Assembly (NCBI GenBank): GCA_958295905.1
Contig: OY282382.1
Location: 4,446,910 to 4,510,909 of the forward strand
Direction: 5' to 3'
DNA: 64,000 bases
DNA from: an uncultured Vicinamibacterales bacterium
Lineage (GTDB): Bacteria; Acidobacteriota; Vicinamibacteria; Vicinamibacterales; UBA8438
The notes under the pieces were generated by a model. That model was not told the DNA's origin. It was given only the letters and a program-made list of their open reading frames with translations, and searched no databases. This document shows, one piece after another, positions 1-64,000 of the stretch. How positions within the stretch are numbered: position 1 is the stretch's first letter; every line of letters begins with the position of its first letter. The position numbers were made by a program, and so were the translations under genes.

Positions 1-26
1 CCCCCCGGGGGCAACCGTCCCCGCGC

Positions 27-368
27 CGCTACACCCATGCCGACATCGGGTGGCTCGCCGAACTCGACGCGATCCACGGCACGCTCTCCGGCACGCTCTC
101 CGGCCCGACCACCCGCAAGTTCTGCGCCCGCGCCTTCCACCGCTTCGGTGACCCGCGCTTCGAACGCTTGGCCGCCATCTCCAACGGCCACTGTACAACC
201 TGCGGCACTCCATCACCTGCCAGCCAGCGCCGCCGCGGGGCGGTCCCGGCCCCCACGCGCTCCGTGCAGATCGCGATCTGGGAACGCCGCCGGCCGCAGC
301 CGTTCGGGCAACCCGGCCACGTGCGGGTCGATACGGTCCATCAATGGATCCCGTCCACCCGCCTGTAG
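27..368 (+). pseudogene. Integrase-core transposase remnant, N-terminal part only
   Basis: The frame reads RYTHADIGWLAELDAIHG and ends near GQPGHVRVDTVHQ before a stop. This matches the region ahead of, and the first catalytic Asp of, integrase-core (rve) transposases. The stretch around 190-235 reads NGHCTTCGTPSP where the family has a HLYNLR-type motif, which suggests two compensating frameshifts. The rest of the catalytic core is absent. The left end may continue outside the window. A dead fragment is the simplest reading. Confidence 0.6.
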
Positions 369-1051
369 ACGCAGCCGCACGCCGACAAGTCCCGGACCCG
401 GAACGCCCCAGTACTTCTCTTCCCCGGCCGCCGTCAGCCGCGAGATGTTCGTCGGACTCAGGCCCCGCCGCATCCTTCCCCAGCAGCACCGGAAGCGCCC
501 CGCGGAAATCTGCCCGTCGACAACCCCCGCAGATACAGCAACGGCAGCTCCTCCGCCACCTGCGGCGAACGACGCCTGGTGAACCGCCGGCGTTCGCCAT
601 CGTCGTCAACCCGCCCGTCCGTTCACCCGCGGGGCCCGGACCTGCATCGTCCCCGCTCCGCAGGTCACCGTGCGGGCCTGCGCATCTCCTCCCCGGCCCC
701 ATCCAGGCAGGGTGTTTCGGTGTTCACGTGGAAGGGATACGCCGCCTGTGCCTCACGCCCCCGATCCACAACTTTTGGTTGTACTTCGGCACCGCGCCGG
801 ATGCCGATGTTGAGGCATAAGCTGTTTAGTTGTAATATGTTATCAAGTTATGTGATCGAGCGTGTAAGCCTCGGGCGGGTGGCCGAGCTGCATGCCGCGC
901 CTTCCGGAACGCGGTCTATGCTCAACGCGTCGTTGATTCCGCCGGCCGGCGAGCTGCGTGAGGCGGAGCAGATCCTTGAGGCTCCGAGAGGGCTCGTCTC
1001 GGACCCGGTCAGCGGGCGGGAATTGCGCGGGAGCAGGGGTTGCCGGGCCCG
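369..1051. other. No convincing gene; includes an AT-rich stretch
   Basis: Open frames here are GC-driven shadows with no recognisable domain. Positions 775-860 are clearly richer in A and T than the surroundings and could be an old element end or a promoter region. It lies between a transposase remnant and the phosphoesterase cluster. Confidence 0.5.
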
Positions 1052-1729
1052 TTACCCGGGCGACGACTCGGAGCCGGTCGCGCCGGCCAGGACCTCTCCG
1101 AGGCGCAGCGGCTGATAGCCGGTGCGTTCGACAGTGAGATTTCGGTGTTGCCGGGTCGGGCTTCCGCCACCGTGCAGGTGGCCGTGGAGGTTCACGGTGT
1201 TCGGCGGCACCCGCCGCAGGGGGGAGTGGGTGAGGACGAGCAGCGGGTCCGTGTCGCAGACCGCCGCCGCGTACTGGTGGTCGAAGCCGCCGGCCGCCAG
1301 CTCCGCGCGCAGGAAGATGTCGTGGTTCCCGAGGATCAGCAGCCGTTCGCCCGGGCAGCCGGCGACGTCCAAGCGCAGTCGGCTGTCGTCGTGCCAGGCG
1401 TCGAAGTGGGCGACATCGCCGAGGCAGATGATCGTGTCGCCGGGGCGGACGCGTCGCCGCCACTCGGCCAGCAGCGCGCGGTTCATGTGTCTGACGTTTC
1501 GGAACGGCCGGTCCCAGGCCTCGATCATCGCCGGGTCGCCGAGATGAAGGTCCGACCAGACCCATGTCCGTTCGGGATCCGGGCGCAGAATCGGGATGGA
1601 TGCCGTGCGCAGCAGGTGGAGCACCAAGTGTTCGCCGGCGGCGCCCTGCGCGCCGTTCGCGCTCGGCGGCGAGGTCAGGCCTGCCACCCACCGGTCACGG
1701 GCGTCCTCGGCGGTCCTGACGGAATCCAT
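1052..1729 (-). CDS. Small calcineurin-like metallophosphoesterase (copy 1)
   Basis: This 225-residue protein carries the metal-binding blocks of the metallophosphoesterase superfamily in order: WVWSDLHLGD near residue 57, CLGDV near 101, LGNHD near 135, LTHSPL near 165 and LHGHLH near 178. The closest known group by motif is the COG4186-type small phosphoesterases; the substrate is unknown. The ATG at 1729 was chosen because longer in-frame starts upstream give low-complexity sequence and would overlap the divergent neighbour; an AGGTGAG-like site precedes it. It is transcribed away from two related genes, with about 260 bp between the divergent starts. The N-terminal 45 residues are not conserved in its neighbours. 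Confidence 0.85.
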   Translation of the reverse strand: MDSVRTAEDARDRWVAGLTSPPSANGAQGAAGEHLVLHLLRTASIPILRPDPERTWVWSDLHLGDPAMIEAWDRPFRNVRHMNRALLAEWRRRVRPGDTIICLGDVAHFDAWHDDSRLRLDVAGCPGERLLILGNHDIFLRAELAAGGFDHQYAAAVCDTDPLLVLTHSPLRRVPPNTVNLHGHLHGGGSPTRQHRNLTVERTGYQPLRLGEVLAGATGSESSPG

Positions 1730-1987
1730 CACCGTACTCACCTGGAAACACCGTTCCCGACATCGATTCTCGTCGGCGGGCGGCGGCTCGTCCCCGGCGG
1801 GGAACTCGAGTTCGCGGGGTCTTGAGCCGGGTGTCGCGCAGGGTGGTGTTCCCCTTGCCGCACACGCAGCGTGTCCGATTGTACTACCGGGATCGATCTT
1901 TCCGGCCCCGTTTCGGCGCGGCCGTAGAGGCTTCCGGCGGCCCGAGACCGGGGGCGGTCGAGCCCGGCCGCACGAGGAACGAAGACC

Positions 1988-2737
1988 ATGTCGCCCGACG
2001 ATCGGACGTGCAACGAGGTGAAGGCGCTCTACCTGGAGGGGCTCCACCGGATCATCGCGCCGAAGAAGCCGAAACAGAACGTGCGGGGCATCCGGCGCAT
2101 CATCGACCACACGCAGACGCACCCGATCGGGGTTCATCGACCCGACGGGCACCGCACATGGGTCTGGTCAGACCTGCACCTGCGGCACCGCAACATCATC
2201 AAGTACTGCAAGAGGCCGTTCGTGGACGCCGAACACATGGGCGCAGCGATGATGGCGGGCTGGAAATCGGTCGTCGGCGCCGACGACACCGTGCTGAACG
2301 GCGGCGACGTCGCGCTCGCGGGAAGCCTCGACAAGGCCGGCCGCGCCGAAATCCGGGCGGCGCCGGGCCGCAAGCTGCTCGTGGTCGGGAACCACGACTT
2401 CAACAGGAAGACCGGGCTGTTGGACGCCGCCGGGCACGGGGCCGCAACCGGAATCCTGGCGATCGACACCGATCCCCCGATGGTGCTGACGCACGTCCCG
2501 ATGGACGGACTCCCCGCGGGGTGGGTGAACCTGTACGGCCACGTGCACAACAACGAGCCCCTGCGGGACACGCCGCACATCAACGTGTGCGTCGAGCACA
2601 CGGACTACCGGCCCCTCCCGCTCGAGAGCCTGATCACACTCGGGAAGCACCTCTTGGCCGGCCACGTGCCTGAAGGGGCGACGACCACCGACCGGATCCG
2701 GCAGGCAGCGGGGTCTGAACTCCCGTCCGGGGCGTGA
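1988..2737 (+). CDS. Small calcineurin-like metallophosphoesterase (copy 2)
   Basis: A 249-residue phosphoesterase with WSDLHLRHRNIIKYCKRPF near residue 60, GGDVAL, VGNHDFN, LTHVPM and YGHVHNN. The 'NIIKYCKRPF' block after the first metal motif is typical of COG4186 phosphoesterases, often found in phage or accessory DNA. The ATG is preceded by GAGGAACGAAGACC, a good ribosome-binding site. The N-terminal 50 residues are rich in basic amino acids. It shares its C-terminal INVCVEH-type block with copy 3, so the two probably arose by duplication. The substrate cannot be inferred. Confidence 0.88.
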   Translation: MSPDDRTCNEVKALYLEGLHRIIAPKKPKQNVRGIRRIIDHTQTHPIGVHRPDGHRTWVWSDLHLRHRNIIKYCKRPFVDAEHMGAAMMAGWKSVVGADDTVLNGGDVALAGSLDKAGRAEIRAAPGRKLLVVGNHDFNRKTGLLDAAGHGAATGILAIDTDPPMVLTHVPMDGLPAGWVNLYGHVHNNEPLRDTPHINVCVEHTDYRPLPLESLITLGKHLLAGHVPEGATTTDRIRQAAGSELPSGA

Positions 2738-2875
2738 GGAACGCCGACCACGGCTGCGCTCGGCGTCCGGGTGCCGACCCGCACCGGTCTGGACGCAGTG
2801 GGCGGGCTTCCGGTTCCCCCGCGCGGGGGTTCCCCGGTATCTCAGCGTGGTGACGCGGACACGGCGGCTTCGGTT

Positions 2876-3586
2876 ATGGACGCCAACGAGTTGAAACGGC
2901 TGTACGAGCAGCAGTTCGAAGACGACCTCAAGCCGCCGATCCGGGAGCATGTCGACCGGCGCACGACTCTGGGCATGTTGCGGGCTTCCCGCGGGATGGC
3001 GGCCGGCGTGCTCCGGCAGCAGTACCATCGGGAGATCTGGATTTGGTCGGATCTCCACCTGGGTCACTCGGGGACGATCTCCGTCTTCGGCCGGCCTTTC
3101 GACGGTCCGGCCGACATGGACAAGCGCCTGTTCGGGGTATGGCGCCGCACCGTGCGTCCCGAGGACACGATCATCTGCCTCGGGGACGTCGTGTTCTCCG
3201 GGCTGTGGGGGAAGCGCCGCAAGCGGGTGGCGGCCGCGCCCGGGCGGCGCAAGATTCTGGTGTTCGGCAACCATGAACTCGGCATCGCGGGGGTCGGCGT
3301 TCCGGGCTTCGACGAGATCTACGGCGTGCTCTACGCCGACGGCGACCCGCCGTTGCTGATGACGCACTTCCCCCTCCGCCGGGTCCCGGAGGGGTGCGTG
3401 AACCTGCACGGCCACCTTCACAACGCGACCGTGCGTGGCAGCGCCCGTCACATCAACGTCTGTGTCGAGCAAGTGCACTATCGGCCGAGATCTTTGACGG
3501 CGATCCGGCGGCTCGCGGAGCGCGTGGTGCGGGGTGAAGTCGTCCCGGGGCGGACGACGGCGCACCAACTGGCCCATGTGGGCTGA
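2876..3586 (+). CDS. Small calcineurin-like metallophosphoesterase (copy 3, GNHE variant)
   Basis: A 236-residue paralogue of the two preceding genes, with IWIWSDLHLGHSG near residue 55, CLGDVVF, FGNHELG, MTHFPLRR and LHGHLHN. The usual GNHD block is GNHE here, so the Asp that follows the catalytic His is replaced by Glu; activity may be altered or merely tolerant. The ATG at 2876 opens a compact N-terminus (MDANELKRLYEQQF); frames further upstream add sequence with no similarity. It is 138 bp downstream of copy 2 on the same strand and may be cotranscribed with it. Confidence 0.85.
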   Translation: MDANELKRLYEQQFEDDLKPPIREHVDRRTTLGMLRASRGMAAGVLRQQYHREIWIWSDLHLGHSGTISVFGRPFDGPADMDKRLFGVWRRTVRPEDTIICLGDVVFSGLWGKRRKRVAAAPGRRKILVFGNHELGIAGVGVPGFDEIYGVLYADGDPPLLMTHFPLRRVPEGCVNLHGHLHNATVRGSARHINVCVEQVHYRPRSLTAIRRLAERVVRGEVVPGRTTAHQLAHVG

Positions 3587-3801
3587 AGGTGTCCCGTTGT
3601 CGCCGCTCCGGGGGTTTGCGGACGGTGCGGGGCCGTTCAGGCTCTGGAATTTCGGATTGGAACCCGGCGAGCGCAGGTGAGCGTCGTGAGGGCCGAAGAC
3701 CTGAAGGTCCTTGTGCGAGGCCGACCTCCGCGAGAACCACCCGCACGACCTTGCCGGTCCCCGTACTGGTCGCCGCTCAGGCGGTCGATGCGGACCGGAT
3801 G

Positions 3802-6573
3802 CTACCCGCCCCAGCCGTAGTTCAGACGCGCGTAGTAGTACCCGCCGCTCAGACCCCATGGCGTGAACTGGCTGTAGGGGAGTCCGAACCGCGCGGCAAA
3901 CAGATCCATCCGGTCCGAGTAGGTGTTGAAGACGTTCTGGCCGCCGACCGCGAGCATCACGCCGCGGGCGAGCGCAACGCCGGCCTCGACGTCGACGATG
4001 AAGCGGCCGCCGAGGACCTGCGCGTCGGCGCCGCGGGCGGAGCGCGCGTCGAGGTGGTCGACCCACGACCCGAACCAGTGCAGGCGGCCGAGCAGACCGA
4101 CCCGCCCGGCGCGCTGGTTGACGGCGACGTTCCAGCGCGTCTCCGGCACGCCCCGTTCCAGGGCGAGCACGTCGCCGGCGCCCAGCAGATCCGATTCCGC
4201 CGTCACCTCCGTGTCGGTGTGGTTCAGCGCGAAGCTCAGGACCGTGGCGCCGCCCCGTCCGGGAGGGGTCCAGGTCGAAACGACGTCGATCCCACGCGTG
4301 CGGGTCGAGAAATCGTTGATGAAGAAGCGGAAGAAGGCCAGCGTGCGCGCCGACGTGATGCCCTCCGACAGGAGCTGCGCGCGCTCGTGGGCCCCGAGCG
4401 TGAAGTTCTGCGACAGGGCGAGACGGTTCGAGACGTCCACCTGGAAGTAGTCGGCGGTCAGCGTGAAGGCTCCGGTATCGACCACCAGGCCGGCCGTCGC
4501 GCTGGTCGAGGTCTCGGGGTCGAGCGGCCGACCGCCCCGCAGCTCCGCGGCCCGGAACGTGGACGGCACGGTGGCGCTGTCGACCAGATCCAGCGTCTCC
4601 GGGTTGATGGTCGACTGCACGTTGAACGTGTTCTGCTGGCCGGGCGTCGGCGCGCGGAAACCCGTGCTGACGCCGCCGCGCACCGAGACGGCGTCCGTCA
4701 GCCCGTAACGAGCGGACAGCTTGCCGTTCGCCGTCGCGCCGAAGACGTCGAAGCGCTCGACCCGCAGGGCGCCGCCGAGCGTCCAGCGGTCGTCGCGCGG
4801 CCGCAGCTCCAGGTCGCCGTAGAGGGCGGCGTTCGCGCGGGTCCAGGTCCCGGCGGTGTAGTCGGGAAACCCCGGCAGGCCGTTGGAGCCGGACACAAAG
4901 CCCTGCGCCGCGAACGGACCGACCTCCCACGACGGCCGCCCGCCGGCGCGGATCGTGAAGCGCTCGTCCCGCCATTCGGCGCCGCCGGCGAGGTGGACCA
5001 GTTCGCTGACCGCCCGGGAGACGTCGAAGTTGAGGTTGACCTCCTCCTGCCGGTAGAGACCGGGATCGAAGTTGCGCGGGGTCTCCGGCCCGAGCGAAGC
5101 GTTGACGGTGTTGAACAGGAAGAAGTCCGCCTGGTGGGCGCCGTACCCGGCGCTGGCGTCCCAGGTCAGGCCGCCGGGCGTGGTCCGCCGCACGCCGGCA
5201 ACCGCTGACAGGTCGGAGATCACCCCGCTGAACGACGGAGTGAATCCACCCGGGGCGATCTCCTGGAAGGAGAAGCAGTTCGGGTCTTCGAACACCCGAG
5301 CCAAGGCCGCCTGATCCGGCCTGTCGTCGATGATCCGCACGGTGGGACAGCCCGCCGAGCCGTCCCGGACGCCGTCGCGCGCGTCGAGCACGTCCCCGAC
5401 GAGCAGCGTCCGGCCGCCGTCGAGGCTGAAGATGTTGGCCCGGGTGTTGGGGTTGCGGAAGTAGAACCCCTGGGCCGACGTCCTGTGGGCGTAGTTGGCG
5501 TGGCCGTAGAGCTGCACGCCGTTGGCGTGCAGGCGGCCGAAGTTGCCGAACAGCTTGAGGTCGTCCTCGCTCGTCGTGTTCCCCCAGGGCTGCGCCGGGT
5601 CGGCCACGGCGGTGTTGCCGGCCGCGATGAGCGCCGCCGCGTCGGCGCGCTGCACGCTGCGGTCGGTCGGACCGGCGTTGCCGTACTCCAGGCTGAGGTT
5701 GGCGAAGCCGTTGTCGCCGAACGGCAGCCCGACGTTACCGGCGACGTTGTACGCGCCGCCGTCCCCCGCGCCGTAGGCGCCGGTGCTGAACTCCAGGCTG
5801 CCTCCCTCGCGGGCGTCCTTGAGCAGGAAGTTCAGCACCCCGGCGATGGCGTCCGAGCCGTACTGCGCCGAGGCGCCGTCGCGCAGCACCTCAACCTGCC
5901 GCAGCGCAATGGACGGGATGGACGAGATGTCGGGGCCCTGCGTGCCGTCCGTCACGCCGCCGAACCAGACGAGGACCGCCGAGCGGTGGCGGCGCTTGCC
6001 GTTGACCATTACGAGCATATGGTCGTGGGCCAAGTTGCGCAGGCTCGCCGGCCGCACGAGCGAGGCCGCGCCACTGATCGGATGCGCGGCGACGTTGAAC
6101 GACGGCACCAAGTTCCGCAACTGGTAGTCCAGCGTCGTGGCCCCCTGGCTGATGATGTCGCGGAACGGAATGGCGTCGATGGGAACCGGCGATTCGGTGA
6201 CCGACCGCGGCTGCGCGCGGCTGCCGACGATGACCTGTTCTTCGAGCCGCACCGACAGGACGACGTCGAGGGCCACTGCCGCCCCCGCGCGGAGCTCCAC
6301 GCGGCGCGTGCCGGGCTGGAAGCCGGGCAACGCGAACGTCACGCCGTACGTGCCCGGCGGGAGCCCATGGAAGACGAACGCGCCGACGCCGTCGGTGAAG
6401 GCGACATCCGGCGGGCCGCCATCCCCCGCACCGCGCGCCTCCACGGTCACGCCCGGCAGCACGAACCCCGTGGCGTCGGAGACGGTCCCGGCGAGGACCG
6501 TCTCCTGGGCGTGGACAAGCGCCGGCGCCACAACTTCCACCAGCAGGGGAAGAAGAAAGACTATTCTTGACAC
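3802..6573 (-). CDS. TonB-dependent outer-membrane receptor with carboxypeptidase-like N-terminal domain
   Basis: This 923-residue protein has a signal peptide (residues 1-22, cleaved after VHAQ), a carboxypeptidase regulatory-like domain (about 24-110, GTVSDATGFVLPGVTVEA), a plug domain (about 115-260, with VEVLRDGASAQYGSDAIAG) and a beta barrel to the C-terminus. Such receptors import ligands across the outer membrane using TonB energy. The ligand is not predictable from sequence. In the barrel, TGFRAPTPGQQN is the usual conserved block. It stands alone, with no neighbouring transporter or regulator. The gene looks intact and full length for the family. Confidence 0.92.
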   Translation of the reverse strand: MSRIVFLLPLLVEVVAPALVHAQETVLAGTVSDATGFVLPGVTVEARGAGDGGPPDVAFTDGVGAFVFHGLPPGTYGVTFALPGFQPGTRRVELRAGAAVALDVVLSVRLEEQVIVGSRAQPRSVTESPVPIDAIPFRDIISQGATTLDYQLRNLVPSFNVAAHPISGAASLVRPASLRNLAHDHMLVMVNGKRRHRSAVLVWFGGVTDGTQGPDISSIPSIALRQVEVLRDGASAQYGSDAIAGVLNFLLKDAREGGSLEFSTGAYGAGDGGAYNVAGNVGLPFGDNGFANLSLEYGNAGPTDRSVQRADAAALIAAGNTAVADPAQPWGNTTSEDDLKLFGNFGRLHANGVQLYGHANYAHRTSAQGFYFRNPNTRANIFSLDGGRTLLVGDVLDARDGVRDGSAGCPTVRIIDDRPDQAALARVFEDPNCFSFQEIAPGGFTPSFSGVISDLSAVAGVRRTTPGGLTWDASAGYGAHQADFFLFNTVNASLGPETPRNFDPGLYRQEEVNLNFDVSRAVSELVHLAGGAEWRDERFTIRAGGRPSWEVGPFAAQGFVSGSNGLPGFPDYTAGTWTRANAALYGDLELRPRDDRWTLGGALRVERFDVFGATANGKLSARYGLTDAVSVRGGVSTGFRAPTPGQQNTFNVQSTINPETLDLVDSATVPSTFRAAELRGGRPLDPETSTSATAGLVVDTGAFTLTADYFQVDVSNRLALSQNFTLGAHERAQLLSEGITSARTLAFFRFFINDFSTRTRGIDVVSTWTPPGRGGATVLSFALNHTDTEVTAESDLLGAGDVLALERGVPETRWNVAVNQRAGRVGLLGRLHWFGSWVDHLDARSARGADAQVLGGRFIVDVEAGVALARGVMLAVGGQNVFNTYSDRMDLFAARFGLPYSQFTPWGLSGGYYYARLNYGWGG

Positions 6574-6631
6574 ACTCCCGCCGAGTATACCAAGTCATTT
6601 TGCCGTCACGTCACCCGCCGACGCTGTTCCG

Positions 6632-6697
6632 GGCGTCGGCAGCATTCAGCGCCGGCACCGGACAGGCGTCGGCAGCATTCAGCGCCGGCACCGGACA
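6632..6697. repeat. Tandem 33-bp repeat, two copies
   Basis: A 33-bp unit beginning GGCGTCGGCAGCATTCAGCG occurs at 6632-6664 and again, identically, at 6665-6697. It lies just upstream of the TonB receptor gene. No function is apparent. The surrounding 6698-6960 contains a minus-strand open stretch with NRKFLNRLGFAPV, faintly like the end of a GNAT acetyltransferase, but too weak to call. Confidence 0.8.
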
Positions 6698-6961
6698 AAG
6701 GCCATGCCGGACCAATCTTCATCGACGGCGCAGACCTTGAAGTCGACCAACCCGGCTGCGATCCGGCGCGCTTGACGAGGACTTGGCCCGCTTCCGGTAG
6801 GAAGACGAATACCGGCGCGAAGCCCAGCCGGTTCAGGAACTTGCGGTTTTCCACGCTACCCGCCGCTACCAATTCCGTAGACAGAACGGCCCGCTGGTAG
6901 GGCGTCGGAAAGACGCCCCGGACGGGCGGCTTCCCCCCGTGCCCTTGAAAGGAATGGACGC

Positions 6962-7285
6962 ATGCGCATCATCTGGGAACTGGTGAAGCTGGGGTTGATC
7001 CTGTGGGCGCTTGGGCTGGCTTATCTGGCCTACGAGAACGCATCCGGGGCTCAAAGCAACATCGGATTGCTCATAGGCGACATCGAAGGCGTTCATCTGC
7101 TGGTGCTCTGCAAGCTGACGCCGGAAGAATCGCTCAGCGCGCGGGCCGGGCTGTTCCCCGACCGCTTCCGAACGGACGGCGGAAGTTCAAGAGCCGGGGT
7201 CTACCTTCCACCGGCGTTCGAGACTCCGACGGCCTACGATTACAGGAACTACCCCGACGTCGTCGGGGGTATATGCGACCGATGA
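6962..7285 (+). CDS. Small membrane-anchored protein of unknown function
   Basis: A 107-residue protein with a hydrophobic N-terminal helix (about residues 6-24, LVKLGLILWALGLAYLAY) and a polar remainder, probably anchored in the inner membrane with the bulk outside. The start is well supported by GAAAGGAA seven bases ahead of the ATG. No family is recognised. It stands alone between the TonB gene and a minus-strand cassette of small genes. Confidence 0.65.
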   Translation: MRIIWELVKLGLILWALGLAYLAYENASGAQSNIGLLIGDIEGVHLLVLCKLTPEESLSARAGLFPDRFRTDGGSSRAGVYLPPAFETPTAYDYRNYPDVVGGICDR

Positions 7286-7364
7286 TCTGAACATCGGACC
7301 CTTCATGGGCAGGGGCGGGCGCGCGCCCGGGTCGAGCTCGAGCGCGCCGGCGCGGAGGGCGACG

Positions 7365-7757
7365 TCAGTGCACCCGCGCCGGGCCGAGTTCAACGCAGTC
7401 GAGCCACAACATCCGCTCCGGACTGCCGTAGCGGACCGGAATCCTGTAGTGGTGGAACCCGACCGCGCGGACCAAGTCACCCCTGCGCAGCTGCACGGCC
7501 GGTTCAACGGCCGCCGCAGGGCCGCGCAGCGTGCACCGGAGGGTCGCGGCGGCTGGGTACTCGTCGACCTCGTCGGGGTCCCGCTCGACGAGAACGCTGA
7601 CGACCGTCTCATGCACCCCGTCGCGGCGGCGCTTCCGGACGCGGACCGCGGCGTCGGCCAAGGCGCGTCCGGAGATCAGGTACCGGCCGCCGGGCATGGC
7701 GCGGGACAGCGGGGCGTCATCGTTCCACGCGCCGGGGGCGGGGGCGGTATCGGGCAT
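7365..7757 (-). CDS. Hypothetical 130-residue protein
   Basis: No domain is recognised. The protein starts MPDTAPAPGAWNDD and ends with a block VGFHHYRIPVRYGSPERML. The start is supported by GAGGAAG just ahead of the ATG and by very tight coupling to the upstream secreted-protein gene, whose stop lies 7 bp before this start. A degraded relative of both its N-terminal and C-terminal segments lies at 8464-8646, which shows the gene belongs to a duplicated family. It is not predicted to be exported. Confidence 0.6.
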   Translation of the reverse strand: MPDTAPAPGAWNDDAPLSRAMPGGRYLISGRALADAAVRVRKRRRDGVHETVVSVLVERDPDEVDEYPAAATLRCTLRGPAAAVEPAVQLRRGDLVRAVGFHHYRIPVRYGSPERMLWLDCVELGPARVH

Positions 7758-7764
7758 GTCTTCC

Positions 7765-8199
7765 TCACTGCGCCGACAGGACCTCCGGGCACGAACCTCG
7801 ATAGATGATCAGGTTCAATCCGATCGCCGCCGTCTCCACGAAGTCACCCGCCGCCGGAGGCCCTCCGAACGGCGTGATTTCAGCGAATCTCAATGAATAG
7901 GCCGGCGCCGTGAAGGTGCCGAACACCCCGGTGCTGAAAGCCCGCGAAACAGACACCGCCGTGCAACCGCGGCTGTCGCAGCGGAAGAACTGCTCGGTAG
8001 GGCGGAAGCGTGAACCGAACGGCGGCACCAGAAGAAACGCATCGCCTACATCATCATCCCGGCAACCGTCCGGGGTGCACACCTGCTTGCTCTCATACGC
8101 GCACAGCACTGCATCCTGCGGCTGCGCAGGCGCCGCAAACGGGGCCAGCACGGCCGCGGCCGACATCAGCACGCCGAACGGCCGAATCGACAAACTCAT
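7765..8199 (-). CDS. Secreted cysteine-containing small protein, unknown function
   Basis: A 144-residue protein with a clear signal peptide (residues 1-26, PFGVLMSAAAVLAPFAAPA) and several cysteines in the mature part, including CAYESKQVCTPDGC and FRCDSRGCT, spaced as if for disulphides. The ATG at 8199 follows a G-rich ribosome-binding site. Longer in-frame extensions run into an unrelated coiled-coil remnant and are rejected. It is followed directly by the 130-residue gene, so the two probably form an operon. The family is not recognised. Confidence 0.65.
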   Translation of the reverse strand: MSLSIRPFGVLMSAAAVLAPFAAPAQPQDAVLCAYESKQVCTPDGCRDDDVGDAFLLVPPFGSRFRPTEQFFRCDSRGCTAVSVSRAFSTGVFGTFTAPAYSLRFAEITPFGGPPAAGDFVETAAIGLNLIIYRGSCPEVLSAQ

Positions 8200-8244
8200 G
8201 CGCCCCCCCCTGATACCCCCCGGCGGCGGTATCGGATATGTCTT

Positions 8245-8460
8245 CATCACTGCGCCGGCTGCGGGGCGTGAAGCCGCTCCAGCGCCGCGAGCCGCTGGTC
8301 GACCTTCCCCCAACGTCACCTCGACGGCGCGCAGCCGCTCGTCGAGCCGGCGCAGGTCATCGCGGACCTCGGCCAGCCCGGCGCAGATCTCCGCGCGTAT
8401 CTCGGCGTGGTCGGCCCGGGACTCGGCCCGGACTTCGGCCAGCCCGGCGCGGATCAAGAC
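8245..8460 (-). pseudogene. Small coiled-coil protein remnant, frameshifted
   Basis: The minus strand encodes RAGLAEVRAESRADHAEIRA, then DLRRLDERLRAVEV, and after a one-base shift DQRLAALERLHAPQPAQ followed by a stop. The heptad-like pattern is that of a short coiled-coil protein. The start is missing: the frame runs straight into the neighbouring remnant at 8464. The last bases and the start of the following spacer are repeated near 7740-7770, which points to recombination between cassette ends. Confidence 0.5.
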
Positions 8461-8463
8461 ACG

Positions 8464-8646
8464 TCAGCCAGAGCATCCGCTCGTCGCTGCCATAGCGAAC
8501 CGGGATCCTGTGGTGGTGGAACCCGACGGCGCGAACATGGTCGCCCCGGCGCAGCAGCGCGGCATGTTCGACCTCGGCGGCGGGGCAGCGGGGCCGTCAT
8601 CGTCCCACGCGCCGGCGCGGGCGGCGGTCTCGGGCGTCGTTCCCAT
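8464..8646 (-). pseudogene. Degraded partial copy of the 130-residue gene
   Basis: An ATG at 8646 with an AGAGAGGATCG ribosome-binding site opens MGTTPETAARAGAWDDDG, which resembles the N-terminus of the protein at 7365-7757. After an internal deletion and a frameshift the DNA resumes with a close match to that gene's C-terminal block (VGFHHHRIPVRYGS). It reads on without its own stop into the coiled-coil remnant. This is a deletion derivative, not a functional gene. Confidence 0.6.
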
Positions 8647-9147
8647 CGTCGATCCTCTCTCTGACCGCGCCGGCTTCGCGCCGCCCATCTTCGCCCTCAA
8701 CTCCGCCAGCGCATCGGCTCCGGCGCTTGACGAAGGTGCAGCCAGCGCCCGGTTGATGTCGTCGTCGATCGTCCCGCCGACGTCGACGAGGGAATCGTAG
8801 GCTTCGGCCAACGATTCCTCTTCCTGCACCTTGTGCTTCATCTTCTCCAGCATGGCGACCGTGCCGGAGGCGTCGGCGCCGGAGGCCAACTGCCGGTTGA
8901 TCTTGCGCATGGACGAGGCGACGCGCGACCGGGCGCGGAGGGCTTGCAGGGCGAGAGCGACGGCCACAGGAAGCGGGCCGGGGACTACGGCCAGCGCCTT
9001 CACCTGCGCGAGACTCGACATGGCGCCCTGGAGGTTCTTCATGTCCCGGATGCCCTGTTCGGTTATCTTGATCGGGTCATCGAGAGCTTCGATCCCAGCG
9101 TGTGCGCTTGCCTGTGCGACCTTGAAGATCCTGGTGAAGACGCCCAT
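8464..9147 (-). CDS. PspA/IM30-family protein, internally shortened and read through
   Basis: The N-terminus MGVFTRIFKVAQASAHAGIE and the block DPIKITEQGIRDM are diagnostic of the PspA/IM30 family, as are SSMRKINRQL and SGTVAMLEKMKHKV near the C-terminal part. Family members have roughly 220-230 residues of mostly coiled coil. Here the middle helices between about residues 50 and 65 are missing, so only about 165 PspA-like residues remain, ending near ELRAKMGG. The frame then continues into the degraded gene at 8464-8646 because no stop follows. The ATG at 9147 has a good GAGGGGGC ribosome-binding site. Function is doubtful given the deletion. Confidence 0.65.
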   Translation of the reverse strand: MGVFTRIFKVAQASAHAGIEALDDPIKITEQGIRDMKNLQGAMSSLAQVKALAVVPGPLPVAVALALQALRARSRVASSMRKINRQLASGADASGTVAMLEKMKHKVQEEESLAEAYDSLVDVGGTIDDDINRALAAPSSSAGADALAELRAKMGGAKPARSERGSTMGTTPETAARAGAWDDDGPAAPPPRSNMPRCCAGATMFAPSGSTTTGSRFAMAATSGCSG

Positions 9148-9374
9148 CCTCTGCCCCCTCGTGTGTCCCGTGGGTTCTACGCTCGGCACATGCCGGGTAT
9201 TCAACCACGGATATACCGACCGGGGATAGAGCAGATGGAAGACGGCGCCACGAGGGCGGTGCCGGAGGTGATCAACGACAATTATTTCTGCCGGTCGCCG
9301 AGATGGCGATCGGCCGGCCGCGGGGGCACCCGCGGAGCGTGTGACACTGCCCGTTTTCCCCCCCGGAGGACGGG

Positions 9375-10848
9375 TTGGTCACCGATGCCCAGGTTCGGCG
9401 ATTGCGCGAGAAGCGGATGGCAGGCAAGACGCTGGCGGCGGCCGCGGCGGCGGCCGGGATGAGCGAGCGGGCGGCGCGCAAGTGGCAGAGCGGGCCGTTG
9501 CCGTCGACGGCGAAGGCACCGCGGAAGTTGCGCACACGGGAGGATCCGTTCGCCGATGTGTGGCAGTCGGAGGTCGTGCCGCAGCTTGTGGCCGACACCG
9601 ACGGCCGGCTGCAGGTGCCGACGCTGTTCAAGGCGCTGTGCCGTCGGCATCCGGGCCGCTTTCAGCCGGGGCAGCTGCGGACTTTGCAGCGGCGGATCCG
9701 CGATTGGCGGGTTCAGTACGGTCCCGACCGCGGGGTGTACTTCGAGCAGGTTCCGATCCCGGGCCGGGAAGCGGCGTTCGACTTCACCGGTTTGAGCGAC
9801 CTGGGGGTGACGCTTCGTGGCGTGGCGTTCCCGCACCTGCTGTTCGAGTGGGTGCTGAGCTACAGCCGGTGGACGTATGTGGGGCTGGCGCTGAGCGAGA
9901 CGTTCGAGGCGCTGGTGTCGGGCCTGCGGGGTGCGCTGTGGACGCTGGGCGCGGTTCCGGCGGTGCTTCGTCACGACAACCTGTCGGCGGCGACGCACAA
10001 GTTGAGGCGCAGCGGCGGTCGTCAGTTGACGGCGCGGTTCCGGCAGGTGCTGGACCACTACGGGCTGCTCGTCGCGGATCCAGCCGGGGAAGCCGCACGA
10101 GAACGGGGTGGCCGAGCAGTCGCACTTCCGGACGGCGACGGCCATCAAGCAGGCGTTGCTGTTGCGGGGCGGGAGGGACTTCGTCGACGAGGCGGCGTAT
10201 CCGGGCTTCGTGCGGATGGTCGTCGGCGAGGAGCGGAATGCCCCGGCGGCGTCTCGGTTGGCCGGAGAGCGTCCGTATCTGCGGCCGTTGCCGTCGGCTC
10301 GGGTCCCGGATTACACGACGTTCCAGTGCCGGGTGCGGAAGTGGAGCACGATCCGGGTCGGCGGCCGGGTCTACTCGGTGCCGTCGCGGTTGATCGGTCA
10401 CACGGTCGAGACTCGCCGGCATCCGTCGGCGGTGGAGGTCCTCTACGGCGGGCGGGTGGTGTGCACGATGCCGCGGCTGCGGGGCTCGGCGGAGCACCGT
10501 ATCGACTACCGCCACATCATCGGGAGCTTGGTCCGGAAGCCGGGGGCGTTCGCGCGGTATCGCTTCCGGGAGGAGCTGTTCCCGTCGCTCGTGTTCCGGG
10601 CGGCGTATGACCCGCTCGGCCGGACGCATGGGGAGCGGGCCGACATCGAGTACGTGCGCCTGTTGCACTTGGCGGCCACGACCGGCGAGCGGCGGGTCGA
10701 GGCGACGCTTCGCGCCCGGCTCGACACCGGCGCCCCCTGCGACTACGCCGCCGTTCGTCCGCCGGTTCCGACCATCCCCGTGGTCCACGTTCCCCGCCCG
10801 GATCTGGCGCAGTACGACGCGCTGCTGACTGGAGGTCCGGTCGGATGA
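9375..10848 (+). pseudogene. istA: IstA transposase of IS21, frameshifted
   Basis: Start is TTG at 9375 behind GGAGGA. The first frame carries the helix-turn-helix region (AAAAAGMSERAARKWQSG) and the DDE integrase core beginning DFTGLSDLGVTLRG. Near 10080 the frame must shift by one base to continue into QPGKPHENGVAEQSHFR and on to a stop at 10848. The expected IstA product would be about 490 residues. The istB start overlaps the istA stop (ATG at 10845), as is normal for the family. A sequencing error cannot be excluded. Confidence 0.8.
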
Positions 10849-11083
10849 CGGCGGCCGAGGAGCTCGTGCCGCGGCTGACGCAGGCCGGCTGTCCCGAGGC
10901 GCTGCCGGTGCTGGTCGAGGTGTTCCGAGGCGGAAGCCGAAGCGCGCCGTCAGCGCCGGGTCACTCGGTTGCGCCGCGCCTTGCGGTTGCCGCCGGGCAA
11001 GACGTTCGCGACGCTCGACACCGGACGGTTCCCCGCCCCGGTCGCGCAACGGCTGGAGACGCTGGCCACCGGCACCTTCCTAT
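10845..11083 (+). pseudogene. istB: IstB helper ATPase of IS21, N-terminal fragment
   Basis: After MTAAEELVPRLTQAGCPEAL the frame shifts near 10930. The sequence then reads RRALRLPPGKTFATLDTGRF and QRLETLATGTFL, which matches the region before the Walker A motif of IstB. The ATPase domain is absent. The break at about 11085-11090 coincides with the end of the Lon-like gene on the opposite strand. Confidence 0.7.
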
Positions 11084-12514
11084 GAGCGCCGCGCGGCCGG
11101 CGTGGGCCGCTTCCAGTTCCGCCATCGCCGCCCCGATGTCGACCCGTTCGCACGCCCGCGCGGTCCACGGGAGGTCGAGCACCACCCGAAGCCGTTCGAG
11201 CAGCGCGGCGGCGGCCTCCCGGCCCGCCGTCTGCACCGTGCGGATTTCGTCGAGGGAGCGGGTCAGCACCGGAAGCGGCAGGTCGCAGGCCTCGAGCCGC
11301 GCGAGCACCTCCCGGGCCGCGGCCGCCAGACGGTCGGTTGACTGTCGTTCTTCGTCCAGCGCCTTCAGGCTATCCCGCACCGCCGCGACCGCGCCGTCCG
11401 GCAGGCTGTCGCCGTCCAGCACCTTCCGCGCGTCCTCGAGGCGGCGCAGTACGAGCCGGATGCGCCCGACCGCGGCGTCGCTCCATTCGCCGGCTTCGAC
11501 CCCGCGCCGGGCGTCGACCACGCCGCGGATACGGCTGACCGCCTGCCCGGCCGCCCGTTCGAATCCCCCCAGGGCCTTGTCGCAGGCCGCGGCCAACCCC
11601 TCCCCGGGGATGTTCCCGGCCGGATCGTCTTCGACCCGCTGCAGCAACCGCCGGAACGCGGACGGCGACGGCGCAATCTCCATCCCGTCGAAATCCAGCC
11701 TCCCCAGGGCCCCGCCGACCTTCCGCAGGCACCTCCTGATCAGCCGGCACGTTCCCGCCGCCCGCTCGGCCGCCTCATCCGACCCGGCTGCGACGCCCGC
11801 ATCGCCGAGACGGTGCGGCGTGACCTCCTCCCGCCGCAATGCCGCGAGCCGGCGGCGGGCATCCTCGAGTTCCCGAACCGCCGCCGTCTCGAGGGGCTCG
11901 ATCAGCGCATCGATCGACTCCAGCAGGCTGTCGATCCCCGGCTGCCCGCACAGGTCCCGGAACGCCGCGCGGACATCGTCGGGGATGGGCCCCCGGTCGT
12001 GCTTCAGGTTCACCGTCGGGGCCGGGTGTGTTCGCCCGCGCCGGCGCGCTCCGACGGCGCTTCCGTCGCTGTCTTCGTCGTCGAACCCGTTCCCGCCGCC
12101 CCCGAAGAGGAGGTCGACCGCCTCGGCGGAGTCCACCACCCGAACGGCGTCGTGCCCCTCGATCGTGTCCACACCCCCCGGGGCGGCGTCGGGGGCGGCC
12201 GTCCCGTTCGCCAAGTCCGGCAGGCCCCACGCCCGGCGCTGCGAATCGCTGGTCACCACGTAGTGCCCGCCGCACGGCGTCTCCGCCGTTGCCGCTCCGC
12301 CTTCCCCGGCCGGTGTTGCGCCCTCGGCGGGGTCGGCGGATTTCGTCCCGCCGGGCGGCCGGCGCCGGATGCGCTCGGCCAGCCGCGCGATCAGCGCGGG
12401 GCGCTCGGCGGGTTTCGTTTCGACGTCCGGCCGGATGGAGGTCTCGACCTCCGCCCGCGCCTGTTCGTACTCGGCGGGGGTCTCGGGAAGCAGCAGCGTC
12501 ACGCTGCCGGACAT
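11084..12514 (-). pseudogene. Lon-like ATP-dependent protease, N-terminal part only
   Basis: About 475 residues remain. The first part (MSGSVTLLLPETPAEYEQ) is not recognised, and much of the middle is helical and acidic. The last recognisable segment (SLDEIRTVQTAGREA, VVLDLPW, DIGAAMAELEAAHAG) resembles the stretch of Lon proteases just before the AAA+ domain, where the family has DWLLxLPW and LdxDHyGL. The gene then ends abruptly in antisense istB sequence, so the AAA+ and protease domains are gone. Assignment rests on this short segment and could be to a Lon-like ATPase rather than Lon itself. Confidence 0.5.
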
Positions 12515-12760
12515 CTCGGCACCGGCCGCGCAGGCGCCCTCCCGCCGAGCTGCCGGGTAAGCAGAACTCGGCCCCCGCGGGGTCCGCCGCCCGGCGGTCG
12601 GAATCCCCGGCGGGGGTCGGCGGCCAGGCCCCGCCGCCGCCCGAGTACGTCGAGCGCGCGGGCGCCCCGGCATCCGACCCCCGCCCGCAGCGTCGACACC
12701 GGTCGTTCGTAGACGCGGAGTCGGCGGACCGGGCGCGCCGCCGTACCGCCGCGGGCGTCG

Positions 12761-13375
12761 TCAGATGCCCGCCCAGCGGAACCGGTCCCGAAGGCCCCGC
12801 ACGGTGTCGGTGCTCCTCTGGAGCGCCCGCTCGGTGGAGTCCGCTCCGCGGATCAACAGGCGGCCGGAGGCCGCGACGCTGCGCTCGATCCCCCGCACCG
12901 CAGCCGCCTTCGCGCGGAGCACGGCCCCTTCCGCACCCGCCCACGCGCCGCGCACCCAGCCGCGGATTTCGTTCTTCGTCGGCTCGGGCAGCATCTCCCA
13001 GATGACGATCGCCGCGACGCCGGCGGCCAGCGCGCCGGCCGCGAGGACGGCGCCGCCGCTCAGCAGTCCGATGCCCGCCGCGGCCGCCGGCGTGAGCGCC
13101 GCGGCCCCGCCGCCCGCGAGGGCGAGGCACCCGAGCGCGGCCGCCATCGCACCGGCGGCGCCGAGTACGAACGCTACCGGGATCATCCCGCTCGTCGCCG
13201 TCCCGAATGCGGCGACGCCCATCGCCGACCCGATCTTCGCGCCGACGGCCGATCCCCCGAGCCCGCCGGCGGCCGCGCACCCGCCGGCCGGTACGGCCTC
13301 GGCCGTGTCCGCCGCAACCGGCGCCGCGAGCACCGCGGCCGCGAGTACCAACACGTGCAGTCTCCTCAATCTCAT
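12761..13375 (-). CDS. Secreted or membrane Gly/Ala-rich protein, unknown function
   Basis: A 204-residue protein with a signal peptide (MRLRRLHVLVLAAAVLAAP) followed by three hydrophobic Gly/Ala-rich segments (about residues 30-60, 65-90 and 95-130) and a charged amphipathic C-terminal third. The ATG has GGAAGGACG ahead of it. The long hydrophobic glycine-rich core recalls glycine-zipper membrane proteins and pore-forming bacteriocins, but no family is recognised. It lies downstream of the 55-residue gene at 13450 on the same strand, separated by 74 bp. Confidence 0.6.
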   Translation of the reverse strand: MRLRRLHVLVLAAAVLAAPVAADTAEAVPAGGCAAAGGLGGSAVGAKIGSAMGVAAFGTATSGMIPVAFVLGAAGAMAAALGCLALAGGGAAALTPAAAAGIGLLSGGAVLAAGALAAGVAAIVIWEMLPEPTKNEIRGWVRGAWAGAEGAVLRAKAAAVRGIERSVAASGRLLIRGADSTERALQRSTDTVRGLRDRFRWAGI

Positions 13376-13449
13376 CGCTTCGTCCTTCCGTCTTGTCGTG
13401 CGTTCACGCCCCCGGCGCCGCCGCGCCGGCCCCGGTCGACTTCCGCCCG

Positions 13450-13617
13450 CTACGCCAAGCGCTCGGCCTCCGAGACCGCCTCTTCCGAGGTGTTCACCGC
13501 CGCCTTCGGTCGGCCGTCGGGACCGTAGACCATCCAGTACCCGGTCGCCGCGTCCCTCTCGATCCGCCAGCCGTACGGAGCCGGCGGCTTCGCCGTATCC
13601 GCGTCGCGCTTCGTCAT
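13450..13617 (-). CDS. Small 55-residue protein
   Basis: The frame MTKRDADTAKPPAPYGWRIE continues through DAATGYWMVYGPDGR to SEEAVSEAERLA and a stop. The composition is balanced and the aromatic GYWMVYGPDG core is unlike random GC-rich sequence. GGGGTGAAG precedes the ATG. A hairpin terminator lies immediately upstream (13636-13673), so this gene begins a new transcript. No family is recognised. Confidence 0.6.
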   Translation of the reverse strand: MTKRDADTAKPPAPYGWRIERDAATGYWMVYGPDGRPKAAVNTSEEAVSEAERLA

Positions 13618-13635
13618 CCGCTTCACCCCGTACGC

Positions 13636-13673
13636 AGAAAAGCCCGCACCGGGGTGATGCCCGGGACGGGCGC
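13636..13673 (-). terminator. Rho-independent terminator
   Basis: On the minus strand a strong GC hairpin (GCCCGTCCCGGGC with CCCCGGTGCGGGC) is followed by TTTTC. It would end transcription of the small gene at 13678-13837. A near copy lies at 13843-13884. Confidence 0.65.
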
Positions 13674-13677
13674 AGGA

Positions 13678-13837
13678 TCATTCCATCAGCTCTTCGCGAT
13701 GCTTGTTGACGACCTTGATCGGAACCCCGAGGAAATCGGCCGTCTTCTGGCGGCTGATGCCCTCCTCCTCCATGATCTCCCTCAAGCATCTTCACCAGGT
13801 CGCGCTTCTTGATCCTCGCCGTCCTGTTCTCCTTCAC
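13678..13837 (-). pseudogene. Small helix-turn-helix-like protein, frameshifted
   Basis: A GTG at 13837 opens VKENRTARIKKRDLVKML. After a one-base shift the sequence reads REIMEEEGISRQKTADFLGV and then PIKVVNKHREELME with a stop. The second part looks like a short helix-turn-helix. An internal ATG at 13773 with a GAGGG site would give only the last 31 residues. Either the gene is frameshifted or the shorter product is the real one. Confidence 0.45.
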
Positions 13838-13842
13838 GCGGA

Positions 13843-13884
13843 AAAGCCCGCCCCGGGCCGATCCCCGGGACGGGCGGCGCCGAA
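13843..13884 (-). terminator. Rho-independent terminator, near copy of the one at 13636
   Basis: The minus strand holds a hairpin of GCCCGTCCCGGGG and CCCCGGGGCGGGC followed by TTTTCC. It sits between the acidic small gene at 13889 and the helix-turn-helix remnant. Its similarity to 13636-13673 suggests duplicated cassette spacers. Confidence 0.6.
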
Positions 13885-13888
13885 CAGC

Positions 13889-14095
13889 CTAATCGTTTTC
13901 GGCGCAAGGGCCGGCCCCCCGCGCCATGTAGTAATCGTCCGCCGTTTCGGAGTCGTCGAACTCGATGTCCCCGTCCCCTTCCGGGTCCTCGGACGCCCCG
14001 GCTTCCTCGAGTACCACCCCGATTGTTGCCGAACGCGTGAAAGCGATCGATTCGAGCCCGGTGCCGACCCCAAGATGTTGTGGTGGCCGGGGCAT
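13889..14095 (-). CDS. Possible small acidic protein
   Basis: The C-terminal half, SEDPEGDGDIEFDDSETADD, is strongly acidic and unlike a shadow frame, and it ends at a stop just before a terminator. The N-terminal half is less convincing and the true start may be internal; no clear ribosome-binding site is seen. At most 68 residues. Function unknown. Confidence 0.4.
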   Translation of the reverse strand: MPRPPQHLGVGTGLESIAFTRSATIGVVLEEAGASEDPEGDGDIEFDDSETADDYYMARGAGPCAEND

Positions 14096-14246
14096 CGTCC
14101 GACCGACAGCTTCGGCGTGTGCCCGCCGCCGTCAAGGCGCGTCGCTTCGCTCCGCCCCCGCTTCGCGGGGCTCTCGGCCTGGACGGCGGCTCCGCGCACG
14201 CCTGTCCAGACCGGGCATTTATCGGACGATGCCCAACCCTGACCCC

Positions 14247-14435
14247 CTACATCTTGTGGTCTACGACCTGTCCAGATTGACGCACTTTCGGGCGACTGTT
14301 GACACCGATGCGCTGCCGCACCGCGGTCTCAATGAACTCCGCCTCGGTGGCCGGGCACCGGCCGCCGATCTTCTCGCGCGCTTGCCGGAGTAATTCCTCC
14401 TCGTGGTCCCGGATCGTGATCTGCACTTGGCGCAT
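14247..14435 (-). CDS. Small 62-residue protein, possibly antitoxin-like
   Basis: The frame MRQVQITIRDHEEELLRQAR continues through AEFIETAVRQRIGVNSRPKV to a stop. A beta-strand followed by helices is suggestive of ribbon-helix-helix or similar small regulators, but there is no clear family match. GAGGGGGGTGG lies directly ahead of the ATG, a strong ribosome-binding site. No toxin partner is visible beside it. Confidence 0.6.
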   Translation of the reverse strand: MRQVQITIRDHEEELLRQAREKIGGRCPATEAEFIETAVRQRIGVNSRPKVRQSGQVVDHKM

Positions 14436-14810
14436 CGTCCACCCCCCTCGGATCCCTACCACTCCCCGGGTCGGTTCACGGGATTGCCCGCAGCTCCGCC
14501 CGGTCCGCTCCTGCGGACGGCCGCGCAGTCTTGCGGATGCCCCGAAGGGGCCCCGTGTCCGTTGATTGTCGGGCGAGCGAAGCGAGACCCCAACCGCGTC
14601 CGTCCGTGCTTGGCGGAGCTCCCGCCGCGCCGTGTGGACCCCGCCCGTCTTCCCCGTCCAGATACCCATATTGTCTCATCATCACCCGTCCGTACCGTGG
14701 GCTTCGGGGTTTTCCCCGGCGGCGTTCTGTGCCGCCGGGGTCCCTCGCCGACCGCGCCGGCCCGTCCGCGTTGTGCGGTATCTTCTGCGCGGATGCGCGG
14801 AGGTGTCGGA
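14436..14810. other. No gene seen
   Basis: The 375 bp between the small minus-strand gene and the next plus-strand gene hold only shadow frames. It must include the divergent promoters of both, but no clear promoter boxes can be picked out. Confidence 0.5.
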
Positions 14811-15200
14811 GTGGGATACGAGACCAAGTACCAGATCACCGCGAAGCTCGTCGTCACCGTCGTGGCCGCGCTCTGCGTCGGGTTGGCCCGCGCCGCGTAC
14901 ATGCGTTACGCCCCCGGCGCGCCGGCCGTTGAAATGCCGGCGGCCGCCGAAGGCGTCCGGGTGCTGACCCACCGGTTCGTGCCGTTGGACCAGTACATCC
15001 CCGCGGCGGCGGGGGAGGTCGTCGGCGTTGCCGGCACCGCGTGCCCCGGCGGTTGGGTGCGCTACCGCGTGCTCGGCGAGCCGATGTTCATCGGTTTGTC
15101 GGCGGTGCTCGACGGGTCCGGGTCGACCCGCGGCGACTTGGGCCGGCCGTACGTGGTACCGGAGCTGCCGGTCGCCTGCGCCTCGCGCGGAACGCCCTAA
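14811..15200 (+). CDS. Membrane-anchored small protein, unknown function
   Basis: GTG at 14811 sits seven bases after GGAGG and opens a 129-residue protein; an ATG at 14793 is an alternative. A single N-terminal helix (about residues 9-28, ITAKLVVTVVAALCVGLARA) is followed by a polar domain with FVPLDQYIPAAAGEVVGVAG and GGWVRYRVLGEPMFIGL. This suggests a periplasmic domain on a membrane anchor. No family is recognised. It ends one base before the left end of the IS1380 remnant. Confidence 0.6.
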   Translation: MGYETKYQITAKLVVTVVAALCVGLARAAYMRYAPGAPAVEMPAAAEGVRVLTHRFVPLDQYIPAAAGEVVGVAGTACPGGWVRYRVLGEPMFIGLSAVLDGSGSTRGDLGRPYVVPELPVACASRGTP

Positions 15201-15442
15201 CCTGGATTATTCATGGCGGTCTGAAAACGGTCAATGGGAGTGCCCGAGAGGGCCGAAAACGGTTCCCGACAGGGGCGTGGTCGACCCGTGGACGGCTTCG
15301 GGCCATGTGGCCGGCGAATATCGGCGTGATGGGGCGGGCCGGCGGGCATGATGGCGGGTGCGGACGGTGGGGCGGCGACAGCTTCACCCCGGGGACGGTT
15401 TTCTGTCCCTCCGCCAGGAGACGGTTGCGGCGCCGCGGGGGG

Positions 15443-15873
15443 CTATCCGGTCCACGCCCCGAGCTCGAGGGCGATATGCCGCCAAGCATCGAGGTGCGGC
15501 GTCGCGCGCGGCAGATGCAGAACAAGGCGGCGCGCCGAGCGGACAACGTGCACCCCCAGCTTGAGCAGCCGGTCCCGCAGCCAGCTCACCCGGGTGCGGG
15601 CGCAGGCGGTGCGCGCCGCCCGCAGCCGCAGCTCCTGCATGAGCACATACGCCGCGGCAGTCAGCAGGACGCGGAACTGGTTCGCCGAGAAGAGGGAGCA
15701 ACTCGTGCGGTCGATCTGCAGGCCGTCGAGCAACTCCTTGATCCGGTTCTCGATGTCCCCGCGGGCGCAGTAGATCTTCTCGTAGATGAAGCGCGGCGTC
15801 TGCCGCATGTTCGTCACCACGAAGCGCGGGTTGTCCCGCGGCTTGCGGTCGCCGAGGCAGACGACTTCCGCCT
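15443..15873 (-). pseudogene. IS1380 transposase, C-terminal fragment
   Basis: The sequence contains NPRFVVTNM and the diagnostic RGDIENRIKELLDGLQIDR of IS1380-family transposases (DDE_Tnp_1 group), then a stop at 15443. It is continuous in meaning with the fragment at 17175-17348 (RRVVI joining KAEVVCLGDRK), which shows that one gene was split by insertion. Confidence 0.8.
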
Positions 15874-15885
15874 TGATCACCACCC

Positions 15886-17174
15886 ACTTCTGTCCCACAC
15901 ACCTTCAGGTGAAGGCGGCTTGAACCTTCCATGTCTGATAGAATGATTGGTAGCATAAGTCATTCAAAAGACAGGAGATCCAAGCCGTGGCTCATCACAA
16001 CACAGTCTTCGCGCAGCTTCTCAAGTTCCTTCCGAGACATGAATTCGAGGCCGAAGCCCGCCGGCACCAGCGCGGTCAGGGGTTGCGCGTCATGAGCCGC
16101 TGGGCGCAGTTCGCGGCCCTTGGCTTGGCGCAGTTGACGGGCCGACAGAGCCTGCGGGATATCGTGAGCAACCTGGCCGCCCAAGGACGCAAACTCTATC
16201 ACCTCGGCGTGGGGACGGTCAGCCGCTCGTCGTTGGCCCGGGTCAATACCGAACAGCCGTACACCCTCTACGAAGCGCTGTTCGAACGCCTGTTGGGCCG
16301 CTGCCGGGAGCACGCGCCGAGGCACGGCTTTCGATTCAAGAACAAGTTGTACGCCGTCGATGCCTCCACCATTGATTTGTGTCTGGCGGTCTTCCCGTGG
16401 GCGACGTTTCGACGCACGAAGGCGGCCATCAAGCTGCACGTCGGTCTGGATGAGGCGGGCCATCTACCGAGCTTCGTCAGTGTGACCGAAGGCAAGACCG
16501 CCGATGTCACGGTCGTCCGCACCTGGATATTTCCGGCCGGCAGCGTGGTCGTGGCGGACCGGGCGTATATGGACTTCAAGTGGTTCCATCAGTTGCAGGC
16601 GCAGGGCGTGACCTTCGTGACGCGCCTGAAGCGGGGCGTGCGGTATCGGGTCACGGACACGCACGGCGTCCGCCGCGGGACCGGCGTCATCAGCGACGAG
16701 ACGATCGAGCTGACGAGCGCCCGCGGCCGGAAGGCGTATGCCGCGCCGCTGCGGCGGGTGGTCTACAAGGACCCGGTGACGAAGAACCGGTACGTGTTCG
16801 TGACCAACAACACGACTTGGGTGGCCAAGACGATTGCGGACATCTACAAATCCCGGTGGCAGATCGAGCTGTTTTTCAAGTGGATCAAGCAGCATCTGAA
16901 GGTGAAGCGGTTCGTGGGCCGGTCGAAGAACGCGGTCATGACGCAGCTATGGGTGGCGATGTGCATGTACTTGCTGTTGGCGTATCTCAAGTTCGTCATG
17001 CGAGTGAGTTGGAGCCTTCACCGGATGCTGCAGGTGCTCCAGCTCAACGTGTTCGAACGTCGCCTACTCCAGGAGCTCTTCACGACGCCGTCGCCACCCG
17101 GTCCTTCCAGCCCTCCCGGCCCCCAACTGCCGCTGATGTGGGCCTAGAATCGCCAAAATTGTGGGACACTAGTG
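15886..17174 (+). mobile_element. IS4-family element, copy 1, complete
   Basis: The ends are ACTTCTGTCCCACAC on the left and, read inwards, CACTAGTGTCCCACAA on the right. The host sequence ATCACCACC(C) is present on both sides as a 9-10 bp target duplication; shared bases make the exact boundary ambiguous by one. Length is about 1289 bp. It carries one intact transposase gene and has inserted into an IS1380 transposase. Confidence 0.85.
15987..17147 (+). CDS. IS4-family transposase (DUF4372 plus DDE_Tnp_1), copy 1
   Basis: A 386-residue transposase, full length. The N-terminal DUF4372-type domain is MAHHNTVFAQLLKFLPRHEF to about residue 95. The DDE catalytic domain follows with YAVDASTIDL (first Asp), VVADRAYMDF (second Asp) and YKSRWQIELFFKWIK (Glu). 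Such enzymes cut and paste their own element. The gene lacks any frameshift and is nearly identical to copy 2 at 18015, so the element may still be active. Confidence 0.92.
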   Translation: MAHHNTVFAQLLKFLPRHEFEAEARRHQRGQGLRVMSRWAQFAALGLAQLTGRQSLRDIVSNLAAQGRKLYHLGVGTVSRSSLARVNTEQPYTLYEALFERLLGRCREHAPRHGFRFKNKLYAVDASTIDLCLAVFPWATFRRTKAAIKLHVGLDEAGHLPSFVSVTEGKTADVTVVRTWIFPAGSVVVADRAYMDFKWFHQLQAQGVTFVTRLKRGVRYRVTDTHGVRRGTGVISDETIELTSARGRKAYAAPLRRVVYKDPVTKNRYVFVTNNTTWVAKTIADIYKSRWQIELFFKWIKQHLKVKRFVGRSKNAVMTQLWVAMCMYLLLAYLKFVMRVSWSLHRMLQVLQLNVFERRLLQELFTTPSPPGPSSPPGPQLPLMWA

Positions 17175-17348
17175 ATCACCACCCGGCGCGCGCCACCCCA
17201 CGTGCGCGCCGCATAACAGGTGTCGGTGTAGACGTGCGCCGTCTCCCCGCTCACCTCACTCCGCCCCCGCGCGACCTCCATGGCCGGCTCGGCCCGCCGC
17301 ACCAACACCGCGTTCTTCGCCATCGCCACCACGTAGTCGAGCCGCGGT
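17175..17348 (-). pseudogene. IS1380 transposase, central fragment
   Basis: The minus strand reads VAMAKNAVLVRRAEPAMEVA and VYTDTCYAARTWGGARRVVI, matching IS1380 transposase just before the part found at 15443-15873. The insertion duplicated the bases ATCACCACC(C). The upstream end is truncated at the terminal repeat of the next element. Confidence 0.7.
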
Positions 17349-17913
17349 CACTGCTGTCCCATTAACTCCACGCGAACTTCATCGTCAACTGGGATGAACG
17401 ATCCGGTGGACTTTCGTTTCCGCTTCCCAGCAGCTCCAGAAGCGGCCGCCGCTCGAACAGGTTGAGCTGAAGAAGCCGCAGAATCTCGCTCGGCCTCCAG
17501 GCGATCCGATTCGAAAACTGGATGTACGACAGGATCAGATACATGCACATCGCAATCCAGAGCTGTGTCAGCACTGCGTTCCGCGTCGTCCCGACGAAGC
17601 TCTTCACCTTCAGGTTCTGCTTGATCCACTTGAAGAACAACTCCACCTGCCAGCGCGACTTGTAGATGTCCGCAATCGTCCCCGCCGACAGAGCGAAGTT
17701 CGTCGTCAGGAACACGTAGTCCTTCTTCGTCTCACGGTCGTGGTAGCCGACACGCCGCAGCCGATGCGGGCACCGCTTCCTCCCCTGCGAGCTCGTGAAC
17801 TCAATCGTCTCATCCGATGTCACGCCCCGCTTCGCGTTGACGGCCCGCGTCTCCACCACGCGGTACTTCATCCCCGCTTGAGACGCGTCACCAAGTGAAG
17901 TCCCTTCGAAATC

Positions 17914-19202
17914 ACTTCTGTCCCACACACCTTCAAGTGAAGGCGGCTTGAACCTTCCATGTCTGATAGAATGATTGGTAGCATAAGTCATTCAAAAGAC
18001 AGGAGATCCAAGCCGTGGCTCATCATAACACAGTCTTCGCGCAGCTTCTCAAGTTCCTTCCGAGACATGAATTCGAGGCCGAAGCTCGCCGGCACCAGCG
18101 CGGTCAGGGGTTGCGCGTCATGAGCCGCTGGGCGCAGTTCGCGGCCCTTGGCTTGGCGCAGTTGACGGGCCGACAGAGCCTGCGGGATATCGTGAGCAAC
18201 TTGGCCGCCCAAGGACGCAAACTCTATCACCTCGGCGTGGGGACGGTCAGCCGCTCGTCGTTGGCCCGGGTCAATACCGAACAGCCGTACACCCTCTACG
18301 AAGCGCTGTTCGAACGCCTGTTGGGCCGCTGCCGGGAGCACGCGCCGAGGCACGGCTTTCGATTCAAGAACAAGTTGTACGCCGTCGATGCGTCCACCAT
18401 CGATTTATGTCTGGCGGTCTTCCCGTGGGCGACGTTTCGACGCACGAAGGCGGCCGTCAAGCTGCACGTCGGTCTGGATGAGGCGGGCCATCTACCGAGC
18501 TTCGTCAGTGTGACCGAAGGCAAGACCGCCGATGTCACGGTCGTCCGCACCTGGATATTTCCGGCCGGCAGCGTGGTCGTGGCGGACCGGGCGTATATGG
18601 ACTTCAAGTGGTTCCATCAGTTGCAGGCGCAGGGCGTGACCTTCGTGACGCGCCTGAAGCGGGGCGTGCGGTATCGGGTCACGGACACGCACGGCGTCCG
18701 CCGCGGGACCGGCGTCATCAGCGACGAGACGATCGAGCTGACGAGCGCTCGCGGCCGGAAGGCGTATGCCGCGCCGCTGCGGCGGGTGGTCTACAAGGAC
18801 CCGGTGACGAAGAACCGGTACGTGTTCGTGACCAACAACACGACGTGGGTGGCCAAGACGATTGCGGACATCTACAAATCCCGGTGGCAGATCGAGCTGT
18901 TTTTCAAGTGGATCAAGCAGCATCTGAAGGTGAAGCGGTTCGTGGGCCGGTCGAAGAACGCGGTCATGACGCAGCTATGGGTGGCGATGTGCATGTACTT
19001 GCTGTTGGCGTATCTCAAGTTCGTCATGCGAGTGAGTTGGAGCCTTCACCAGATGCTGCAGGTCCTCCAGCTCAACGTGTTCGAACGTCGCCTACTCCAG
19101 GAGCTCTTCACGACGCCGTCGCCACCCGGTCCTTCCAGCCCTCCCGGCCCCCAACTGCCGCTGATGTGGGCCTAGAATCGCCAAAATTGTGGGACACTAG
19201 TG
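17914..19202 (+). mobile_element. IS4-family element, copy 2, complete
   Basis: Same ends and same length as the copy at 15886. The bases CTTCGAAATC occur directly before 17914 and directly after 19202, giving a 9-10 bp target duplication. It has inserted into the transposase gene of the second IS4-type element. Confidence 0.87.
18015..19175 (+). CDS. IS4-family transposase (DUF4372 plus DDE_Tnp_1), copy 2
   Basis: A 386-residue protein differing from copy 1 by only a couple of residues (for example Val for Ile in RRTKAAVKLHVGL, and Gln for Arg in SLHQMLQVL). All catalytic motifs are intact. The near identity and clean target duplications point to recent transposition. Confidence 0.92.
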   Translation: MAHHNTVFAQLLKFLPRHEFEAEARRHQRGQGLRVMSRWAQFAALGLAQLTGRQSLRDIVSNLAAQGRKLYHLGVGTVSRSSLARVNTEQPYTLYEALFERLLGRCREHAPRHGFRFKNKLYAVDASTIDLCLAVFPWATFRRTKAAVKLHVGLDEAGHLPSFVSVTEGKTADVTVVRTWIFPAGSVVVADRAYMDFKWFHQLQAQGVTFVTRLKRGVRYRVTDTHGVRRGTGVISDETIELTSARGRKAYAAPLRRVVYKDPVTKNRYVFVTNNTTWVAKTIADIYKSRWQIELFFKWIKQHLKVKRFVGRSKNAVMTQLWVAMCMYLLLAYLKFVMRVSWSLHQMLQVLQLNVFERRLLQELFTTPSPPGPSSPPGPQLPLMWA

Positions 19203-19650
19203 CTTCGAAATCAACGAATCAATCCACGCGAAGTCCACGTACGCGCGGTCCGCAGCCACGATGCTGCCCGGCGGCAGCTTCAACGCCCGCGCCGCCTTGA
19301 TGTCCGACGTCTTCCCGTTCGTCACCCGAACGAACGTCGGCAGATACCCCGCGTGGTCCAGACCGACGTGTACCTTCACCGCCCCTTTCGTCCGCCGGAA
19401 CTTCGCCCACGGAAACACCGACAGACACAAGTCAACGGTCGTCGAGTCCAACGAGAACAGCTTGGCTTTGAACCGGAAGTCATGTCCCGGTACCTTCGCT
19501 TGGCAGCGTCCCAGCACCTGCGCGAGTACGGTATTATTGTGGGCCACGGGCTTGGTTCCCACTGTGTTTCGGTTGGTTTTTCTCAAAAACCCATTATACC
19601 AGCACAGGTGTTCTGGACCCGTTTCATTTGCCTCTAGTGGGACAGCAGTG

Positions 19651-20048
19651 TCTTCGCTCCTGTTGTCGGGTACCGTCAGCATGGGTGGTGTCTCCTTCCC
19701 CCCGCGTGCCAGCCAGGGTTGTTTGAATCTCCTCAAATGCGTGTGGGTAGGGGCGGTGCCAATTCGATGCCTCCGCAGCACAGGAACCGCATCGAGATGA
19801 GCGCACCGGCCGAGTGGAAACCGTACGCGCGCCGCGCAATCACACGCAGCTTGTTGTTGATACCCTCTACCGGACCGTTCGTCATCCGGGTGTCCAGATA
19901 CGCCGGGATGCCTTCCGCGTGTTTCCGAATCGTGCGCCCCAGCTTCACGAACGGCGCCAAGCGGGACCGCGCAGCCCATGACGCCGCCAGCATCCCGCAC
20001 CGACCCGCTGATCGGCGCCGCCCTACCCACACTCGTTTGAGGAGAGCC
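19651..20048 (-). pseudogene. ISL3-family transposase, C-terminal fragment
   Basis: The minus strand reads FVKLGRTIRKHAEGIPAYLD and RMTNGPVEGINNKLRVIARR, then FHSAGALISMRFLCCGGIE before a stop near 19733. This is the conserved C-terminus of ISL3 transposases. It is joined on one side to a truncated IS4-type element and on the other to the end of the second IS4-type element, so the N-terminal part is lost. Confidence 0.8.
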
Positions 20049-20678
20049 GAAGGTCACGCCCTGCGCCTGCAACTGATGGAACCGCTTGAAGTCCATATAC
20101 GCCCGGTCCGCCACGACCACGCTGCCCGCCGGAAATATCCAGGTGCGGACGACCGTGACATCGGCGGTCTTGCCTTCGGTCACACTGACGAAGCTCGGTA
20201 GATGGCCCGCCTCATCCAGACCGACGTGCAGCTTGACGGCCGCCTTCGTGCGTCGAAACGTCGCCCACGGGAAGACCGCCAGACACAAATCGATGGTGGA
20301 CGCATCGACGGCGTACAACTTGTTCTTGAATCGAAAGCCGTGCCTCGGCGCGTGCTCCCGGCAGCGGCCCAACAGGCGTTCGAACAGCGCTTCGTAGAGG
20401 GTGTACGGCTGTTCGGTATTGACCCGGGCCAACGACGAGCGGCTGACCGTCCCCACGCCGAGGTGATAGAGTTTGCGTCCTTGGGCGGCCAAGTTGCTCA
20501 CGATATCCCGCAGGCTCTGTCGGCCCGTCAACTGCGCCAAGCCAAGGGCCGCGAACTGCGCCCAGCGGCTCATGACGCGCAACCCCTGACCGCGCTGGTG
20601 CCGGCGAGCTTCGGTCTCGAATTCATGTCTCGGAGGGAACTTGAGAAGCTGCGCGAAGACTGTGTTATGATGAGCCAC
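20049..20678 (-). pseudogene. IS4-family transposase, N-terminal 210 residues
   Basis: Identical in plan to the intact copies from MAHHNTVFAQLLKF to HQLQAQGVTF, including both Asp motifs, but lacking the third catalytic residue. The reading frame continues through unrelated antisense sequence and does not represent a real fusion protein. Confidence 0.8.
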
Positions 20679-20779
20679 GGCTTGGATCTCCTGTCTTTTG
20701 AATGACTTATGCTACCAATCATTCTATCAGACATGGAAGGTTCAAGCCGCCTTCACTTGAAGGTGTGTGGGACAGAAGT
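20049..20779 (-). mobile_element. IS4-family element, copy 3, truncated
   Basis: This is the same element as at 15886 but on the minus strand. The terminal repeat ACTTCTGTCCCAC is at the right (ending at 20779). The other end is missing: similarity stops at about 20049 where ISL3 sequence begins. It abuts and truncates a beta-barrel gene on the right. Confidence 0.8.
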
Positions 20780-20780
20780 G

Positions 20781-20961
20781 TCCAACAACCCACCTCGCAG
20801 CCTATGGCTGGACCCCAAACCTGCAAATCTCCACCGGGGCTTTGTTCAAGTCCGGCAGGATACCGCTCATTGATCTGGAAGTGCGATACGTGTGGTTGGC
20901 CACGAACACGATTGGTGCAAGTGGCATCCGGATTGGCGCCGGACTACGCTACGGATTCTGA
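20781..20961 (+). pseudogene. Outer-membrane beta-barrel protein, C-terminal fragment
   Basis: The last 60 residues (LAAYGWTPNLQISTGALFKS, LIDLEVRYVWLA, ASGIRIGAGLRYGF) have the alternating pattern and terminal aromatic residue of a small outer-membrane beta barrel of the OmpW/opacity type. The N-terminal part was removed when the IS4-type copy arrived at 20779. The stop codon overlaps the start of the next gene. Confidence 0.55.
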
Positions 20962-21237
20962 TGGGGGAATGGCTCCTGCGTGATCTTCGCGACACCGCCC
21001 GGAAACTGCGGGTGCATCCGAGTGTCACGCTTGCCACCGTGACCCTGCTTGCTGTCGGCATCGGCGCAACACGACGACTTTTGGCCTCGTTAGCGCGCTC
21101 CTCGCCCAGCGATTGCCTTACCCTGAATCGGAGTCCATCGTGACTGTGGGGCAAGTGTCCAGGTGGCGTGCTGGATCGGCCATTGACGGGCACCAAGTTC
21201 CGACGCTTGCTGGGCGAGGCGCGGTCTTTGAGCACCT
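20961..21237 (+). pseudogene. ADOP/MacB-type permease, N-terminal fragment, frameshifted
   Basis: The ATG overlaps the preceding TGA. The sequence MGEWLLRDLRDTARKLRVHP and VTLLAVGIGA matches the cytoplasmic start and first membrane helix of acidobacterial ADOP permeases. After one frameshift near 21068 it continues TTFGLVSALLAQRLPYPESE, again the family pattern. It is cut off at the end of the IS1182-type remnant (21238). Several hundred residues are missing. Confidence 0.65.
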
Positions 21238-22118
21238 AGGAGTCTGCGCCGCAGGAAGGTCGCGGAACCCCGGTGGCTTGCGTCGTGACGCACGGCGTCA
21301 AGGTGTCTTCCGCGGTCGACGAGCAGGTGATTTTCGACCAGCCGGCGGCGTGAACCGAAACAGACCGTACACCCCTCCAAACGCCGCGATTCGCACCCGA
21401 TTCTCGGTCGGTGGGGGCAGGATCCACCCCGTTACGCCGCCATCAGCGCGTGCAGGCGCTTGGCGTTCCCGCCAGGCACACCAAGTCCCACTCGCCCCGC
21501 ACCTGCGCCAGGCCGCGCAGGCTGAAGCGCCGGAAGCCCAGCACGTGCTTGACCCAGCCATACGGCACCTCCGACAACCACTTCCGCTCCGCATACACCG
21601 CCCGCCCCGCCGGCGTCGACAGCTTCTCCACCATCCACCCCGTCGCCGGATGCTTCTCCAGATCGCGGCCGGCGACCCCCTTGTCCTCCCGGCCCGCCGC
21701 CACATAACCGTCAACACCCCGCGTTTCCAGGTCCGCCAAATCCCGCTCGTTGCAGTACCCCGCGTCGGCCAGCACCGTCTCCGGCTGCGTCTCGAACGTC
21801 TCCCGCACCTGGTCGAGCAACACCGGCAGCCCCCCCTAGTCGCTCGCGTTCGCCGTCACATCCGTCGCCACCAACAACTGGTGCTCGGCGTCCACCGCCG
21901 TCTGCGCGTTGTAGCACTGCTGGAAGCCCTCGCCGCCCGTCTTCATGATCCCGCTTGGTGCGCCAAGTGACCCTCGGGCAGCCACTCCCGCACATCGGGC
22001 GGCAACAACAGCGACTGCTCGGGCACGTAGGGGCGAAACGTGGTCGACATCAAGCTCCCTCTCGTCGTCGGCTTGTCTACAATTGTCGCATCGATTTTCT
22101 GTGGCGCAGACTCCTAGG
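21238..22118 (-). mobile_element. IS1182-type element remnant with inverted ends
   Basis: The ends are AGGAGTCTGCGCCGCAG at 21239 and, inwards from 22118, AGGAGTCTGCGCCACAG. They flank an internally deleted transposase on the minus strand. The same terminal sequence occurs in the dispersed palindromic repeats of this window (for example 26662, 46986 and 56517), so this element is a likely source of them. Confidence 0.65.
21432..22050 (-). pseudogene. IS1182-family transposase, internally deleted
   Basis: The ATG at 22050 opens MSTTFRPYVPEQSLLLPPDV and WLPEGHLAHQ, the IS1182 N-terminus. It then jumps to GIMKTGGEGFQQCYNAQTAV, skipping about 200-300 residues. A stop and frameshift near 21838 precede the C-terminal part (ETVLADAGYCNERDLADLE, YAERKWLSEVPYGWVKHVLG). 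It ends with NAKRLHALMAA. Dead gene. Confidence 0.8.
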
Positions 22119-22211
22119 TCTAGCCGTCTAGCCGCCGTCCTCGATGCCCGACCCGGGCCGGGTCGGCGCCGCCCTCGACGAGGCGGTAGCGGCGGGAAGG
22201 GACGGCCGGGG

Positions 22212-22229
22212 CGTGATACCGTGTGGGGC
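22212..22229 (+). promoter_or_regulatory. Conserved motif ahead of the coiled-coil gene
   Basis: CGTGATACCGTGTGGGGC directly precedes the ATG. The core CGTGATACCGT recurs at the same place ahead of the related genes at 50778 and 59772. It may be a -10 region of a very short leader or a binding site. Confidence 0.5.
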
Positions 22230-22547
22230 ATGGACGCCATCACACCGTGGCTCACGCCGGCTATCGTCATCGCCGTGTTCGCGTGGCTGCGGGCGGATAT
22301 CCGCGGCCTCAAGACCGACATCGACAAGCGCATTGACGGCCTCGACGCGCGCCTCACCGGCCGCATTGACGGCCTCGACGCGCGGATCGACAACGCCGTC
22401 CGGGAACTGCGAACCGACATCGCAGCCGTCAACACGCGGATCGACAACGCCGTCCGGGAACTGCGGACCGACATCGCGGGCGTGCACACGCGGATCGACG
22501 CCGTACTGTTGGCCGACCGCGACAAACGGGACCGGGGCGCCGCCTGA
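22230..22547 (+). CDS. Membrane-anchored coiled-coil protein, MDAxTPWLTP family (copy A)
   Basis: A 105-residue protein: a short N-terminal membrane helix (MDAITPWLTPAIVIAVFAWL) followed by about 75 residues of repeats of the type RIDxxVRELRTDIAxVxT, predicted as a continuous coiled coil, and a charged tail ADRDKRDRGAA. Two related intact genes lie at 50778 and 59410, differing in repeat number. The stop overlaps the start of a second small frame (TGATG). The family is not recognised; a membrane-bound oligomer is an inference. Confidence 0.7.
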   Translation: MDAITPWLTPAIVIAVFAWLRADIRGLKTDIDKRIDGLDARLTGRIDGLDARIDNAVRELRTDIAAVNTRIDNAVRELRTDIAGVHTRIDAVLLADRDKRDRGAA

Positions 22548-22675
22548 TGGACGCCTTCACGACCGACATCGCAGCCGTCAACAAGCGCGTCGACTGACTC
22601 GCGGCGGAAGTCGCCGGGCTGCGTGAACGGATAGCGAAGCTCGAAGGCGCACTCGACGGCTTCATGGCCGGCTAG
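22547..22675 (+). pseudogene. Second coiled-coil frame, interrupted by a stop
   Basis: Overlapping the previous stop, MDAFTTDIAAVNKRVD is followed by TGA and then in frame LAAEVAGLRERIAKLEGALD and GFMAG with a stop. A TGG to TGA change would explain it. The tail looks like a typical short coiled coil. The same TGATG arrangement follows the copy at 50778. Confidence 0.5.
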
Positions 22676-23070
22676 CGCGGCCGGGATAGGGACGCGGCTT
22701 GAGCGCCGGACCCGCGACCCGGCAACTGCTCGGCTTCCAGCTCATGGCCGGCCCGGGGACCGACCAGGTCGAGCCGCAACGCCTCGGCGAGGCGCGCGCG
22801 GCCCCCACGAGAACTGGCCCGCGAAGGCGCACAACCCGCGCAGCACCTCGGCCGCTCGGGTGAGAAAGACTAAGGTCCACGAGCCGACGGCACACCACTT
22901 AACCTCCGCCCCCGGTTCACGATCGACATCAGCGAGCAGTACGGTTGGCGGTTCGAGCCTGCATGCCTTCGAGTACAGTTGAGTCAAGTTAGAACGTTTG
23001 CGTCGCGAGTGGTTGTATACGTCGCGCCTGACGAACTGGCGGCAACAACACGAGGCGAGCGCCAGACTGG
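22676..23070. other. No gene seen
   Basis: About 395 bp of shadow frames between the coiled-coil locus and the ATPase fragment. The last 80 bp may contain more of the ATPase gene in other frames, but no motif is clear. Confidence 0.4.
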
Positions 23071-23421
23071 GACTACCCGCTCGAAGCCGTGCGCGAAGCG
23101 CTGGTCAATGCGGTCGCGCACCGCGACTACACCATCACCGTGACCGACATCGAGCTTTCCCTCTACACCGACCGGATCGAGATCATCTCTCCCGGGCGTC
23201 TCCCGAACATGGTCGCCGTCGACAAGATGCGGGCCGGATACCGCGCGTCGCGCAACGAGCTGATCAAGGAAGTGCTGCGCGACTACCGCTACATCGAAGC
23301 CACCGGCCTCGGAGTGCCGCGCAGAATCATTGATGGGATGCGCGCGCACAACGGCACCGAGCCTGACCTCATCAAGGAGGATGATCGCTTCCTGGTACGC
23401 CTGTGGAAGGAAGTGAACTCA
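23071..23421 (+). pseudogene. RecG-like/AlbA_2-type ATPase, C-terminal HATPase_c_4 fragment
   Basis: The sequence DYPLEAVREALVNAVAHRDY, YTDRIEIISPGRLPNMV, SRNELIKEVLRDY and IEATGLGVPRRIIDGMRAHN is the HATPase_c_4 domain found at the C-terminus of proteins with an AlbA_2 DNA-binding domain. The N-terminal half is absent. After FLVRLWKEVN no stop follows and the frame runs on through the antisense of the next gene, whose own stop is at 23419. The gene is therefore truncated at both ends. Confidence 0.7.
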
Positions 23422-24474
23422 GCGGGCCGGCGGCCAGGGCGCCTTCGACAGCCAGGGCCCGAGGCGGTCCGCGTAGGCGAAGATGGCCGGCAGGCCGCCG
23501 GTATGGAGGAAGAGCACCCGGCTGCCGGCGGCGATGCGCCCCGAGCGCACGTGGGCGATGAGGCCCGCCATCGCCTTGCCGGTGTAGACGGGGTCGAGGA
23601 GCAACGCCTCGTGCCGCGCCGCCATCTCCAGCGCCTCGCGCACCGCGTCGTTGAGCCGGCCGTAGCCCGGTGCGAGCACCGCGTCGGAGACATCGACGTC
23701 GCCCTCGTCGAACGCCGACGGGCGCTCGATCATCGCGGCCAGCGCCGCCGCCGCGCCCGCCACCCGCGCGCCCTGCCGGCGCGCGTCGCGCCGCACGCAG
23801 ATGCCGCGCACCGGCATCGTCCCGCCGACGGCCCGCAACCCGACGAGGACGCCCGCGTGGGTGGCCGCGCTGCCCGAGGCGCAGACCACCGCGTCGAACC
23901 CGACGCCGAGGGCCGCGGCCTGCGTCACGATCTCGTCGGCGGCCAGGACGTAGCCGAGCCCGCCGAGCGGCGGGCGCCCCGGGGCGGAGTGAATCACGTA
24001 GGGCCGGCGGCCCTCGCCGGCGAGCGCCCGGGCGAGACGCTCGAGCGCGGCGTCCGCCGCGGCCTCGTCCTCGCCGACGGGAAACGAATGGAGGGTCGCG
24101 CCGAGCAACCGGTCCACCAGCAGGTTGCCCGAGTCGCGGTAGAGGTCGCCGGCCTCGTCTACGCGCTCTTCGAGCTGGATGTGCGCGTCCATCCCGAGCC
24201 GGCGCGCGCCGGCGGCGGCGACGCGGACGAGGTTCGACTGCACCGCCCCGGTGACCAGCACCGTGTCGGCGCCGCGGGCCTGCGCCGCCCCGAGATGGAA
24301 CTCGAGCTGGCGCACCTTGTTGCCGCCCAGCGCCAGCCCCGTGCAGTCGTCGCGCTTGACCCACAGCTCGACGCCGAGGGCGGCGCCGAGGCGCGGGGCG
24401 GCGTCGAGAGGCGTGGGCGCGTGGCCGAGCCGGACTCTCGCGAAACGGTCTACCGCGGCAAGCGGGCTGGACAT
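23419..24474 (-). CDS. D-cysteine desulfhydrase / ACC deaminase family PLP enzyme
   Basis: A 351-residue fold-type II PLP enzyme. LWVKRDDCTGLALGGNKVRQ contains the PLP-binding Lys; VTGAVQSNLVRVAAAGARRL and VCASGSAATHAGVLVGLRA (phosphate-binding Gly-rich loop) follow, and LFLHTGGLPAIFAY lies near the end. The family removes sulphide or ammonia from D-cysteine or 1-aminocyclopropane-1-carboxylate; D-cysteine desulfhydrase is the more common annotation for this sequence type. The ATG at 24474 matches the family start (RFARVRLGHAPTPL); an upstream ATG at 24534 adds only low-complexity sequence. It stands alone. Confidence 0.85.
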   Translation of the reverse strand: MSSPLAAVDRFARVRLGHAPTPLDAAPRLGAALGVELWVKRDDCTGLALGGNKVRQLEFHLGAAQARGADTVLVTGAVQSNLVRVAAAGARRLGMDAHIQLEERVDEAGDLYRDSGNLLVDRLLGATLHSFPVGEDEAAADAALERLARALAGEGRRPYVIHSAPGRPPLGGLGYVLAADEIVTQAAALGVGFDAVVCASGSAATHAGVLVGLRAVGGTMPVRGICVRRDARRQGARVAGAAAALAAMIERPSAFDEGDVDVSDAVLAPGYGRLNDAVREALEMAARHEALLLDPVYTGKAMAGLIAHVRSGRIAAGSRVLFLHTGGLPAIFAYADRLGPWLSKAPWPPAR

Positions 24475-24600
24475 ACGCCGGCGGGCTCGGCTGGACTCGC
24501 GCGTCAGGCGCTCTATCGGGCGGCGCACGGGCATTCAGGAATGCGGCGTCCCCGTGCGTGAACGGCAGTCAGCAGGAGGCGGTGCCACCTGCCGCCACAT

Positions 24601-24911
24601 CCTGAACGAGGTCGACGGCTACCCGGCTACCCTCCGCGCATGTAATGAGCAGCAGGGGGCGGTGACGCCTGCCCAAGGGCATCCCACGCTGACTGCGCGT
24701 GACGGCCTCGCCCCCGATCGCCACCGTCTTGCCGACCGGCCGGCGCCACGTGAGACCCACGATTCCGCACGTCCGGAGCCCCAGGACCCGCCACGATGCC
24801 GCCTGCGCACGGCGGTGGCGGAGCGTGGGATGGTCCTGCCTGGACGAGGTCGACGGCTACCCGACTACCCTCCGCGCGTGTTATGAGCAGCAGGGCGCGG
24901 TGACGCCTGCC
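24601..24911. repeat. 72-bp direct repeats flanking a miniature element
   Basis: A segment with GAGGTCGACGGCTACCCG and ATGAGCAGCAGGG occurs at 24601-24672 and again at 24839-24911 with a handful of differences. The miniature element at 24679-24833 lies between them. No gene is seen here. Confidence 0.7.
24679..24833 (-). repeat. Miniature inverted-repeat element (copy A)
   Basis: About 155 bp with ends GCATCCCACGCTGAC and, read inwards, CCATCCCACGCTCCGCC. The interior (CGGCCGGTCGGCAAGACGG on the minus strand) is shared with copies at 31016, 32379 and 43866. It encodes no protein, so it would need a transposase in trans. Confidence 0.75.
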
Positions 24912-24938
24912 GCCACGCGCCTCGACGCGCTCTTCGTC

Positions 24939-26402
24939 TCAGTCGAACGGGGGCGCCGCCCCGTGCCCGGTCAGAAACGCGACCACGTCGTCGAACCCGT
25001 CGCCGAGGGCCGCGCCGACCGCCGTCCGGCCGCGCGCGTCCGCGGCGTCGACGTCGACGCCCAGCTCGACCGCCGCCCTGACCGCTTCCAGCGTCGCGGC
25101 CTCGACCTCGGCGCGGTCGGGTCCCCGCCCGAGCTCCGTCGCCTCCGCGACTCTCGCGCGGTGGTCCACCGCCCAGAGGGGGTCGCGTCCTCCCAGTCCG
25201 ACCGCCGCCATCAGGGCTGTCGTGTCGCCTTCCTCGACCCACATCCGGCCCGCAGCCGTCCGCCGGTCGGTGGTCCAGTACGCCGGGCGGTGCGTGGCCA
25301 GGGGGTCGGCGCCGTGCCGGGCGAGGAGGCGCATGAGGCCGGCTTCCCGGTGGCGCGCGGCCAGCCAGAAGGCCGGCGCTCTGACGAACCAGGGCGGGAA
25401 GAAGAAGTCCGCGCTGTCGCGCGTGTACCGCGTCGAGGCCGACACCCGGGCGTTCGGGTCGGCTCCGGCCGACAGGAGCGCCTCGGCCAGCATCGGGTCC
25501 CGACGCAGGATCGCGGCGTGCAGCGGCGCATAGCCGCCCCCGGCCGCATTCGGGTCCGCGCCGCTATCCAGCAATAGCGCAGCGACGGCGCCGTTCCCGC
25601 TGAGGGCCGCGACGGCCAGCGCGCCGGCTCCGTCGGGCGCGGCTTCGTTCACGTCGGCGCCCGCCGCCACGAGCAGCCGCGCCGAGGCGACGTCGCCCAC
25701 CCGGGCCGCGAACAGCAACGGGGTGAACCCCCCGCTCCGGACCTCGGTGATGTAGCACTCGTCCCGGGGCACGCACTGCAGACCGTAGTTCGCGTACGTC
25801 GAGATGGTCTTGACGGTCTCCGTGAAGGTGGTCGAGCGCGCGCGCACGTCGGCGCCATGCGCCAGCAGCACCTCGACCACCGAGGGATGGCTCTGCGCGA
25901 CCGCCCACATGAGGGCCGTCTGCGCGCCGTAGGCCCCTTCCGCGGTGGCCGCGTCGACGTCGGCGCCCGCGTCCAGCAGCCGGCCCACCACGCCGGCATC
26001 GCCGGCACGGGCCGCCGTCATCAGCGGCGTCTCCCCGAAAGGCAACGGCACGTTCGGGTCGGCTCCGGCCCCGAGCAGGGTCTCGACCATGGCCGAGCTG
26101 CCGTTCTCGCACGCAGCCCAGAGCGGCGTGACCCCGAGGTCATTCGCGGCGTCGACGTCGGCCCCGGCGCGAATCAGCAGCGCCGCGACCTCGCGATTGT
26201 CCCGGTAGCTCGCCCAATGAAGAGCGGTCGAGCCGTCCCCCTCGCGCGCGTCGACGTCGGCGCCCGCGTCCAGCAGCGTCCGGACGGCAGCCCAGTCGGC
26301 GCGCCTCGCGGCATCGGCGAGCGCCGTCCCGGGCGGCGCCGCGGCCGCGGCGCCGACGCCCACCAGGGCCAGCAGCAACCCCGACACGCAGAAACGCGCC
26401 AC
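24939..26402 (-). CDS. Secreted ankyrin-repeat protein (module 1)
   Basis: A 487-residue protein with a signal peptide (VARFCVSGLLLALVGVGAAA) and about nine ankyrin repeats: VRTLLDAGADVDAREGDGST, LLIRAGADVDAANDLGVTPL, LLGAGADPNVPLPFGETPL and so on. An insertion near residue 230 contains CVPRDECYI and one near 335 contains FFFPPWFVRAPAFWLAARHR, both also typical of related exported ankyrin proteins. The GTG at 26402 follows GGAGAGCAG and places the signal peptide at the N-terminus. It is the third gene after the DUF1592 and DUF1552 genes, an order repeated at 53027-59110. A role in binding partners in the periplasm is inferred. Confidence 0.85.
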   Translation of the reverse strand: MARFCVSGLLLALVGVGAAAAAPPGTALADAARRADWAAVRTLLDAGADVDAREGDGSTALHWASYRDNREVAALLIRAGADVDAANDLGVTPLWAACENGSSAMVETLLGAGADPNVPLPFGETPLMTAARAGDAGVVGRLLDAGADVDAATAEGAYGAQTALMWAVAQSHPSVVEVLLAHGADVRARSTTFTETVKTISTYANYGLQCVPRDECYITEVRSGGFTPLLFAARVGDVASARLLVAAGADVNEAAPDGAGALAVAALSGNGAVAALLLDSGADPNAAGGGYAPLHAAILRRDPMLAEALLSAGADPNARVSASTRYTRDSADFFFPPWFVRAPAFWLAARHREAGLMRLLARHGADPLATHRPAYWTTDRRTAAGRMWVEEGDTTALMAAVGLGGRDPLWAVDHRARVAEATELGRGPDRAEVEAATLEAVRAAVELGVDVDAADARGRTAVGAALGDGFDDVVAFLTGHGAAPPFD

Positions 26403-26467
26403 CCTGCTCTCCCGGCCCGGCCCGGACGTCACCGCTTCACGGCACCGCCGTCCGCCCGACCAATCCT

Positions 26468-26503
26468 GCAGGCCCCCGCGCCGTTCTGCGGCGCAAACTC
26501 CGG
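26468..26503. repeat. Palindromic repeat, degenerate copy
   Basis: GCGCCGTTCTGCGGCGCAAACTCC keeps the hairpin core of the dispersed palindrome but has lost part of its outer arm; a variant of the CCAATCCT(C) lead-in precedes it. It lies in the spacer upstream of the ankyrin gene. Confidence 0.6.
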
Positions 26504-26615
26504 GCAGCCCTTGGCGAAACGCCGCGTGGCCGGACGAACTGCATCGCCGCCCGCATGCAGCGGGGCTCTTTCCACCGGCTCCCAACATCGCCATCCCTCA
26601 CCCGGAAATCGCCGC

Positions 26616-26695
26616 TAAGGTCGCGCTGCGGCCTCCGATTGCCGCCCAACCAACCCTCCATGGAGTCCGCACCGTTCTACGGCGCAGACTCCTGG
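26616..26695. repeat. Palindromic repeat with conserved lead-in
   Basis: The palindrome GGAGTCCGCACCGTTCTACGG...CAGACTCC (26662-26692) is preceded by GGTCGCGCTGCGGCCTCCGA and CCCAACCAACCCTCC. The same lead-in occurs at 56475. It sits between the DUF1552 and ankyrin genes. The arms match the ends of the IS1182-type remnant at 21238. Confidence 0.75.
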
Positions 26696-26755
26696 TCCAG
26701 CTTCGTGTGCGCCAGCGGCGTCCTGCAGTCGCCCGGCGCCCTGACGCAACTGCCT

Positions 26756-28117
26756 CTACACCTCCGACAGCGTATCGATCTCGTCGATCGGCAAGGGCCC
26801 GGCGCTGCCGCCGACGCGCTCCAGGGGGACGTCGAACTTGTCCATCAGGGTGAGCAGGAGATTGGCGTGCGAGGTCCCCGGGCCGTACGCGAGATGCCGC
26901 CCGCCCTTGAGCCGTCCCCCACCGCCGCCGAGCACCAGAATCGGGACGTTGGTGCCCGCATGGCGCGTGCTGTTGGACATGCACGTGCCGTACATGATGG
27001 TCATGTTGTCCAGCAGCGACCCGTCCTGGTCGGGCGTCGCCCGCAGCCGCTCGAGGTACCGCGAGGTCAGCTCCGCGTGATACCGGTTCACCTTGGACAT
27101 CTTGGCGATGAGGGCCGGATCGTTGCCGTGGTGCGACAGCGGATGGTGGGGTTCGGCGACTCCCACCTCGGGATAGGTCCTGGTGCTCTGCTCGCGGCCG
27201 AGCATGAACGTGGCGACGCGGGTGATGTCGCTCTGCAGGGCCAGGAACTGCAGGTCGAACATCAGCTCGACGTGCTCCTCGAACGTGGACGGCACGCCCC
27301 GGGGCTCCTCTGCGAAGACCTCCGGATGCGCGTCGTTCCTGGATTCCGCCACCTCGATGCGTCTCTCGACGTCGCGGACGGCCGCGGCATAGTCCTCGAC
27401 CTTGCGCCGATCGTCCGCCCCGACGCGGCGCTCGACGTCGGCCAGCTTGCCCATCACCGAGTCGAGGATGCTCCGCTTCTCCGCCAGGCGCGCCCGGCGC
27501 ACCTCGGGGTCGGTCGAGCCGCTGTCGCCGAACAGCCGCTCGAACACCGCCCGCGGGTTGTTCTCCATCGGCAGCGGCATGGTCGGCGTGCGCCACGAGA
27601 TCGTCTGGGTGTACGCGCAGCTCAGGCCCGAGGTGCACTGTCCCGCGTTGGCTTCCTTGTCTATCGACAGCTCGAGCGAGGCGAGCGGGGTCGAGCCGCC
27701 GAGCTCGCGGGCGAGCATCTGGTCGATCGACGTGTCGGCCACCACGTCCGTCTCCGACGCGCCCCCGCGCCGCGTGCCGGTGAGGAACGAGCCGGACGCG
27801 CCCGCGTGGACGTAGATCCACGACGAGCGGAGCCCCGAGAAGACGAGCATCCGGTCCCGGAACGGGGCCAGGGGCTGCAGAATCGGAGTGAGCTCGAAGT
27901 CGCGTCCCACCGCCGCCGGCGTCCAGTACTCCATCGCCATCCCGTTCGGCACGAAGATGGCCTGGAAGCGCCGCACCGGCTTGGCCGCGGACCGCGCCAG
28001 CGCCGACACGCCGGGCGCCATCGCGTCGAGAAACGGCAGCGCCACGGTCGCGCCCACGCCGCGCAGGACCGTCCGGCGGGACAAGGGCTTCGCGGTGATG
28101 ATGTTGATGCCTCTCAT
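26756..28117 (-). CDS. DUF1552 protein, Tat-type leader (module 1)
   Basis: A 453-residue DUF1552 protein. The N-terminus KPLSRRTVLRGVGATVALPF is a twin-arginine leader followed by the conserved LPFLDAM. Other family blocks are FVPNGMAMEYWTP, SIDQMLAREL, MENNPRAVFERLFG, HHPLSHHGNDP and DNMTIMYGTCMSNS. The family is common in Planctomycetota, Myxococcota and Acidobacteriota next to DUF1592 proteins, and its biochemical role is unknown; structural predictions usually compare it with alkaline-phosphatase or sulfatase-like folds, which I cannot verify here. ATG 28117 was chosen because GAGGACTGAC precedes it. A 141-bp tandem duplication sits directly upstream. Confidence 0.88.
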   Translation of the reverse strand: MRGINIITAKPLSRRTVLRGVGATVALPFLDAMAPGVSALARSAAKPVRRFQAIFVPNGMAMEYWTPAAVGRDFELTPILQPLAPFRDRMLVFSGLRSSWIYVHAGASGSFLTGTRRGGASETDVVADTSIDQMLARELGGSTPLASLELSIDKEANAGQCTSGLSCAYTQTISWRTPTMPLPMENNPRAVFERLFGDSGSTDPEVRRARLAEKRSILDSVMGKLADVERRVGADDRRKVEDYAAAVRDVERRIEVAESRNDAHPEVFAEEPRGVPSTFEEHVELMFDLQFLALQSDITRVATFMLGREQSTRTYPEVGVAEPHHPLSHHGNDPALIAKMSKVNRYHAELTSRYLERLRATPDQDGSLLDNMTIMYGTCMSNSTRHAGTNVPILVLGGGGGRLKGGRHLAYGPGTSHANLLLTLMDKFDVPLERVGGSAGPLPIDEIDTLSEV

Positions 28118-28124
28118 GTCAGTC

Positions 28125-28405
28125 CTCATGTCGGCTCGTAGCCGTCCACGCAGGTTGAACCGTCATTCCGCCGCCCGCCTCATCAGGAACGCCGGGCTCT
28201 CGACGACGCCGAGAATGATCGACGACCAGCGATACCCGTCCGCGGCCGCGTTGCGGACGATGCCTCTCATGTCGGCTCGTAGCCGTCCACGCAGGTTGAA
28301 CCGTCATTCCGCCGCCCGCCTCATCAGGAACGCCGGGCTCTCGACGACGCCGAGAATGATCGACGACCAGCGATACCCGTCCGCGGCCGCGTTGCGGACG
28401 ATGCC
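28125..28405. repeat. 141-bp tandem duplication at a gene junction
   Basis: The segment 28125-28264 is repeated at 28266-28405. It contains the last 35 codons of the DUF1592 gene and the spacer. As a result a second, orphan copy of the C-terminus (WSSIILGVVESPAFLMRRAA) lies between the real stop at 28304 and the DUF1552 start. Identical copies indicate a recent event; GATGC is shared at the junction. Confidence 0.9.
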
Positions 28406-30826
28406 GCGCACCGTCGGCTGGTCGTAGTGCCGGAGCTGGCGCCCGAGGGCGTAAGCCAGGAGCCGCCCGGTGAGGGTGCCCACGAACCGATCGGGCTCTT
28501 CGAGCAGGAGGCCCCGCAGCCCGGCGAGGCCCACCGCCGCCACCCCGTTCGGCAGGACGCCGGCGGCGTCGACGGGATGACCCGCCTCGGTGACGGTCCG
28601 CCACCGCCCGATGGCGTCGTAGTGCTCCAGCATGAACCCCGGCGGATCGATGAGCCGGTGACAGCCCGCGCACGCCGGGTTGCGCCGGTGCAGCTCCAGG
28701 CGCTCGCGCATCGTCGCCGGCGCGTCGTTCTCCCCGCGCTCGGGCAACGGCGGCACGTCGGGCGGCGGACCCGGCGGCGGCGCGCCGAAGATGGCTTCCA
28801 GCAGCCACCGCCCCCGCAGGACGGGCGAGGTGCGGTTCGGGTAGGAGGTCAGCGACAGCAGCGATCCATGGCCCAGCAACCCGCCCCGCTGTTCCAGGTC
28901 GGGCAGCGACACGCGCCGGAACCGGCTGCCGTAGACCCCCGGGATGCCGTAGTGCCGCGCCAGCCGCTCGTTCACGTAGGTGTAGTCGGCGGCGAGGAGG
29001 TCGAGGACGCTGCGGTCCTCGTCGATGGTGCTGCCGATGAACGACGCCGTCTCCTGCCGGAACGCCTCCACCAGATCCTGGTCGAACTCGGGATAGACCG
29101 CGGGCTCGGCCTTCACGTCGTCGAGGTTCCGCAGGTGCAGCCACTGCGCGGCGAAGTTGCTGACCAGCGCCTCGCTCCGCGCATCGGCCAGCATGCGCCG
29201 CACCTGCCGGCGCAGGGTCGCGGGGTCCGTCAGCTCTCCGCGCTCGGCGACCTCGAGCAGCTCGTCGTCGGGGATGCTGCTCCACAGGAAGAACGACAGG
29301 CGCGAGGCGAGCTCCAGATCCCCCAGCGCGTACGCCTCTCCCGGCCCCGCGCCGGGCGGGTCCTCGTGCACCCGCAGGAGGAAGTCGGGGTCGACGAGCA
29401 GCCGTTCGAGCGCGAGCTGGATGCCGGTGTCGAAGCCGCCCCCCGCCTTCGCCCGCCCGTCCCGGAAGAACCCGAGCAGCGTCTCGACGTCTCTCTCCGT
29501 CGGCGGCCGGCGATAGGCGCGGCGGGCCAGCCGCGACAGGATCCGCTCCGCGCACGCGTCCTCCTCCGCCGCGGCGGCGGGCCGGCATGCGAAGACCCGC
29601 CGCCGGCTCGGCGTGTCGTCGGGGACCGCGCCCTCATAGGGCCCCTCAATCGTCAGGGCCTGGACCTCGGCATTCCCGTGGTACTTCTCGTCATTCGACA
29701 GGACCGCGCCCTTCATGACCGGCTGCAGGGGTCCCTCAGGCTCCCACCGGTTCCGGACGAACGAGACCCCGACGACGTGCGGTCCGCCGTCGACGGGCAC
29801 GCGGACCTCCAGGTGGGCGGCCGACTCGCGGACGTAGCGCTCCCACTCGGGGTCGCCCGCCTCCGCCGGCGACCACGTCGTCGGAGCCGGCGCGCCCGGC
29901 GCCTCGCCCCCCACCGTGAACCGCTCGACGAGCCGCCCGTCGATACGCAGGTCGAGGAGGTTCCTCCTGCCCATGCCGCGGACGTAGTCCTGCCAGTTGG
30001 TCGTCAGCCCGATGCGGAAGATGTAGTTGCCGTCGGCGGGAAAATGGTAGGTCGCGCTGAGGCCGCCGCGGGACCCGAGCGGCAGGTCCTCGTTCCGCCG
30101 GTCCGCCTGCGTCAGCAGCACCGAGTTCTCGAACCGCGCGAACTCCGGCGCCGTCGTGACCCCGGTGGCGAGGCGCGAGATCTTCCGCGCCGCCGACAGA
30201 TACCGCTCGAGCTGGGCGGTCGAGATGGAGAGCACCTCCGCGTTGTTGTCGAACCCGGTGTCCGACGTCTCGTCCCCGGGCAGCAGCGCCGCCACGTCGA
30301 TGTCGAGGGCGAGGAGATCGCGGATCGCATTGCCGTACTCCGTGCGGTTCAGGCGATGCATCGAACCGGTCCGGCCCGGGTTCGGGTTCGTCGAGGCCGC
30401 CTCGTCGATTCGCGCCTCCAGCCAGCCCGCGGCGGCGCGGGACTCGTCCCCGCCGGGCCGCGGGCGCCCGGCCGGGGGCATGGAGCCCGCCCTGAGCCTC
30501 GCGATCACGCGCTCCCACAGCTCGGCGTCGGCGCTCGGGTGCTCGGTGTCCGCCACGTCCAGGGCGAGCCCCGTTTCCCGGAGCTGCGCATCGAGCACCG
30601 ATGGAGCCCCGCCCGCCGCGGTGACCCGGCGCTCGCTGTGGCAGACGACGCAGTATCGATCGAGGAGGCCGCGGACGGATTGGGGGGAAGCCGCCGCCGG
30701 TTGGGCAGCCGAAGCGGCCAGGAGTTGGCCGGACGAGCGGCCGGGGGTCGAGCCGCCCGCCGTCCCGACGGCAACCGCCACGGCCGCGGCCAGGGTCGGC
30801 ACGGTCCCAGTTCGCCGTATCTTCAT
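28304..30826 (-). CDS. DUF1592-type cytochrome-like protein (PSD family, module 1)
   Basis: An exported 840-residue protein of the planctomycete-cytochrome-associated group. After a signal-like N-terminus there is a heme c motif CVVCH (about residue 59). DUF1587 follows (MHRLNRTEYGNAIRDLLALD, about 156). Then come a carbohydrate-binding-like beta region, DUF1595 (ERILSRLARRAYRRPPTERD), DUF1592 (LASRLSFFLWSSIPDDEL), DUF1588 (NRTSPVLRGRWLLEAI and a second CAGCH) and DUF1585 (GRLLAYALGRQLRHYD to the end). It heads a minus-strand module with the DUF1552 and ankyrin genes. Electron transfer is inferred from the heme motifs; the substrate is unknown. ATG 30826 has GAGGG six bases ahead; the ATG three bases upstream is an alternative. 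Confidence 0.9.
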   Translation of the reverse strand: MKIRRTGTVPTLAAAVAVAVGTAGGSTPGRSSGQLLAASAAQPAAASPQSVRGLLDRYCVVCHSERRVTAAGGAPSVLDAQLRETGLALDVADTEHPSADAELWERVIARLRAGSMPPAGRPRPGGDESRAAAGWLEARIDEAASTNPNPGRTGSMHRLNRTEYGNAIRDLLALDIDVAALLPGDETSDTGFDNNAEVLSISTAQLERYLSAARKISRLATGVTTAPEFARFENSVLLTQADRRNEDLPLGSRGGLSATYHFPADGNYIFRIGLTTNWQDYVRGMGRRNLLDLRIDGRLVERFTVGGEAPGAPAPTTWSPAEAGDPEWERYVRESAAHLEVRVPVDGGPHVVGVSFVRNRWEPEGPLQPVMKGAVLSNDEKYHGNAEVQALTIEGPYEGAVPDDTPSRRRVFACRPAAAAEEDACAERILSRLARRAYRRPPTERDVETLLGFFRDGRAKAGGGFDTGIQLALERLLVDPDFLLRVHEDPPGAGPGEAYALGDLELASRLSFFLWSSIPDDELLEVAERGELTDPATLRRQVRRMLADARSEALVSNFAAQWLHLRNLDDVKAEPAVYPEFDQDLVEAFRQETASFIGSTIDEDRSVLDLLAADYTYVNERLARHYGIPGVYGSRFRRVSLPDLEQRGGLLGHGSLLSLTSYPNRTSPVLRGRWLLEAIFGAPPPGPPPDVPPLPERGENDAPATMRERLELHRRNPACAGCHRLIDPPGFMLEHYDAIGRWRTVTEAGHPVDAAGVLPNGVAAVGLAGLRGLLLEEPDRFVGTLTGRLLAYALGRQLRHYDQPTVRGIVRNAAADGYRWSSIILGVVESPAFLMRRAAE

Positions 30827-31015
30827 CATCGCCCTCGCAGGCCGAATATTCTAGCAGCCCGAAGGTCCAATGACATGCGGCACCCCAACGACGAAACGAC
30901 GAGCCGCCGGCGCCCCCCAATCTCTCACTTCCATCGTCCTCCGGGCGCACGCGGGCCGCTGCTCGGACCGGTTCGCCGGCAGCACCGAGAGCGATCCCGC
31001 CCGCCACGGCCAAGG

Positions 31016-31178
31016 CCATCCCACGTTCCGCCACCGCCGTGCGCAGTCAGAATCGTGGCGGGTCTTGGGACTCCGGATGTGCGGAATCGTGGGTCTCACG
31101 CGGCGCCGGCCGGTCGGCAAGACGGTGGCGACCCCTCGAATCGGGGGCGAGCCGTCACGCGCAGTCAGCGTGGGATGC
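31016..31178 (+). repeat. Miniature inverted-repeat element (copy B)
   Basis: About 163 bp, ends CCATCCCACGTTCCGCC and (inwards) GCATCCCACGCTGACTGCGC. The interior carries GGTCTCACGCGGCGCCGGCC and CCCCTCGAATCGGGG, a small hairpin. It has the opposite orientation to copy A. Confidence 0.75.
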
Positions 31179-31553
31179 TCCTGCCGCCACGGCACGGCCT
31201 CCTTGACCAGACTGCACCGGCTGCCATCCATGCGCACAACAGGGTCGGCCACGTGCAGGTCGAGCCAGCCCGAACTCTCGCCCCGCGGCACCGACACAAG
31301 ACGCACGGCTCGGGCTCGCCGCCGGGACGGAACCGTCTCCCGGCCACGCACGCCCGCAGCCGCCGCTACCCGTCGGGTCACGCGGCAGGACCGCCCCCGC
31401 CCACACCAGGGCCGGCGCCGACACCACGAGGCCCGTCAGCCCGGCGAAGCCAATCCACTCCAAGTGGGCGTCGATCTGGGGGTCGCGTTTCGGCATCCGC
31501 CACGTCGGCGCGGTCGAGCAGCAGACTGGTCGCCGGCCCGCGTGGCCAGCCGC
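31179..31553. other. No gene seen
   Basis: The 375 bp between the miniature element and the NYN remnant hold only shadow frames. Confidence 0.45.
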
Positions 31554-32233
31554 TCACCGCCACGATTCCCTCCGGGCATCGCTGGCGCTGCGGGCTACAA
31601 CGGACGCATCGTAACAGTCGGCGAACCACGACGCCGCGCGGATTCGTATGAACGAGTTCACCGCGGCGGCGAGCCGGGCTCCGGACGATGCCGAGACCGC
31701 GTACACTTTCTTTCCGCGCGAGCGGACGTGCTCGACCGCCGGCGTGAAGTCACCATCGGCCGAGAGCAGGTAGGCGTCGTCGAAGCCATCGCGTTCGGCC
31801 AGGACCACCAAGTCCACGGCGAGCATTACGTCGACGGCCTTCTCCACAAGAACGGTGGTCTTCTGGTCCCGTTGCGCCAGCCTCATCAGGTCCTGAAATA
31901 CCCTGAGATCGATCTTCGTTCCCAGATTGGAGAGATAGGATCGCAAATTGCGCGCGATCTGATTTGTAACCGCTCGCGGTTCCAGCCGGCCGAGGTGGGC
32001 GCTGATACGCGGCTCAGCCTCGAGCTTCGCGAGAAAGCGACGCTGGCCGGTGTAGAGCGTGACATCCCCGCTCTGGGGCACGCGGCCGATGTAGTACCGC
32101 GTGCCGATCCACCGCCGCGGCCCGACCAGCTTCAGAGAGAGTCTTCGGTAGTCGAGTCGACCAAGGTCGACCGACCCTTGAGGCCATGGTACCAGTTGTT
32201 GCCGTCGATGAAGAGCGTCGCCCGAGGTGCCAT
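31554..32233 (-). pseudogene. NYN-domain ribonuclease-like protein, frameshifted
   Basis: An ATG at 32233 opens MAPRATLFIDGNNWYHGLKG, the start of a NYN (LabA/DUF88) domain with its first conserved Asp. Near 32165 the frame must shift by one base to continue LGRLDYRRLSLKLVGPRRWI, then VEKAVDVMLAVDLVVLAERD and DDAYLLSADGDFTPAVEHVR, which hold the other acidic residues. The full product would be about 225 residues, normal for the family. NYN proteins are metal-dependent nucleases. One frameshift could be a sequencing error. A hairpin terminator lies 12 bp ahead of the start. Confidence 0.75.
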
Positions 32234-32243
32234 CGCGCGGACA

Positions 32244-32321
32244 GAAAAAAACCCCGGCGTGTGGTGCGCGAGACACCAGACCCCGGGGGGGTGAAGCCCG
32301 ACTCCCTTGGGAGCCGACTCT
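32244..32321 (-). terminator. Hairpin pair with a T-run ahead of the NYN gene
   Basis: On the minus strand a first hairpin (GGCTCCC and GGGAGTC, 32297-32318) is followed by a larger one (CCCCGG, CTGGTG, CACCA, CCGGGG) and then seven Ts at 32245-32251. The T-run ends 12 bp before the NYN start codon. It is either the terminator of an upstream transcript, for which no gene is visible, or an attenuator in the leader. Confidence 0.6.
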
Positions 32322-32378
32322 CGAAGCCTAGCGCGCCAACCGACAGCGTGTCAATGGGTCACCGTATCCCCGCCAGGA

Positions 32379-32541
32379 CCATCCCACGCTCCGACACCGC
32401 CGTGCACAGGCGGAATCGTGGCGGGTCCTGGGGTTCCGGACGTGCGGCATCGTGGGTCTCACGCGGCGCCGGCCGGTCGGCAAGACGGTGGCGACCCCTC
32501 GAATCGGTGGCGGGCCGTCACGCGCAGTCAGTGTGGGATGC
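32379..32541 (+). repeat. Miniature inverted-repeat element (copy C)
   Basis: About 163 bp, same orientation as copy B, ends CCATCCCACGCTCCGAC and (inwards) GCATCCCACACTGACTGCGC. The flanking bases also look palindromic (GCCAGGA and CCAGGGG), which may extend the terminal repeat to about 17 bp. Confidence 0.75.
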
Positions 32542-32596
32542 CCCTGGTATCCTCGACAGGCTCGACACCACGCTCGACGCCGACGAACAGTCTCGC

Positions 32597-33130
32597 TCAG
32601 TTCGTCTCCTGCCACAGTAGACGAGTCCGACCGGCTCCACGCGCTTCGCCTGCACCTCGTAGAACGCTCGGATGCGCCCCGGCTCCCGGCCCAAGTCGCG
32701 GTCGAATTGGTCGAAGCAGGTGCGCCAGTAACGCATGTTCGATTGGAGCTGACACCCGTTCGTCCTGGTCGAAGTCGAGCACGATCTGCGAGTACTGGCC
32801 CGCGTGGCGGTCGAGCTCGTCGACGACGCGCTCGCGCTGGCGCCGGAACATCTCTTCGAGGTCGCGCGCCTCCCGCTCGCCCCGCTCGCCCCGGCGGCGC
32901 GGCGCCAGCTCGGCGATCTCCTCGGCCCGCGGCTCGATTGGTCGCAGCAGCTCCTCGACATCGCCGCGGCGCGGTCGCCAACAGCTTGGTCCGGATGACG
33001 TCGTGCGGCATCCAGTCCGAACGCCGGACCAGCGACTGAATCGAGCAAGTCGAGGGTGCGCGTCTCGACCTTGCGGGCGTAGGCCCCTCGCCCAGGCAAG
33101 GACTCGATTCCCCGCGTTGTCCTCCTCGGA
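32597..33130 (-). pseudogene. SNF2-type helicase, C-terminal fragment (DISARM DrmD-like), frameshifted
   Basis: The pieces ARKVETRTLDLLDS, WMPHDVIRTKLLATAPRR, ELLRPIEPRAEEIAELAPRR, HAGQYSQIVLDFDQDER, QSNMRYWRTCFDQFDRDLGR, RIRAFYEVQAKRVEPVGLVY and LWQETN with a stop follow one another in three frames. They resemble the C-terminal region of large SNF2-like helicases of the DrmD type used in DISARM phage defence; that name is from memory and needs a search. At least three frameshifts and a missing ATPase core make it dead. It lies beside the NYN remnant. Confidence 0.5.
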
Positions 33131-33247
33131 AGGCTCTGCCTTCATGGACGTCGGGCCGGGCGGCTGCACAAGAGCTCGTCCCCCTGGCCGCCCGATGGGT
33201 CGAGCCGGGGCGGTGGACGCCCTTCAGGGTGGTAAAATCACCGCACC

Positions 33248-33778
33248 ATGAGAGTTGTCCCGCGAGTGCTGATCGTCGTCGGATGCCTGCTGCTGATCCC
33301 GCTGACCGCCGTCGTCACCGCCGCTGTGAAACAGCGCTTCGCCGACGGCCCGAACCGGCTGTTCTCGGGCGGCCCCCTCGTGTCGGGCGAGTTGCACGCC
33401 GGACCCGAACCGGACTGGAGCTTCGTCGAGGACATCCCCACCATCGAGCTGCAACTGCTCGACCCGCCGCGGTCCCGCCGCATCTGGACCACGGAGTACG
33501 ACGGCAAGCTGTACGTCTGGTCCGGCTACATGGGCACGACGGTGGGCCGGCTCTGGAAGCGCTGGCCGATACAGGCGGAGCGGGACGGCCGCGCGGTGCT
33601 CCGCATCGGCGGCAAGCGCTACGAGCGGCAGCTCGTGCGCATCGAGTCGGGCGAGGTCCTCGACGGCGTCAGCAGCGCCATCCGGGACAAGTACCCGTCT
33701 CAGGTCACCCGGGCCGCGGTCGAAGCCGGCGACTCCTGGGTGTTCGAGGCGGCGCCGCGCCAGGACTCTGCGCCGTAG
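33248..33778 (+). CDS. Membrane-anchored protein with a FMN-oxidase-like region, unknown function
   Basis: A 176-residue protein with an N-terminal helix (VLIVVGCLLLIPLTAVVTAA) and a soluble domain containing RIWTTEYDGKLYVWSGYMG and RLWKRWPIQAERDGRAVLRI. The second part recalls the split-barrel flavin-binding and DUF2255-like proteins, but weakly. The stop codon TAG at 33776 lies inside the dispersed palindromic repeat, so the last residues (QDSAP) are encoded by the repeat. The gene is alone on this strand segment. Confidence 0.65.
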   Translation: MRVVPRVLIVVGCLLLIPLTAVVTAAVKQRFADGPNRLFSGGPLVSGELHAGPEPDWSFVEDIPTIELQLLDPPRSRRIWTTEYDGKLYVWSGYMGTTVGRLWKRWPIQAERDGRAVLRIGGKRYERQLVRIESGEVLDGVSSAIRDKYPSQVTRAAVEAGDSWVFEAAPRQDSAP

Positions 33779-33958
33779 AACGCGCGGACGCCTGGCGGGT
33801 TGGTTGGGCGGCAATCGGAGCCGCAGGCGACGATTGCCGGGCTGGGAGTCTGCGCCGTGGAACGATTTGGGCACGATCAGACCCTGTCTATTAGTAGTCG
33901 CAGCCCCTTCACCCCCCACTGTTAAGTGGCGGCTGATTTCCTGCGGCGCAGACTCTTG
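33761..33958. repeat. Palindromic repeat and a 116-bp mini-element with the same ends
   Basis: 33762-33792 is a degenerate palindrome (AGGACTCTGCGCCGTAGAAC...GACGCCT), followed by the usual GGTTGGTTGGGCGGC lead-in in reverse. Further on, GGGAGTCTGCGCCGTGG at 33843 and its inverted partner CTGCGGCGCAGACTCTTGG at 33941 enclose about 80 bp, like a small non-autonomous element. Confidence 0.65.
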
Positions 33959-34137
33959 GTGGTGTGCCGTCTCGTAAATTCGTAACGTGATTCTGCGCTG
34001 GCACAAGCTGGTCCCCGCTCACCGTGACCTGCACCGCTCGTCTGGGTCACCGCGTCTCCGTCGGTCATCGGTAGGATTGCACCTGTCGTGATTCGAATTT
34101 CAGGGACCGGACGCTGGTTGGCGGCACGGGTGTCCTC

Positions 34138-34266
34138 ATGAAGTACTTCTACTGGTGCATCGCGGCGGCGCTGGTCGTGACCGTTCTCGCGGTCCTGTTC
34201 GTTCCGGGCGTGGACGATCTCGTGGAACGGACCTTCCAGGGCTACGTGGGCCGCGCCGCCCGCTGA
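34138..34266 (+). CDS. Small 42-residue single-helix membrane protein
   Basis: MKYFYWCIAAALVVTVLAVL begins a transmembrane helix and VDDLVERTFQGYVGRAAR ends the protein with an amphipathic charged tail. The helix composition and stop 39 bp before the next gene make it credible. No Shine-Dalgarno site is obvious (TGTCCTC precedes the ATG). It probably shares a transcript with the DUF418 gene. Confidence 0.5.
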   Translation: MKYFYWCIAAALVVTVLAVLFVPGVDDLVERTFQGYVGRAAR

Positions 34267-34305
34267 TTCCTGCGCGGCCCCCGCGCAGAGCGAAAGAAGC
34301 GAAAC

Positions 34306-35532
34306 TTGACCCGTCCCCCCGACCGGCCCGACGCCGGACCCGTCGCCCAGACCGCGCGCATCGACGCGATCGACGTCCTGCGCGGCTTCGCCCTCCTCGG
34401 CATCCTCGTCATGAACGTCCAGTCGTTCGCGATGCCCCAGGCGGCCTACTTCAATCCCACCGCCTACGGCGACCTCACAGGCGCGAACCTCTACGTCTGG
34501 CTGGCGGGGCGAATGCTCGCCGACCAGAAGTTCATGACGATCTTCTCGATGCTGTTCGGCGCGGGCATCGTCCTGATGGCGGCGCGCGGCGGCGCCGGGC
34601 GAGCGCACTACCGGCGCATGGGCTGGCTGCTGGTCATCGGCCTGCTCCACGCCCACCTGCTCTGGCACGGCGACATCCTCTTCACCTACGCGGTGTGCGG
34701 CATGCTCGTCTACCCGCTGCGCCACCTGTCGCCGGGACGGCTGGTGGCGCTGGGGACGACGCTGATCGCGGTTGGATCGGCGTTCTACGTCGGGATCGGG
34801 ATGTCGCTGCCGTACTGGCCGGAGGAGGCGCGGGCCGCGTTCGCGTCCGAGGCGTGGCGACCGACGCCGGAGATCATCGAGGCCGAGCTCGCCGCCTTCC
34901 GCGGCGGCTGGCTCGACCAGCAGCCCGTTCGGTCCGTTGCGGCGTTCGGGTTCGAGACGTTCCTCCTGATCATCTGGGGCTTCTGGCGCGCGGGCGGGCT
35001 GATGCTGATCGGGATGGGCCTCTTCAAGCGCGAGGTGTTCGGCGCGCGGCGCGCGCCGCGCTTCTACGCGGGGCTGATCGCGGCGGCGGTCGCGGTCGGC
35101 CTGCCGCTGCAGGCGTACGGCCTCTCCCTCGACTTCGCGCGGGGGTGGCCGGTCTGGTCCTTCTTCATCGGCCTGCAGTTCAACTACTGGCCGAGCATCG
35201 CGGTCAGCCTCGGCTACGTCGGGCTCGTGATGCTCGCATGCCGCACGGCCGCGCTGCGCCCCTTCACCCGTCCGTTCGCCGCCGTCGGGCAGACCGCCCT
35301 GACGAACTACCTGCTGCAGACCGTCCTGTGCACGACGATCTTCTACGGCCACGGGTTCGGTTGGTTCGGCTCGGTCGACCGCGCGGGGCAGCTCGGCGTG
35401 GTGGCCGGCGTCTGGGCGCTGCAGCTCGTCGCGTCGCCGCTCTGGCTGCGCCGGTTCCGCTTCGGACCGGCCGAGTGGGCCTGGCGGTCGCTCACCTACG
35501 GCGCGCCCCAGCCGCTGCGGCGAACTTCGTAG
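34306..35532 (+). CDS. DUF418 membrane protein (YeiB family)
   Basis: A 408-residue integral membrane protein with about ten hydrophobic helices. The N-terminal block RIDAIDVLRGFALLGILVMN is the signature of the YeiB/DUF418 family, followed by MTIFSMLFGAGIVLM and YRRMGWLLVIGLLHAHLLWH. The DUF418 domain covers roughly residues 235-400, with GQTALTNYLLQTVLCTTIFY. The family is related to membrane acyltransferases and its substrate is unknown. The start is a TTG behind GAAAGAAG; no ATG lies nearby in frame. Confidence 0.85.
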   Translation: MTRPPDRPDAGPVAQTARIDAIDVLRGFALLGILVMNVQSFAMPQAAYFNPTAYGDLTGANLYVWLAGRMLADQKFMTIFSMLFGAGIVLMAARGGAGRAHYRRMGWLLVIGLLHAHLLWHGDILFTYAVCGMLVYPLRHLSPGRLVALGTTLIAVGSAFYVGIGMSLPYWPEEARAAFASEAWRPTPEIIEAELAAFRGGWLDQQPVRSVAAFGFETFLLIIWGFWRAGGLMLIGMGLFKREVFGARRAPRFYAGLIAAAVAVGLPLQAYGLSLDFARGWPVWSFFIGLQFNYWPSIAVSLGYVGLVMLACRTAALRPFTRPFAAVGQTALTNYLLQTVLCTTIFYGHGFGWFGSVDRAGQLGVVAGVWALQLVASPLWLRRFRFGPAEWAWRSLTYGAPQPLRRTS

Positions 35533-35982
35533 TTTCCACCCGGCGCCGCCGGACCCGCGTGGCATGAAAATCGCCGCGCGGCGTGGTGATGGGCGCCGGC
35601 ACGGGCGGGGCGGAGCGCACGGGAGGCTGCCGATCATCCCCGAGTTTCTTTCCAGGTACCGCAAGACTTCCGAGGGGTGGCCCCGGTAGCCACGCGGCAT
35701 CGAGCCGACCGCATCGGCCCTTCCAGGAGCGGGCGCTTCCGCTGCCGCTTGCGCCGTCGCCGGCTTGCCCGGGGCAGGTGGCGGCGCCACCCTCGACCAA
35801 CCCTGGAGAGAATCCGACAACCGGCGCTATAATCGCGGGTATGGCGACTCGGGCGATAGCCCGAACCGGCGGGCTCACGACGGTCGGATTCCACGATCCG
35901 GACCGCCGCCCCGGCCTCCCCGCTGGTGCTGCTCCTTCCGGCTGGCGTGTTGCTCGCGTCCGGCGTGTTGCTCCAGGTATGA
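35533..35982. other. No gene seen
   Basis: About 450 bp downstream of the DUF418 gene with shadow frames only. Earlier parts of the acyltransferase gene that ends at 36330 are not recognisable here, so they have been lost or replaced. Confidence 0.45.
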
Positions 35983-36330
35983 CGCAGGTTTCCAGTACCG
36001 GTAGCGGAGTGGGTCCGGGGCGTCGCGCAGGTCGCCTTTGCGTGGCTGATGCGCTTCGGCGCGATGGGGCTGTTCCGCTGGATCGCCTCGAAGGAACGCT
36101 TCTGGGAGCGATACCTGTCGGACGCGTCGTACTGGCTTTACCTGACCCACCTGCCGCTGGTCATCGGCGCGCAGCGGCTGGCCGTGGACCGGCGGGTCAG
36201 CGTCCACCTGAAGTTCGTGTTGATCAGCACCGCGGTCGTCGCCTTTCTGCTGCTCATCTACCAGATGGGCGTTCGCTACACGGTGATCGGGACGACGCTG
36301 AACGGACCGCGCACCCGCCGTCAGGTGCAG
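35983..36330 (+). pseudogene. Acyltransferase-3 family protein, C-terminal fragment
   Basis: The frame reads AWLMRFGAMGLFRWIASKER, RYLSDASYWLYLTHLPLVIG, KFVLISTAVVAFLLLIYQMG and VRYTVIGTTLNGPR. This is the last three helices of membrane acyltransferases of the acyltransferase-3 group, including the SYWLYLTHLP block. A stop lies in frame at 35980 and no start is available, so about 280 N-terminal residues are missing. The frame also lacks its normal stop. Confidence 0.65.
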
Positions 36331-36442
36331 CCGGCAGGCTCGATGGCGCCCACTCCAGAAGCCGGACGGCGAGACGGAGTGAGACGGGCCGGGACGAGTG
36401 AGAGTGATTTACACGGTTTTCCAAAACTCCTGGGAGGCAAGC

Positions 36443-38980
36443 ATGACTCGAAACAAAAGCGCACTCATCCTGCTCGCGTTGGCACTGTCGGCGGCTCCTG
36501 CCGCGGCCCAGGACGGAGAGGTCGCCGGCCGCGTCACCGACGAGACGGGCGCCGTGCTGCCGGGCGCGACGGTCACCCTGAGCGGCCCCGACGAGACGCG
36601 CGTCACGCAGTCGGACGGCAACGGGGACTACGTGTTCCCGGCCGTGTCCGCCGGCACTTGGTCCGTGACGGCCGGGCTGTCGGGGTTCTCGGACGAGACC
36701 CTGGCGGGAATCGCCGTCGCGGACAATCCCGTCGAGGCGCCGCCCCTCATGCTGTCCATCGCGAGCTTCGGCGACACCGTGGTCGTCACCGCCTCGCGCA
36801 CCGAGGTCCGGGTGGTCGACGCGCCCGTCACCACGTCGGTCGTCCCCGCCGCCACCCTGGAGACGACCGCCAGCACGAACGTCGGCGACGTCCTCCGCTC
36901 GGTGCCGGGCGTCAACGTCATCCAGCTCTCGGCCCGCGACGTCCAGGTGACGAGCCGGCAGTCCACCGGTCCGATAGCCAATTCGCAGCTCGTGCTGATG
37001 GACGGGCGCAGCATCTATCTGGACTTCTTCGGCTTGGTGCTGTGGGACTCGCTGCCCGCCAACCAGGGCGACATCGAGCAGATCGAGGTCGTCCGCGGGC
37101 CGGCGTCGGCCACCTGGGGCGCGAACGCGATGACCGGCGCCGTCAACATCATCACCAAGGCGCCGCGGGAATCGGTCGGAACGACGGTGAGCATGAGCGG
37201 AGGATGGATCGACCGGGACGCCGGGTCGACGGTCGGGCGGGGCGCCGGGACGATGTTCGGCACCAACGCGACGATCACGCGGGCGCCGAGCGACACGCTC
37301 GCCTACCGAATCAGCGCCGGGTACTTCCAGTCCGACGCGTTCCCCCGCCCCGCGGGCCGGGTGCCGGTCATCGAGGACCCGCGGGTTCCGGGCCGGATGG
37401 TGGGCGGGGCGCCGTATCCGCTGGACGGGGCCGGTCCGTTCGGCGCCGCGTTCGCGAACCGGGGCACCAGCCAGCCCAAGTTCGACGTGCGGGTGGACCA
37501 GGAGCTGTCCAACGGCGGCCAGTTCACGTACTCGGGCGGGGTCGCCGCCACCGAGGGCCTCTCGCACACCGGAGTCGGGCCGTTCGACATCCAGCGCGGG
37601 TCGTACCTGGGCTACGGCAAGGTGGGCTATACGCGGGGCGACTTCCGGTTCCAGTTCTTCTCGAACATCCTGGACGGCGACGCGCCGAACCTCCTGCTGG
37701 CGGACCCCGCCACCGGCCAGCCGGTGCAGCTCGGGTTCAAGGGGAAGACGTTCGACGCCGAGATCGGCAACTCGACGTTCGTCGGCGAGCGGAACCTGCT
37801 GACCTACGGCGGCAACGTGCGCCGGAACACCTTCGACATCACCATCGCCCCGATGGCGCCCGACCGTCTCGAGTTCGGCGCCTACCTGCAGGACGAGATC
37901 TTCTTCGAGCACGTCCGCGTCGTCCTCGGCGGACGGGTCGACAAGTTCGGCAGTGTGTCCACGCCGGCCTTCTCGCCGCGCCTGTCGGTGATGTTCAAGC
38001 CCGGCGTCGACCACTCCGTGACCGTCTCCTACAACCGGGCGTTCCGGTCGCCGTCGATCATCAACAACTTCCTCGACATGAACATCGTCTTCCCCGTCGA
38101 CCTGAGCGCACTCGCGGCGTTCCGGCCCCTGCTGCCGACGCTGCTGCCGCCCGGGCTGCCGCCGGCGGTGGCCCAGGGGGCCCTGCAGCAGCTTGAGCAG
38201 CAGCTCGACCAGACCACCGCGCAGCCGTTTCCGCTGGTGCTCCGGTCGGTCGGCAGCGACCTGCCCTTCGGCTCGATGCCGCGCCCCGACCTGACGGAAG
38301 AGTCGCTGACCGCCTACGAGTTGAGCTACACGGGGACCTTCGGCTACACGACGGCGGGCGGCGCCGTCTACCTGAACCGCCGCGACAACCCCATCAGCTT
38401 CACCGAGGTGCCGCCGAGTGTCGACCCTTACACGGCGGAGAATCCGCCGCCGGGATGGCTGCTCCCCCCGCAGGCCCTGTCGTTCATGGCGTCGGCCGCC
38501 GGTATCTACCTGCCGCGCACGGGGTTCACCTACTCCAACCTGGGGCCGACGCGGCAGGTCGGGGCCGAGCTGTGGTTCGACCAGCGCATCTCGCGCTCGA
38601 CCTCGGCCTGGTTCAACTACTCGTGGCAGGCCGAGCCCGAGATCCTCGACTCGGACAACCCGTTTCTGCCGGAGGAGCTCACCCTGCCCCCGACCCACCG
38701 GGTCAACGTGGGCGCGTCCCTGAACGGAACGCGGTTCCTCGGAAACGCGTCGGTGAGCATGGCCAGCGCGGCGTTCTGGTCGGACGTCCTGACGTCGGCG
38801 TTCCACGGCTATTCCGACGGCTACACCATGGTGAACGGCAGCTTCGGCGTGAGGTGGAGCGGCGGCGCGATCACGACGCTGTTGAAGGTGACGAACCTCT
38901 TCAACCAGAGCATCCAGCAGCACATTTTCGGCGACATCCTGCGGCGCACGGTGGTCGGCGAGGTGCGGTTCAGCCTGTAG
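36443..38980 (+). CDS. TonB-dependent outer-membrane receptor
   Basis: An 845-residue receptor. It has a signal peptide to about residue 22 (ALALSAAPAAAQ) and a carboxypeptidase regulatory-like domain (GRVTDETGAVLPGATVTLSG, about 25-110). The plug follows (about 120-240, GDVLRSVPGVNVIQLSARDV and IEVVRGPASATWGANAMTGA), then a beta barrel to the end. The ATG at 36443 has GGGAGG seven bases upstream and places the signal peptide correctly; an upstream ATG at 36398 is rejected. The gene is intact. Iron or another nutrient may be the ligand, since bacterioferritin follows about 290 bp downstream, but the link is only positional. Confidence 0.92.
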   Translation: MTRNKSALILLALALSAAPAAAQDGEVAGRVTDETGAVLPGATVTLSGPDETRVTQSDGNGDYVFPAVSAGTWSVTAGLSGFSDETLAGIAVADNPVEAPPLMLSIASFGDTVVVTASRTEVRVVDAPVTTSVVPAATLETTASTNVGDVLRSVPGVNVIQLSARDVQVTSRQSTGPIANSQLVLMDGRSIYLDFFGLVLWDSLPANQGDIEQIEVVRGPASATWGANAMTGAVNIITKAPRESVGTTVSMSGGWIDRDAGSTVGRGAGTMFGTNATITRAPSDTLAYRISAGYFQSDAFPRPAGRVPVIEDPRVPGRMVGGAPYPLDGAGPFGAAFANRGTSQPKFDVRVDQELSNGGQFTYSGGVAATEGLSHTGVGPFDIQRGSYLGYGKVGYTRGDFRFQFFSNILDGDAPNLLLADPATGQPVQLGFKGKTFDAEIGNSTFVGERNLLTYGGNVRRNTFDITIAPMAPDRLEFGAYLQDEIFFEHVRVVLGGRVDKFGSVSTPAFSPRLSVMFKPGVDHSVTVSYNRAFRSPSIINNFLDMNIVFPVDLSALAAFRPLLPTLLPPGLPPAVAQGALQQLEQQLDQTTAQPFPLVLRSVGSDLPFGSMPRPDLTEESLTAYELSYTGTFGYTTAGGAVYLNRRDNPISFTEVPPSVDPYTAENPPPGWLLPPQALSFMASAAGIYLPRTGFTYSNLGPTRQVGAELWFDQRISRSTSAWFNYSWQAEPEILDSDNPFLPEELTLPPTHRVNVGASLNGTRFLGNASVSMASAAFWSDVLTSAFHGYSDGYTMVNGSFGVRWSGGAITTLLKVTNLFNQSIQQHIFGDILRRTVVGEVRFSL

Positions 38981-39271
38981 CGGCGGCGTTCCCCATCGGA
39001 CGGGCAGGGCGGCGGTGACGCCCCCGCCCGTTCGATCGTGTCGTCGAACCCGCGGCGTCCAGGCGCAGCCGGCCGCGCGGCCGTGGCCGCCCACCGCCCA
39101 TTCAGCCGCCCCCGCCTGCCCCGCGCGGGACCCCCGACGGCCCCCCTGCATATCCTCGCGGGTTAAGATGGAAACAGGGCGGTCACGAACGCCGGACCGA
39201 TACCGGCGCGTGCCCTGACGTCGGGGAAACGTGGAAGGCGCCGCCCGTCACGTCACGAACGGAGGTGAGTC

Positions 39272-39751
39272 ATGCAGGGACAGACCCAGGTGATAGAGGC
39301 GCTGAACCGGGCGCTGACCGTCGAGTTGACCGCGATAAACCAGTACTTCTGCCAAGCGAAGATGTGCGCCAACTGGGGATTCCACCACCTCGCGAAGAAG
39401 CACCACGAAGAGTCGATCGGCGAGATGAAGCACGCCGAGCAGCTCATAGACCGCATCCTGTTCCTCGAAGGGACCCCGGAGATCGCGCGGTACGACGTCA
39501 TCCGGGTCGGAACCGACGTCAAGGAGCAGCTCGAGAACGACCTGGAACTGGAGATGAAGGGCGTCAAGCACTACAACGAGGCCATCGCCCTGTGCACCCA
39601 GCTCGGGGACAACGGCACCCGGGAGGTCCTCGAGCCGATTCTCACCGAGTCGGAAGAGCACGTCGACTGGGCCGAGACCCAACTGTTCCGCATCGAGAAG
39701 GTCGGTATCGAGAACTACCTGACCGAGCAGATGGGAGGCCACGACCGGTAG
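39272..39751 (+). CDS. bfr: Bacterioferritin with a Ser in place of one ferroxidase ligand
   Basis: A 159-residue bacterioferritin, normal length, which aligns without gaps to the E. coli numbering. Ferroxidase ligands Glu18, Glu51, His54, Glu94 and His130 are present, and Met52 is the usual heme ligand (SIGEMKHAEQ). Position 127, normally a bridging Glu in an ExxH motif, is Ser here (LTESEEHVDW), although Glu126 and Glu128 flank it. The protein stores iron as a 24-mer in the cytoplasm. GGAGGTGAGTC precedes the ATG. A bacterioferritin-associated ferredoxin gene lies 342 bp downstream on the other strand. Confidence 0.95.
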   Translation: MQGQTQVIEALNRALTVELTAINQYFCQAKMCANWGFHHLAKKHHEESIGEMKHAEQLIDRILFLEGTPEIARYDVIRVGTDVKEQLENDLELEMKGVKHYNEAIALCTQLGDNGTREVLEPILTESEEHVDWAETQLFRIEKVGIENYLTEQMGGHDR

Positions 39752-39989
39752 GCGCCCGTGGTGGTGGAACCCCGCGCCGCACCGAAACCGGCGAGGGCGC
39801 CATCAGGCTGCAAGACGCCTGCCGGACAAGACGTGACGAGCGAACACGTGGGGAATGGGTGACCGCGCCACAACCCGTTCAGCCGCGATGCATCGCCGGC
39901 GGACGCCCCGCCGCGGGGCGAACAGGACTATCCGGGCACGCAGATCCGGCGAGCGTAAAACGGTTCCGGACAGGATTTGGCAGACCCTG

Positions 39990-40132
39990 GCAAACCCCGC
40001 GTCGCACCGAGAGCGCCAGCGGGCTGAAGAACGCCCGTGACAAGACGTGAGGAGGGTGCCTATCGGGCATAGGCAACCGGCGGGCAACGCAGTCAGGCGG
40101 AATGCACCGCCGCTCGAATGCCGCGGGGATTT
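39990..40132 (+). repeat. Long inverted repeat, left arm
   Basis: This segment (AACCCCGCGTCGCACCGAGA to TCGAATGCCGC) recurs in inverted orientation at 40997-41163 with small insertions. The arms enclose the ferredoxin gene tail and the rearranged receptor fragments. The spacer 39752-39989 holds no gene. Confidence 0.7.
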
Positions 40133-40347
40133 TCGCCGCGGGGGGCTGGGGGCGGGGGCGGGCTCGACCAACTCGCGAGACAACGCTCGAGCCGTTGGTG
40201 GCAGGCGGTACAACCTGCGCCGGCCCCCGTCGCACGTATCAGCTCCCGCAGGGTGCAGATGCCGGTCTGTTCGAGGGCCGCGCACAGTTGGCCCTCGGTG
40301 ACCTGCAGACACGCGCAAAGGACCGCGTCGCGTTCCGGCATCTCCAT
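40093..40347 (-). CDS. bfd: Bacterioferritin-associated ferredoxin-like [2Fe-2S] protein
   Basis: The core VLCACLQVTEGQLCAALEQT and then GAGAGCTACHQRLERCLA has the Cys-X-Cys and Cys-X2-Cys pattern of the BFD-like [2Fe-2S] domain. Bfd reduces the iron core of bacterioferritin to release iron. The domain ends near residue 58; the remaining proline-rich tail and HSA terminus run into the inverted repeat and are probably not original. ATG 40347 with AAAAGG ahead is preferred; an ATG two codons later is possible. It faces bfr convergently. Confidence 0.75.
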   Translation of the reverse strand: MEMPERDAVLCACLQVTEGQLCAALEQTGICTLRELIRATGAGAGCTACHQRLERCLASWSSPPPPPAPRGENPRGIRAAVHSA

Positions 40348-40398
40348 GCGGCCTTTTATCATAGCATGCCTGAGAATGAGACGCGATCTCAAGCAGGT

Positions 40399-40430
40399 CC
40401 ATCCCACGCTCCGCCACCGTCGTGCGCAGG
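40399..40430 (+). repeat. Miniature element, end fragment only (copy E)
   Basis: CCATCCCACGCTCCGCCACC and the following GTCGTGCGCAGG match the left 32 bp of copies B and C. The rest of the element is missing. Confidence 0.6.
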
Positions 40431-40434
40431 GTGC

Positions 40435-40628
40435 GACCGGGTCTGGAAGAAGGTCGCGTCGAGGATGCGGCCCGGGTAGTCGAGGTCGCTCTGCTGCTGG
40501 TGGCCGCCGCTGTACTCGATCAGCGTTCGTTCAGCCGGCCGCCGAGGCTCCAGCGGGTGTCGTACGAGTCGTAGTCTCCCGGCACGACGTCACCGTTGCC
40601 GTCGGCATAATCGCCGCCGCTCAACGTG
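40435..40628 (-). pseudogene. TonB receptor, barrel fragment in inverted orientation
   Basis: The minus strand reads GGDYADGNGDVVPGDYDSYD and TRWSLGGRLNE. After a stop and shift it continues YSGGHQQQSDLDYPGRILDA, a typical mid-barrel segment of iron-type TonB receptors. It abuts, head to head, a plus-strand fragment of what looks like the same gene at 40629. This implies an internal inversion. Confidence 0.6.
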
Positions 40629-41000
40629 CGGTCCAACACGGTCCTGAACCTCGGCGCCGGACGGGCGGTCCGGAACCCGTCGGTGCTGGAGCGCTACTCG
40701 GACCGCTTTCCCGCCGTGAAGTTCCAGACCGCAGCCGAGTTCCTGGGCAACCCGAACCTCGTGCCGGAGAAGAGCCGGGAGTTCAACGCCGGATTGGTCT
40801 CCGTGCCGGGATGGTCGGTGGCCGAAATAGATGTCCTCCACCGCGTCATCGACGACTACATCACCGTCACGCCCGACGCCGATCTGCCGAAGCGGCTGCC
40901 CCTCAACCCCCCGTCGTCTTCCGCTACACACAGGGCGGCCAAGCCCGGTTCATCGGGTTCGACCTCCGCACGGAGACCCCGTTCGGACGGTGGTTCGACT
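40629..41000 (+). pseudogene. TonB receptor, later barrel fragment, frameshifted
   Basis: The plus strand reads NTVLNLGAGRAVRNPSVLER and YSDRFPAVKFQTAAEFLGNP and then IDDYITVTPDADLPKRLPLN. A shift in the CCCCCC run near 40908 is needed to continue VVFRYTQGGQARFIGFDLRT. This is the region of the conserved AVRNPS block in TonB receptors. The signal peptide, plug and C-terminus are absent. Confidence 0.7.
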
Positions 41001-41163
41001 TCCCGCGGCATTCGAGCGGCGATGCATCCCGCCTGACGGCGTTGTTCGTCGGTTGCCCGATGCCCGATAGGCACCCTCCCCACGCCTTGTCAAGCACGGG
41101 CGTTCTTTGCCCGCGGGCGCTCTTCAGCCGCTGGCGCCCCCGCCGCTCTCGGTGCGACGCGGG
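40997..41163 (-). repeat. Long inverted repeat, right arm
   Basis: Read on the minus strand it matches 39990-40132 (AACCCCGCGTCGCACCGAGA, AGGGTGCCTATCGGGCAT), with about 20 bp of extra sequence near the GAACGCCCG block. 41164-41216 has no gene. Confidence 0.7.
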
Positions 41164-41216
41164 GTTTCAACCACGGGCCGCCAAGAGCCTGCGGCCGTCA
41201 GCACGGCGCGCCTCCC

Positions 41217-41346
41217 GCCCCGTCGTGCTTGTTGAGGAGGAAGAGCTGACCGCCGGGACCGGTTCCTCGCCGGCTTACGGAACCAGCCGGCGGATCACCC
41301 CGTCGTGCTTGTTCAGGAGGAAGAGCTGACCGCCGGGACCGGCTCC
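41217..41346. repeat. Short direct repeat at the end of the dehydrogenase gene
   Basis: CCCGTCGTGCTTGTT(C/G)AGGAGGAAGAGCTGACCGCC appears at about 41219-41266 and 41299-41346. The second copy encodes the true C-terminus of the sugar dehydrogenase (LFLLNKHDG); the first is an orphan copy beyond its stop. This resembles the junction duplications at 28125 and 54808. Confidence 0.75.
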
Positions 41347-42696
41347 CAGGCGCAGGTCCGCGCGCCGGGCCGGCGTCCGTCCCTGTTCGATGTTCTTCTC
41401 CTGAATCAGTTGCAGAAGCGTGCGGGTCCCGCCCTCGTGCTCGAACAGCACCCGGCGAATCGCGTCCTGGCCGCCCTCGGGCAGCTCGTCGGCGTCCAGG
41501 TAGAAGACCTCGCCGCTGGGGCCGTCGCCGAAGAGCAGGAGGTTCGCAAGCTGCGGGATCACGTCGTCGCGGTAGACGACGAGTCCGGTCGCGTGGGAGC
41601 TCCGCTGCAACAGGGGATCCGCCTGTCCGTACTCGGCGACGGGGTAGCTGAGGCCGGCCTCTCCGCGGGGGTCGACCAGGCTGACGGCCCGGCGGCTGAT
41701 GAACCGGAAGCTCCCCTCCCAGTCGTTCCAGCCGAGGTTGGCGCCCGGCCACACCGGGCTGATCTCCTCGACGATGTTCTGGCCGATGTCGGCGAGGAAC
41801 AGGTTGCCGTTCCGCGCGTCCCACGCGAGGCGCTGCGGGTTGCGCACCCCGTAGGCGTAGATCTCGCCGAGGGTGGCGTCGTCGCCGTCGCCGGCGAACG
41901 GGTTGTCCGCGGGGATGCCGTAGCGGCCGTTCGCGCTGTTCGAGCCGAGGGGATCGATGCGCAGGATCTTGCCGAAGATCGAGCCGAGGTTCTGCGAGAG
42001 GTCGAGCGGATCGCCGCCGCTGCCGCCATCCGCCGACCCGGCGTAGAGGAGGCCGAAGTCGGGGTCGCCGGGGGCCGCGAGGGGGTTGAAGGCGAGCTGG
42101 CCCCCGTTGTGGTTGCCGAACGGCTGCTCGACCCGCAGCAGCTCGCGCGGCGGGCCGCCGTCGTAGACCGGCGCGGCGGCGTCGGCGGCCGTCCACTCGA
42201 GCAGGACCGTATCGTGGGCGTCGTTGCCGCCGCCGGGCGCGAAGTCCGGCGGCGGCGCCGTGTCGCTCGAATCGGTGTAGGTGTAGAGCTTGCCGTACCC
42301 CGGCGCGCCGGCCTCGCCGAACCGGGGATGGAGGGCGAAGCTCTGGAAACCGCGCTCGCGGCCGGACGCCTCGACGGCGACCGCCCACGGCGGAGCGGTG
42401 AGGTCGAGATAGCGCGTGACGGTCCCGCCGTCGTAGCTGACGGTGTAGACGAAGCCGCGCATGTCGTTGACGAACAGCCGGCCGGTGCCCGGCTCGTCGA
42501 CGAGCCGCATCATGCGCGCCGTCCCGCCGGCGACGTCCGGCAGCGCGGCGAACTCGACGGCGCCGACCGTAATGACGCCGTCGGCCGCGGCGATGGGCGC
42601 CGCGAACGGATCGTCGCTCGTCTGGGCGCCCGCGACCGAGACGGCCAGCAGCACCGCCCCGGCCGCGGGGCCGAGACGCTCTCCCGCCAACGTCAT
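41275..42696 (-). CDS. PQQ-dependent glucose/sorbosone dehydrogenase-family protein, secreted
   Basis: A 473-residue protein of the GSDH family of beta-propeller, soluble quinoprotein sugar dehydrogenases. A signal peptide covers residues 1-25 (AVLLAVSVAGAQ). Conserved propeller blocks include GFQSFALHPRF, NHNGGQLAFNPLAAPGDPD, YGVRNPQRLAWDARNGNLFL, ADIGQNIVEEI and the final LFLLNKHDGVIRRLV. These enzymes oxidise sugars or related compounds in the periplasm; the true substrate is unknown and PQQ genes are not in view. GAGGGGGGCGGGGTC precedes the ATG. It starts 15 bp after the MBL hydrolase gene, so the two are almost certainly an operon. Confidence 0.9.
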   Translation of the reverse strand: MTLAGERLGPAAGAVLLAVSVAGAQTSDDPFAAPIAAADGVITVGAVEFAALPDVAGGTARMMRLVDEPGTGRLFVNDMRGFVYTVSYDGGTVTRYLDLTAPPWAVAVEASGRERGFQSFALHPRFGEAGAPGYGKLYTYTDSSDTAPPPDFAPGGGNDAHDTVLLEWTAADAAAPVYDGGPPRELLRVEQPFGNHNGGQLAFNPLAAPGDPDFGLLYAGSADGGSGGDPLDLSQNLGSIFGKILRIDPLGSNSANGRYGIPADNPFAGDGDDATLGEIYAYGVRNPQRLAWDARNGNLFLADIGQNIVEEISPVWPGANLGWNDWEGSFRFISRRAVSLVDPRGEAGLSYPVAEYGQADPLLQRSSHATGLVVYRDDVIPQLANLLLFGDGPSGEVFYLDADELPEGGQDAIRRVLFEHEGGTRTLLQLIQEKNIEQGRTPARRADLRLGAGPGGQLFLLNKHDGVIRRLVP

Positions 42697-42711
42697 GACC
42701 CCGCCCCCCTC

Positions 42712-43635
42712 TCAGTTGCCGTCGTAGACGTGCTGCACAGTCGTCCGCAGGCTCCCCTCGGGCGCCTGGAAGTCGCTGTACTGGCCAGGCACGCTGTAGG
42801 CGGCGACCACCTCGTCCACCGACATTCCGGCCGCCTTCCCGTGCTGCGCCTTGCTCACGACGTCGTTGAAGAACCCGCTGAAGTCGACGAACTCGCTCCA
42901 GGTCACCGGCGTGGGGTTGTGCCCCGGAATCACGGTGTCGACGCCGGAGACCCCCGCGACCGCCTTTTTCAGCGTCTCGCCGAACGCGGTGGCGCTGCCG
43001 TTGCCGTTGGCGACGTCGATGAACGGCAGCCCCTTGCGCTGGAACATGTCGCCGGTGTGCATGGCGCGCGCGTCCCGGAAGACCACGAACGTGTCGCCGT
43101 CGGTGTGGCCGCGGCCGAAGTGATAAAGGTCGATGCGGTCCGCGCCGTTGAAGAGCGACATGCGCTCGGAGTAGGCGGTCTTGGGAAGGTAGTTCGCGTT
43201 CCCGCCCTTGAAGGCGTCGCAGTTGGTCACCGGCTGGCAGGTGTCGCGCGACATCTGGGCCAGGGTGTTCTCGTGCACCACGAAGTTCACGGTGTCGGGC
43301 AACTCGGTGTTGCCGCCGCTGTGGTCGAAGTGGGTGTGGGTGTTGATGACGTGCGTGATCGGCTTGTCGGTCAGCTCGCCCACGTGGGCGATGATGTCCT
43401 GCCCGTAGCCGTTGATCTTCGTGTCGACGAGGGCGACGCCGTCGGCGGTGATGAAGATCGCGGTGTTCCCGCCGCCGCCCATGCCCTGAACCGACGATGC
43501 ATTCGCCAGCACGTAGAGGTTGTCGGTGATCGCCTGCACCTCAAGGGCCGCCCGCTCCTGCTGCGCCTGATACGTCGCCCCCGTCAGGACCGCGCCGACG
43601 ACCGTGAGCATGGCCAGGTATCCGCTGCGTCTCAT
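42712..43635 (-). CDS. Secreted MBL-fold metallohydrolase
   Basis: A 307-residue metallo-beta-lactamase-fold protein with a signal peptide (YLAMLTVVGAVLTGATYQ). Metal ligands are in HTHFDHSGGN (about residue 97), GRGHTDGDTFV and HTGDMF (about 190), and VIPGHN (about 237). The class is broad and the substrate unknown. GAGGAGGCAGAC gives a strong ribosome-binding site. It is the first gene of a two-gene operon with the sugar dehydrogenase. Confidence 0.9.
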   Translation of the reverse strand: MRRSGYLAMLTVVGAVLTGATYQAQQERAALEVQAITDNLYVLANASSVQGMGGGGNTAIFITADGVALVDTKINGYGQDIIAHVGELTDKPITHVINTHTHFDHSGGNTELPDTVNFVVHENTLAQMSRDTCQPVTNCDAFKGGNANYLPKTAYSERMSLFNGADRIDLYHFGRGHTDGDTFVVFRDARAMHTGDMFQRKGLPFIDVANGNGSATAFGETLKKAVAGVSGVDTVIPGHNPTPVTWSEFVDFSGFFNDVVSKAQHGKAAGMSVDEVVAAYSVPGQYSDFQAPEGSLRTTVQHVYDGN

Positions 43636-43654
43636 GTCTGCCTCCTCGTGGACC

Positions 43655-43790
43655 GGCGCACCCTCGGGCGTCGCCTGCCCAGGATCGTCGCCAGGTGCTC
43701 CTTCAGTTCGTGGGCCCGGTCCAACGCCCGGTTCTCATGACGCCACGTCTCCAGACACCGGGCCCCGCCAAGCTTCAGCGCGCGCCGGAT
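43655..43790 (-). pseudogene. ISL3-family transposase remnant
   Basis: The minus strand reads ALKLGGARCLETWRHENRAL and DRAHELKEHLATILGRR, matching the central part of ISL3 transposases. The DNA is closely related to the remnant at 48125-48300. No start, stop or terminal repeat is present. Confidence 0.6.
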
Positions 43791-43865
43791 CCGGCGCATG
43801 GAGACTATACCGGCCCGGCCCCGTTCAGGCCAGCCCTTCCACCGTTCCCCCCGTTCCCCGCAGGA

Positions 43866-44027
43866 GCATCCCACGCTGACGGCGCGTGACGGTTCGCCCC
43901 CGATTCGAGGGGTTGCCACCGTCTTGCCGACCGGCCGGCGCCGCGGGACCCACGATTCCACACGTCCGGAGCTCCAGGACCCGCCATGATTTCTGCCTGC
44001 GCACGGCGGTGGTGGAACGTGGGATGG
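43866..44027 (-). repeat. Miniature inverted-repeat element (copy D)
   Basis: About 162 bp in the same orientation as copy A, ends GCATCCCACGCTGACGGCGC and (inwards) CCATCCCACGTTCCACCACC. It shares the CCCCGATTCGAGGGG hairpin and the CGGCCGGTCGGCAAGACGG interior. Confidence 0.75.
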
Positions 44028-44425
44028 TCCTGCCGTTCCCCGCGGCTCGCATCCCGCCCGCCGAGCGGCTGCGGACCCGGCGGGGTTGCGCGTCAAGTCA
44101 AGCAAGGCGCCGCCGCTGGAAGCCCATGGCGCGCCAAGGCCCCGAAAACCGGTTCGGGAGAGCCTCGATGCCGGGAACGGCACTGAAACACCGATGGCGA
44201 ACACCACGCGATCAAGATTTGACTCAACCGTAGAGATCCCGGCGGATCGAGGACTCCAGGGGGCAGTCATTTTCACGAATCTGACGTGGCCCCCCCAGTG
44301 GGCGTCGCCGATGCCGGCAGCCGGACGGATGGTACAATCCGGGGCACGACCAGACTGGCGACACCGGCGGCGCGACCAGCAGCAATTCCAGCCCGCCCAC
44401 CCGCCCGGCGAAGGGAGCATCGAAC
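44028..44425. other. No gene seen; leader of the epoxide hydrolase gene
   Basis: Nearly 400 bp with shadow frames. The last 100 bp should hold the promoter; TGGTACAATCC at about 44330 could be a -10 region, but no matching -35 is clear. Confidence 0.45.
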
Positions 44426-45685
44426 ATGAGACGAGCCGCCGTCGCCCTGTCCGCCGCGCTGGCGTTGGCGCTGGCCGCCGGGGTCGTCCCGGGGCCCGCC
44501 CCGCCGCGCGCGGCGGAAAGCCAGACCGCTCCCGGCGCCGGCATCGAACCATTCACGATCGAGGTGCCCGACGAGGTGCTCGCGGACCTGCGCGAACGGC
44601 TCGCGCGCGCCCGCATGCCCGACGAGCCGGAGGGCGTCGGGTGGCGGCTCGGGATGAACCAAGCCTACCTGCGGCAGCTCATCGACTACTGGCGCGACGA
44701 GTTCGACTGGCGGGCGCAGGAGCGCCGGCTCAACCGGCTCGAGCAGTTCAAGACCACCATCGACGGCCTCGACATCCACTTCGCGCACCGCCGGTCACCG
44801 GAGCCCGATGCATTCCCGTTGATCCTGACGCACGGCTGGCCGGGGACCTTTGCGGAGTTCGACAAGGTCATCGAGCCCCTGACCGACCCCGTCGCCCACG
44901 GCGGCCGCGCCGAGGACGCCTTCCACGTCGTGGTCCCGTCCATCCCCGGCTACGGGTTCTCGGACCGGCCGCGGCAGCTCGGCTACGGCCGCGACCGCAC
45001 CGGGGCGATCTTCGCCGAGCTGATGGCGCGACTGGGCTACGAGCGGTACGGCGCGCAGGGAGGCGACCTCGGGGCCGGGATCAGCCGCTGGCTGGCCGCC
45101 AACGACGCCGAGCACGTGGCCGGCCTGCACCTCAACCTGTGCACCGCCGGCCCGCCGGACCCGGACGATCCCACCGCCGGCGTGCCCCCCGCCGAAATTG
45201 CCCTGATGCAGGAGCGCGCCGCGTTCTGGACCGACGAGGAGCGCGGCTACAGCCACATGCACGGCACCAAGCCGCAGACCCTCGGCTACAGCCTCAACGA
45301 CTCGCCGGTCGGGCTCGCCGCGTGGATCGTCGAGAAGTACCGGAGCTGGTGCGACTGCGACGGCAACCCCGAGACGCGCTTCACCAAGGACGAGCTGCTG
45401 ACGACCCTCACCATCTATTGGGCCACGGAGACCGCGACCTCGGCCGCCCGCTACTACTACGAGGGCCGGCACGGCGCCAACTCGCCGGACCCGGATCGGA
45501 TCGAGGTGCCGACGGCGTGCGCGGCGTTCCCCGGCGAGTTCCGGTTCACGCCGCGGCGGTGGCTCGAGGCGCGCTACAACCTCGTCCGCTTCACGATGAT
45601 GCCGAGCGGCGGCCACTTCGCGGCCAGCGAAGAGCCGGCGCTGCTGGTCGACGACCTGCGGGCGTTCTTTCGGGACCTGCGGTAG
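44426..45685 (+). CDS. Secreted epoxide hydrolase (EHN domain, alpha/beta hydrolase)
   Basis: A 419-residue protein. A signal peptide (about residues 1-31) is followed by the N-terminal EHN domain of microsomal-type epoxide hydrolases (FTIEVPDEVLADLRERLARA, WRLGMNQAYLRQLIDYWRDE). The alpha/beta hydrolase domain has the oxyanion block THGWPGTFAEF, the nucleophile Asp in GAQGGDLGAG, and the catalytic His in MPSGGHFAA. Such enzymes open epoxides to diols; export to the periplasm is less usual. AGGGAG lies eight bases ahead of the ATG. The next gene follows after about 210 bp. Confidence 0.92.
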   Translation: MRRAAVALSAALALALAAGVVPGPAPPRAAESQTAPGAGIEPFTIEVPDEVLADLRERLARARMPDEPEGVGWRLGMNQAYLRQLIDYWRDEFDWRAQERRLNRLEQFKTTIDGLDIHFAHRRSPEPDAFPLILTHGWPGTFAEFDKVIEPLTDPVAHGGRAEDAFHVVVPSIPGYGFSDRPRQLGYGRDRTGAIFAELMARLGYERYGAQGGDLGAGISRWLAANDAEHVAGLHLNLCTAGPPDPDDPTAGVPPAEIALMQERAAFWTDEERGYSHMHGTKPQTLGYSLNDSPVGLAAWIVEKYRSWCDCDGNPETRFTKDELLTTLTIYWATETATSAARYYYEGRHGANSPDPDRIEVPTACAAFPGEFRFTPRRWLEARYNLVRFTMMPSGGHFAASEEPALLVDDLRAFFRDLR

Positions 45686-45894
45686 GAGCCTGCGCCCGCG
45701 CCCCGCCTTCGGCCGGCCGCACCAACTCCGACCGCTGGCACCGACTCCCGCCGCCGGGCACCGACCCCGGCCGCAGGCGCCGGCTCGTAGAGGGTTGGTG
45801 GGGGCGGTTGCGCCGCGAAACGGCGGTTGCGCCGCGAGGCGGCAGCCGAGCCGCAGGCGACGATCGCCGGCCAGCGCCCTCCGGGAGGTGCGAG

Positions 45895-46875
45895 ATGGCC
45901 GTTCGACGTCTCTGCGCAGCGGTCGCCATGGGCTGGCTGGCCCCCGCCGCCGCGGCCCAGACCCCCGGGGCGCCATCGGACGCCTGGACGCTGTCCCGCA
46001 CCGCCTGGGGCGACCCCGACTTGCAGGGCGTCTGGTCGTTCGCTGCCTACACGCCCTTGGAGCGGCCCGCGCGTTACGCGGGGCGGGAACACCTGACACC
46101 AGAGGAAATCGCGGCCCTCGACGAAGAAGCGTCGACGGGCCCCGACCGGCGGCCGCCGCCCCGCGGGTCGACGCCGGAGCAGCGGGCGTTCGATCTCGAC
46201 GCATCACCCTACAACGCGTTCTGGTACGAGAGCGGCCGGTCCACGGGACGCACCGCGTTGATCGTCGATCCGCCGGACGGCCGGATTCCGTTCACCCGCG
46301 AGGGGCGGCGGCGGCGCGACGCGCGCTGGGACCTGCTCAGGCGGCCCGCCCACGGCCCCGAGGACCGCACCCCCGGGGAGCGCTGCGTGCACAGCTTCAA
46401 GGCCGGCCCGCCGATGACCGGAGGCAGCGACAACAACCACCTGCGGCTGCTGCAGGCGCCCGGCTACGCCGTCGTGTGGACCGAGAACATTCATGACGCG
46501 CGCATCGTGCCCCTGGACGGGCGCCCCAGGATCGCCGACGCCGTCCGGCAGTGGATGGGAGACCCGCGCGGACGCTGGGACGGCGACACGCTGGTCGTCG
46601 AGACGACCCGCTTCAACGGCAAGGCCGCCTACCAAGGGTCGAGCGACGATCTGCAGGTCGTCGAGCGGTTCACCCTCACCGGCGCCGACACCCTGGAATA
46701 CGTATACACCATCGCCGGCGCCGACACGTATGCGAAGCCGTGGACCGCAGCCCTCACGATGAAGCGCCTCGACGGAGATCTGTACGAGTTCGCCTGCCAC
46801 GAAGGCAACTACGGCCTGGAGGGCATACTGGCGGGGGCACGGGCGGAAGAGCGGGCGTCGGCCGCGGCGCGGTAG
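45895..46875 (+). CDS. Secreted protein with DPDLQGVW signature, unknown function
   Basis: A 326-residue exported protein (signal peptide MAVRRLCAAVAMGWLAPAAA). It has the block TAWGDPDLQGVWSFAAYTPL, common in many acidobacterial secreted proteins, and conserved pieces NNHLRLLQAPGYAVVWTENI, GDTLVVETTRFNGKAAYQGS and KPWTAALTMKRLDGDLYEFA. The fold and activity are unknown. GGGAGGTGCGAG gives a clear start. The spacer 45686-45894 is GC-rich and contains GGGTTGGTGGGGGCGG, like the lead-in of the palindromic repeats. Confidence 0.8.
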   Translation: MAVRRLCAAVAMGWLAPAAAAQTPGAPSDAWTLSRTAWGDPDLQGVWSFAAYTPLERPARYAGREHLTPEEIAALDEEASTGPDRRPPPRGSTPEQRAFDLDASPYNAFWYESGRSTGRTALIVDPPDGRIPFTREGRRRRDARWDLLRRPAHGPEDRTPGERCVHSFKAGPPMTGGSDNNHLRLLQAPGYAVVWTENIHDARIVPLDGRPRIADAVRQWMGDPRGRWDGDTLVVETTRFNGKAAYQGSSDDLQVVERFTLTGADTLEYVYTIAGADTYAKPWTAALTMKRLDGDLYEFACHEGNYGLEGILAGARAEERASAAAR

Positions 46876-46954
46876 GCGGCCGGTATCGCATCCGCTTCCA
46901 TCCGGCAGGCCCTCGAACAAGGCTGTCGGCGATCTAGCCCGGAGAGCGTCGCCT

Positions 46955-47020
46955 GCGGCTCCGCTCACCGCCCAACCAACCCTCCAGGAGTCCGCGCCGT
47001 TCTACGGCGCAGACTCCTAG
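46955..47020. repeat. Palindromic repeat with lead-in
   Basis: AGGAGTCCGCGCCGTTCTAC followed by GGCGCAGACTCCT (46986-47018) is the clearest palindrome of the family, preceded by CGCCCAACCAACCCTCC. The surrounding 46876-47221 has no gene. Confidence 0.8.
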
Positions 47021-47221
47021 CCTTTCCCCACGAACCCTTCGCCCCTGCTCCACGCACTTCAGCGGGCTGCGGCAGACGCGTCTCCGCTTCGAATGCGCCA
47101 ACTTCGGACACGCGTGAATCTCCATGGGCCCCGCCAGAGCGACCGTAACGAGAGGACCGAGATTGCCACTCGATGCCGAGCGACGGATCTAGCGCACCCG
47201 TCGAGCGGTATACTCGCATTC

Positions 47222-47443
47222 ATGAAGTCGGTGGCCTCCGACCTCCGCGCGCGTACCGGCGCCGAGATCCGGCGGATGTCGCCGGCCGAGCGGGTGGAGC
47301 TCGCCTTCCGTCTGGGCGACGAGGCCATCGAATCGTTCCGCGCCGCCCGCGGCCTCGACCGGCGGACCGCGATTCGGCTGCTCGAACGGCGCCGGCAGGC
47401 GACCCGCCGGCCCAGCGCATGCCTCGACCGCTTGATCGGGTGA
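47222..47443 (+). CDS. Small partner protein of a nucleotidyltransferase, antitoxin-like
   Basis: A 73-residue helical protein (MKSVASDLRARTGAEIRRMS, ELAFRLGDEAIESFRAARGL, DRRTAIRLLERRR). It overlaps the start region of the next gene, the usual arrangement of AbiEii-type nucleotidyltransferases with a small partner. Whether it is an antitoxin is inferred from that arrangement alone. Confidence 0.6.
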   Translation: MKSVASDLRARTGAEIRRMSPAERVELAFRLGDEAIESFRAARGLDRRTAIRLLERRRQATRRPSACLDRLIG

Positions 47444-47979
47444 GCCTGCTCGACCGCGTCGCTGCGATTCTCGATGCCGCCGGCGTGCTGTACGCGGTTA
47501 TCGGCGCCTCGGCGATGGCCGCGCACGGCGTCGCCCGCTCGACCCATGACATAGACCTACTGGCGCTCGACGGCGAGTGTCTCGACGCGGGACGGTGGGC
47601 GCCGCTCGCGAGCGGCGGCGTATCCGTGTCGGTGAACCGCGGCGACGCGGCGGATCCGCTGGCCGGCGTCGTCCGCTTCGAGGAAGCCGGCAAGCGCCCC
47701 GTCGATCTGGTCGTCGGCCGTCATCGATGGCAGGTGCGCATGCTCGACCGGGCCGAACCGGCGGTCGTCGAGGGGTCGCGCGTGCCAGCCGTGCAGGCCC
47801 GGGACCTCATCGCGCTCAAGTTGTTCGCCGGCGGCGCCCAGGACGCCTGGGACGTGGTTCAGTTGCTGGCGGGGCCGGGCCGCGACGCCCTCATCGCCGA
47901 GGTTTCCGCCGATGTCGACGAACTGCCGGCTCACTGCCGGGATTTCTGGGAACGGATTCTGACCGGAGATTCCCCCTGA
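47419..47979 (+). CDS. AbiEii-like nucleotidyltransferase
   Basis: A 186-residue protein. LYAVIGASAMAAHGVARSTH is followed by DIDLL, the nucleotidyltransferase G[SA] and DxD motif, then VDLVVGRHRWQVRMLDRAEP, VPAVQARDLIALKLFAGGAQ and DAWDVVQLL. These are typical of AbiEii/DUF6036-type proteins. Members act as toxins that modify tRNA or other targets, or as housekeeping nucleotidyltransferases. The ATG at 47419 is used; a GTG at 47440 that overlaps the preceding stop is equally likely. No ribosome-binding site is evident for either, suggesting translational coupling. Confidence 0.75.
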   Translation: MPRPLDRVSLLDRVAAILDAAGVLYAVIGASAMAAHGVARSTHDIDLLALDGECLDAGRWAPLASGGVSVSVNRGDAADPLAGVVRFEEAGKRPVDLVVGRHRWQVRMLDRAEPAVVEGSRVPAVQARDLIALKLFAGGAQDAWDVVQLLAGPGRDALIAEVSADVDELPAHCRDFWERILTGDSP

Positions 47980-48124
47980 CGCTACCCCATTGGTCACTCC
48001 GCCCGCAGTGTGGCCGCCCTCATCCACCAACCAACCGACACCTCGGCAGCCCGGCTCTCATCAAACGAGTGTGGTGGGTTGAGGCGCGATTGTCGGGTCG
48101 GCGAGAGGTCATCGCTGAAGCACC

Positions 48125-48300
48125 CGGGGCGGCTGAAGCTTGGTGAGGCCCGGCGTCTGGAGACGTTGCGTCGTGAGAACCGGGCGCTGACCGGGCCTAC
48201 GAACTGAAGGAGTATCCGGCGACGATCCCGGGGCAGGCGACGTCCGAGGATGCGCCGGAGCTGCCGGAATATACGTCCGTCTATCCTACTATGACAATGT
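48125..48300 (+). pseudogene. ISL3-family transposase remnant
   Basis: RLKLGEARRLETLRRENRAL is followed after a frameshift by AYELKEYPATIPGQATSEDA and ELPEYTSVYPTMTM with a stop. The DNA matches the remnant at 43655-43790 closely. The Tn5-type element at 48313 inserted just beyond it. Confidence 0.6.
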
Positions 48301-48312
48301 GACGGGCCACTG

Positions 48313-50733
48313 CTAGCACTCAATCACAGTTGACACCGGCAGAGGTTCCGTGTAGAACGGATGCATGCGAATTGGTCTGCGGGTTTTGCAGCCGGAGACG
48401 GTGGAGTGGTTGCGCGGGGCGTTGGGGGACGGGGAACTGTCGCGGTCTGCGCTGGGGCGTGAGCTGTGCGAGCGGGACGGGTGGCGCAACCCGCGGGGGG
48501 CGTTGTGCACGGCCTCGGCGCGCAAGGCGCTGCCGGAGCTGGCGGCGGGGTTGGGGTTGGGGCTGCCGCCCGCGCAATCGGGTCCGCCGCGTCGTGGTTG
48601 CGATCCGTCGGCGTGCGGGTCGCGGTTGCCGCTGACGGAATTCTGCGGCAGCTTGTCGTCGTTGGGGGCGGTCGATGTTCGGGTGGCGGAAACGGCGGCG
48701 GAGGGCCGGTTGTGCGGTCATCTGCTGGCGGCGTGCCATCCGCGGGGTCGTGGGCGGGCGCCGGGGTGCCGTCTGACGTATGTGCTGGAAGCGTCGTCGG
48801 GGGTGCTGGGCGTTCTGAGCTTCGTGTCGGCGCCGATGCGGTTGGGGCCCCGCGACGCGCATCTGGGTTGGGACGACCGCACGCGGGGGTTTCACATCGG
48901 GGAGGTGGTTTCCAACGACCGTTTTCTGCTGTTGCCCGGGGTTCGGGTGCCGCACTTGGCCTCGCACGTGTTGGGGCGGGCGGTGAGTTGTCTGGCGTCG
49001 GACTGGGAAGCGCGGCACGGGGTTCGGCCGGTGTTGGTGGAGACGTGCGTGGAGGCGTCCCGTCCGGCGACGAGCTACCGGGCGGCGGGCTGGCGGTGCG
49101 TGGGCCGGACGTCGGGTTTGCCGCCGGGGGCGTCGGCGCCGGTGGCGCCGAAGGGGGTGTGGCTTCGGGGTCTGGCCTCGGATTGGGCGGAGACGTTGCG
49201 TCGGCCGCCGTCGCGGGCGCCGGGGTCGTTTCCGGCGCTTGATGCGGCAGACGAGTCGGGTTGGGCGTGGCGCGAGTTCGGGCGGTCGGACATGGCCGAC
49301 GGGCGTTTGCGGTCGCGTCTGGTGCGGTTGGGGTCGGCGTGGGCGCGGCATCCGGGGGAGCCGCTGCCGGCGGTTTTCCCGGGCAGTGCCGAGCAACAGG
49401 CGGTGTATCGTTTCCTGCACAATAAGAAGGTGGCCGGCGAGGACATCCTGCAACCGCATCGGGAGGCGCTGGTGGAGCGCTGCCGGCCGGAGTCGGCGGT
49501 ACTGCTGGTGCAGGACACGACGACGTTGAACTACACCGGTCTGCGGGAGAGCACGGCGGGGTTGGGACCGCTTCGGGAGCGGACGGGCAGCGCGCGGGGT
49601 CTGTTCGTGCATGCGGCGGTGGTGTTCACCGAGGGGCGGCGGGCGTTGGGGGTGAGCGGGCTGGAGACGTGGGCGCGGCCGGAAGCGGAACCGGCGGCGG
49701 AACTTGAGAAGGAGAGTCGGCGCTGGTTCCGGGGCTTCGATCAGGGCCGGGCGTTGGGGCGGGCGAGTCCCGGGACGCGGGTGGTGGTGGTCGGGGACCG
49801 GGAGAGCGACATTTACGGGCTGTTGAAGTGGCAGGCGGCGCATGCGGACGAGGCGGGGCTGGTGGTGCGGGCGAACGCGGGCCGGCGGCGGCGGGTGGAG
49901 GTGTGGGACCCGGAGTTGCGGGCGACGATGCTGCGGACGCTGGCGTCGCAGCCGGACTTCGAGACGCCGGTCAAGACGGGTCGGGCGGTACGGATCGGCG
50001 CGCAGGGCGGGAAGCGGGCGCGGTCACAACGGACGGCGGAGACCGAGCTGAGCATCGGGCGGGTGGAACTGCAGCCGCCGCAGGACCGACTCGGGGACGG
50101 TCCGGTGGCGGCGTGGCTGGTGCGCGTTCTGGAGACCGAGCCGCCGGCGGGGAAGGAACCGTTGGAGTGGCTGCTGTTGTCGAGCGAGGGGGGGCCGACG
50201 GCGGAATGGGCGGAACGTATCGTGGGCTGGTATGAGGCCCGCTGGGGGATCGAAGAGTATTTCCGGGTCCTCAAGAGCGGGACGCGGATCGAAGACCGGC
50301 GGCTGCAGGATGCCGACGCGCTGGTCAAGTGCCTGGCGTTCGACGCCGTCACGGCATGGCGGGTGTGCAACCTGGACCGCTACGCGCGGGACGCGCCGGA
50401 AACACCGGCCGGGGAGGTGCTGACCGAGGACGAGCGGCAGGTGATCGGCGCCGTGGTGCGGGCCGAACGGCTGCAGCCGCCGTCCGAGCGTGGGAAGCCG
50501 TTTCCGCCCGACATCCGCGGTTGGGTGGTGCTGCTGGCGCGCATGGCCGGCTGGCACCCCTCGAAACGAAGCCCGTTGCCCGGCAACCAAGTCATGTGGC
50601 GGGCATGCGTCCAGTTGCAGACGATGGTGCGCGCCATCCAAGCCGCGCGCGCACCGTAGCCCCCTGGACAGTCGCTTGGTGTTGGCTGGGCAGCCCGCAT
50701 GCCGGAACCTGTGTCAACTGTGACCCCATGCTA
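48313..50733 (+). mobile_element. Tn5/IS50-type insertion sequence with DruA-domain transposase, complete
   Basis: The terminal repeats contain TCACAGTTGACAC(C/A)GG (48324-48339 and, inverted, 50708-50723), and the outermost CTAGCA is also inverted. GGGCCACTG occurs directly before 48313 and again at 50734-50742, a 9-bp target duplication, the size expected for this group. The element is about 2.42 kb with a single intact gene. It sits just upstream of the coiled-coil gene at 50778. Confidence 0.85.
48365..50659 (+). CDS. Tn5-type DDE transposase fused to a DUF4338 (DruA-like) domain
   Basis: A 764-residue protein, intact. Residues about 60-290 form a DUF4338/DruA-like domain (RLCGHLLAACHPRGRGRAPG, LTYVLEASSGVLGVLSFVSA, LGWDDRTRGFHIGEVVSNDR, SHVLGRAVSCLASDWEARHG). 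Residues about 300-760 are an IS4/Tn5 transposase: AVYRFLHNKKV, LLVQDTTTLNYTGLR (Asp), VVGDRESDIYGL (Asp) and WYEARWGIEEYFRVLKSGTR (Glu, in the YREK signature). DruA is also a component of the Druantia phage-defence system; here it is part of a transposase, as in many IS elements. The role of the fused domain in transposition is unknown. Confidence 0.88.
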   Translation: MRIGLRVLQPETVEWLRGALGDGELSRSALGRELCERDGWRNPRGALCTASARKALPELAAGLGLGLPPAQSGPPRRGCDPSACGSRLPLTEFCGSLSSLGAVDVRVAETAAEGRLCGHLLAACHPRGRGRAPGCRLTYVLEASSGVLGVLSFVSAPMRLGPRDAHLGWDDRTRGFHIGEVVSNDRFLLLPGVRVPHLASHVLGRAVSCLASDWEARHGVRPVLVETCVEASRPATSYRAAGWRCVGRTSGLPPGASAPVAPKGVWLRGLASDWAETLRRPPSRAPGSFPALDAADESGWAWREFGRSDMADGRLRSRLVRLGSAWARHPGEPLPAVFPGSAEQQAVYRFLHNKKVAGEDILQPHREALVERCRPESAVLLVQDTTTLNYTGLRESTAGLGPLRERTGSARGLFVHAAVVFTEGRRALGVSGLETWARPEAEPAAELEKESRRWFRGFDQGRALGRASPGTRVVVVGDRESDIYGLLKWQAAHADEAGLVVRANAGRRRRVEVWDPELRATMLRTLASQPDFETPVKTGRAVRIGAQGGKRARSQRTAETELSIGRVELQPPQDRLGDGPVAAWLVRVLETEPPAGKEPLEWLLLSSEGGPTAEWAERIVGWYEARWGIEEYFRVLKSGTRIEDRRLQDADALVKCLAFDAVTAWRVCNLDRYARDAPETPAGEVLTEDERQVIGAVVRAERLQPPSERGKPFPPDIRGWVVLLARMAGWHPSKRSPLPGNQVMWRACVQLQTMVRAIQAARAP

Positions 50734-50758
50734 GGGCCACTGGCTGACCCGGACGGAC

Positions 50759-50777
50759 CGTGATACCGTGGCGGGAT
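50759..50777 (+). promoter_or_regulatory. Conserved motif ahead of the coiled-coil gene
   Basis: CGTGATACCGTGGCGGGAT directly precedes the ATG and shares CGTGATACCGT with 22212 and 59790. The Tn5-type insertion ends only about 25 bp upstream without touching it. Confidence 0.5.
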
Positions 50778-51068
50778 ATGGACGCCATCACACCGTGGCT
50801 CACGCCCGCCCTCGTCGTCGCCGTGTACACCGCGCTGCGCGTCGACATCCGCGGGGTCAACACGCGCATCGACATCGCGGTCCGGGAACTGCGGACCGAC
50901 ATCGCGGCCGTGAACACCCGCATCGACGGCGTGAACGCCTCCGTGAACGCCCGCATCGACAACGCGGTCCGGGAGTTGCGGACCGACATCGCCGGCGTTC
51001 ACGCGCGGATCGACGCCGTGCTGCTGGCCGACCGCGACCGCAACCGGCAGAGCCGGGGGGCGGCCTGA
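50778..51068 (+). CDS. Membrane-anchored coiled-coil protein, MDAxTPWLTP family (copy B)
   Basis: A 96-residue relative of the proteins at 22230 and 59410: MDAITPWLTPALVVAVYTAL forms the helix, then repeats such as RIDIAVRELRTDIAAVNT and RIDNAVRELRTDIAGVHA, and a tail ADRDRNRQSRGAA. It has fewer repeats than copy A. The stop overlaps the start of a second frame (TGATG). Confidence 0.7.
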   Translation: MDAITPWLTPALVVAVYTALRVDIRGVNTRIDIAVRELRTDIAAVNTRIDGVNASVNARIDNAVRELRTDIAGVHARIDAVLLADRDRNRQSRGAA

Positions 51069-51170
51069 TGAACGCGGTTCGTGCAGTGGCTCACGCCGGC
51101 CGTGGTGATCGCCGTGTCCGCGTGGATCCGCGCCGACATCCGCAACTTCAAGAGCGACATCAAGGGCGGT
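51068..51170 (+). pseudogene. Second coiled-coil frame, frameshifted
   Basis: An ATG overlapping the previous stop leads, after a shift, into QWLTPAVVIAVSAWIRADIR and NFKSDIKG, clearly the N-terminus of the same family. It has no heptad region left. Together with 22547 it shows that the original unit was a pair of genes. 51171-51341 has no gene. Confidence 0.55.
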
Positions 51171-51341
51171 CAGGGCGGTCGGCGCCGAGACCGGGGAGCA
51201 GGCTCAAGGGCCGGGAGAAACGCAGCCGACCGCCTTTGGACTCCATATCGCCTTCATGGAGAATTCTCATCGGTTGCGTCTTCGAGCGAACGGGGCCACA
51301 TCAGCACGCGCCGCGCCCACGAATCCACTCCATGGTGCGGG

Positions 51342-52379
51342 TCAGCGCGCGGTGTAGGTCCGGCTGTAGCCGTTGCGGCCGTTCGTCATCGTGAACGTGC
51401 CGTCCGCCGCTACCGACGCCTTCAGCCAGTGGCCCCGGCAGTCGTCGGTGTCCTCGAAGTTGGCGATCATGTCGTCCGCGGTGTTGTGGCCCTCCGCCTC
51501 GAGGGCGAGGTGCGTCTGCCAGATGTCCTCGACGCCGGGAACGTCGGTGATGCGGTCGTACATGTGCGGGGCGGTGATGCCCTTGCGGGGCCCGTTGTTC
51601 ACGACGACGACCTGGGGCTCGATGGCCCACAGGTGGGCGGGGGCCCCGGCGCCGTCGAACGCGCCGTGGCGGCTGGTCTGATACAGGGTGACGGTCCCCA
51701 GGCGGTTGACGGGGCACGACAGCTTCATCTCCATGTCCCAGTCGAGGTCGCCCAGATCGACGAAGCGGAACCGGCCGAAGCTGAACAACGCGCCCAGGGT
51801 GCGCTGGTTCTCGGGGGAGGCGGGCGGCCGGTTCTCGGCTCCGGCGCAGTGCGGATTGGGGCCGCCGTCGTTGATGGGCTCGGCGATCAGTTCCCGGTTG
51901 GACGAGATCATCCGCACCTCGACGTCGCCCATCGACAGGACGTCCCCGGCGTCGGCGACCATCCGCGCGTCGCCGGCGGTCTCCAGATAGATATCGCGCC
52001 ACTGCTGGTTCCGCGCCTCGGTCTCGCCGCCGTGATCCAGAAAGTGATCGATTTCGACCATTCCGGCCAGCTCGGCAAGGCTGCCGACATGGTCGGTGTG
52101 GAAGTGCGTGATCAGCATGTAGTCCAGCTTCTCGAGACCGGCGTCCTCCATCGCCGCGACGATGCGCTGCGCGTCCCGGCCCGCCGGGCGCGGCCAGCCG
52201 GTGTCGACGAGCATCGACTCGCCGGACGGGGAGATGACCAGGGTGGCGCCCCCGCCCTCGACGTCGATCCAGTAGATGTCCATGGTCTGGCCTGCCGCGG
52301 GCGCGGCGACGCCCAGGACGCAGGTCACGGCGCAGACCATCACGCCGATCAGACGAACCAAGATTCCCACGTCCCGCAT
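51342..52379 (-). CDS. Secreted ComEC-like MBL-fold hydrolase
   Basis: A 345-residue exported protein with a signal peptide (LIGVMVCAVTCVLGVAAPAA). DIYWIDVEGGGATLVISPSG and MLVDTGW are the start of the MBL fold as in ComEC/Rec2-type hydrolases, and ITHFHTDHVGSLAEL is the metal motif. The later part holds RFVDLGDLDWDMEMKLSCPV and VVVVNNGPRKG. The class is uncharacterised. ATG 52379 is chosen because AGGAGG lies five bases ahead; the adjacent ATG at 52382 is too close. It is unrelated in detail to the MBL protein at 42712. Confidence 0.85.
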   Translation of the reverse strand: MRDVGILVRLIGVMVCAVTCVLGVAAPAAGQTMDIYWIDVEGGGATLVISPSGESMLVDTGWPRPAGRDAQRIVAAMEDAGLEKLDYMLITHFHTDHVGSLAELAGMVEIDHFLDHGGETEARNQQWRDIYLETAGDARMVADAGDVLSMGDVEVRMISSNRELIAEPINDGGPNPHCAGAENRPPASPENQRTLGALFSFGRFRFVDLGDLDWDMEMKLSCPVNRLGTVTLYQTSRHGAFDGAGAPAHLWAIEPQVVVVNNGPRKGITAPHMYDRITDVPGVEDIWQTHLALEAEGHNTADDMIANFEDTDDCRGHWLKASVAADGTFTMTNGRNGYSRTYTAR

Positions 52380-52414
52380 CATGACCTCCTGCTGCTGCAA
52401 CCAAGCCAGTCTAC

Positions 52415-52693
52415 CGCACTTCGCCGCATCGGGTTTCGACGACGCGGTGGAGAAATCGAGCAACCGCGGTCGGGCGGACATGGCGGTACGCTTCGGCGGC
52501 AATGTCTGGCAACGTCTATCTGTTCGAGTTCAAGGTGGTGGAGCAGGCGACCCAAGGCGCCGCGCTGGCGCAGCTCAGGGAGCGGGGCTACGCCGACAAA
52601 TACCGCGCGTCAAGCGGGTCAATCCACCTGATCGGGGTGGAGTTCAGCAAGCGCACGCGCAACGTGACGGCGTTCGCCGTCGAGCGGGCCTGA
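52415..52693 (+). pseudogene. PD-(D/E)XK nuclease-superfamily protein (DUF1703), C-terminal fragment
   Basis: HFAASGFDDAVEKSSNRGRA and DMAVRFGG lead, after an 11-bp disruption, into NVYLFEFKVVEQATQGAALA, QLRERGYADKYRASS and HLIGVEFSKRTRNVTAF. This is the C-terminal nuclease domain (the FEFK is part of the active site) of AAA-ATPase-like DUF1703 proteins. The large N-terminal ATPase region is absent. Confidence 0.75.
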
Positions 52694-53026
52694 CAACCGG
52701 CGGCAACTCCGCGGTGCGCCGGAACTGGCCGGCGATGGCGCGGAAACGGCTCCGATCGGCTGGATTTCGGCGATTTCGACCGCTGTACGACACGTCTTGG
52801 GCCGAGTACGGCCCCGGCCGGACGCAGCACAACTTCTGCCACGGACTGCCGACAGCCGGTGGTGACATCCCCGCTCCGAAGTCCGACCGCGACCGACGGC
52901 CACTCCCGCGTCAGCCGTGACGCCTACTGCTGACGCCGAAGATCCGACGGGAAGCCACTCCAGATACCGTCCCCGGGGAATCGACGGCATGCACCGTTGG
53001 TTGCCGGCGTCCAGCGTATTGGCGCC
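52694..53026. other. No gene seen
   Basis: About 330 bp of shadow frames between the nuclease remnant and the end of the ankyrin gene. Confidence 0.5.
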
Positions 53027-54826
53027 TCAGCAGGATACGCAGTTGTCGTTGTTCACGGCGCCGAGGCCCTCGAGGAGGGCAAGCGTCTCGGGGAACGGCA
53101 GCGTCCGCTGATACGGGCCGTTCGCCATGTCCGCGGTGGTCTGGCCGCGGCGGCTGACCACCATCACGTCGGCGCCCTGCTCCACGAGATAGCGCACCAG
53201 CCCGGTGTCGCCCCGGGCCGCGGCATGATGGACCGCGGTGTAGCCCTCGTGGTCCCGGGCGTTGACGTCGACACCGACTTCTTCCACCAGGTACTTCACC
53301 GAGGGCAGCCAACCGTCGGGCACGTGCCGGTGGGCGTTCGATTCGAAGCCCTCGCCGTAACCGACCCCGGAGGCGGCGTGGAGGGGCCACACGCCGGGCC
53401 CGCCCGGCTCCACCGGCGGCAACCCCGAGGGGTCGGGCGGCGCGGCGGCGGCGCTGACGCCGTTCCGGCGACGCGGCTGGGGCGCCCGCGTCGGGACGTG
53501 CGGGTCCGCGCCGTACGCCCGGAGGAGCTTCATCGCCTCGACGTCGGTCGCATAGGCGGCGCGCCAGAAGGGCGTCGCCCCGTCGACGCTCTCCGAACAG
53601 CAGTGGTTGTAGGACATGTACCAAAGATGCTTCTCGAGCCGCACGTTCGGGTTCGCCCCCGCCTCGAGCAGCGCCTCCATGACGTCGAGGTAGGTGGCTT
53701 CCTGCTGATCGTGCGCGCGGGGCTGCGGATAGCGCGCCCTCGGCGCCCACTGCAGGTTGAGGGCGGCGAACAGCGGCGTGGCCCCGCCGCTGGTGGCGAC
53801 GTTGGGATCGGCGCCGCGTTCGATGAGCCGCAGCGCGAGGTCGAAGTGGCCGTTCATGGCGGCGATCTGCAACGGGCTCGTATGGTCGCCGCTCACCCGG
53901 TTGATGTCCGCCCCGGCGTAGAGCAGGGCCATCGCGACCTCGGTATGCCCCTGGCGGGCCGCGTGCAGCAGGGCGGTCAACCCGCCCTGCACGCCGACCC
54001 GTTCGGTGTAGGCGCGCGGCGTGCCGCGCTCGAGCCCCGATGCGTCGCCGCCGGACGGAATGCCGGCGAGGTCCTGCACCCCGCGCGCGGCCCGGACCGC
54101 GGTCTGGACCTGGCTGGCGGTGGGCCGCCACCCCTGCTGCTCGCGGGGCGGCGCCGTCGCCCGGAACCGGTCCAGCACTTCCTTGCGCCGCGCCGCCGCG
54201 GCCCGGTCCATGGCGTCGCGGGCGGGGAGATCCACGACCCTCGTGGCGGCCTCGAGATCCGCACCGCGCTCCATCAGCACGTTCACCGGCCCCAGCCGGT
54301 TGGACGCGGCCGCGAACATCAGCGGGGTCTGTCCCCAGGTCCGCTCCCGGGCGTTCACGTCCGCCCCGTGATCGAGCAGGGCGGCGACGGCCGCGGCATT
54401 GCCCGCCTGCGCCGCGAGGTGGAGCGGGGTCGCCCCGCTCGACGACTCGGCGTGCGGGTCGGCGCCGGCCTCGAGCAGCGCCCGCACCACCGGCGCCTGA
54501 CCGCTCCGCCCCGCGACGTGCAGCGGCGTATGCTGCCCGATGCGGGTCGTCGCCTCGAGGTTCGCGCCGGCGTACAGGAGCATCTCGGCCAAGTCGAGGT
54601 CGCTCCGCATCGCCGCCCAGTGCAGCGCGGTCATGCCGTCGGGCCGCGCCGTCTGCACGTCGGCGCCCCGTTCGAGCAGGGCCCGGACGGCCTCGACGTC
54701 GCCCCGGATCGCGGCATCCGCGACCGGGGAATCGGCCGCCGCGGCGGCCACCGACCACAGGGACGGCACCGCGCACAGCGCCGCCAGCATCGCCACGACC
54801 GCGCCCATGCGCAGTGACAGTCTCAT
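53027..54826 (-). CDS. Secreted ankyrin-repeat protein (module 2)
   Basis: A 599-residue protein with a signal peptide (VVAMLAALCAVPSLWSVAAA) and about ten ankyrin repeats, for example VRALLERGADVQTARPDGMT, LLYAGANLEATTRIGQHTPL and LLDHGADVNARERTWGQTPL. A linker at about 185-260 (REQQGWRPTASQVQTAVRAA) separates two repeat blocks. The C-terminus carries NDNCVSC. It is the last gene of a module whose first two genes encode DUF1592 and DUF1552 proteins, matching 24939-30829. Protein-protein contact in the periplasm is inferred from ankyrin repeats plus signal. Confidence 0.88.
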   Translation of the reverse strand: MRLSLRMGAVVAMLAALCAVPSLWSVAAAAADSPVADAAIRGDVEAVRALLERGADVQTARPDGMTALHWAAMRSDLDLAEMLLYAGANLEATTRIGQHTPLHVAGRSGQAPVVRALLEAGADPHAESSSGATPLHLAAQAGNAAAVAALLDHGADVNARERTWGQTPLMFAAASNRLGPVNVLMERGADLEAATRVVDLPARDAMDRAAAARRKEVLDRFRATAPPREQQGWRPTASQVQTAVRAARGVQDLAGIPSGGDASGLERGTPRAYTERVGVQGGLTALLHAARQGHTEVAMALLYAGADINRVSGDHTSPLQIAAMNGHFDLALRLIERGADPNVATSGGATPLFAALNLQWAPRARYPQPRAHDQQEATYLDVMEALLEAGANPNVRLEKHLWYMSYNHCCSESVDGATPFWRAAYATDVEAMKLLRAYGADPHVPTRAPQPRRRNGVSAAAAPPDPSGLPPVEPGGPGVWPLHAASGVGYGEGFESNAHRHVPDGWLPSVKYLVEEVGVDVNARDHEGYTAVHHAAARGDTGLVRYLVEQGADVMVVSRRGQTTADMANGPYQRTLPFPETLALLEGLGAVNNDNCVSC

Positions 54827-55057
54827 GACCCTCTCCCCTGCTCTCCGGTCAGATGCCGGGCGCGATCTCGCCGGGCTGTCGCTGAAGCCCGCCCGGTCGT
54901 CGTGCCCGAGCGCGCGCAGCAGGCTGGGCCGTGCGCAGTGACAGTCTCACGACCCTCTCCCCTGCTCTCTCCGATCAGATGCTGAGCGCGAGTTCGCCGG
55001 TGCTGTCGCCGAAGCTCGCCCGGTCGTCGTGCCCGAGCGCGTGCAGCAGGCTGAGCA
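54808..55057. repeat. 124-bp imperfect tandem duplication at a gene junction
   Basis: The junction between the DUF1552 gene end and the ankyrin gene start is present twice, at 54808-54931 and 54932-55057. Copy 2 keeps the true DUF1552 C-terminus; copy 1 keeps the true ankyrin start. The spare halves are degenerate (TGCGCAGTGACAGTCTCAYG and GCCCGGTCGTCGTGCCCGAG are shared). Confidence 0.8.
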
Positions 55058-56363
55058 TCGCGTTCGCCATCGGCGTCCCCTCCGCCGCCTTCACGTGAAC
55101 CCCGCCCGCGAGCCGGCCGTTGGCGTGGCCGAGAACGATGAGCGGACAGCGCTTGTGGTTGTGGAGGTTGGGGTCGCCCATGCCCGAGCCGTAGAGAATC
55201 ACGCTCTTCTCGAGCAGATCGCTGTCGCCTTCCGTCGTACTCTTCAGCTTGTCGAGCAGGTACGGCAGCAGGCTGACGTGGTAACGGTTGATCTTGCTGA
55301 ACTCGAGAATGGCATCCTCGTTGCCGCCGTGGTGCGACGCCGAGTGGAACGGCCGGTCGGTGCCGCTCAGCGGGAAGACCCGCCCCGAGGCGTCGCGGCC
55401 CATCTTGAACGAGAACACCCGGGTCACGTCGCTCTCGAAAGCGAGGGCCTGCACGTCGAACATCAGTTTCACGTGCTCGTCGAACGAGTCGGGCACGCCG
55501 GCCGGCGCCGCCGGCAGCTCGCGAGGCTCGCCGCCCAGGTTCCGCTCTTCGACCCGCTGGATGCGCCGCTCGATCTCGCGGATGTTGTCCAGGTAGCGCT
55601 CCATGCGCCGCCGGTCGGTCGCCCCCAGCTCGCGCGTGAGCTGCGACACCCGCGAGGTCATCCAGTCGAGGATGCTCGCGTCGGTCCGCCGCCGCGCCGC
55701 GCGCTCCTCGGCCGTGCCGCCGACCCCGAAGAGCTGCTCGAAGGCGACGCGCGGCGACCGGGTCACCGGCAGCGGCTCGGTCGGCGACGCCCAGCTTATC
55801 GAGTCGGTGTAGACGCACGTGTAGCCGTAGGCGCAGCCGCCGGCCTGGTCGACGTTCTCAATGCAGAGCTGCATGGACGGAATCGGCGTGTCCTGGCCGA
55901 ACCGCTGGGCATGCAACTGATCGAGGGAGGTTCCCGCGAGAACGTCCGACCCCTGGGTCTGCTTCGGATGCGCCTGGGTCAGGAACACCGAGCTGGTCCG
56001 GAAGTGGTCGCCGCCGATCTCGGGCGGCGAGAACGCCTCCGCCATCCCGACGTCCGTGTCGCTGACGATGGTCAGGTGGTCCCGGTACGGCTCCAGCGAG
56101 CTCAGCGCGCCGGGGCTCAGGTCGAAGCCGCGTCCCGCCGCGGCGGGACTCCACAGATGCCGGGTGCCCCCCCACGCGTTGGACCCGGCCGCCCCGTGCA
56201 CCATCTCCATGCAGATCAGGCGGGTCGGATCGAGCGCGGCGGCGGTCGCCGCCGAGACCCGTCCCGCCGGACGCATCGCGTCGAGGAACGGCAGGGCCAG
56301 CGTCGCGGTCCCCACGTCACGGAGAAACGTCCGGCGAGGAAGGTGCTTTCCGGTGATGAACAT
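54975..56363 (-). CDS. DUF1552 protein, Tat-type leader (module 2)
   Basis: A 462-residue paralogue of the protein at 26756. The N-terminus GKHLPRRTFLRDVGTATLAL is a twin-arginine leader, followed by PFLDAM. Family blocks: SSVFLTQAHPKQTQGSDVLA, TSLDQLHAQRFG, RSPRVAFEQLFGVGG, SASHHGGNEDAI and EKSVILYGSGMGDPNLHNHK. It reads HALGHDDRASFGDSTGELAL near the end. ATG 56363 is behind GGGAGACAG. It lies 285 bp after the DUF1592 gene, with palindromic repeats between them. Confidence 0.9.
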   Translation of the reverse strand: MFITGKHLPRRTFLRDVGTATLALPFLDAMRPAGRVSAATAAALDPTRLICMEMVHGAAGSNAWGGTRHLWSPAAAGRGFDLSPGALSSLEPYRDHLTIVSDTDVGMAEAFSPPEIGGDHFRTSSVFLTQAHPKQTQGSDVLAGTSLDQLHAQRFGQDTPIPSMQLCIENVDQAGGCAYGYTCVYTDSISWASPTEPLPVTRSPRVAFEQLFGVGGTAEERAARRRTDASILDWMTSRVSQLTRELGATDRRRMERYLDNIREIERRIQRVEERNLGGEPRELPAAPAGVPDSFDEHVKLMFDVQALAFESDVTRVFSFKMGRDASGRVFPLSGTDRPFHSASHHGGNEDAILEFSKINRYHVSLLPYLLDKLKSTTEGDSDLLEKSVILYGSGMGDPNLHNHKRCPLIVLGHANGRLAGGVHVKAAEGTPMANAMLSLLHALGHDDRASFGDSTGELALSI

Positions 56364-56474
56364 GAGTCTGTCTCCCAGCCTGCCTGTCTCGTCTCCTGAA
56401 TGTTCCGCCTGTCTTCGCCCGGCCCGGAAATCGTCGCCGTAGGAGTTTCGCGGGCGACACTCCGAACGCGACCG

Positions 56475-56660
56475 CAAGGTCGCGCTGCGGCCTCCGATTG
56501 CGCCCAACCAATCCTCCAGGATTCCGCGCCGTTCTACGGCGCAGGACTCCTGGCCCGCGAGTCGCCGCCACTGGAGTTAGCGACCACCAAGTCGCGCGGC
56601 TCTGCCTCCGCTTCCCGCCCGGCCAACCCTCCAGGTTCCACGCCGTTCTACGGCGCCGCC
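56475..56660. repeat. Two palindromic repeats in tandem, one ending a gene
   Basis: The first copy (56517-56551, GCGCCGTTCTACGGCGCAGG) has the lead-in GGTCGCGCTGCGGCCTCCGA and CCCAACCAATCCTCC. The second (about 56622-56660) has GGCCAACCCTCCAGG and CACGCCGTTCTACGGCGCCG, and its CTA triplet at 56648 is the stop codon of the DUF1592 gene read on the minus strand. Confidence 0.75.
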
Positions 56661-59110
56661 TGCTGCACGGTGGCACCCGCCCCGCCCGCGCCGGCCGGTT
56701 CCGCCCGCTGCATCGTGAACGCGGGGCTCGCGACGACCCCCAGAATGAACGACGACATGCGGTAGCCGTCGTCCCGGGCGGTCCGGGCGATGCGCCGCAC
56801 CGCGGGCATGTCGTAGTGCTCGACCCGCCGCCCCAAGGCATAGGCCATGAGGTTCTCGGTGAACGTGCGGGCCAACGGCACCTGCAGCTTCAGTAGCGCG
56901 GCCCGCAGCTCCTGCGGGCTCGACACCGGCGTCCCGTCCCACATCTCCCCGCGGGTGTCCAGGGGCATGCCGTTCTCGCGGATGCGCCACTTCCCGATGA
57001 CGTCGAAATTGTCGAGGGCCAGCCCGAGCGGGTCCATGAAGCGGTGGCAGGCGTTGCACGTCGGGTTCGTCCGGTGGATCTCCATCCGCTCGCGCGTCGT
57101 GAGGGCCCGGCCGTCGATGACCGCCGCCGTCTCGTCGAGGTCGGGGATCGCCGGCGGCGGAGGCGGCGGCGGGGTGCCCAGCACCACCTCGAGCACCCAC
57201 TTGCCCCGCAGCACCGGCGAGGTCCGGTTGGCCATCGACGTCAGCATCAGCACCGAGCCGTGGCCGAACAGGCCGCGCCGCTGATCGCCGCGGTACTCGA
57301 CGCGCCGGAAGTGCGGGCCGGCGACGTTCGGGATGCCGTAGTGGCGGGCCAGCCGCTCGTTCACGAAGGTGTAGTCGGCCGTGAACAGGTCGAAGAAGCT
57401 GCGGTCCTCCTGCACGAGGCTGTGGAACAGCAGCTCGGTCTCGCGGCGCATCGCGTCGGCGAGCTGCCGGTCGAAGTTCGGGAACCAGAACGCATCCGGC
57501 TGGACCTGATCCATATCCTGGAGCCGGAGCCAAAGCGCCGCGAACCGGGTGGCCAGCGACTCGGCCCGCGGATCGGCGAGCATGCGCCGTGTCTCGACCT
57601 CGAGCACCTCGGGGTCGGACAGCGCACCGGCCGCCGCCCGCGCCAGCAGCGCCTCGTCGGGCGGCCCGCCCCACAGGAAGAACGCCAGCCGCGAGGCCAG
57701 GGCCACGTCCGAGACCCGGTAGTTCTTCCCCGGCGCGACGGGGCCGGCCGGACGCTCGATGCGGAACAGGAAGTCGGGGCTGGCCAGGGTCGCCTGCAGC
57801 GCGGTGCGGACGCCCGTCTCCCAGCCGCCTTCGGCGAGGCCCGCCTCGTAGAACGCCATGAGGTCCGCGAGATCGGCGTCGGTCAGGGGCCGGCGATACG
57901 CCTGGGCGCCGAGACGCGCGACGATCTCCTCGGCGCAGGCGCGCTCGGTGTCGGGAGAGGTGGGACGGCAACTGAAAATCTTCCGCCGGCTGGGGGTCTC
58001 GGACACGCCGGTGACGTCGTAGGGGCCGTCGATGACGAGGTCCCGCATGTGCGGCAGGGCGGTGATGCCGTACCCGAGATCGCCGATCTCGGTGTCGACG
58101 ATCGACCACTCGTGCGGCGCCAGGACGTCCTCGACCGGCCCCTCGAACTGCCGGACGAACACCGCCGACACCCGCCGGGGACCCGCCCGCACGAAGATCG
58201 GCGCCTCGACCTCCAGGTTCACCCCGTTGGGGTCGGAGGTCCGCAGCCACTGGTCCATCGCCAGCAGCGCCGCCGGCTCGCCGTCGATCGAGAGCTCGAT
58301 CTGCTCGTTCCGGATCGTCGAGCCGGACAGGCCGCCGGTCGTCGTGTGCTGGAACGCCATCCGGAAGATGTAGTCCCCGTCGGCCGGGAAGTTGTGCACC
58401 ACCGAAAACCCGCCGCGGGTGCCGTAGGGGGCACCCTCCACCTGGTCCCACTGCGAATACGCGCGCGACTTGGCGTAGGTGGTCTGCTTGGGGGCCGCGT
58501 TCGGGTTCCCGACCGCGAGCTGGCTGACCTCGGACGCGGCCCGCAGATACCCGTCGAGCAGCGTCGCCGACAGCAGTTGGACGTCGGCGATGTTGTCGAA
58601 GTTGGCGCTCATGGTGTCGAGCGGCAGGTAGTCGCCCGCGTCCACGTCCAGCGCCAGCAGATTGTGGACGGCCTGCTCGTACTCGTGGCGGTTCAGGCGC
58701 TGGAAGGTCCGATACCCGGGGTTCGGGTCGGCGGAGGCGGCCTCGTCCACCACCGATTCCAGCGTCTCCACCAGGGCGGTCAGGGTCTCCGCCGGCGGGC
58801 GCCGCATGCCCGGCGGGGGCATCATGTCCGCCCGCAGCTTGCGGATCATCTTCTCGGCGCGGACGACCGACTCGGTCCTGCTGCCCGCGCCCCCGACGTC
58901 GAAGCCGTCCAGCGAAAAGTTGCCGGTCAGCATCCGGTCGTTGTGGCAGCGCTGGCAGTAGGTCTGCACCACGCCGTTCAGCGCGTCGTGGTCGGGAGCC
59001 GCAGCCGGCGGGGTCGGCGCCGGTTCCTGCGCGGCGGCGCCCCCGGCTCCGCCGGCGACGGCGAGCCCGGCGGCAAGAAGCGCGGCGGGGACGGCAGGAG
59101 ATCTCATCAT
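56648..59110 (-). CDS. DUF1592-type cytochrome-like protein (module 2)
   Basis: An exported 820-residue protein with the same domain order as the one at 28304. It has a signal peptide (ALLAAGLAVAGGAGGAAAQ), a heme c motif CQRCH (about residue 52), DUF1587 (FQRLNRHEYEQAVHNLLALD), a beta-rich middle region, DUF1595 (EEIVARLGAQAYRRPLTDAD), DUF1592 (LASRLAFFLWGGPPDEALLA), DUF1588 (NRTSPVLRGKWVLEVVLG and a second CNACH) and DUF1585 (NLMAYALGRRVEHYDMPAVR). ATG 59110 has GAGGCGACCC ahead. The last residues (QQAAP) and the stop come from the palindromic repeat. Partners are the DUF1552 and ankyrin genes downstream. Confidence 0.92.
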   Translation of the reverse strand: MMRSPAVPAALLAAGLAVAGGAGGAAAQEPAPTPPAAAPDHDALNGVVQTYCQRCHNDRMLTGNFSLDGFDVGGAGSRTESVVRAEKMIRKLRADMMPPPGMRRPPAETLTALVETLESVVDEAASADPNPGYRTFQRLNRHEYEQAVHNLLALDVDAGDYLPLDTMSANFDNIADVQLLSATLLDGYLRAASEVSQLAVGNPNAAPKQTTYAKSRAYSQWDQVEGAPYGTRGGFSVVHNFPADGDYIFRMAFQHTTTGGLSGSTIRNEQIELSIDGEPAALLAMDQWLRTSDPNGVNLEVEAPIFVRAGPRRVSAVFVRQFEGPVEDVLAPHEWSIVDTEIGDLGYGITALPHMRDLVIDGPYDVTGVSETPSRRKIFSCRPTSPDTERACAEEIVARLGAQAYRRPLTDADLADLMAFYEAGLAEGGWETGVRTALQATLASPDFLFRIERPAGPVAPGKNYRVSDVALASRLAFFLWGGPPDEALLARAAAGALSDPEVLEVETRRMLADPRAESLATRFAALWLRLQDMDQVQPDAFWFPNFDRQLADAMRRETELLFHSLVQEDRSFFDLFTADYTFVNERLARHYGIPNVAGPHFRRVEYRGDQRRGLFGHGSVLMLTSMANRTSPVLRGKWVLEVVLGTPPPPPPPAIPDLDETAAVIDGRALTTRERMEIHRTNPTCNACHRFMDPLGLALDNFDVIGKWRIRENGMPLDTRGEMWDGTPVSSPQELRAALLKLQVPLARTFTENLMAYALGRRVEHYDMPAVRRIARTARDDGYRMSSFILGVVASPAFTMQRAEPAGAGGAGATVQQAAP

Positions 59111-59263
59111 GGGTCGCCTCGAAACCGCCGGAGCCTGAACCGCGCAAGTGTAGCAGATCATCAAGGTCTCCGCTGGTTAGCATGGTCAGCACCGGCAAGC
59201 ACCTCCGCTGGGCTCCGCAGGTCTCCGCCGCCCCGCCGGAGTCTCCGTGCAGGATGCTCCAGT

Positions 59264-59340
59264 ATGAATCTGGTGGAGTTCGTCGAGATCGCGCAGGTGA
59301 TCGAGCTCGACCCGATTGGGTTCTTGGCCGGCCCGTCGAG
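59264..59340 (+). pseudogene. XRE-type regulator, C-terminal fragment
   Basis: MNLVEFVEIAQVIELDPIGF followed by LAGP matches the last helix of XRE-family helix-turn-helix domains, where VDLVEFVEIAxALGxDP is common. The DNA-binding helices are absent. The 59111-59263 spacer has no gene. Confidence 0.4.
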
Positions 59341-59409
59341 GCGGCTGGTGAGACGCTTGTCGATGTCGTCCGGGCGTTCAGCCGCACGTCGAGGTGTCGA
59401 TCCGGGCGT
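59341..59409 (-). pseudogene. Second coiled-coil frame, remnant
   Basis: Directly after the copy C gene the minus strand reads NARIDTSTCG and, in another frame, DDIDKRLTSRLDGPAK. This is in keeping with a decayed second member of the coiled-coil pair, as found after copies A and B. Confidence 0.35.
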
Positions 59410-59772
59410 TCAGGCGGCGCCCCGGTCCCGCTTGTCGCGGTCCGCGAGCAACACGTTGTCGATGCGCGTGTGCACGCCGGCGATGTCGGTCCGCAGTTCC
59501 CGGACGGCACCGTCGATCCGCGTGTTCAAGTCCCGGACGGCGCTGTCGATGCGGGCGCCGAGCCGTGCGTCGAGGGCGTCGATGCGGGCGCCGAGGTTCG
59601 CGTCGAGGCTGTCGATGCGGGCGCCGAGCCGCGCGTCGAGGCTGTCGATGCGCTTGCCGACGCCGTCGATGCGCTTGTCGATGTCGGTCTTGAGGCCGCG
59701 GATGTCAGCCCGCAGCCACGCGAACACGGCGATGATGAGGGCCGGCGTGAGCCACGGTGTGACGGCGTCCAT
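59410..59772 (-). CDS. Membrane-anchored coiled-coil protein, MDAxTPWLTP family (copy C)
   Basis: A 120-residue protein, the longest of three: helix MDAVTPWLTPALIIAVFAWL, then RADIRGLKTDIDKRIDG, several 11-residue units (RIDSLDARLGA, RIDSLDANLGA, RIDALDARLGA), then VRELRTDIAGVHTRI and the tail ADRDKRDRGAA identical to copy A. The 11-residue periodicity suggests a right-handed or straight coiled coil. Repeat number differs between copies, as expected from slippage or recombination. Confidence 0.7.
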   Translation of the reverse strand: MDAVTPWLTPALIIAVFAWLRADIRGLKTDIDKRIDGVGKRIDSLDARLGARIDSLDANLGARIDALDARLGARIDSAVRDLNTRIDGAVRELRTDIAGVHTRIDNVLLADRDKRDRGAA

Positions 59773-59790
59773 GCCGGTACGGTATCACGC
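59773..59790 (-). promoter_or_regulatory. Conserved motif ahead of the coiled-coil gene
   Basis: On the minus strand GCGTGATACCGTACCGGC directly precedes the ATG at 59772, sharing CGTGATACCGT with the two other copies. Confidence 0.5.
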
Positions 59791-59874
59791 GCCGACCGGC
59801 CGTTCACCAGTCTCCGCCAGTCTCCGCCCCGCGGGGTGGTAGGATGATGCCCATCGGGAGCGATCCTGGCAGCC

Positions 59875-60429
59875 ATGCAGCAGCCCGTGCCGAGCAATCG
59901 TCCGAACCAGCCCCTGGACCCCGTCCACACGCGGGCTCCCGTTTTTTCTCCCGGGAGCGGTCCCGCCGGCACCCCGGTAACCGTGGAGACGACCAACCTC
60001 CCGGCCGTCACCCCGATCTACCTCGGCATGGGCGCCACCCGCTCCAGCTTCGAGGTCCTCGCCCAGCTGGTCACCGACGAGTTCGGCACGATGTCGACGG
60101 TCATCGAGGTGCCGGCTTGGACCACCACCGACCGGACCCACTTCTTCGTCCTCGTGGACGTCTACTTCCGGCCCCTGGCGGTGTCCGACGCCTTCCACGT
60201 CACCGAGCCCGACGGCACGCTGCGGCGCCGCGGCCGGATCACCGTTGACGCGGGCGGCTGCCTCGTGCTGCAGGAAGACGGCGAAGGCGGCGGGCGCTAC
60301 GTCCTCACCGGCGACCCGCCGGGGCTCACCGCAGGAGCCGACGTGGCGGTCGAGGGACGCCTGACCGAGTCCGCCGGCTGCCCCGAGGGCATCGCCCTGG
60401 AGATCACCCGGGCGACCTCCCGGTTCTGA
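59875..60429 (+). CDS. IPT/TIG-like domain protein, unknown function
   Basis: A 184-residue protein. The first part (FSPGSGPAGTPVTVETTNLP) is the start of an Ig-like TIG fold. The second (GRITVDAGGCLVLQEDGEGG, YVLTGDPPGLTAGADVAVEG, ITRATSRF) resembles short beta-rich domains of acidobacterial secreted proteins such as DUF5818, a loose comparison. No signal peptide is visible with the ATG at 59875. GGGAGCG is about eleven bases ahead. Confidence 0.65.
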   Translation: MQQPVPSNRPNQPLDPVHTRAPVFSPGSGPAGTPVTVETTNLPAVTPIYLGMGATRSSFEVLAQLVTDEFGTMSTVIEVPAWTTTDRTHFFVLVDVYFRPLAVSDAFHVTEPDGTLRRRGRITVDAGGCLVLQEDGEGGGRYVLTGDPPGLTAGADVAVEGRLTESAGCPEGIALEITRATSRF

Positions 60430-60706
60430 TCCGCGCACCTCCGAAACGACACGGCGTGCGGCCCGCCAGCCGCGGGCGCAGGCAATCTGCGCTGCGCGGG
60501 CGGTGGAACGACCTGCCCGGGCGGCGGCGTCCCCGATGCGCCGGCGTCTGCGCTGCGCGGGCGGCGGCACGACCCGCGGCGGCGGGCGCCGAAGACCGCA
60601 GATCCCGCGCCTACCGGCAGGCGCAGGCCGCGGCGGCTGACAATACGGTGCGGTCGGTCTTGTTCCCCGATCTGAAGTTCGTGGCCGCCAGCGTCTTCAC
60701 GGCCTC

Positions 60707-62020
60707 TTAGGAATCTCGCCAAAATAAATCAACCGTTAACGTCAGTTCGAGGTAGCAAGCTGTAGTTCCACTCGCCATGAAATGCGTCCCGTTTGATGGA
60801 CAGCCTCCCCATCTGTTCGTCGGTGACTTCACGACCGGTTGGATAGTTGGCTTCGTCCAGCGCCGACCGGATGGCCAAGCCGCCTTGCGTAGTCGTGCCG
60901 CCGATCAGGTTCACCACCACCTCGTGACTCACCAGCGGACGGCCCCGCCAATTCTCCGTAATGTGACAGAACATCCGGTGCTCGATCTTGTTCCACTTGC
61001 TCGTGCCCGGCGGGAAGTGGCACACCGAAATCCGCAACCCGAGCGCGTCGGCCAGCTTCTGCAACTCGAACTTCCAGAGCCGACTGCGGCTGCTGTTGGA
61101 ACCGCCGCCGTCGGCCGTGAGCAGCAACCGCGTGGCCGCCGGATAGGCGTGACGCCCCATTTGCAGCCACCAGCGCCGAACCGTCTCCACCGCGAACTCC
61201 GACGTGTCGTGGTCAACGCCGACGCTTACCCAGCCCGTGTTGGACGTCAGGTCGTAGACCCCGTAGGGGATCGCCTTGCCGAGCTCCCGATCGATGAAGT
61301 CATGGACCTTCACCTCCGCCGGCTGACCCTTCGGGCGCCATTCCCGGCCGCCGTTGCGGTATCGGCCGACCAACTCCTTCTTCTTCGTGTCGATCGAAGC
61401 CACCGGCTGGCCCAGGCGTTGAAACGCCCGCACGCGCCGCGCGATGCGCCGGAATTGCGCGTCCCGGTCCGGATGTTGCCGGCCTTCGAGCGTCTTGCGG
61501 TTGGCCTGCAGGCTATAGCCCAACTCGTGCAGCAGCCGGTTCACCGTGCGCTCGCTGACCCGATGTCCTTCAGCCCCCAATTGCTCCGCCAAGCGCGCCG
61601 CGCTGCTGCATGTCCAGCGCAGCGGCCCCTGGGGGTCGCCCCGGGTGAACGGGTCGAGCAGATACTCCAACGCCTTCACGAGACCCGGATCGCGATCCGC
61701 CAGCGCCTTGCGACCCCCGCCCGGGGCGCGCACCCGCGCAACGCCCGCCTGCGGCGCCGGCGGCGTGGCCGAATCCAGTTCCCTCACGCCTGCCCGGACC
61801 GTGCCGCGCGACATCCCGGTCGCCTCTGCGACCCGTGTGATTCCCCCGCGTCCCATGGCGCGGGCTTCCGCCGCCGCCCACAAGCGTCGAGTGCGCTCGT
61901 CCAACAGCGGCGCCAACACGTTGTACTTTCCTTGCACCGCTTGTGTCACGGCGTTCATGACACCGGAGCATAGCAGACTGGCCGCCAAAAAGAACAAATT
62001 ATTTTGGCGGGATTCCTTAA
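60707..62020 (-). mobile_element. ISAzo13-family insertion sequence, complete
   Basis: The ends are TTAGGAATCTCGCCAAAATA at 60707 and, inwards from 62020, TTAAGGAATCCCGCCAAAAT. They flank one intact transposase gene. No clear target duplication was seen. 60430-60706 to its left has no gene. Confidence 0.8.
60729..61958 (-). CDS. ISAzo13-family transposase
   Basis: A 409-residue transposase, full length for the family. The N-terminus has MNAVTQAVQGKYNVLAPLLD and a helix-turn-helix (GGITRVAEATGMSRGTVRAG). The catalytic part has VASIDTKKKELVGRYRNGGR (Asp), LLLTADGGGSNSSRSRLWKF (Asp) and CHFPPGTSKWNKIEHRMFC (Glu). The ATG at 61958 is the natural start because the terminal repeat begins 62 bp upstream. 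No frameshift is present. Confidence 0.9.
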   Translation of the reverse strand: MNAVTQAVQGKYNVLAPLLDERTRRLWAAAEARAMGRGGITRVAEATGMSRGTVRAGVRELDSATPPAPQAGVARVRAPGGGRKALADRDPGLVKALEYLLDPFTRGDPQGPLRWTCSSAARLAEQLGAEGHRVSERTVNRLLHELGYSLQANRKTLEGRQHPDRDAQFRRIARRVRAFQRLGQPVASIDTKKKELVGRYRNGGREWRPKGQPAEVKVHDFIDRELGKAIPYGVYDLTSNTGWVSVGVDHDTSEFAVETVRRWWLQMGRHAYPAATRLLLTADGGGSNSSRSRLWKFELQKLADALGLRISVCHFPPGTSKWNKIEHRMFCHITENWRGRPLVSHEVVVNLIGGTTTQGGLAIRSALDEANYPTGREVTDEQMGRLSIKRDAFHGEWNYSLLPRTDVNG

Positions 62021-62158
62021 TCAAACCGCGATCCCTGCCGGCGCCGGCCCGGCAGGATGCGAAGAACCGGTCCGGCGCGGTCGTCGATACCGCGATCACG
62101 GGGAACGCCTCAGCGGGTGGACGCGCCGCGGCCAAGCCGCGGTCGTGGTGCCGTCACC

Positions 62159-63946
62159 CTACGAAACCGCCCCCGCCTCAGATTCGTCCCGCGCCGGCGG
62201 CCGCGGGCCGTGTCGCCGGCCGTCGATCCGCTCCAGCAGGGCCGCGCACTCCGCCTGCCGTTCCTTCAAGGCGTCGCCGGCGCTCCGCAGCCGGAGCACC
62301 TGGGCCTTGGTGCTCTCCAGCTCTGGAGCGAACGTCTCGCGCAACTGCTCGACGTAGTCGCGCAACTGCTCCTTGAACCGCACCTCCAGGGTCTGCGCGA
62401 GCTCGGCGCGCAGGCTCTCGACCTTGCCCGCGAGCTCGCGCTTCAGCCGCGCGCGGCGCTGGGGAAGGATGAACAGGCCGGAAGCGACGAGCAGGGTCAC
62501 GCCGACGGTGCCGGTCACGTCCAGGCCGAGCGTCGTGAAGGCGGCGGTCAACACCGCCCCCAGTCCGATGACGACGGCCTGAACGCCGAACGTCCTGGCG
62601 AGGGCCGCGTTCACCGCCGCCACGATCTCCTCCGCCTCGCGCTGCGCGTCGAACCGCTCGAGCCGCCGCCGCACCGGCTGCGCAAGCCGGGTGAAGATCT
62701 CCTCCCGGTTGTAGACGTACTGCGGACTCACGAACCGCGTGCGCCCGGCCGCGTCGCGCAACGCCTCGCGGCGCTGGCGCAGCAGGCCGTCCGCCGTCTC
62801 CCACATCGCGAGGTTCTGGCGCACCAGCCAGTCGATCAGCGCCTGCACCTCCTCCTCGATGTGCTGCGGGGCGTCGGCGACGACCTCGTGGCGGAACCGG
62901 TTCTCCACGATGTCCTTGTCGCGCAGCCGCATGATGTTGGACACGCGCACCAGCTCGTCGAAGAACCGTTGGCCGCGCCTCTCGAGCTGCCACAGAATGT
63001 TCGTGATCTGCGACTGGTAGCGGGAGACGTCGGCCCGCATCCGCGTCTCGTAGGCGTCGACCTCGCTCAGGATCGACGCGAGGGCGGAGTGGTCGCCGTG
63101 CACGAGCCGCAGCCGCTCGGCGAGGGCGTCGGCCTGGCGGGCCAGCACCGGGGTCAGGCTCCGCAGCGGCGCGGTCAGCTTCAGGCGGACGCGGTCGCGG
63201 TCGCGCAGGGTCGACTGGAAGTAGGCGGCGAAGGCGGTCCACTCGTTGAGGTCGGACAACGGCTCGCCCGACGTGCGTCCGCGCACGACCTCGCGGGCGC
63301 TGATCGCGAACAACGGCGGCTCCTTCCCCAGCTCCTCCTTCGCCTGCTGCTGGACATAGCGCTTCACCCGCGCCGCGTGGTCGCGACCGGCCGCAAGATC
63401 GACCTGGTTGACGATGAACACGACGCGCTTGCCCCAGCTCAGGATGAGCTCGAGGAAGTCGTGCTCGCTCGCCGAGTACGGGCGCAGCAGCGAGGTGACG
63501 AAGAAGACGAAGTCGGCGCGCGGCACGAAGCTCTCGGTCAGCAACTGCTCCTCACGCTGCATCGAGTTGGTGCCCGGCGTATCGACGATGTTCAGTTCCT
63601 GCAGCACCTCGACCGGCAGCTCGTGGACGAGCAGACGCGGTTCCGACTCGCGCACCGACTCGATGGTCCCGTGGCGCAGCAGGTGCACCGACCGGGTCGT
63701 CGGCAGCTCGCCGGTCTCAAGGGCGTCGGTCCCCAGGATGGCGTTCAGGAACGTCGACTTGCCGGCGTTGAACTCCCCGACCACCATGATCAGGAACAGC
63801 TCGTCGAGACGCCGCCGCATCGCCTCGAGCGCCTCGCCGTCGCCCGGCACGAGGTCGAGATCGGCGAGCAGCGCGCGGCTGGCGTCGAACAGCGCCCGCT
63901 GTTCGTGCACCAGCTCGCGTTCCTCGGGAGTCAGCAGCGGGTCCAT
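62159..63946 (-). CDS. Bacterial dynamin-like GTPase
   Basis: A 595-residue dynamin-family protein. G1 is GEFNAGKST (residues 57-65), G2 includes TTRSV, G3 is DTPGTNSM (about 120) and G4 is NQVD (about 182). The stalk is coiled coil (about 260-460), and two hydrophobic segments (about 465-500, VVIGLGAVLTAAFTTLGLDV and TLLVASGLFIL) suggest membrane insertion between the stalk and a C-terminal coiled coil. Such proteins remodel or protect membranes; some act in phage defence or membrane stress. It starts 10 bp after the end of an upstream gene and is probably in an operon with it. Confidence 0.88.
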   Translation of the reverse strand: MDPLLTPEERELVHEQRALFDASRALLADLDLVPGDGEALEAMRRRLDELFLIMVVGEFNAGKSTFLNAILGTDALETGELPTTRSVHLLRHGTIESVRESEPRLLVHELPVEVLQELNIVDTPGTNSMQREEQLLTESFVPRADFVFFVTSLLRPYSASEHDFLELILSWGKRVVFIVNQVDLAAGRDHAARVKRYVQQQAKEELGKEPPLFAISAREVVRGRTSGEPLSDLNEWTAFAAYFQSTLRDRDRVRLKLTAPLRSLTPVLARQADALAERLRLVHGDHSALASILSEVDAYETRMRADVSRYQSQITNILWQLERRGQRFFDELVRVSNIMRLRDKDIVENRFRHEVVADAPQHIEEEVQALIDWLVRQNLAMWETADGLLRQRREALRDAAGRTRFVSPQYVYNREEIFTRLAQPVRRRLERFDAQREAEEIVAAVNAALARTFGVQAVVIGLGAVLTAAFTTLGLDVTGTVGVTLLVASGLFILPQRRARLKRELAGKVESLRAELAQTLEVRFKEQLRDYVEQLRETFAPELESTKAQVLRLRSAGDALKERQAECAALLERIDGRRHGPRPPARDESEAGAVS

Positions 63947-63955
63947 GCCGGCGCC

Positions 63956-64000
63956 TCAGTCGCGCGCACGGGTGACGGTTTCGCCGCGCGCGGGACCCGC
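63956..64000 (-). CDS. C-terminus of an upstream gene (partial)
   Basis: Fourteen codons (AGPARGETVTRARD) followed by a stop precede the dynamin gene by 9 bp. The gene continues beyond the window. Too short to identify; close coupling to the GTPase suggests a second dynamin-like gene or partner. Confidence 0.35.
   Translation of the reverse strand, partial: AGPARGETVTRARD

Follow-up and report, generated by a model that had tools for sequence, protein, structure and literature searches.

Results

The window, i.e., the whole stretch of 64,000 nucleotides analyzed here (C1:4446910-4510909 of a 6.3-Mb, 3-contig genome), contains three intact copies of a small gene, referred to here as gene B, whose products have a common N-terminus, MDA[IV]TPWLTP, and a common tail, DIAGVH[TA]RID[AN]VLLADRD...RGAA. 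Copy 1 (22230..22547, + strand) encodes 105 amino acids with an N-terminal anchor and a coiled coil, copy 2 (50778..51068, + strand) encodes 96 and copy 3 (59410..59772, - strand) 120 amino acids. The original prediction that a single protein type is encoded at 22230, 50778 and 59410(-) was borne out, as all three reading frames are intact and their ends are near-identical, with a variable coil in between. A decayed relative had also been proposed 3' of every copy, with a TGATG overlap at two of them; a broken frame or remnant of this second gene (gene C) was indeed found at 3/3 copies. At copy 1, gene C (22547..22675, + strand) overlaps gene B through TGATG and is decayed by a deletion of the anchor and an in-frame TGA. 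At copy 2 (51068..about 51220, + strand), it shows the same overlap, a frameshift and a truncation, and has 89% similarity to a third unit at C1:3733993. At copy 3, 36 bases of gene C are left (59350..59385, - strand), without an overlap with gene B. A 3' remnant of a further small gene (gene A; 22123..22213, + strand), with a broken frame, precedes copy 1 and starts just outside the end of an insertion sequence (IS) relic.

As had been claimed, each copy lies next to mobile DNA, i.e., an IS relic with a broken DDE transposase and 24-nt inverted repeats (21234..22119, - strand; inserted in the gene A region) at copy 1, an IS (48313..50734, + strand) at copy 2 and an ISAZ013-type transposase (60732..62135, - strand) approx. 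1 kb from copy 3. The last base of the relic at copy 1 is 22119, and from 22123, a position inside gene A, the sequence resembles the intact unit. The IS at copy 2, located 24 bases from the promoter of that copy, has 27-nt inverted repeats (78% complementary) and a transposase with a DruA-like N part, and is flanked by the 8-bp target duplication GGCCACTG (48305-48312 and 50735-50742). Because the element at copy 1 cuts the remains of gene A, and the element at copy 2 has its own repeats and duplication, these insertion sequences came to the genes, and the mobile DNA beside the copies thus landed, for the most part, later. Overall, as read from the sequence, gene B is kept three times in the window, genes A and C have decayed and insertion sequences have entered. 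The transposase frame at copy 2 (48365-50656) combines the DruA-like N-terminal part (PF14236, E 7.6e-14) with Tnp_DNA_bind and a weak DDE match. The window also contains a dispersed, intergenic-looking repeat (24143-24883, 30854-32294 and 32331-33314), which recurs at other sites of the genome (L067:5568-5748 and L073:6631-6800) with approx. 84% identity between two loci.

A conserved motif in front of the ATG, acting as a common expression signal, had been part of the original prediction. We found exact matches to this motif, CGTGATACCGT, only three times in the window, precisely at the starts of the three B genes and separated from the ATG by 7, 8 and 6 nt in copies 1, 2 and 3, respectively. 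In each case the motif falls in a putative extended -10 element, TGATACCGT, located at 22212..22222 (+ strand; 7 nt before the ATG), 50759..50769 (+ strand; 8 nt) and 59779..59789 (- strand; 6 nt). The pattern TGATACCGTN{3,12}ATGGA occurs at 7 sites genome-wide, all of them at family loci, as compared to 0 sites for the reversed control. We also assessed 30 hand-chosen family members, with starts assigned by protein signature. Of these 30 members, 17 have the strict element TGNTANNNT 5-9 nt upstream of the start (mean of 0.036 and maximum of 2 in shuffled upstream regions), and 13 lack it at this distance. The shorter TANNNT was present 5-9 nt before the start in 21/30 members, and in 3/3 window copies (shuffle mean 0.66, maximum 4); Shine-Dalgarno-like bases were seen upstream of 2/30 members. 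Among the variants (TGATACCGT, TGCTACGCT, TGATACGGT, TGTTACGCT and others), the free positions differ and the TG, TA and T positions are constant. The common signal is thus best read as a predicted extended -10 promoter, TGNTANNNT, at leaderless distance. As a -10 element ending 6-8 nt before the ATG is expected to start transcription at the ATG or 1-2 bases upstream, we infer that the family genes are probably transcribed as leaderless mRNAs. Deinococcus has leaderless mRNAs driven by TANNNT approx. 6-7 bp upstream of open reading frames (PMC12340547), and leaderless mRNAs are also described in M. tuberculosis, where a TGN extension marks or raises promoter strength (PMC3898074).

The same promoter geometry was found before 31 open frames of at least 50 amino acids in 301,646 bases of the genome, a sample mostly picked for holding such genes, so that these numbers give no genome-wide rate. 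By a simple rule, 19 of these 31 frames encode membrane-coil proteins, and three more fall just outside the rule (the second window copy, the first gene of the tandem array described below and the truncated third unit at C1:3733993). We also observed TGNTANNNT 8-10 nt before the start of unrelated frames in the window, at 33248, 40347(-), 6573(-) and 61958(-), and leaderless promoters may therefore be general in this genome.

A protein search of the whole genome yielded 27 matches at E<=0.01, many by coil similarity only. Intact genes of the window type (tail VLLADR..RGAA) number six, i.e., the three window copies and those at C1:3733305, C1:5846857 and C1:4081276. Intact two-gene units, for which a search had been proposed, do exist, as TGATG-coupled B-C pairs at C1:3733305 and C1:5846857, where gene C encodes 93 and 115 amino acids, respectively. 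The products of B and C differ mainly in the tail, and that of C, LRERMAKLEGSLDGFMAGWRGRDRDAA, is the tail of the wider family; judged by these sequences, B and C are tandem paralogues. Gene A (approx. 98 amino acids where complete) lies upstream of B and precedes both intact B-C pairs. Contig C2 and C1:5846546 carry intact versions, C1:3733083 has a truncated one and copy 1 retains a relic; the stop codon of A at C1:5846546 is provided by the TGA within the promoter TGATACCGT. Searches of 31 and of 297 genomes (17 candidates scored per genome in the latter) matched gene A in one genome each, its own. We considered whether gene A belongs to a known system and rejected this possibility after searches for family, plasmid and viral matches returned none. 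An all-against-all comparison of flanks from 32 sources showed, among the matches listed, no neighbour gene that travels with the family. By eye, the recurring flank genes among these matches encode TonB-type receptors, DUF1592/DUF1552 or PQQ-type proteins, or belong to orthologous loci, and some family loci have common neighbours across genomes. On contig C2 (147 kb), which may be a plasmid, a MobA/MobL relaxase gene immediately precedes an intact A and a broken B (G000:C2; L069:7513-9705(-)).

Homologues outside this genome had been proposed as a check, and a profile of seven short members matched 12/28 genomes of the same family at E<=1e-6, so the proteins are not confined to their own genome. 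At this threshold, the genome of the window had 22 matches and related genomes had no more than 18; the number per genome rises with genome size (Spearman 0.70, p 3e-5; 28 genomes, relatedness not corrected). At the order level, 11/162 genomes matched at E<=1e-8, all within the family. At least 6/396 genomes of a phylum-wide sample matched query A2, a lower bound since 13 candidates were scored per genome; four of these belong to another family (f35), in which 4/4 genomes examined match. The f35 members, which are distant homologues, form tandem arrays of up to four genes and carry GAGG-type Shine-Dalgarno bases instead of the leaderless promoter, which is thus not universal. An array of four such genes, with Shine-Dalgarno-like bases and gaps of 16 nt, occurs at L170:1449-2573 (G362:C15), within the phylum but outside the family to which the window belongs. 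Among named genomes, seven loci in Microbacterium and assorted metagenome bins showed coil-only similarity. Phage records, plasmid records and viral contigs contained no family match, and we rejected the possibility that the coil proteins come from phages or viruses, as the phage and viral searches gave no matches. A search of the literature on coiled-coil and leaderless families found, among the entries listed, nothing on this family. Among 25 intact coding sequences (40 listed pairs), dN/dS was mostly 0.09-0.35 (highest 0.62), which argues that the wider family is under purifying selection. Among the six B genes themselves, dN/dS ranged from 0.18 to 0.80; these higher values may represent weaker constraint or alignment noise in the repeats, and some B copies may be drifting.

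The original prediction of a mobile two-gene cassette fared unevenly; the two-gene unit stands, given the intact pairs, but its mobility is not supported, as we found no unit ends. One alternative interpretation is nevertheless that A, B and C form a mobile or selfish cassette that spreads and decays without a function for the cell. B-type sites are dispersed in one genome, with six intact and more as fragments, and one lies beside the C2 relaxase and one B-C pair approx. 0.8 kb from an integrase fragment; this interpretation would also fit the restriction of gene A to its own genome and the rise of copy number with genome size. However, DNA similarity between the two intact units begins in gene A and ends at the stop codon of C, no terminal repeats or target duplications were recognised at the unit ends when these units were compared, and the sole target duplication observed is that of the IS at copy 2, not of the unit. 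Insertion sequences cut into the unit, the wider family shows purifying selection and, at some loci, neighbours common to several genomes, and phages, plasmids and viral contigs yielded no match. Overall, we consider a mobile or selfish cassette rather unlikely; the C2 relaxase and the integrase fragment leave room for plasmid-borne movement of units.

The N-terminal 13-15 residues of the proteins are hydrophobic. The N-terminal flank of this stretch is net negative in 37/42 members and its C-terminal flank has a mean of 3.8 K/R; together with the positive-inside rule, these charges suggest an N-out/C-in topology. As a stretch of this length is short for spanning a membrane, an in-plane anchor is possible. 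AlphaFold2 predicted one helix for the window proteins (residues 8-119; mean pLDDT 91.9, pTM 0.49), a single-chain model and thus uninformative on oligomers. The C-terminal tail is conserved as strongly as the anchor. None of the window proteins matched a Pfam or NCBIfam family above cut-off, and their PHROGs matches were weak.

The hydrophobic period of the rod is 3.62-3.64, nearer to that of hendecads (11/3) than to 7/2, and hydrophobic positions form a narrow stripe of approx. two per heptad or three per hendecad. The rod could, instead of a coiled coil, be an amphipathic helix lying on a lipid surface, as in apolipoproteins, a possibility prompted by the 11-residue periodicity and by a weak similarity to PF01442 (E 2e-8 to 0.005). 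The stripe is as narrow as in coiled coils, however, and the best PF01442 score among the proteins scanned was 34.5 bits, below the cut-off of 90 bits; we thus regard a lipid-surface helix as very unlikely.

Similarly improbable is the interpretation that these are small membrane-active proteins of a holin or toxin-antitoxin kind, expressed from leaderless mRNAs under stress. Small size, the N-terminal hydrophobic stretch and the many copies near mobile DNA would fit this interpretation, as would a parallel with M. tuberculosis, where leaderless transcripts dominate toxin-antitoxin pairs (PMC3898074). On the other hand, no PADLOC, Pfam, PHROGs or NCBIfam family supports a toxin; A, B and C had no match among anti-phage defence and toxin-antitoxin components (PADLOC; weak coil matches only in Pfam). 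The partner genes are mutually paralogous rather than encoding an antitoxin, and a tail conserved as well as the anchor also argues against this role.

Of 42 intact members, 36 end in AA, 4 in VA, 1 in TA and 1 in AT, and the final residue is thus Ala in 41/42; an AA end was found in 4/143 other called open reading frames. Residue -3 varies (D, G, N, T, S or E), and the two Ala are encoded by varying synonymous codons. This AA end is a constant feature of the PWLTP families but is not seen in the MAADSKT and MSTDTK families. We retain as a side hypothesis that the two terminal Ala could direct degradation by ClpXP, by analogy with the ssrA degron, whose main element is C-terminal Ala-Ala (PMC7652416). 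The tmRNA tag of this genome is ANDTQLALAA, and the Leu before its Ala-Ala is missing in the family.

We also considered whether these could be chance or repeat-driven open frames without a protein function, given that repetitive GC-rich DNA easily stays open and that the A and C copies in the window are broken. This is extremely unlikely in light of the dN/dS values well below 1 between genomes, the promoter enrichment (17 as compared to 0.036) and the AA end retained in 36/42 members despite varying synonymous codons.

Rod length varies by steps in several anchor families. The genome carries a tandem array of five genes at approx. C1:1361662-1363797 (L183:1663-3798), with a different anchor, MAADSKTLAGWLPGHDARW, and products of 90, 111, 104, 90 and 97 amino acids, in this order. 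Their last 23 residues are identical, near-identical promoters, GTGCTAT(G/T)AT, lie six nt before the ATG, and four of the five proteins differ mainly by whole RMDDL(N/S)(G/S) heptads. Proteins of the MSTDTKAIIGT type have 101 and 108 amino acids in tandem and 115 elsewhere, and those of the MPE subfamily 102, 113 and 124, i.e., steps of 11. In two sister genomes (G001 and G002), genes of the MAADSKT type are arranged in tandem as pairs or triplets, with lengths that do not all follow whole heptads (90 and 114 amino acids; 104 and 107 amino acids plus a third frame of 145 codons whose end is altered). Further proteins have the same tail behind other anchors, e.g., MSGTATIVVSIVG...RERMAKLEGSLEGFLAGRRDRDAA. 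As replication slippage alone would also yield whole-unit steps, such steps are not in themselves proof that length is under selection.

Discussion

We propose that the three genes in the window represent gene B of a lineage-restricted, multi-copy A-B-C family that would encode membrane-anchored coiled-coil rods, expressed from leaderless promoters and co-assembling as spacers or scaffolds, an interpretation to which we assign a probability of about one half. In the proposed mechanism, CGTGATACCGT, as part of an extended -10 element, would start transcription at the ATG or no more than two bases away, yielding a leaderless mRNA, and gene C would be coupled to B through TGATG. The hydrophobic N-terminus of 13-15 residues would insert in the inner membrane, a coiled-coil rod of 7- and 11-residue units would extend in the cytoplasm with the conserved tail docking at its far end, and paralogues would co-assemble as membrane-tethered spacers or scaffolds. 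The family itself, the geometry and enrichment of its promoter, purifying selection, the unit structure, decay and IS insertion can be read directly from the sequences; oligomerisation and co-assembly of paralogues are probable. A spacer or scaffold role is suggested because, among paralogues, both ends are fixed and rod length changes by whole units; as the compared loci revealed no partner or conserved neighbour, the scaffold role is proposed from the anatomy of the proteins.

A more specific extension is that paralogues act as length-graded rulers. The PWLTP, MSGT, MAADSKT and MSTDTK anchor families would have a common architecture and a common type of leaderless promoter, and their tandem paralogues would have rods that differ in length by whole units of 7 or 11 residues, such that membrane-tethered coiled-coil spacers would hold their tails at stepped distances from the membrane, with the AA end allowing ClpXP to turn over PWLTP rods. 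We consider this ruler function unlikely and put it forward as speculation.

Overall, this is a real family with an ordinary but informative promoter and an unusual step-wise variation in rod length. It has no Pfam entry and is expanded in the largest related genomes, to approx. 20 matches each. It offers an unusually clean case of coiled-coil rods that grow by whole repeats between near-identical ends and, if paralogues co-assemble, a natural series for testing how rod length relates to the position of the tail relative to the membrane. In addition, the promoter finding suggests that this lineage may have many leaderless genes with an extended -10 element, with consequences for gene calling in its genomes.

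Compared to known systems, these genes resemble the leaderless genes of Deinococcus-Thermus and mycobacteria (PMC12340547, PMC3898074) in that TANNNT lies approx. 6-8 nt before the start and Shine-Dalgarno sequences are few, whereas the elements here are mostly of the extended form TGNTANNNT, recur before one protein architecture and precede predicted transcription starts. The proteins are similar to CCDC90-like proteins/MCUR1 (PF07798) as membrane-anchored helical coiled coils with weak profile similarity; scores of 21.4, 17.4 and 13.8 bits fall below the curated cut-off of 33.5. The anchor of CCDC90 proteins is C-terminal, whereas the anchor here is N-terminal. With the apolipoprotein A1/A4/E domain (PF01442), the proteins share 11-residue helical repeats and differ by their narrow hydrophobic stripe. 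Hendecad coiled-coil families described by the Lupas group reportedly grow by repeat amplification. The proteins reported here share with these families the 11-residue periodicity and the step-wise growth of the rod, but appear to differ in their fixed N-terminal anchor, their conserved C-terminal tail, their arrangement in tandem paralogue arrays and their predicted leaderless promoters.

Follow-up and report, generated by a model that had tools for sequence, protein, structure and literature searches.

Facing repeats around bfd in a Vicinamibacterales genome as copies of a dispersed MITE family with a likely IS1182-like partner

INTRODUCTION

Bacterioferritin (bfr) and bfd are convergent neighbors in the genome analyzed here, and bfd is enclosed by two long repeats that face each other. 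What made this arrangement, and does it record a segment of DNA that once switched orientation? The stretch under study (hereafter the window) comprises 64,000 nucleotides. In it, bfd (minus strand) is followed, between the repeat arms, by a minus-strand and then a plus-strand piece of a TonB receptor. An earlier note on this DNA placed the arms at 39990-40132 and 40997-41163, described the two receptor pieces as meeting head to head, and suggested inversion events near an iron-storage locus that was possibly phase-variable in the past. We asked what the repeats are, where else they occur, and how the locus is arranged in related genomes.

RESULTS AND DISCUSSION

The facing arms and the features between them

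The facing arms are real and far beyond chance. When the sequence was read against the consensus of the repeat family described below, their ends shifted to the positions in Table 1. Within-window repeat comparison gave inverted segments (I1, I4, I5 and I14) with 89-94% complementarity between the arms, and a search of the organism's own genome aligned arm 2 to arm 1 at 86% identity (E 2.8e-33). The head-to-head meeting of the receptor pieces was likewise confirmed, with somewhat different boundaries. Copy B of the repeat (arm 2) is truncated at its inner end, where it contacts the downstream receptor piece. Besides the two arms there is a decayed third copy, which the earlier note had overlooked; it is diverged and in direct orientation. 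The family profile matches it at 39761-39898 (model positions 10-166, E 7.4e-17), and its start in Table 1 was set by eye.

Arm 1 overlaps the end of bfd: about 17 codons at the 3' end of the bfd ORF, along with its stop codon, are sequence of MITE copy A. The cluster motif of Bfd, CXC-X32-CX2C, is preserved. By comparison with the gene of G002, a genome of the same genus, the bfd start appears to lie near 40347. On the far side of copy B, a 49-bp stretch of the GSDH-like gene occurs twice (41218-41346), 80 bp apart, and is single in the corresponding loci of the two same-genus genomes, G001 and G002. A tRNA scan of the window found none.

Table 1. Coordinates of the features at the bfr-bfd locus (positions in the window)
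Feature	Coordinates	Strand	Remarks
bfr, bacterioferritin	39272..39751	+	PF00210, E 3.8e-36; TIGR00754, 189.2 bits (cut-off 125.55)
Decayed third MITE copy	39753..39898	+	Immediately downstream of the bfr stop codon; 66% identical to arm 1
MITE copy A (arm 1)	39981..40148	+	Between bfr and bfd; internal deletion; profile E 1.4e-37
bfd, longest ORF	40093..40407	-	Pfam Fer2_BFD, E 8.3e-8
Receptor piece A, upstream barrel part	40431..40622	-	~residues 193-263 of the L133 frame; one frame change
Receptor piece B, downstream barrel part	40642..41002	+	~residues 501-621 of the L133 frame; one frame change
MITE copy B (arm 2)	41002..41180	-	Covers positions 1-179 of the 197-position consensus, at 93%; profile E 1.9e-50
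GSDH-like gene end, second copy (49 bp)	41218..41266	-	96% to 41298-41346; scar between MITE copy B and the GSDH-like gene

The arms belong to a dispersed family of short elements

Used as a query against its own genome, arm 1 gave at least 50 matches, and 40 of 50 (itself included) span at least 100 of its 156 bases; this search took 250 first-look candidates, of which 40 were scored. We then used a profile built from 39 aligned copies, which are the best matches and hence biased to well-kept ones. It found 41 matches, fragments included, in 924 kb made up of four contiguous stretches, a sample that was hand-picked and non-random, having been chosen after an earlier search showed matches in parts of it, and that includes the window with three of the matches, as well as 2500 withheld bases. 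Without the window, there are 38 matches in 860 kb. At 44 matches per Mb, the 6.3-Mb genome would perhaps hold about 280.

The elements are mostly 160-200 bp long, with copies of up to about 300 bp seen. Their consensus ends form imperfect terminal inverted repeats, reading CAGCCCGTGG and then YGAAA. Allowing up to one mismatch, the 15-nt tip matched the genome 209 times, compared to a single match for the reversed control. The family is thus short, multicopy and bounded by terminal inverted repeats, like a MITE, and it is too short to encode a transposase of its own. Copies tend to lie outside predicted genes (32 of 41, versus 20% of random points), according to a gene caller that is crude, missing bfd and taking the downstream receptor piece for a gene.

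The ends of the element are able to pair as a long hairpin, and its core is conserved, as would befit a structured RNA or a REP-like palindrome rather than a transposable element. This identity is nonetheless very unlikely. The window copies fold no better than shuffled sequences (z of -0.41 and -0.98). In a consensus structure of 24 copies, the covariation term is +0.75, and both sides change in only 2 of 36 pairs. The Rfam scan of the window returned nothing at the gathering score. Finally, the family has target duplications of 4 bp and shares its ends with a DDE insertion sequence (IS), as follows.

Target site duplications and a probable partner insertion sequence

Among 45 full-ended copies, including both window copies and two copies in a duplicated locus, the four bases outside the CAG...CTG ends are 66% identical between the two sides; with shuffled partners, the figure is 39% (z about 8). 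One caveat is that many lengths and offsets were tried; longer stretches gave higher z values (up to 9.9), with the same four positions in register. The duplicated locus reflects a stretch common to contigs C3 and C1, as the MITE copies at 670 kb of C1 and 11 kb of C3 (L014, L018) share flanks.

In a separate pairing of facing tips, identical 4-bp flanks were found in 20 of 50 pairs 147-299 bp apart, in 1 of 16 facing pairs 300-1300 bp apart, and in 1 of 26 tip pairs separated by more than 1457 bp. At the level of the family, then, the elements carry a target site duplication of 4 bp. The window copies themselves have no clean 4-bp duplication: copy A is flanked by TTGG on the left and GGGG on the right, and copy B ends at its truncation.

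The facing-tip scan also identified an IS of exactly 1457 bp, present in 7 copies that are identical throughout, each with an exact 4-bp duplication (7/7). Its ORF contains DUF772 and DDE_Tnp_1 domains, and the best NCBIfam match of the transposase is the IS1182 family (NF033551), which it resembles in these respects. The score of 170.5 bits falls below the family cut-off of 270, and for this reason we call the element IS1182-like only. Twelve transposase ORFs at 100% identity in the genome suggest that the IS has been active recently. The left outer 15 bases of the IS agree with the MITE ends, and the right end shows about 3 differences; the MITE therefore has its ends in common with an autonomous IS of the same genome. 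Since the interiors show no clear relation, the MITE did not arise from this IS by simple deletion. Related IS copies in the loci of G010, G016 and G018 are 1465-1490 bp long; their ends are similar and flanked by a duplicated CTAG or CTAC, these ends having been chosen among several candidate pairs with up to 6 mismatches by length and matching flanks.

Because of the family-level 4-bp duplications and the existence of an IS with matching outer ends, we regard the repeat as a MITE. The 1457-bp IS is likely its autonomous partner, and from the shared ends and the duplications we infer that its transposase most likely mobilizes the MITE in trans.

The receptor pieces derive from one broken gene

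The downstream receptor piece matches the Pfam domain TonB_dep_Rec_b-barrel (E 4.1e-9). Had the two pieces come from different receptors, the interpretation in the earlier note would have been refuted, by its own criterion. In all seven receptor loci fetched from relatives, both pieces match one gene, 642-783 bp apart, and the pieces thus come from one receptor. The residue numbers in Table 1 rest on the frame of L133, with L135, L137 and L140 alike; for L131, L132, L134 and L136, the longest frame, which the comparison used, was incorrect.

In each of the seven loci, the upstream piece lies upstream of the downstream piece, on the strand opposite to the one it occupies in the window. Here, it is inverted relative to its partner, and the starts of the two pieces abut. 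What is left of the receptor has no start, middle or end, and its frames are shifted; judged by its sequence, it is a dead remnant.

A search of the genome itself for an intact copy of the receptor found none; apart from these pieces, it returned nothing but a distant receptor (28-31%). Of 59 other genomes, 13 match the downstream piece, G016 weakly (E 1.5e-4), and neither same-genus genome does. For an intact relative of the broken receptor (G012, L137), the best NCBIfam match is the TonB-dependent copper receptor (TIGR01778), at 194.4 bits, short of the family cut-off of 472.45.

The inversion proposed in the earlier note holds, then, for the upstream receptor piece, judged against all seven loci. 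It does not hold for the arms as the cause. A flip between the arms turns bfd and both receptor pieces as one block, and hence the arms did not make the receptor junction.

The orientation of bfd is that of related genomes

We compared the surroundings of bfr and bfd in other genomes. Among 30 other genomes searched, 10 have a bfd match, and in 7 of these (G008, G010, G011, G012, G015, G017 and G018) the two genes are convergent neighbors. Elsewhere, they are separated: G001 and G002 have them on separate contigs, and in G007 they are 3.3 kb apart.

In both G001 and G002, bfd is flanked as in the window, with a large TonB receptor on one side and the GSDH-like gene on the other, and its orientation also agrees, indicating that bfd has not been flipped. 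The MITE profile gave no matches at E ≤1 in four bfd or bfr loci of these two genomes. The gap between bfd and the GSDH-like gene holds a Uma2 gene in G002, and in G001 some 80 bp from the end of bfr persist next to bfd. Among these three genomes, only the one studied here has MITE elements and receptor debris at this locus.

These comparisons bear on the idea of a once phase-variable segment, in which recombination between the arms flipped bfd together with the receptor. The arms do face each other, at 86% identity and about 850 bp apart. Moreover, the 924-kb sample contains 7 cases of neighboring profile matches under 1300 bp apart, compared to 2.3 expected by random placing, and the window pair is the only facing pair among them; in some of the other cases, the two matches may be parts of one split or broken copy. 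Against this, no inversion between the arms relative to relatives was found: bfd is oriented as in 2 of 2 same-genus genomes, where no element was found at that place, and its convergent arrangement with bfr is shared with the seven relatives. Nor could a flip between the arms create a junction inside the receptor, whose pieces contain frame changes and are without start, middle and end. We therefore consider past phase variation highly improbable, and this part of the earlier interpretation is not supported. The locus, as far as its sequence tells, looks like ordinary genome decay rather than a gene switch.

The same synteny bears on whether the two MITEs could have carried bfd and the receptor debris together as one composite unit. 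The outer ends of both copies point outward, as in a composite transposon. In G001 and G002, however, bfd lies between the same neighbors with no elements, which largely refutes joint transport, and the outer 4-bp flanks are unlike (TTGG on the left versus CCAA on the right). Little weight can be given to a composite origin.

Repeats are common points of misassembly, and an artefact could in principle have joined repeat copies here. This is extremely unlikely, given that the contig is 6.1 Mb long and that gene order around bfd is, insertions aside, as in two other assemblies.

Proposed origin of the locus

We conclude, with a probability of about 0.88, that the arms are separate MITE insertions beside bfr and bfd, next to receptor debris, with an IS1182-like element as partner. 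The IS1182-like transposase would act on the MITE in trans, producing the 4-bp target duplication. Copy A and the decayed copy would have inserted into the gap between the convergent bfr and bfd. Copy B would have landed on the other side of bfd, beside TonB receptor fragments that were rearranged already or became so later. On this view, the head-to-head junction arose when the receptor itself was rearranged, and recombination between the arms did not produce it.

A different role for the family is conceivable, namely that it has been co-opted as a 3' end or terminator for adjacent genes, here capping both bfr and bfd and rewriting the bfd end. We view this as unlikely.

As separate MITE insertions, the arms are explained, and the lead toward phase variation at an iron-storage locus is removed. 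In its place stands a defined pair of MITE and IS, found in part of the genomes of the same order, which can land beside genes, extend them or break them.

Distribution of the MITE and its likely partner

We searched 59 further genomes of this order with arm 2 (E ≤0.001), and 35 of them had MITE matches. An exact 27-nt core occurs in 35 stretches of 5 named assemblies; by title, 34 of these stretches are from Vicinamibacteria, Vicinamibacterales or Acidobacteria and one is from Pseudomonadales. Arm B had no match, in distant mode, among plasmid and phage records.

In 30 other genomes searched for both elements, 19 had a MITE match, and 10 of the 19 also had a transposase match. Two of the 11 genomes with no MITE match have the transposase (G010 and G030). 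These co-occurrences were counted by hand, and most of the genomes are incomplete drafts. The MITE and the transposase are not always found together, which counts against a strict partnership. G007 has 25 MITE matches and G013 has 15, and no transposase match was obtained in either genome; their MITE copies may have been left with no transposase to move them, or a different IS may act on them.

Comparison with known elements

The MITE family belongs to a known kind, and the sequence of the locus gives no sign of phase variation. Table 4 of a study of Methanosarcina acetivorans (PMC3852290) lists an IS1182-associated MITE of 160 bp, with 14 copies, 26-bp inverted repeats and 4-bp direct repeats. 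That study names ISMac2, of the IS1182 family, as the putative partner of the M. acetivorans MITEs. The family described here is similar, as judged by description, in size class, 4-bp duplication and IS1182-type partner. The M. acetivorans elements differ in having an archaeal host and far fewer copies, and a second one (169 bp, 7 copies) is given there with no direct repeat (PMC3852290).

IS1272 has been placed in the IS1182 family; its transposition is reported to replace inverted repeats, unlike that of elements which duplicate their target (PMC5678879). The likely partner IS of the present MITE has a 4-bp duplication and in this respect is unlike IS1272. A literature search of partial coverage, by title and the start of the abstract, found no description of the present MITE.

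Other elements with MITE-type ends, and an ISL3 relic

Several elements in the genome depart from the usual form. Three of 53-58 bp consist of little beyond two MITE ends (L200 10849-10901, L196 4158-4213 and L213 5683-5740), and their flanking bases match at 3 of 4 positions. At L199 10852-12769, an ISL3-type transposase gene lies between facing MITE-type ends that are 1918 bp apart and have a matching 4-bp flank, CCAA. This is possibly an IS inside a MITE, or else a chance pairing.

The window itself contains an ISL3-type transposase relic on the minus strand (43665-43778). On its own, the relic has no Pfam match; a 38-aa stretch of it aligns at 76% with an ISL3 transposase that is intact in this genome and that Pfam identifies as DDE_Tnp_ISL3.
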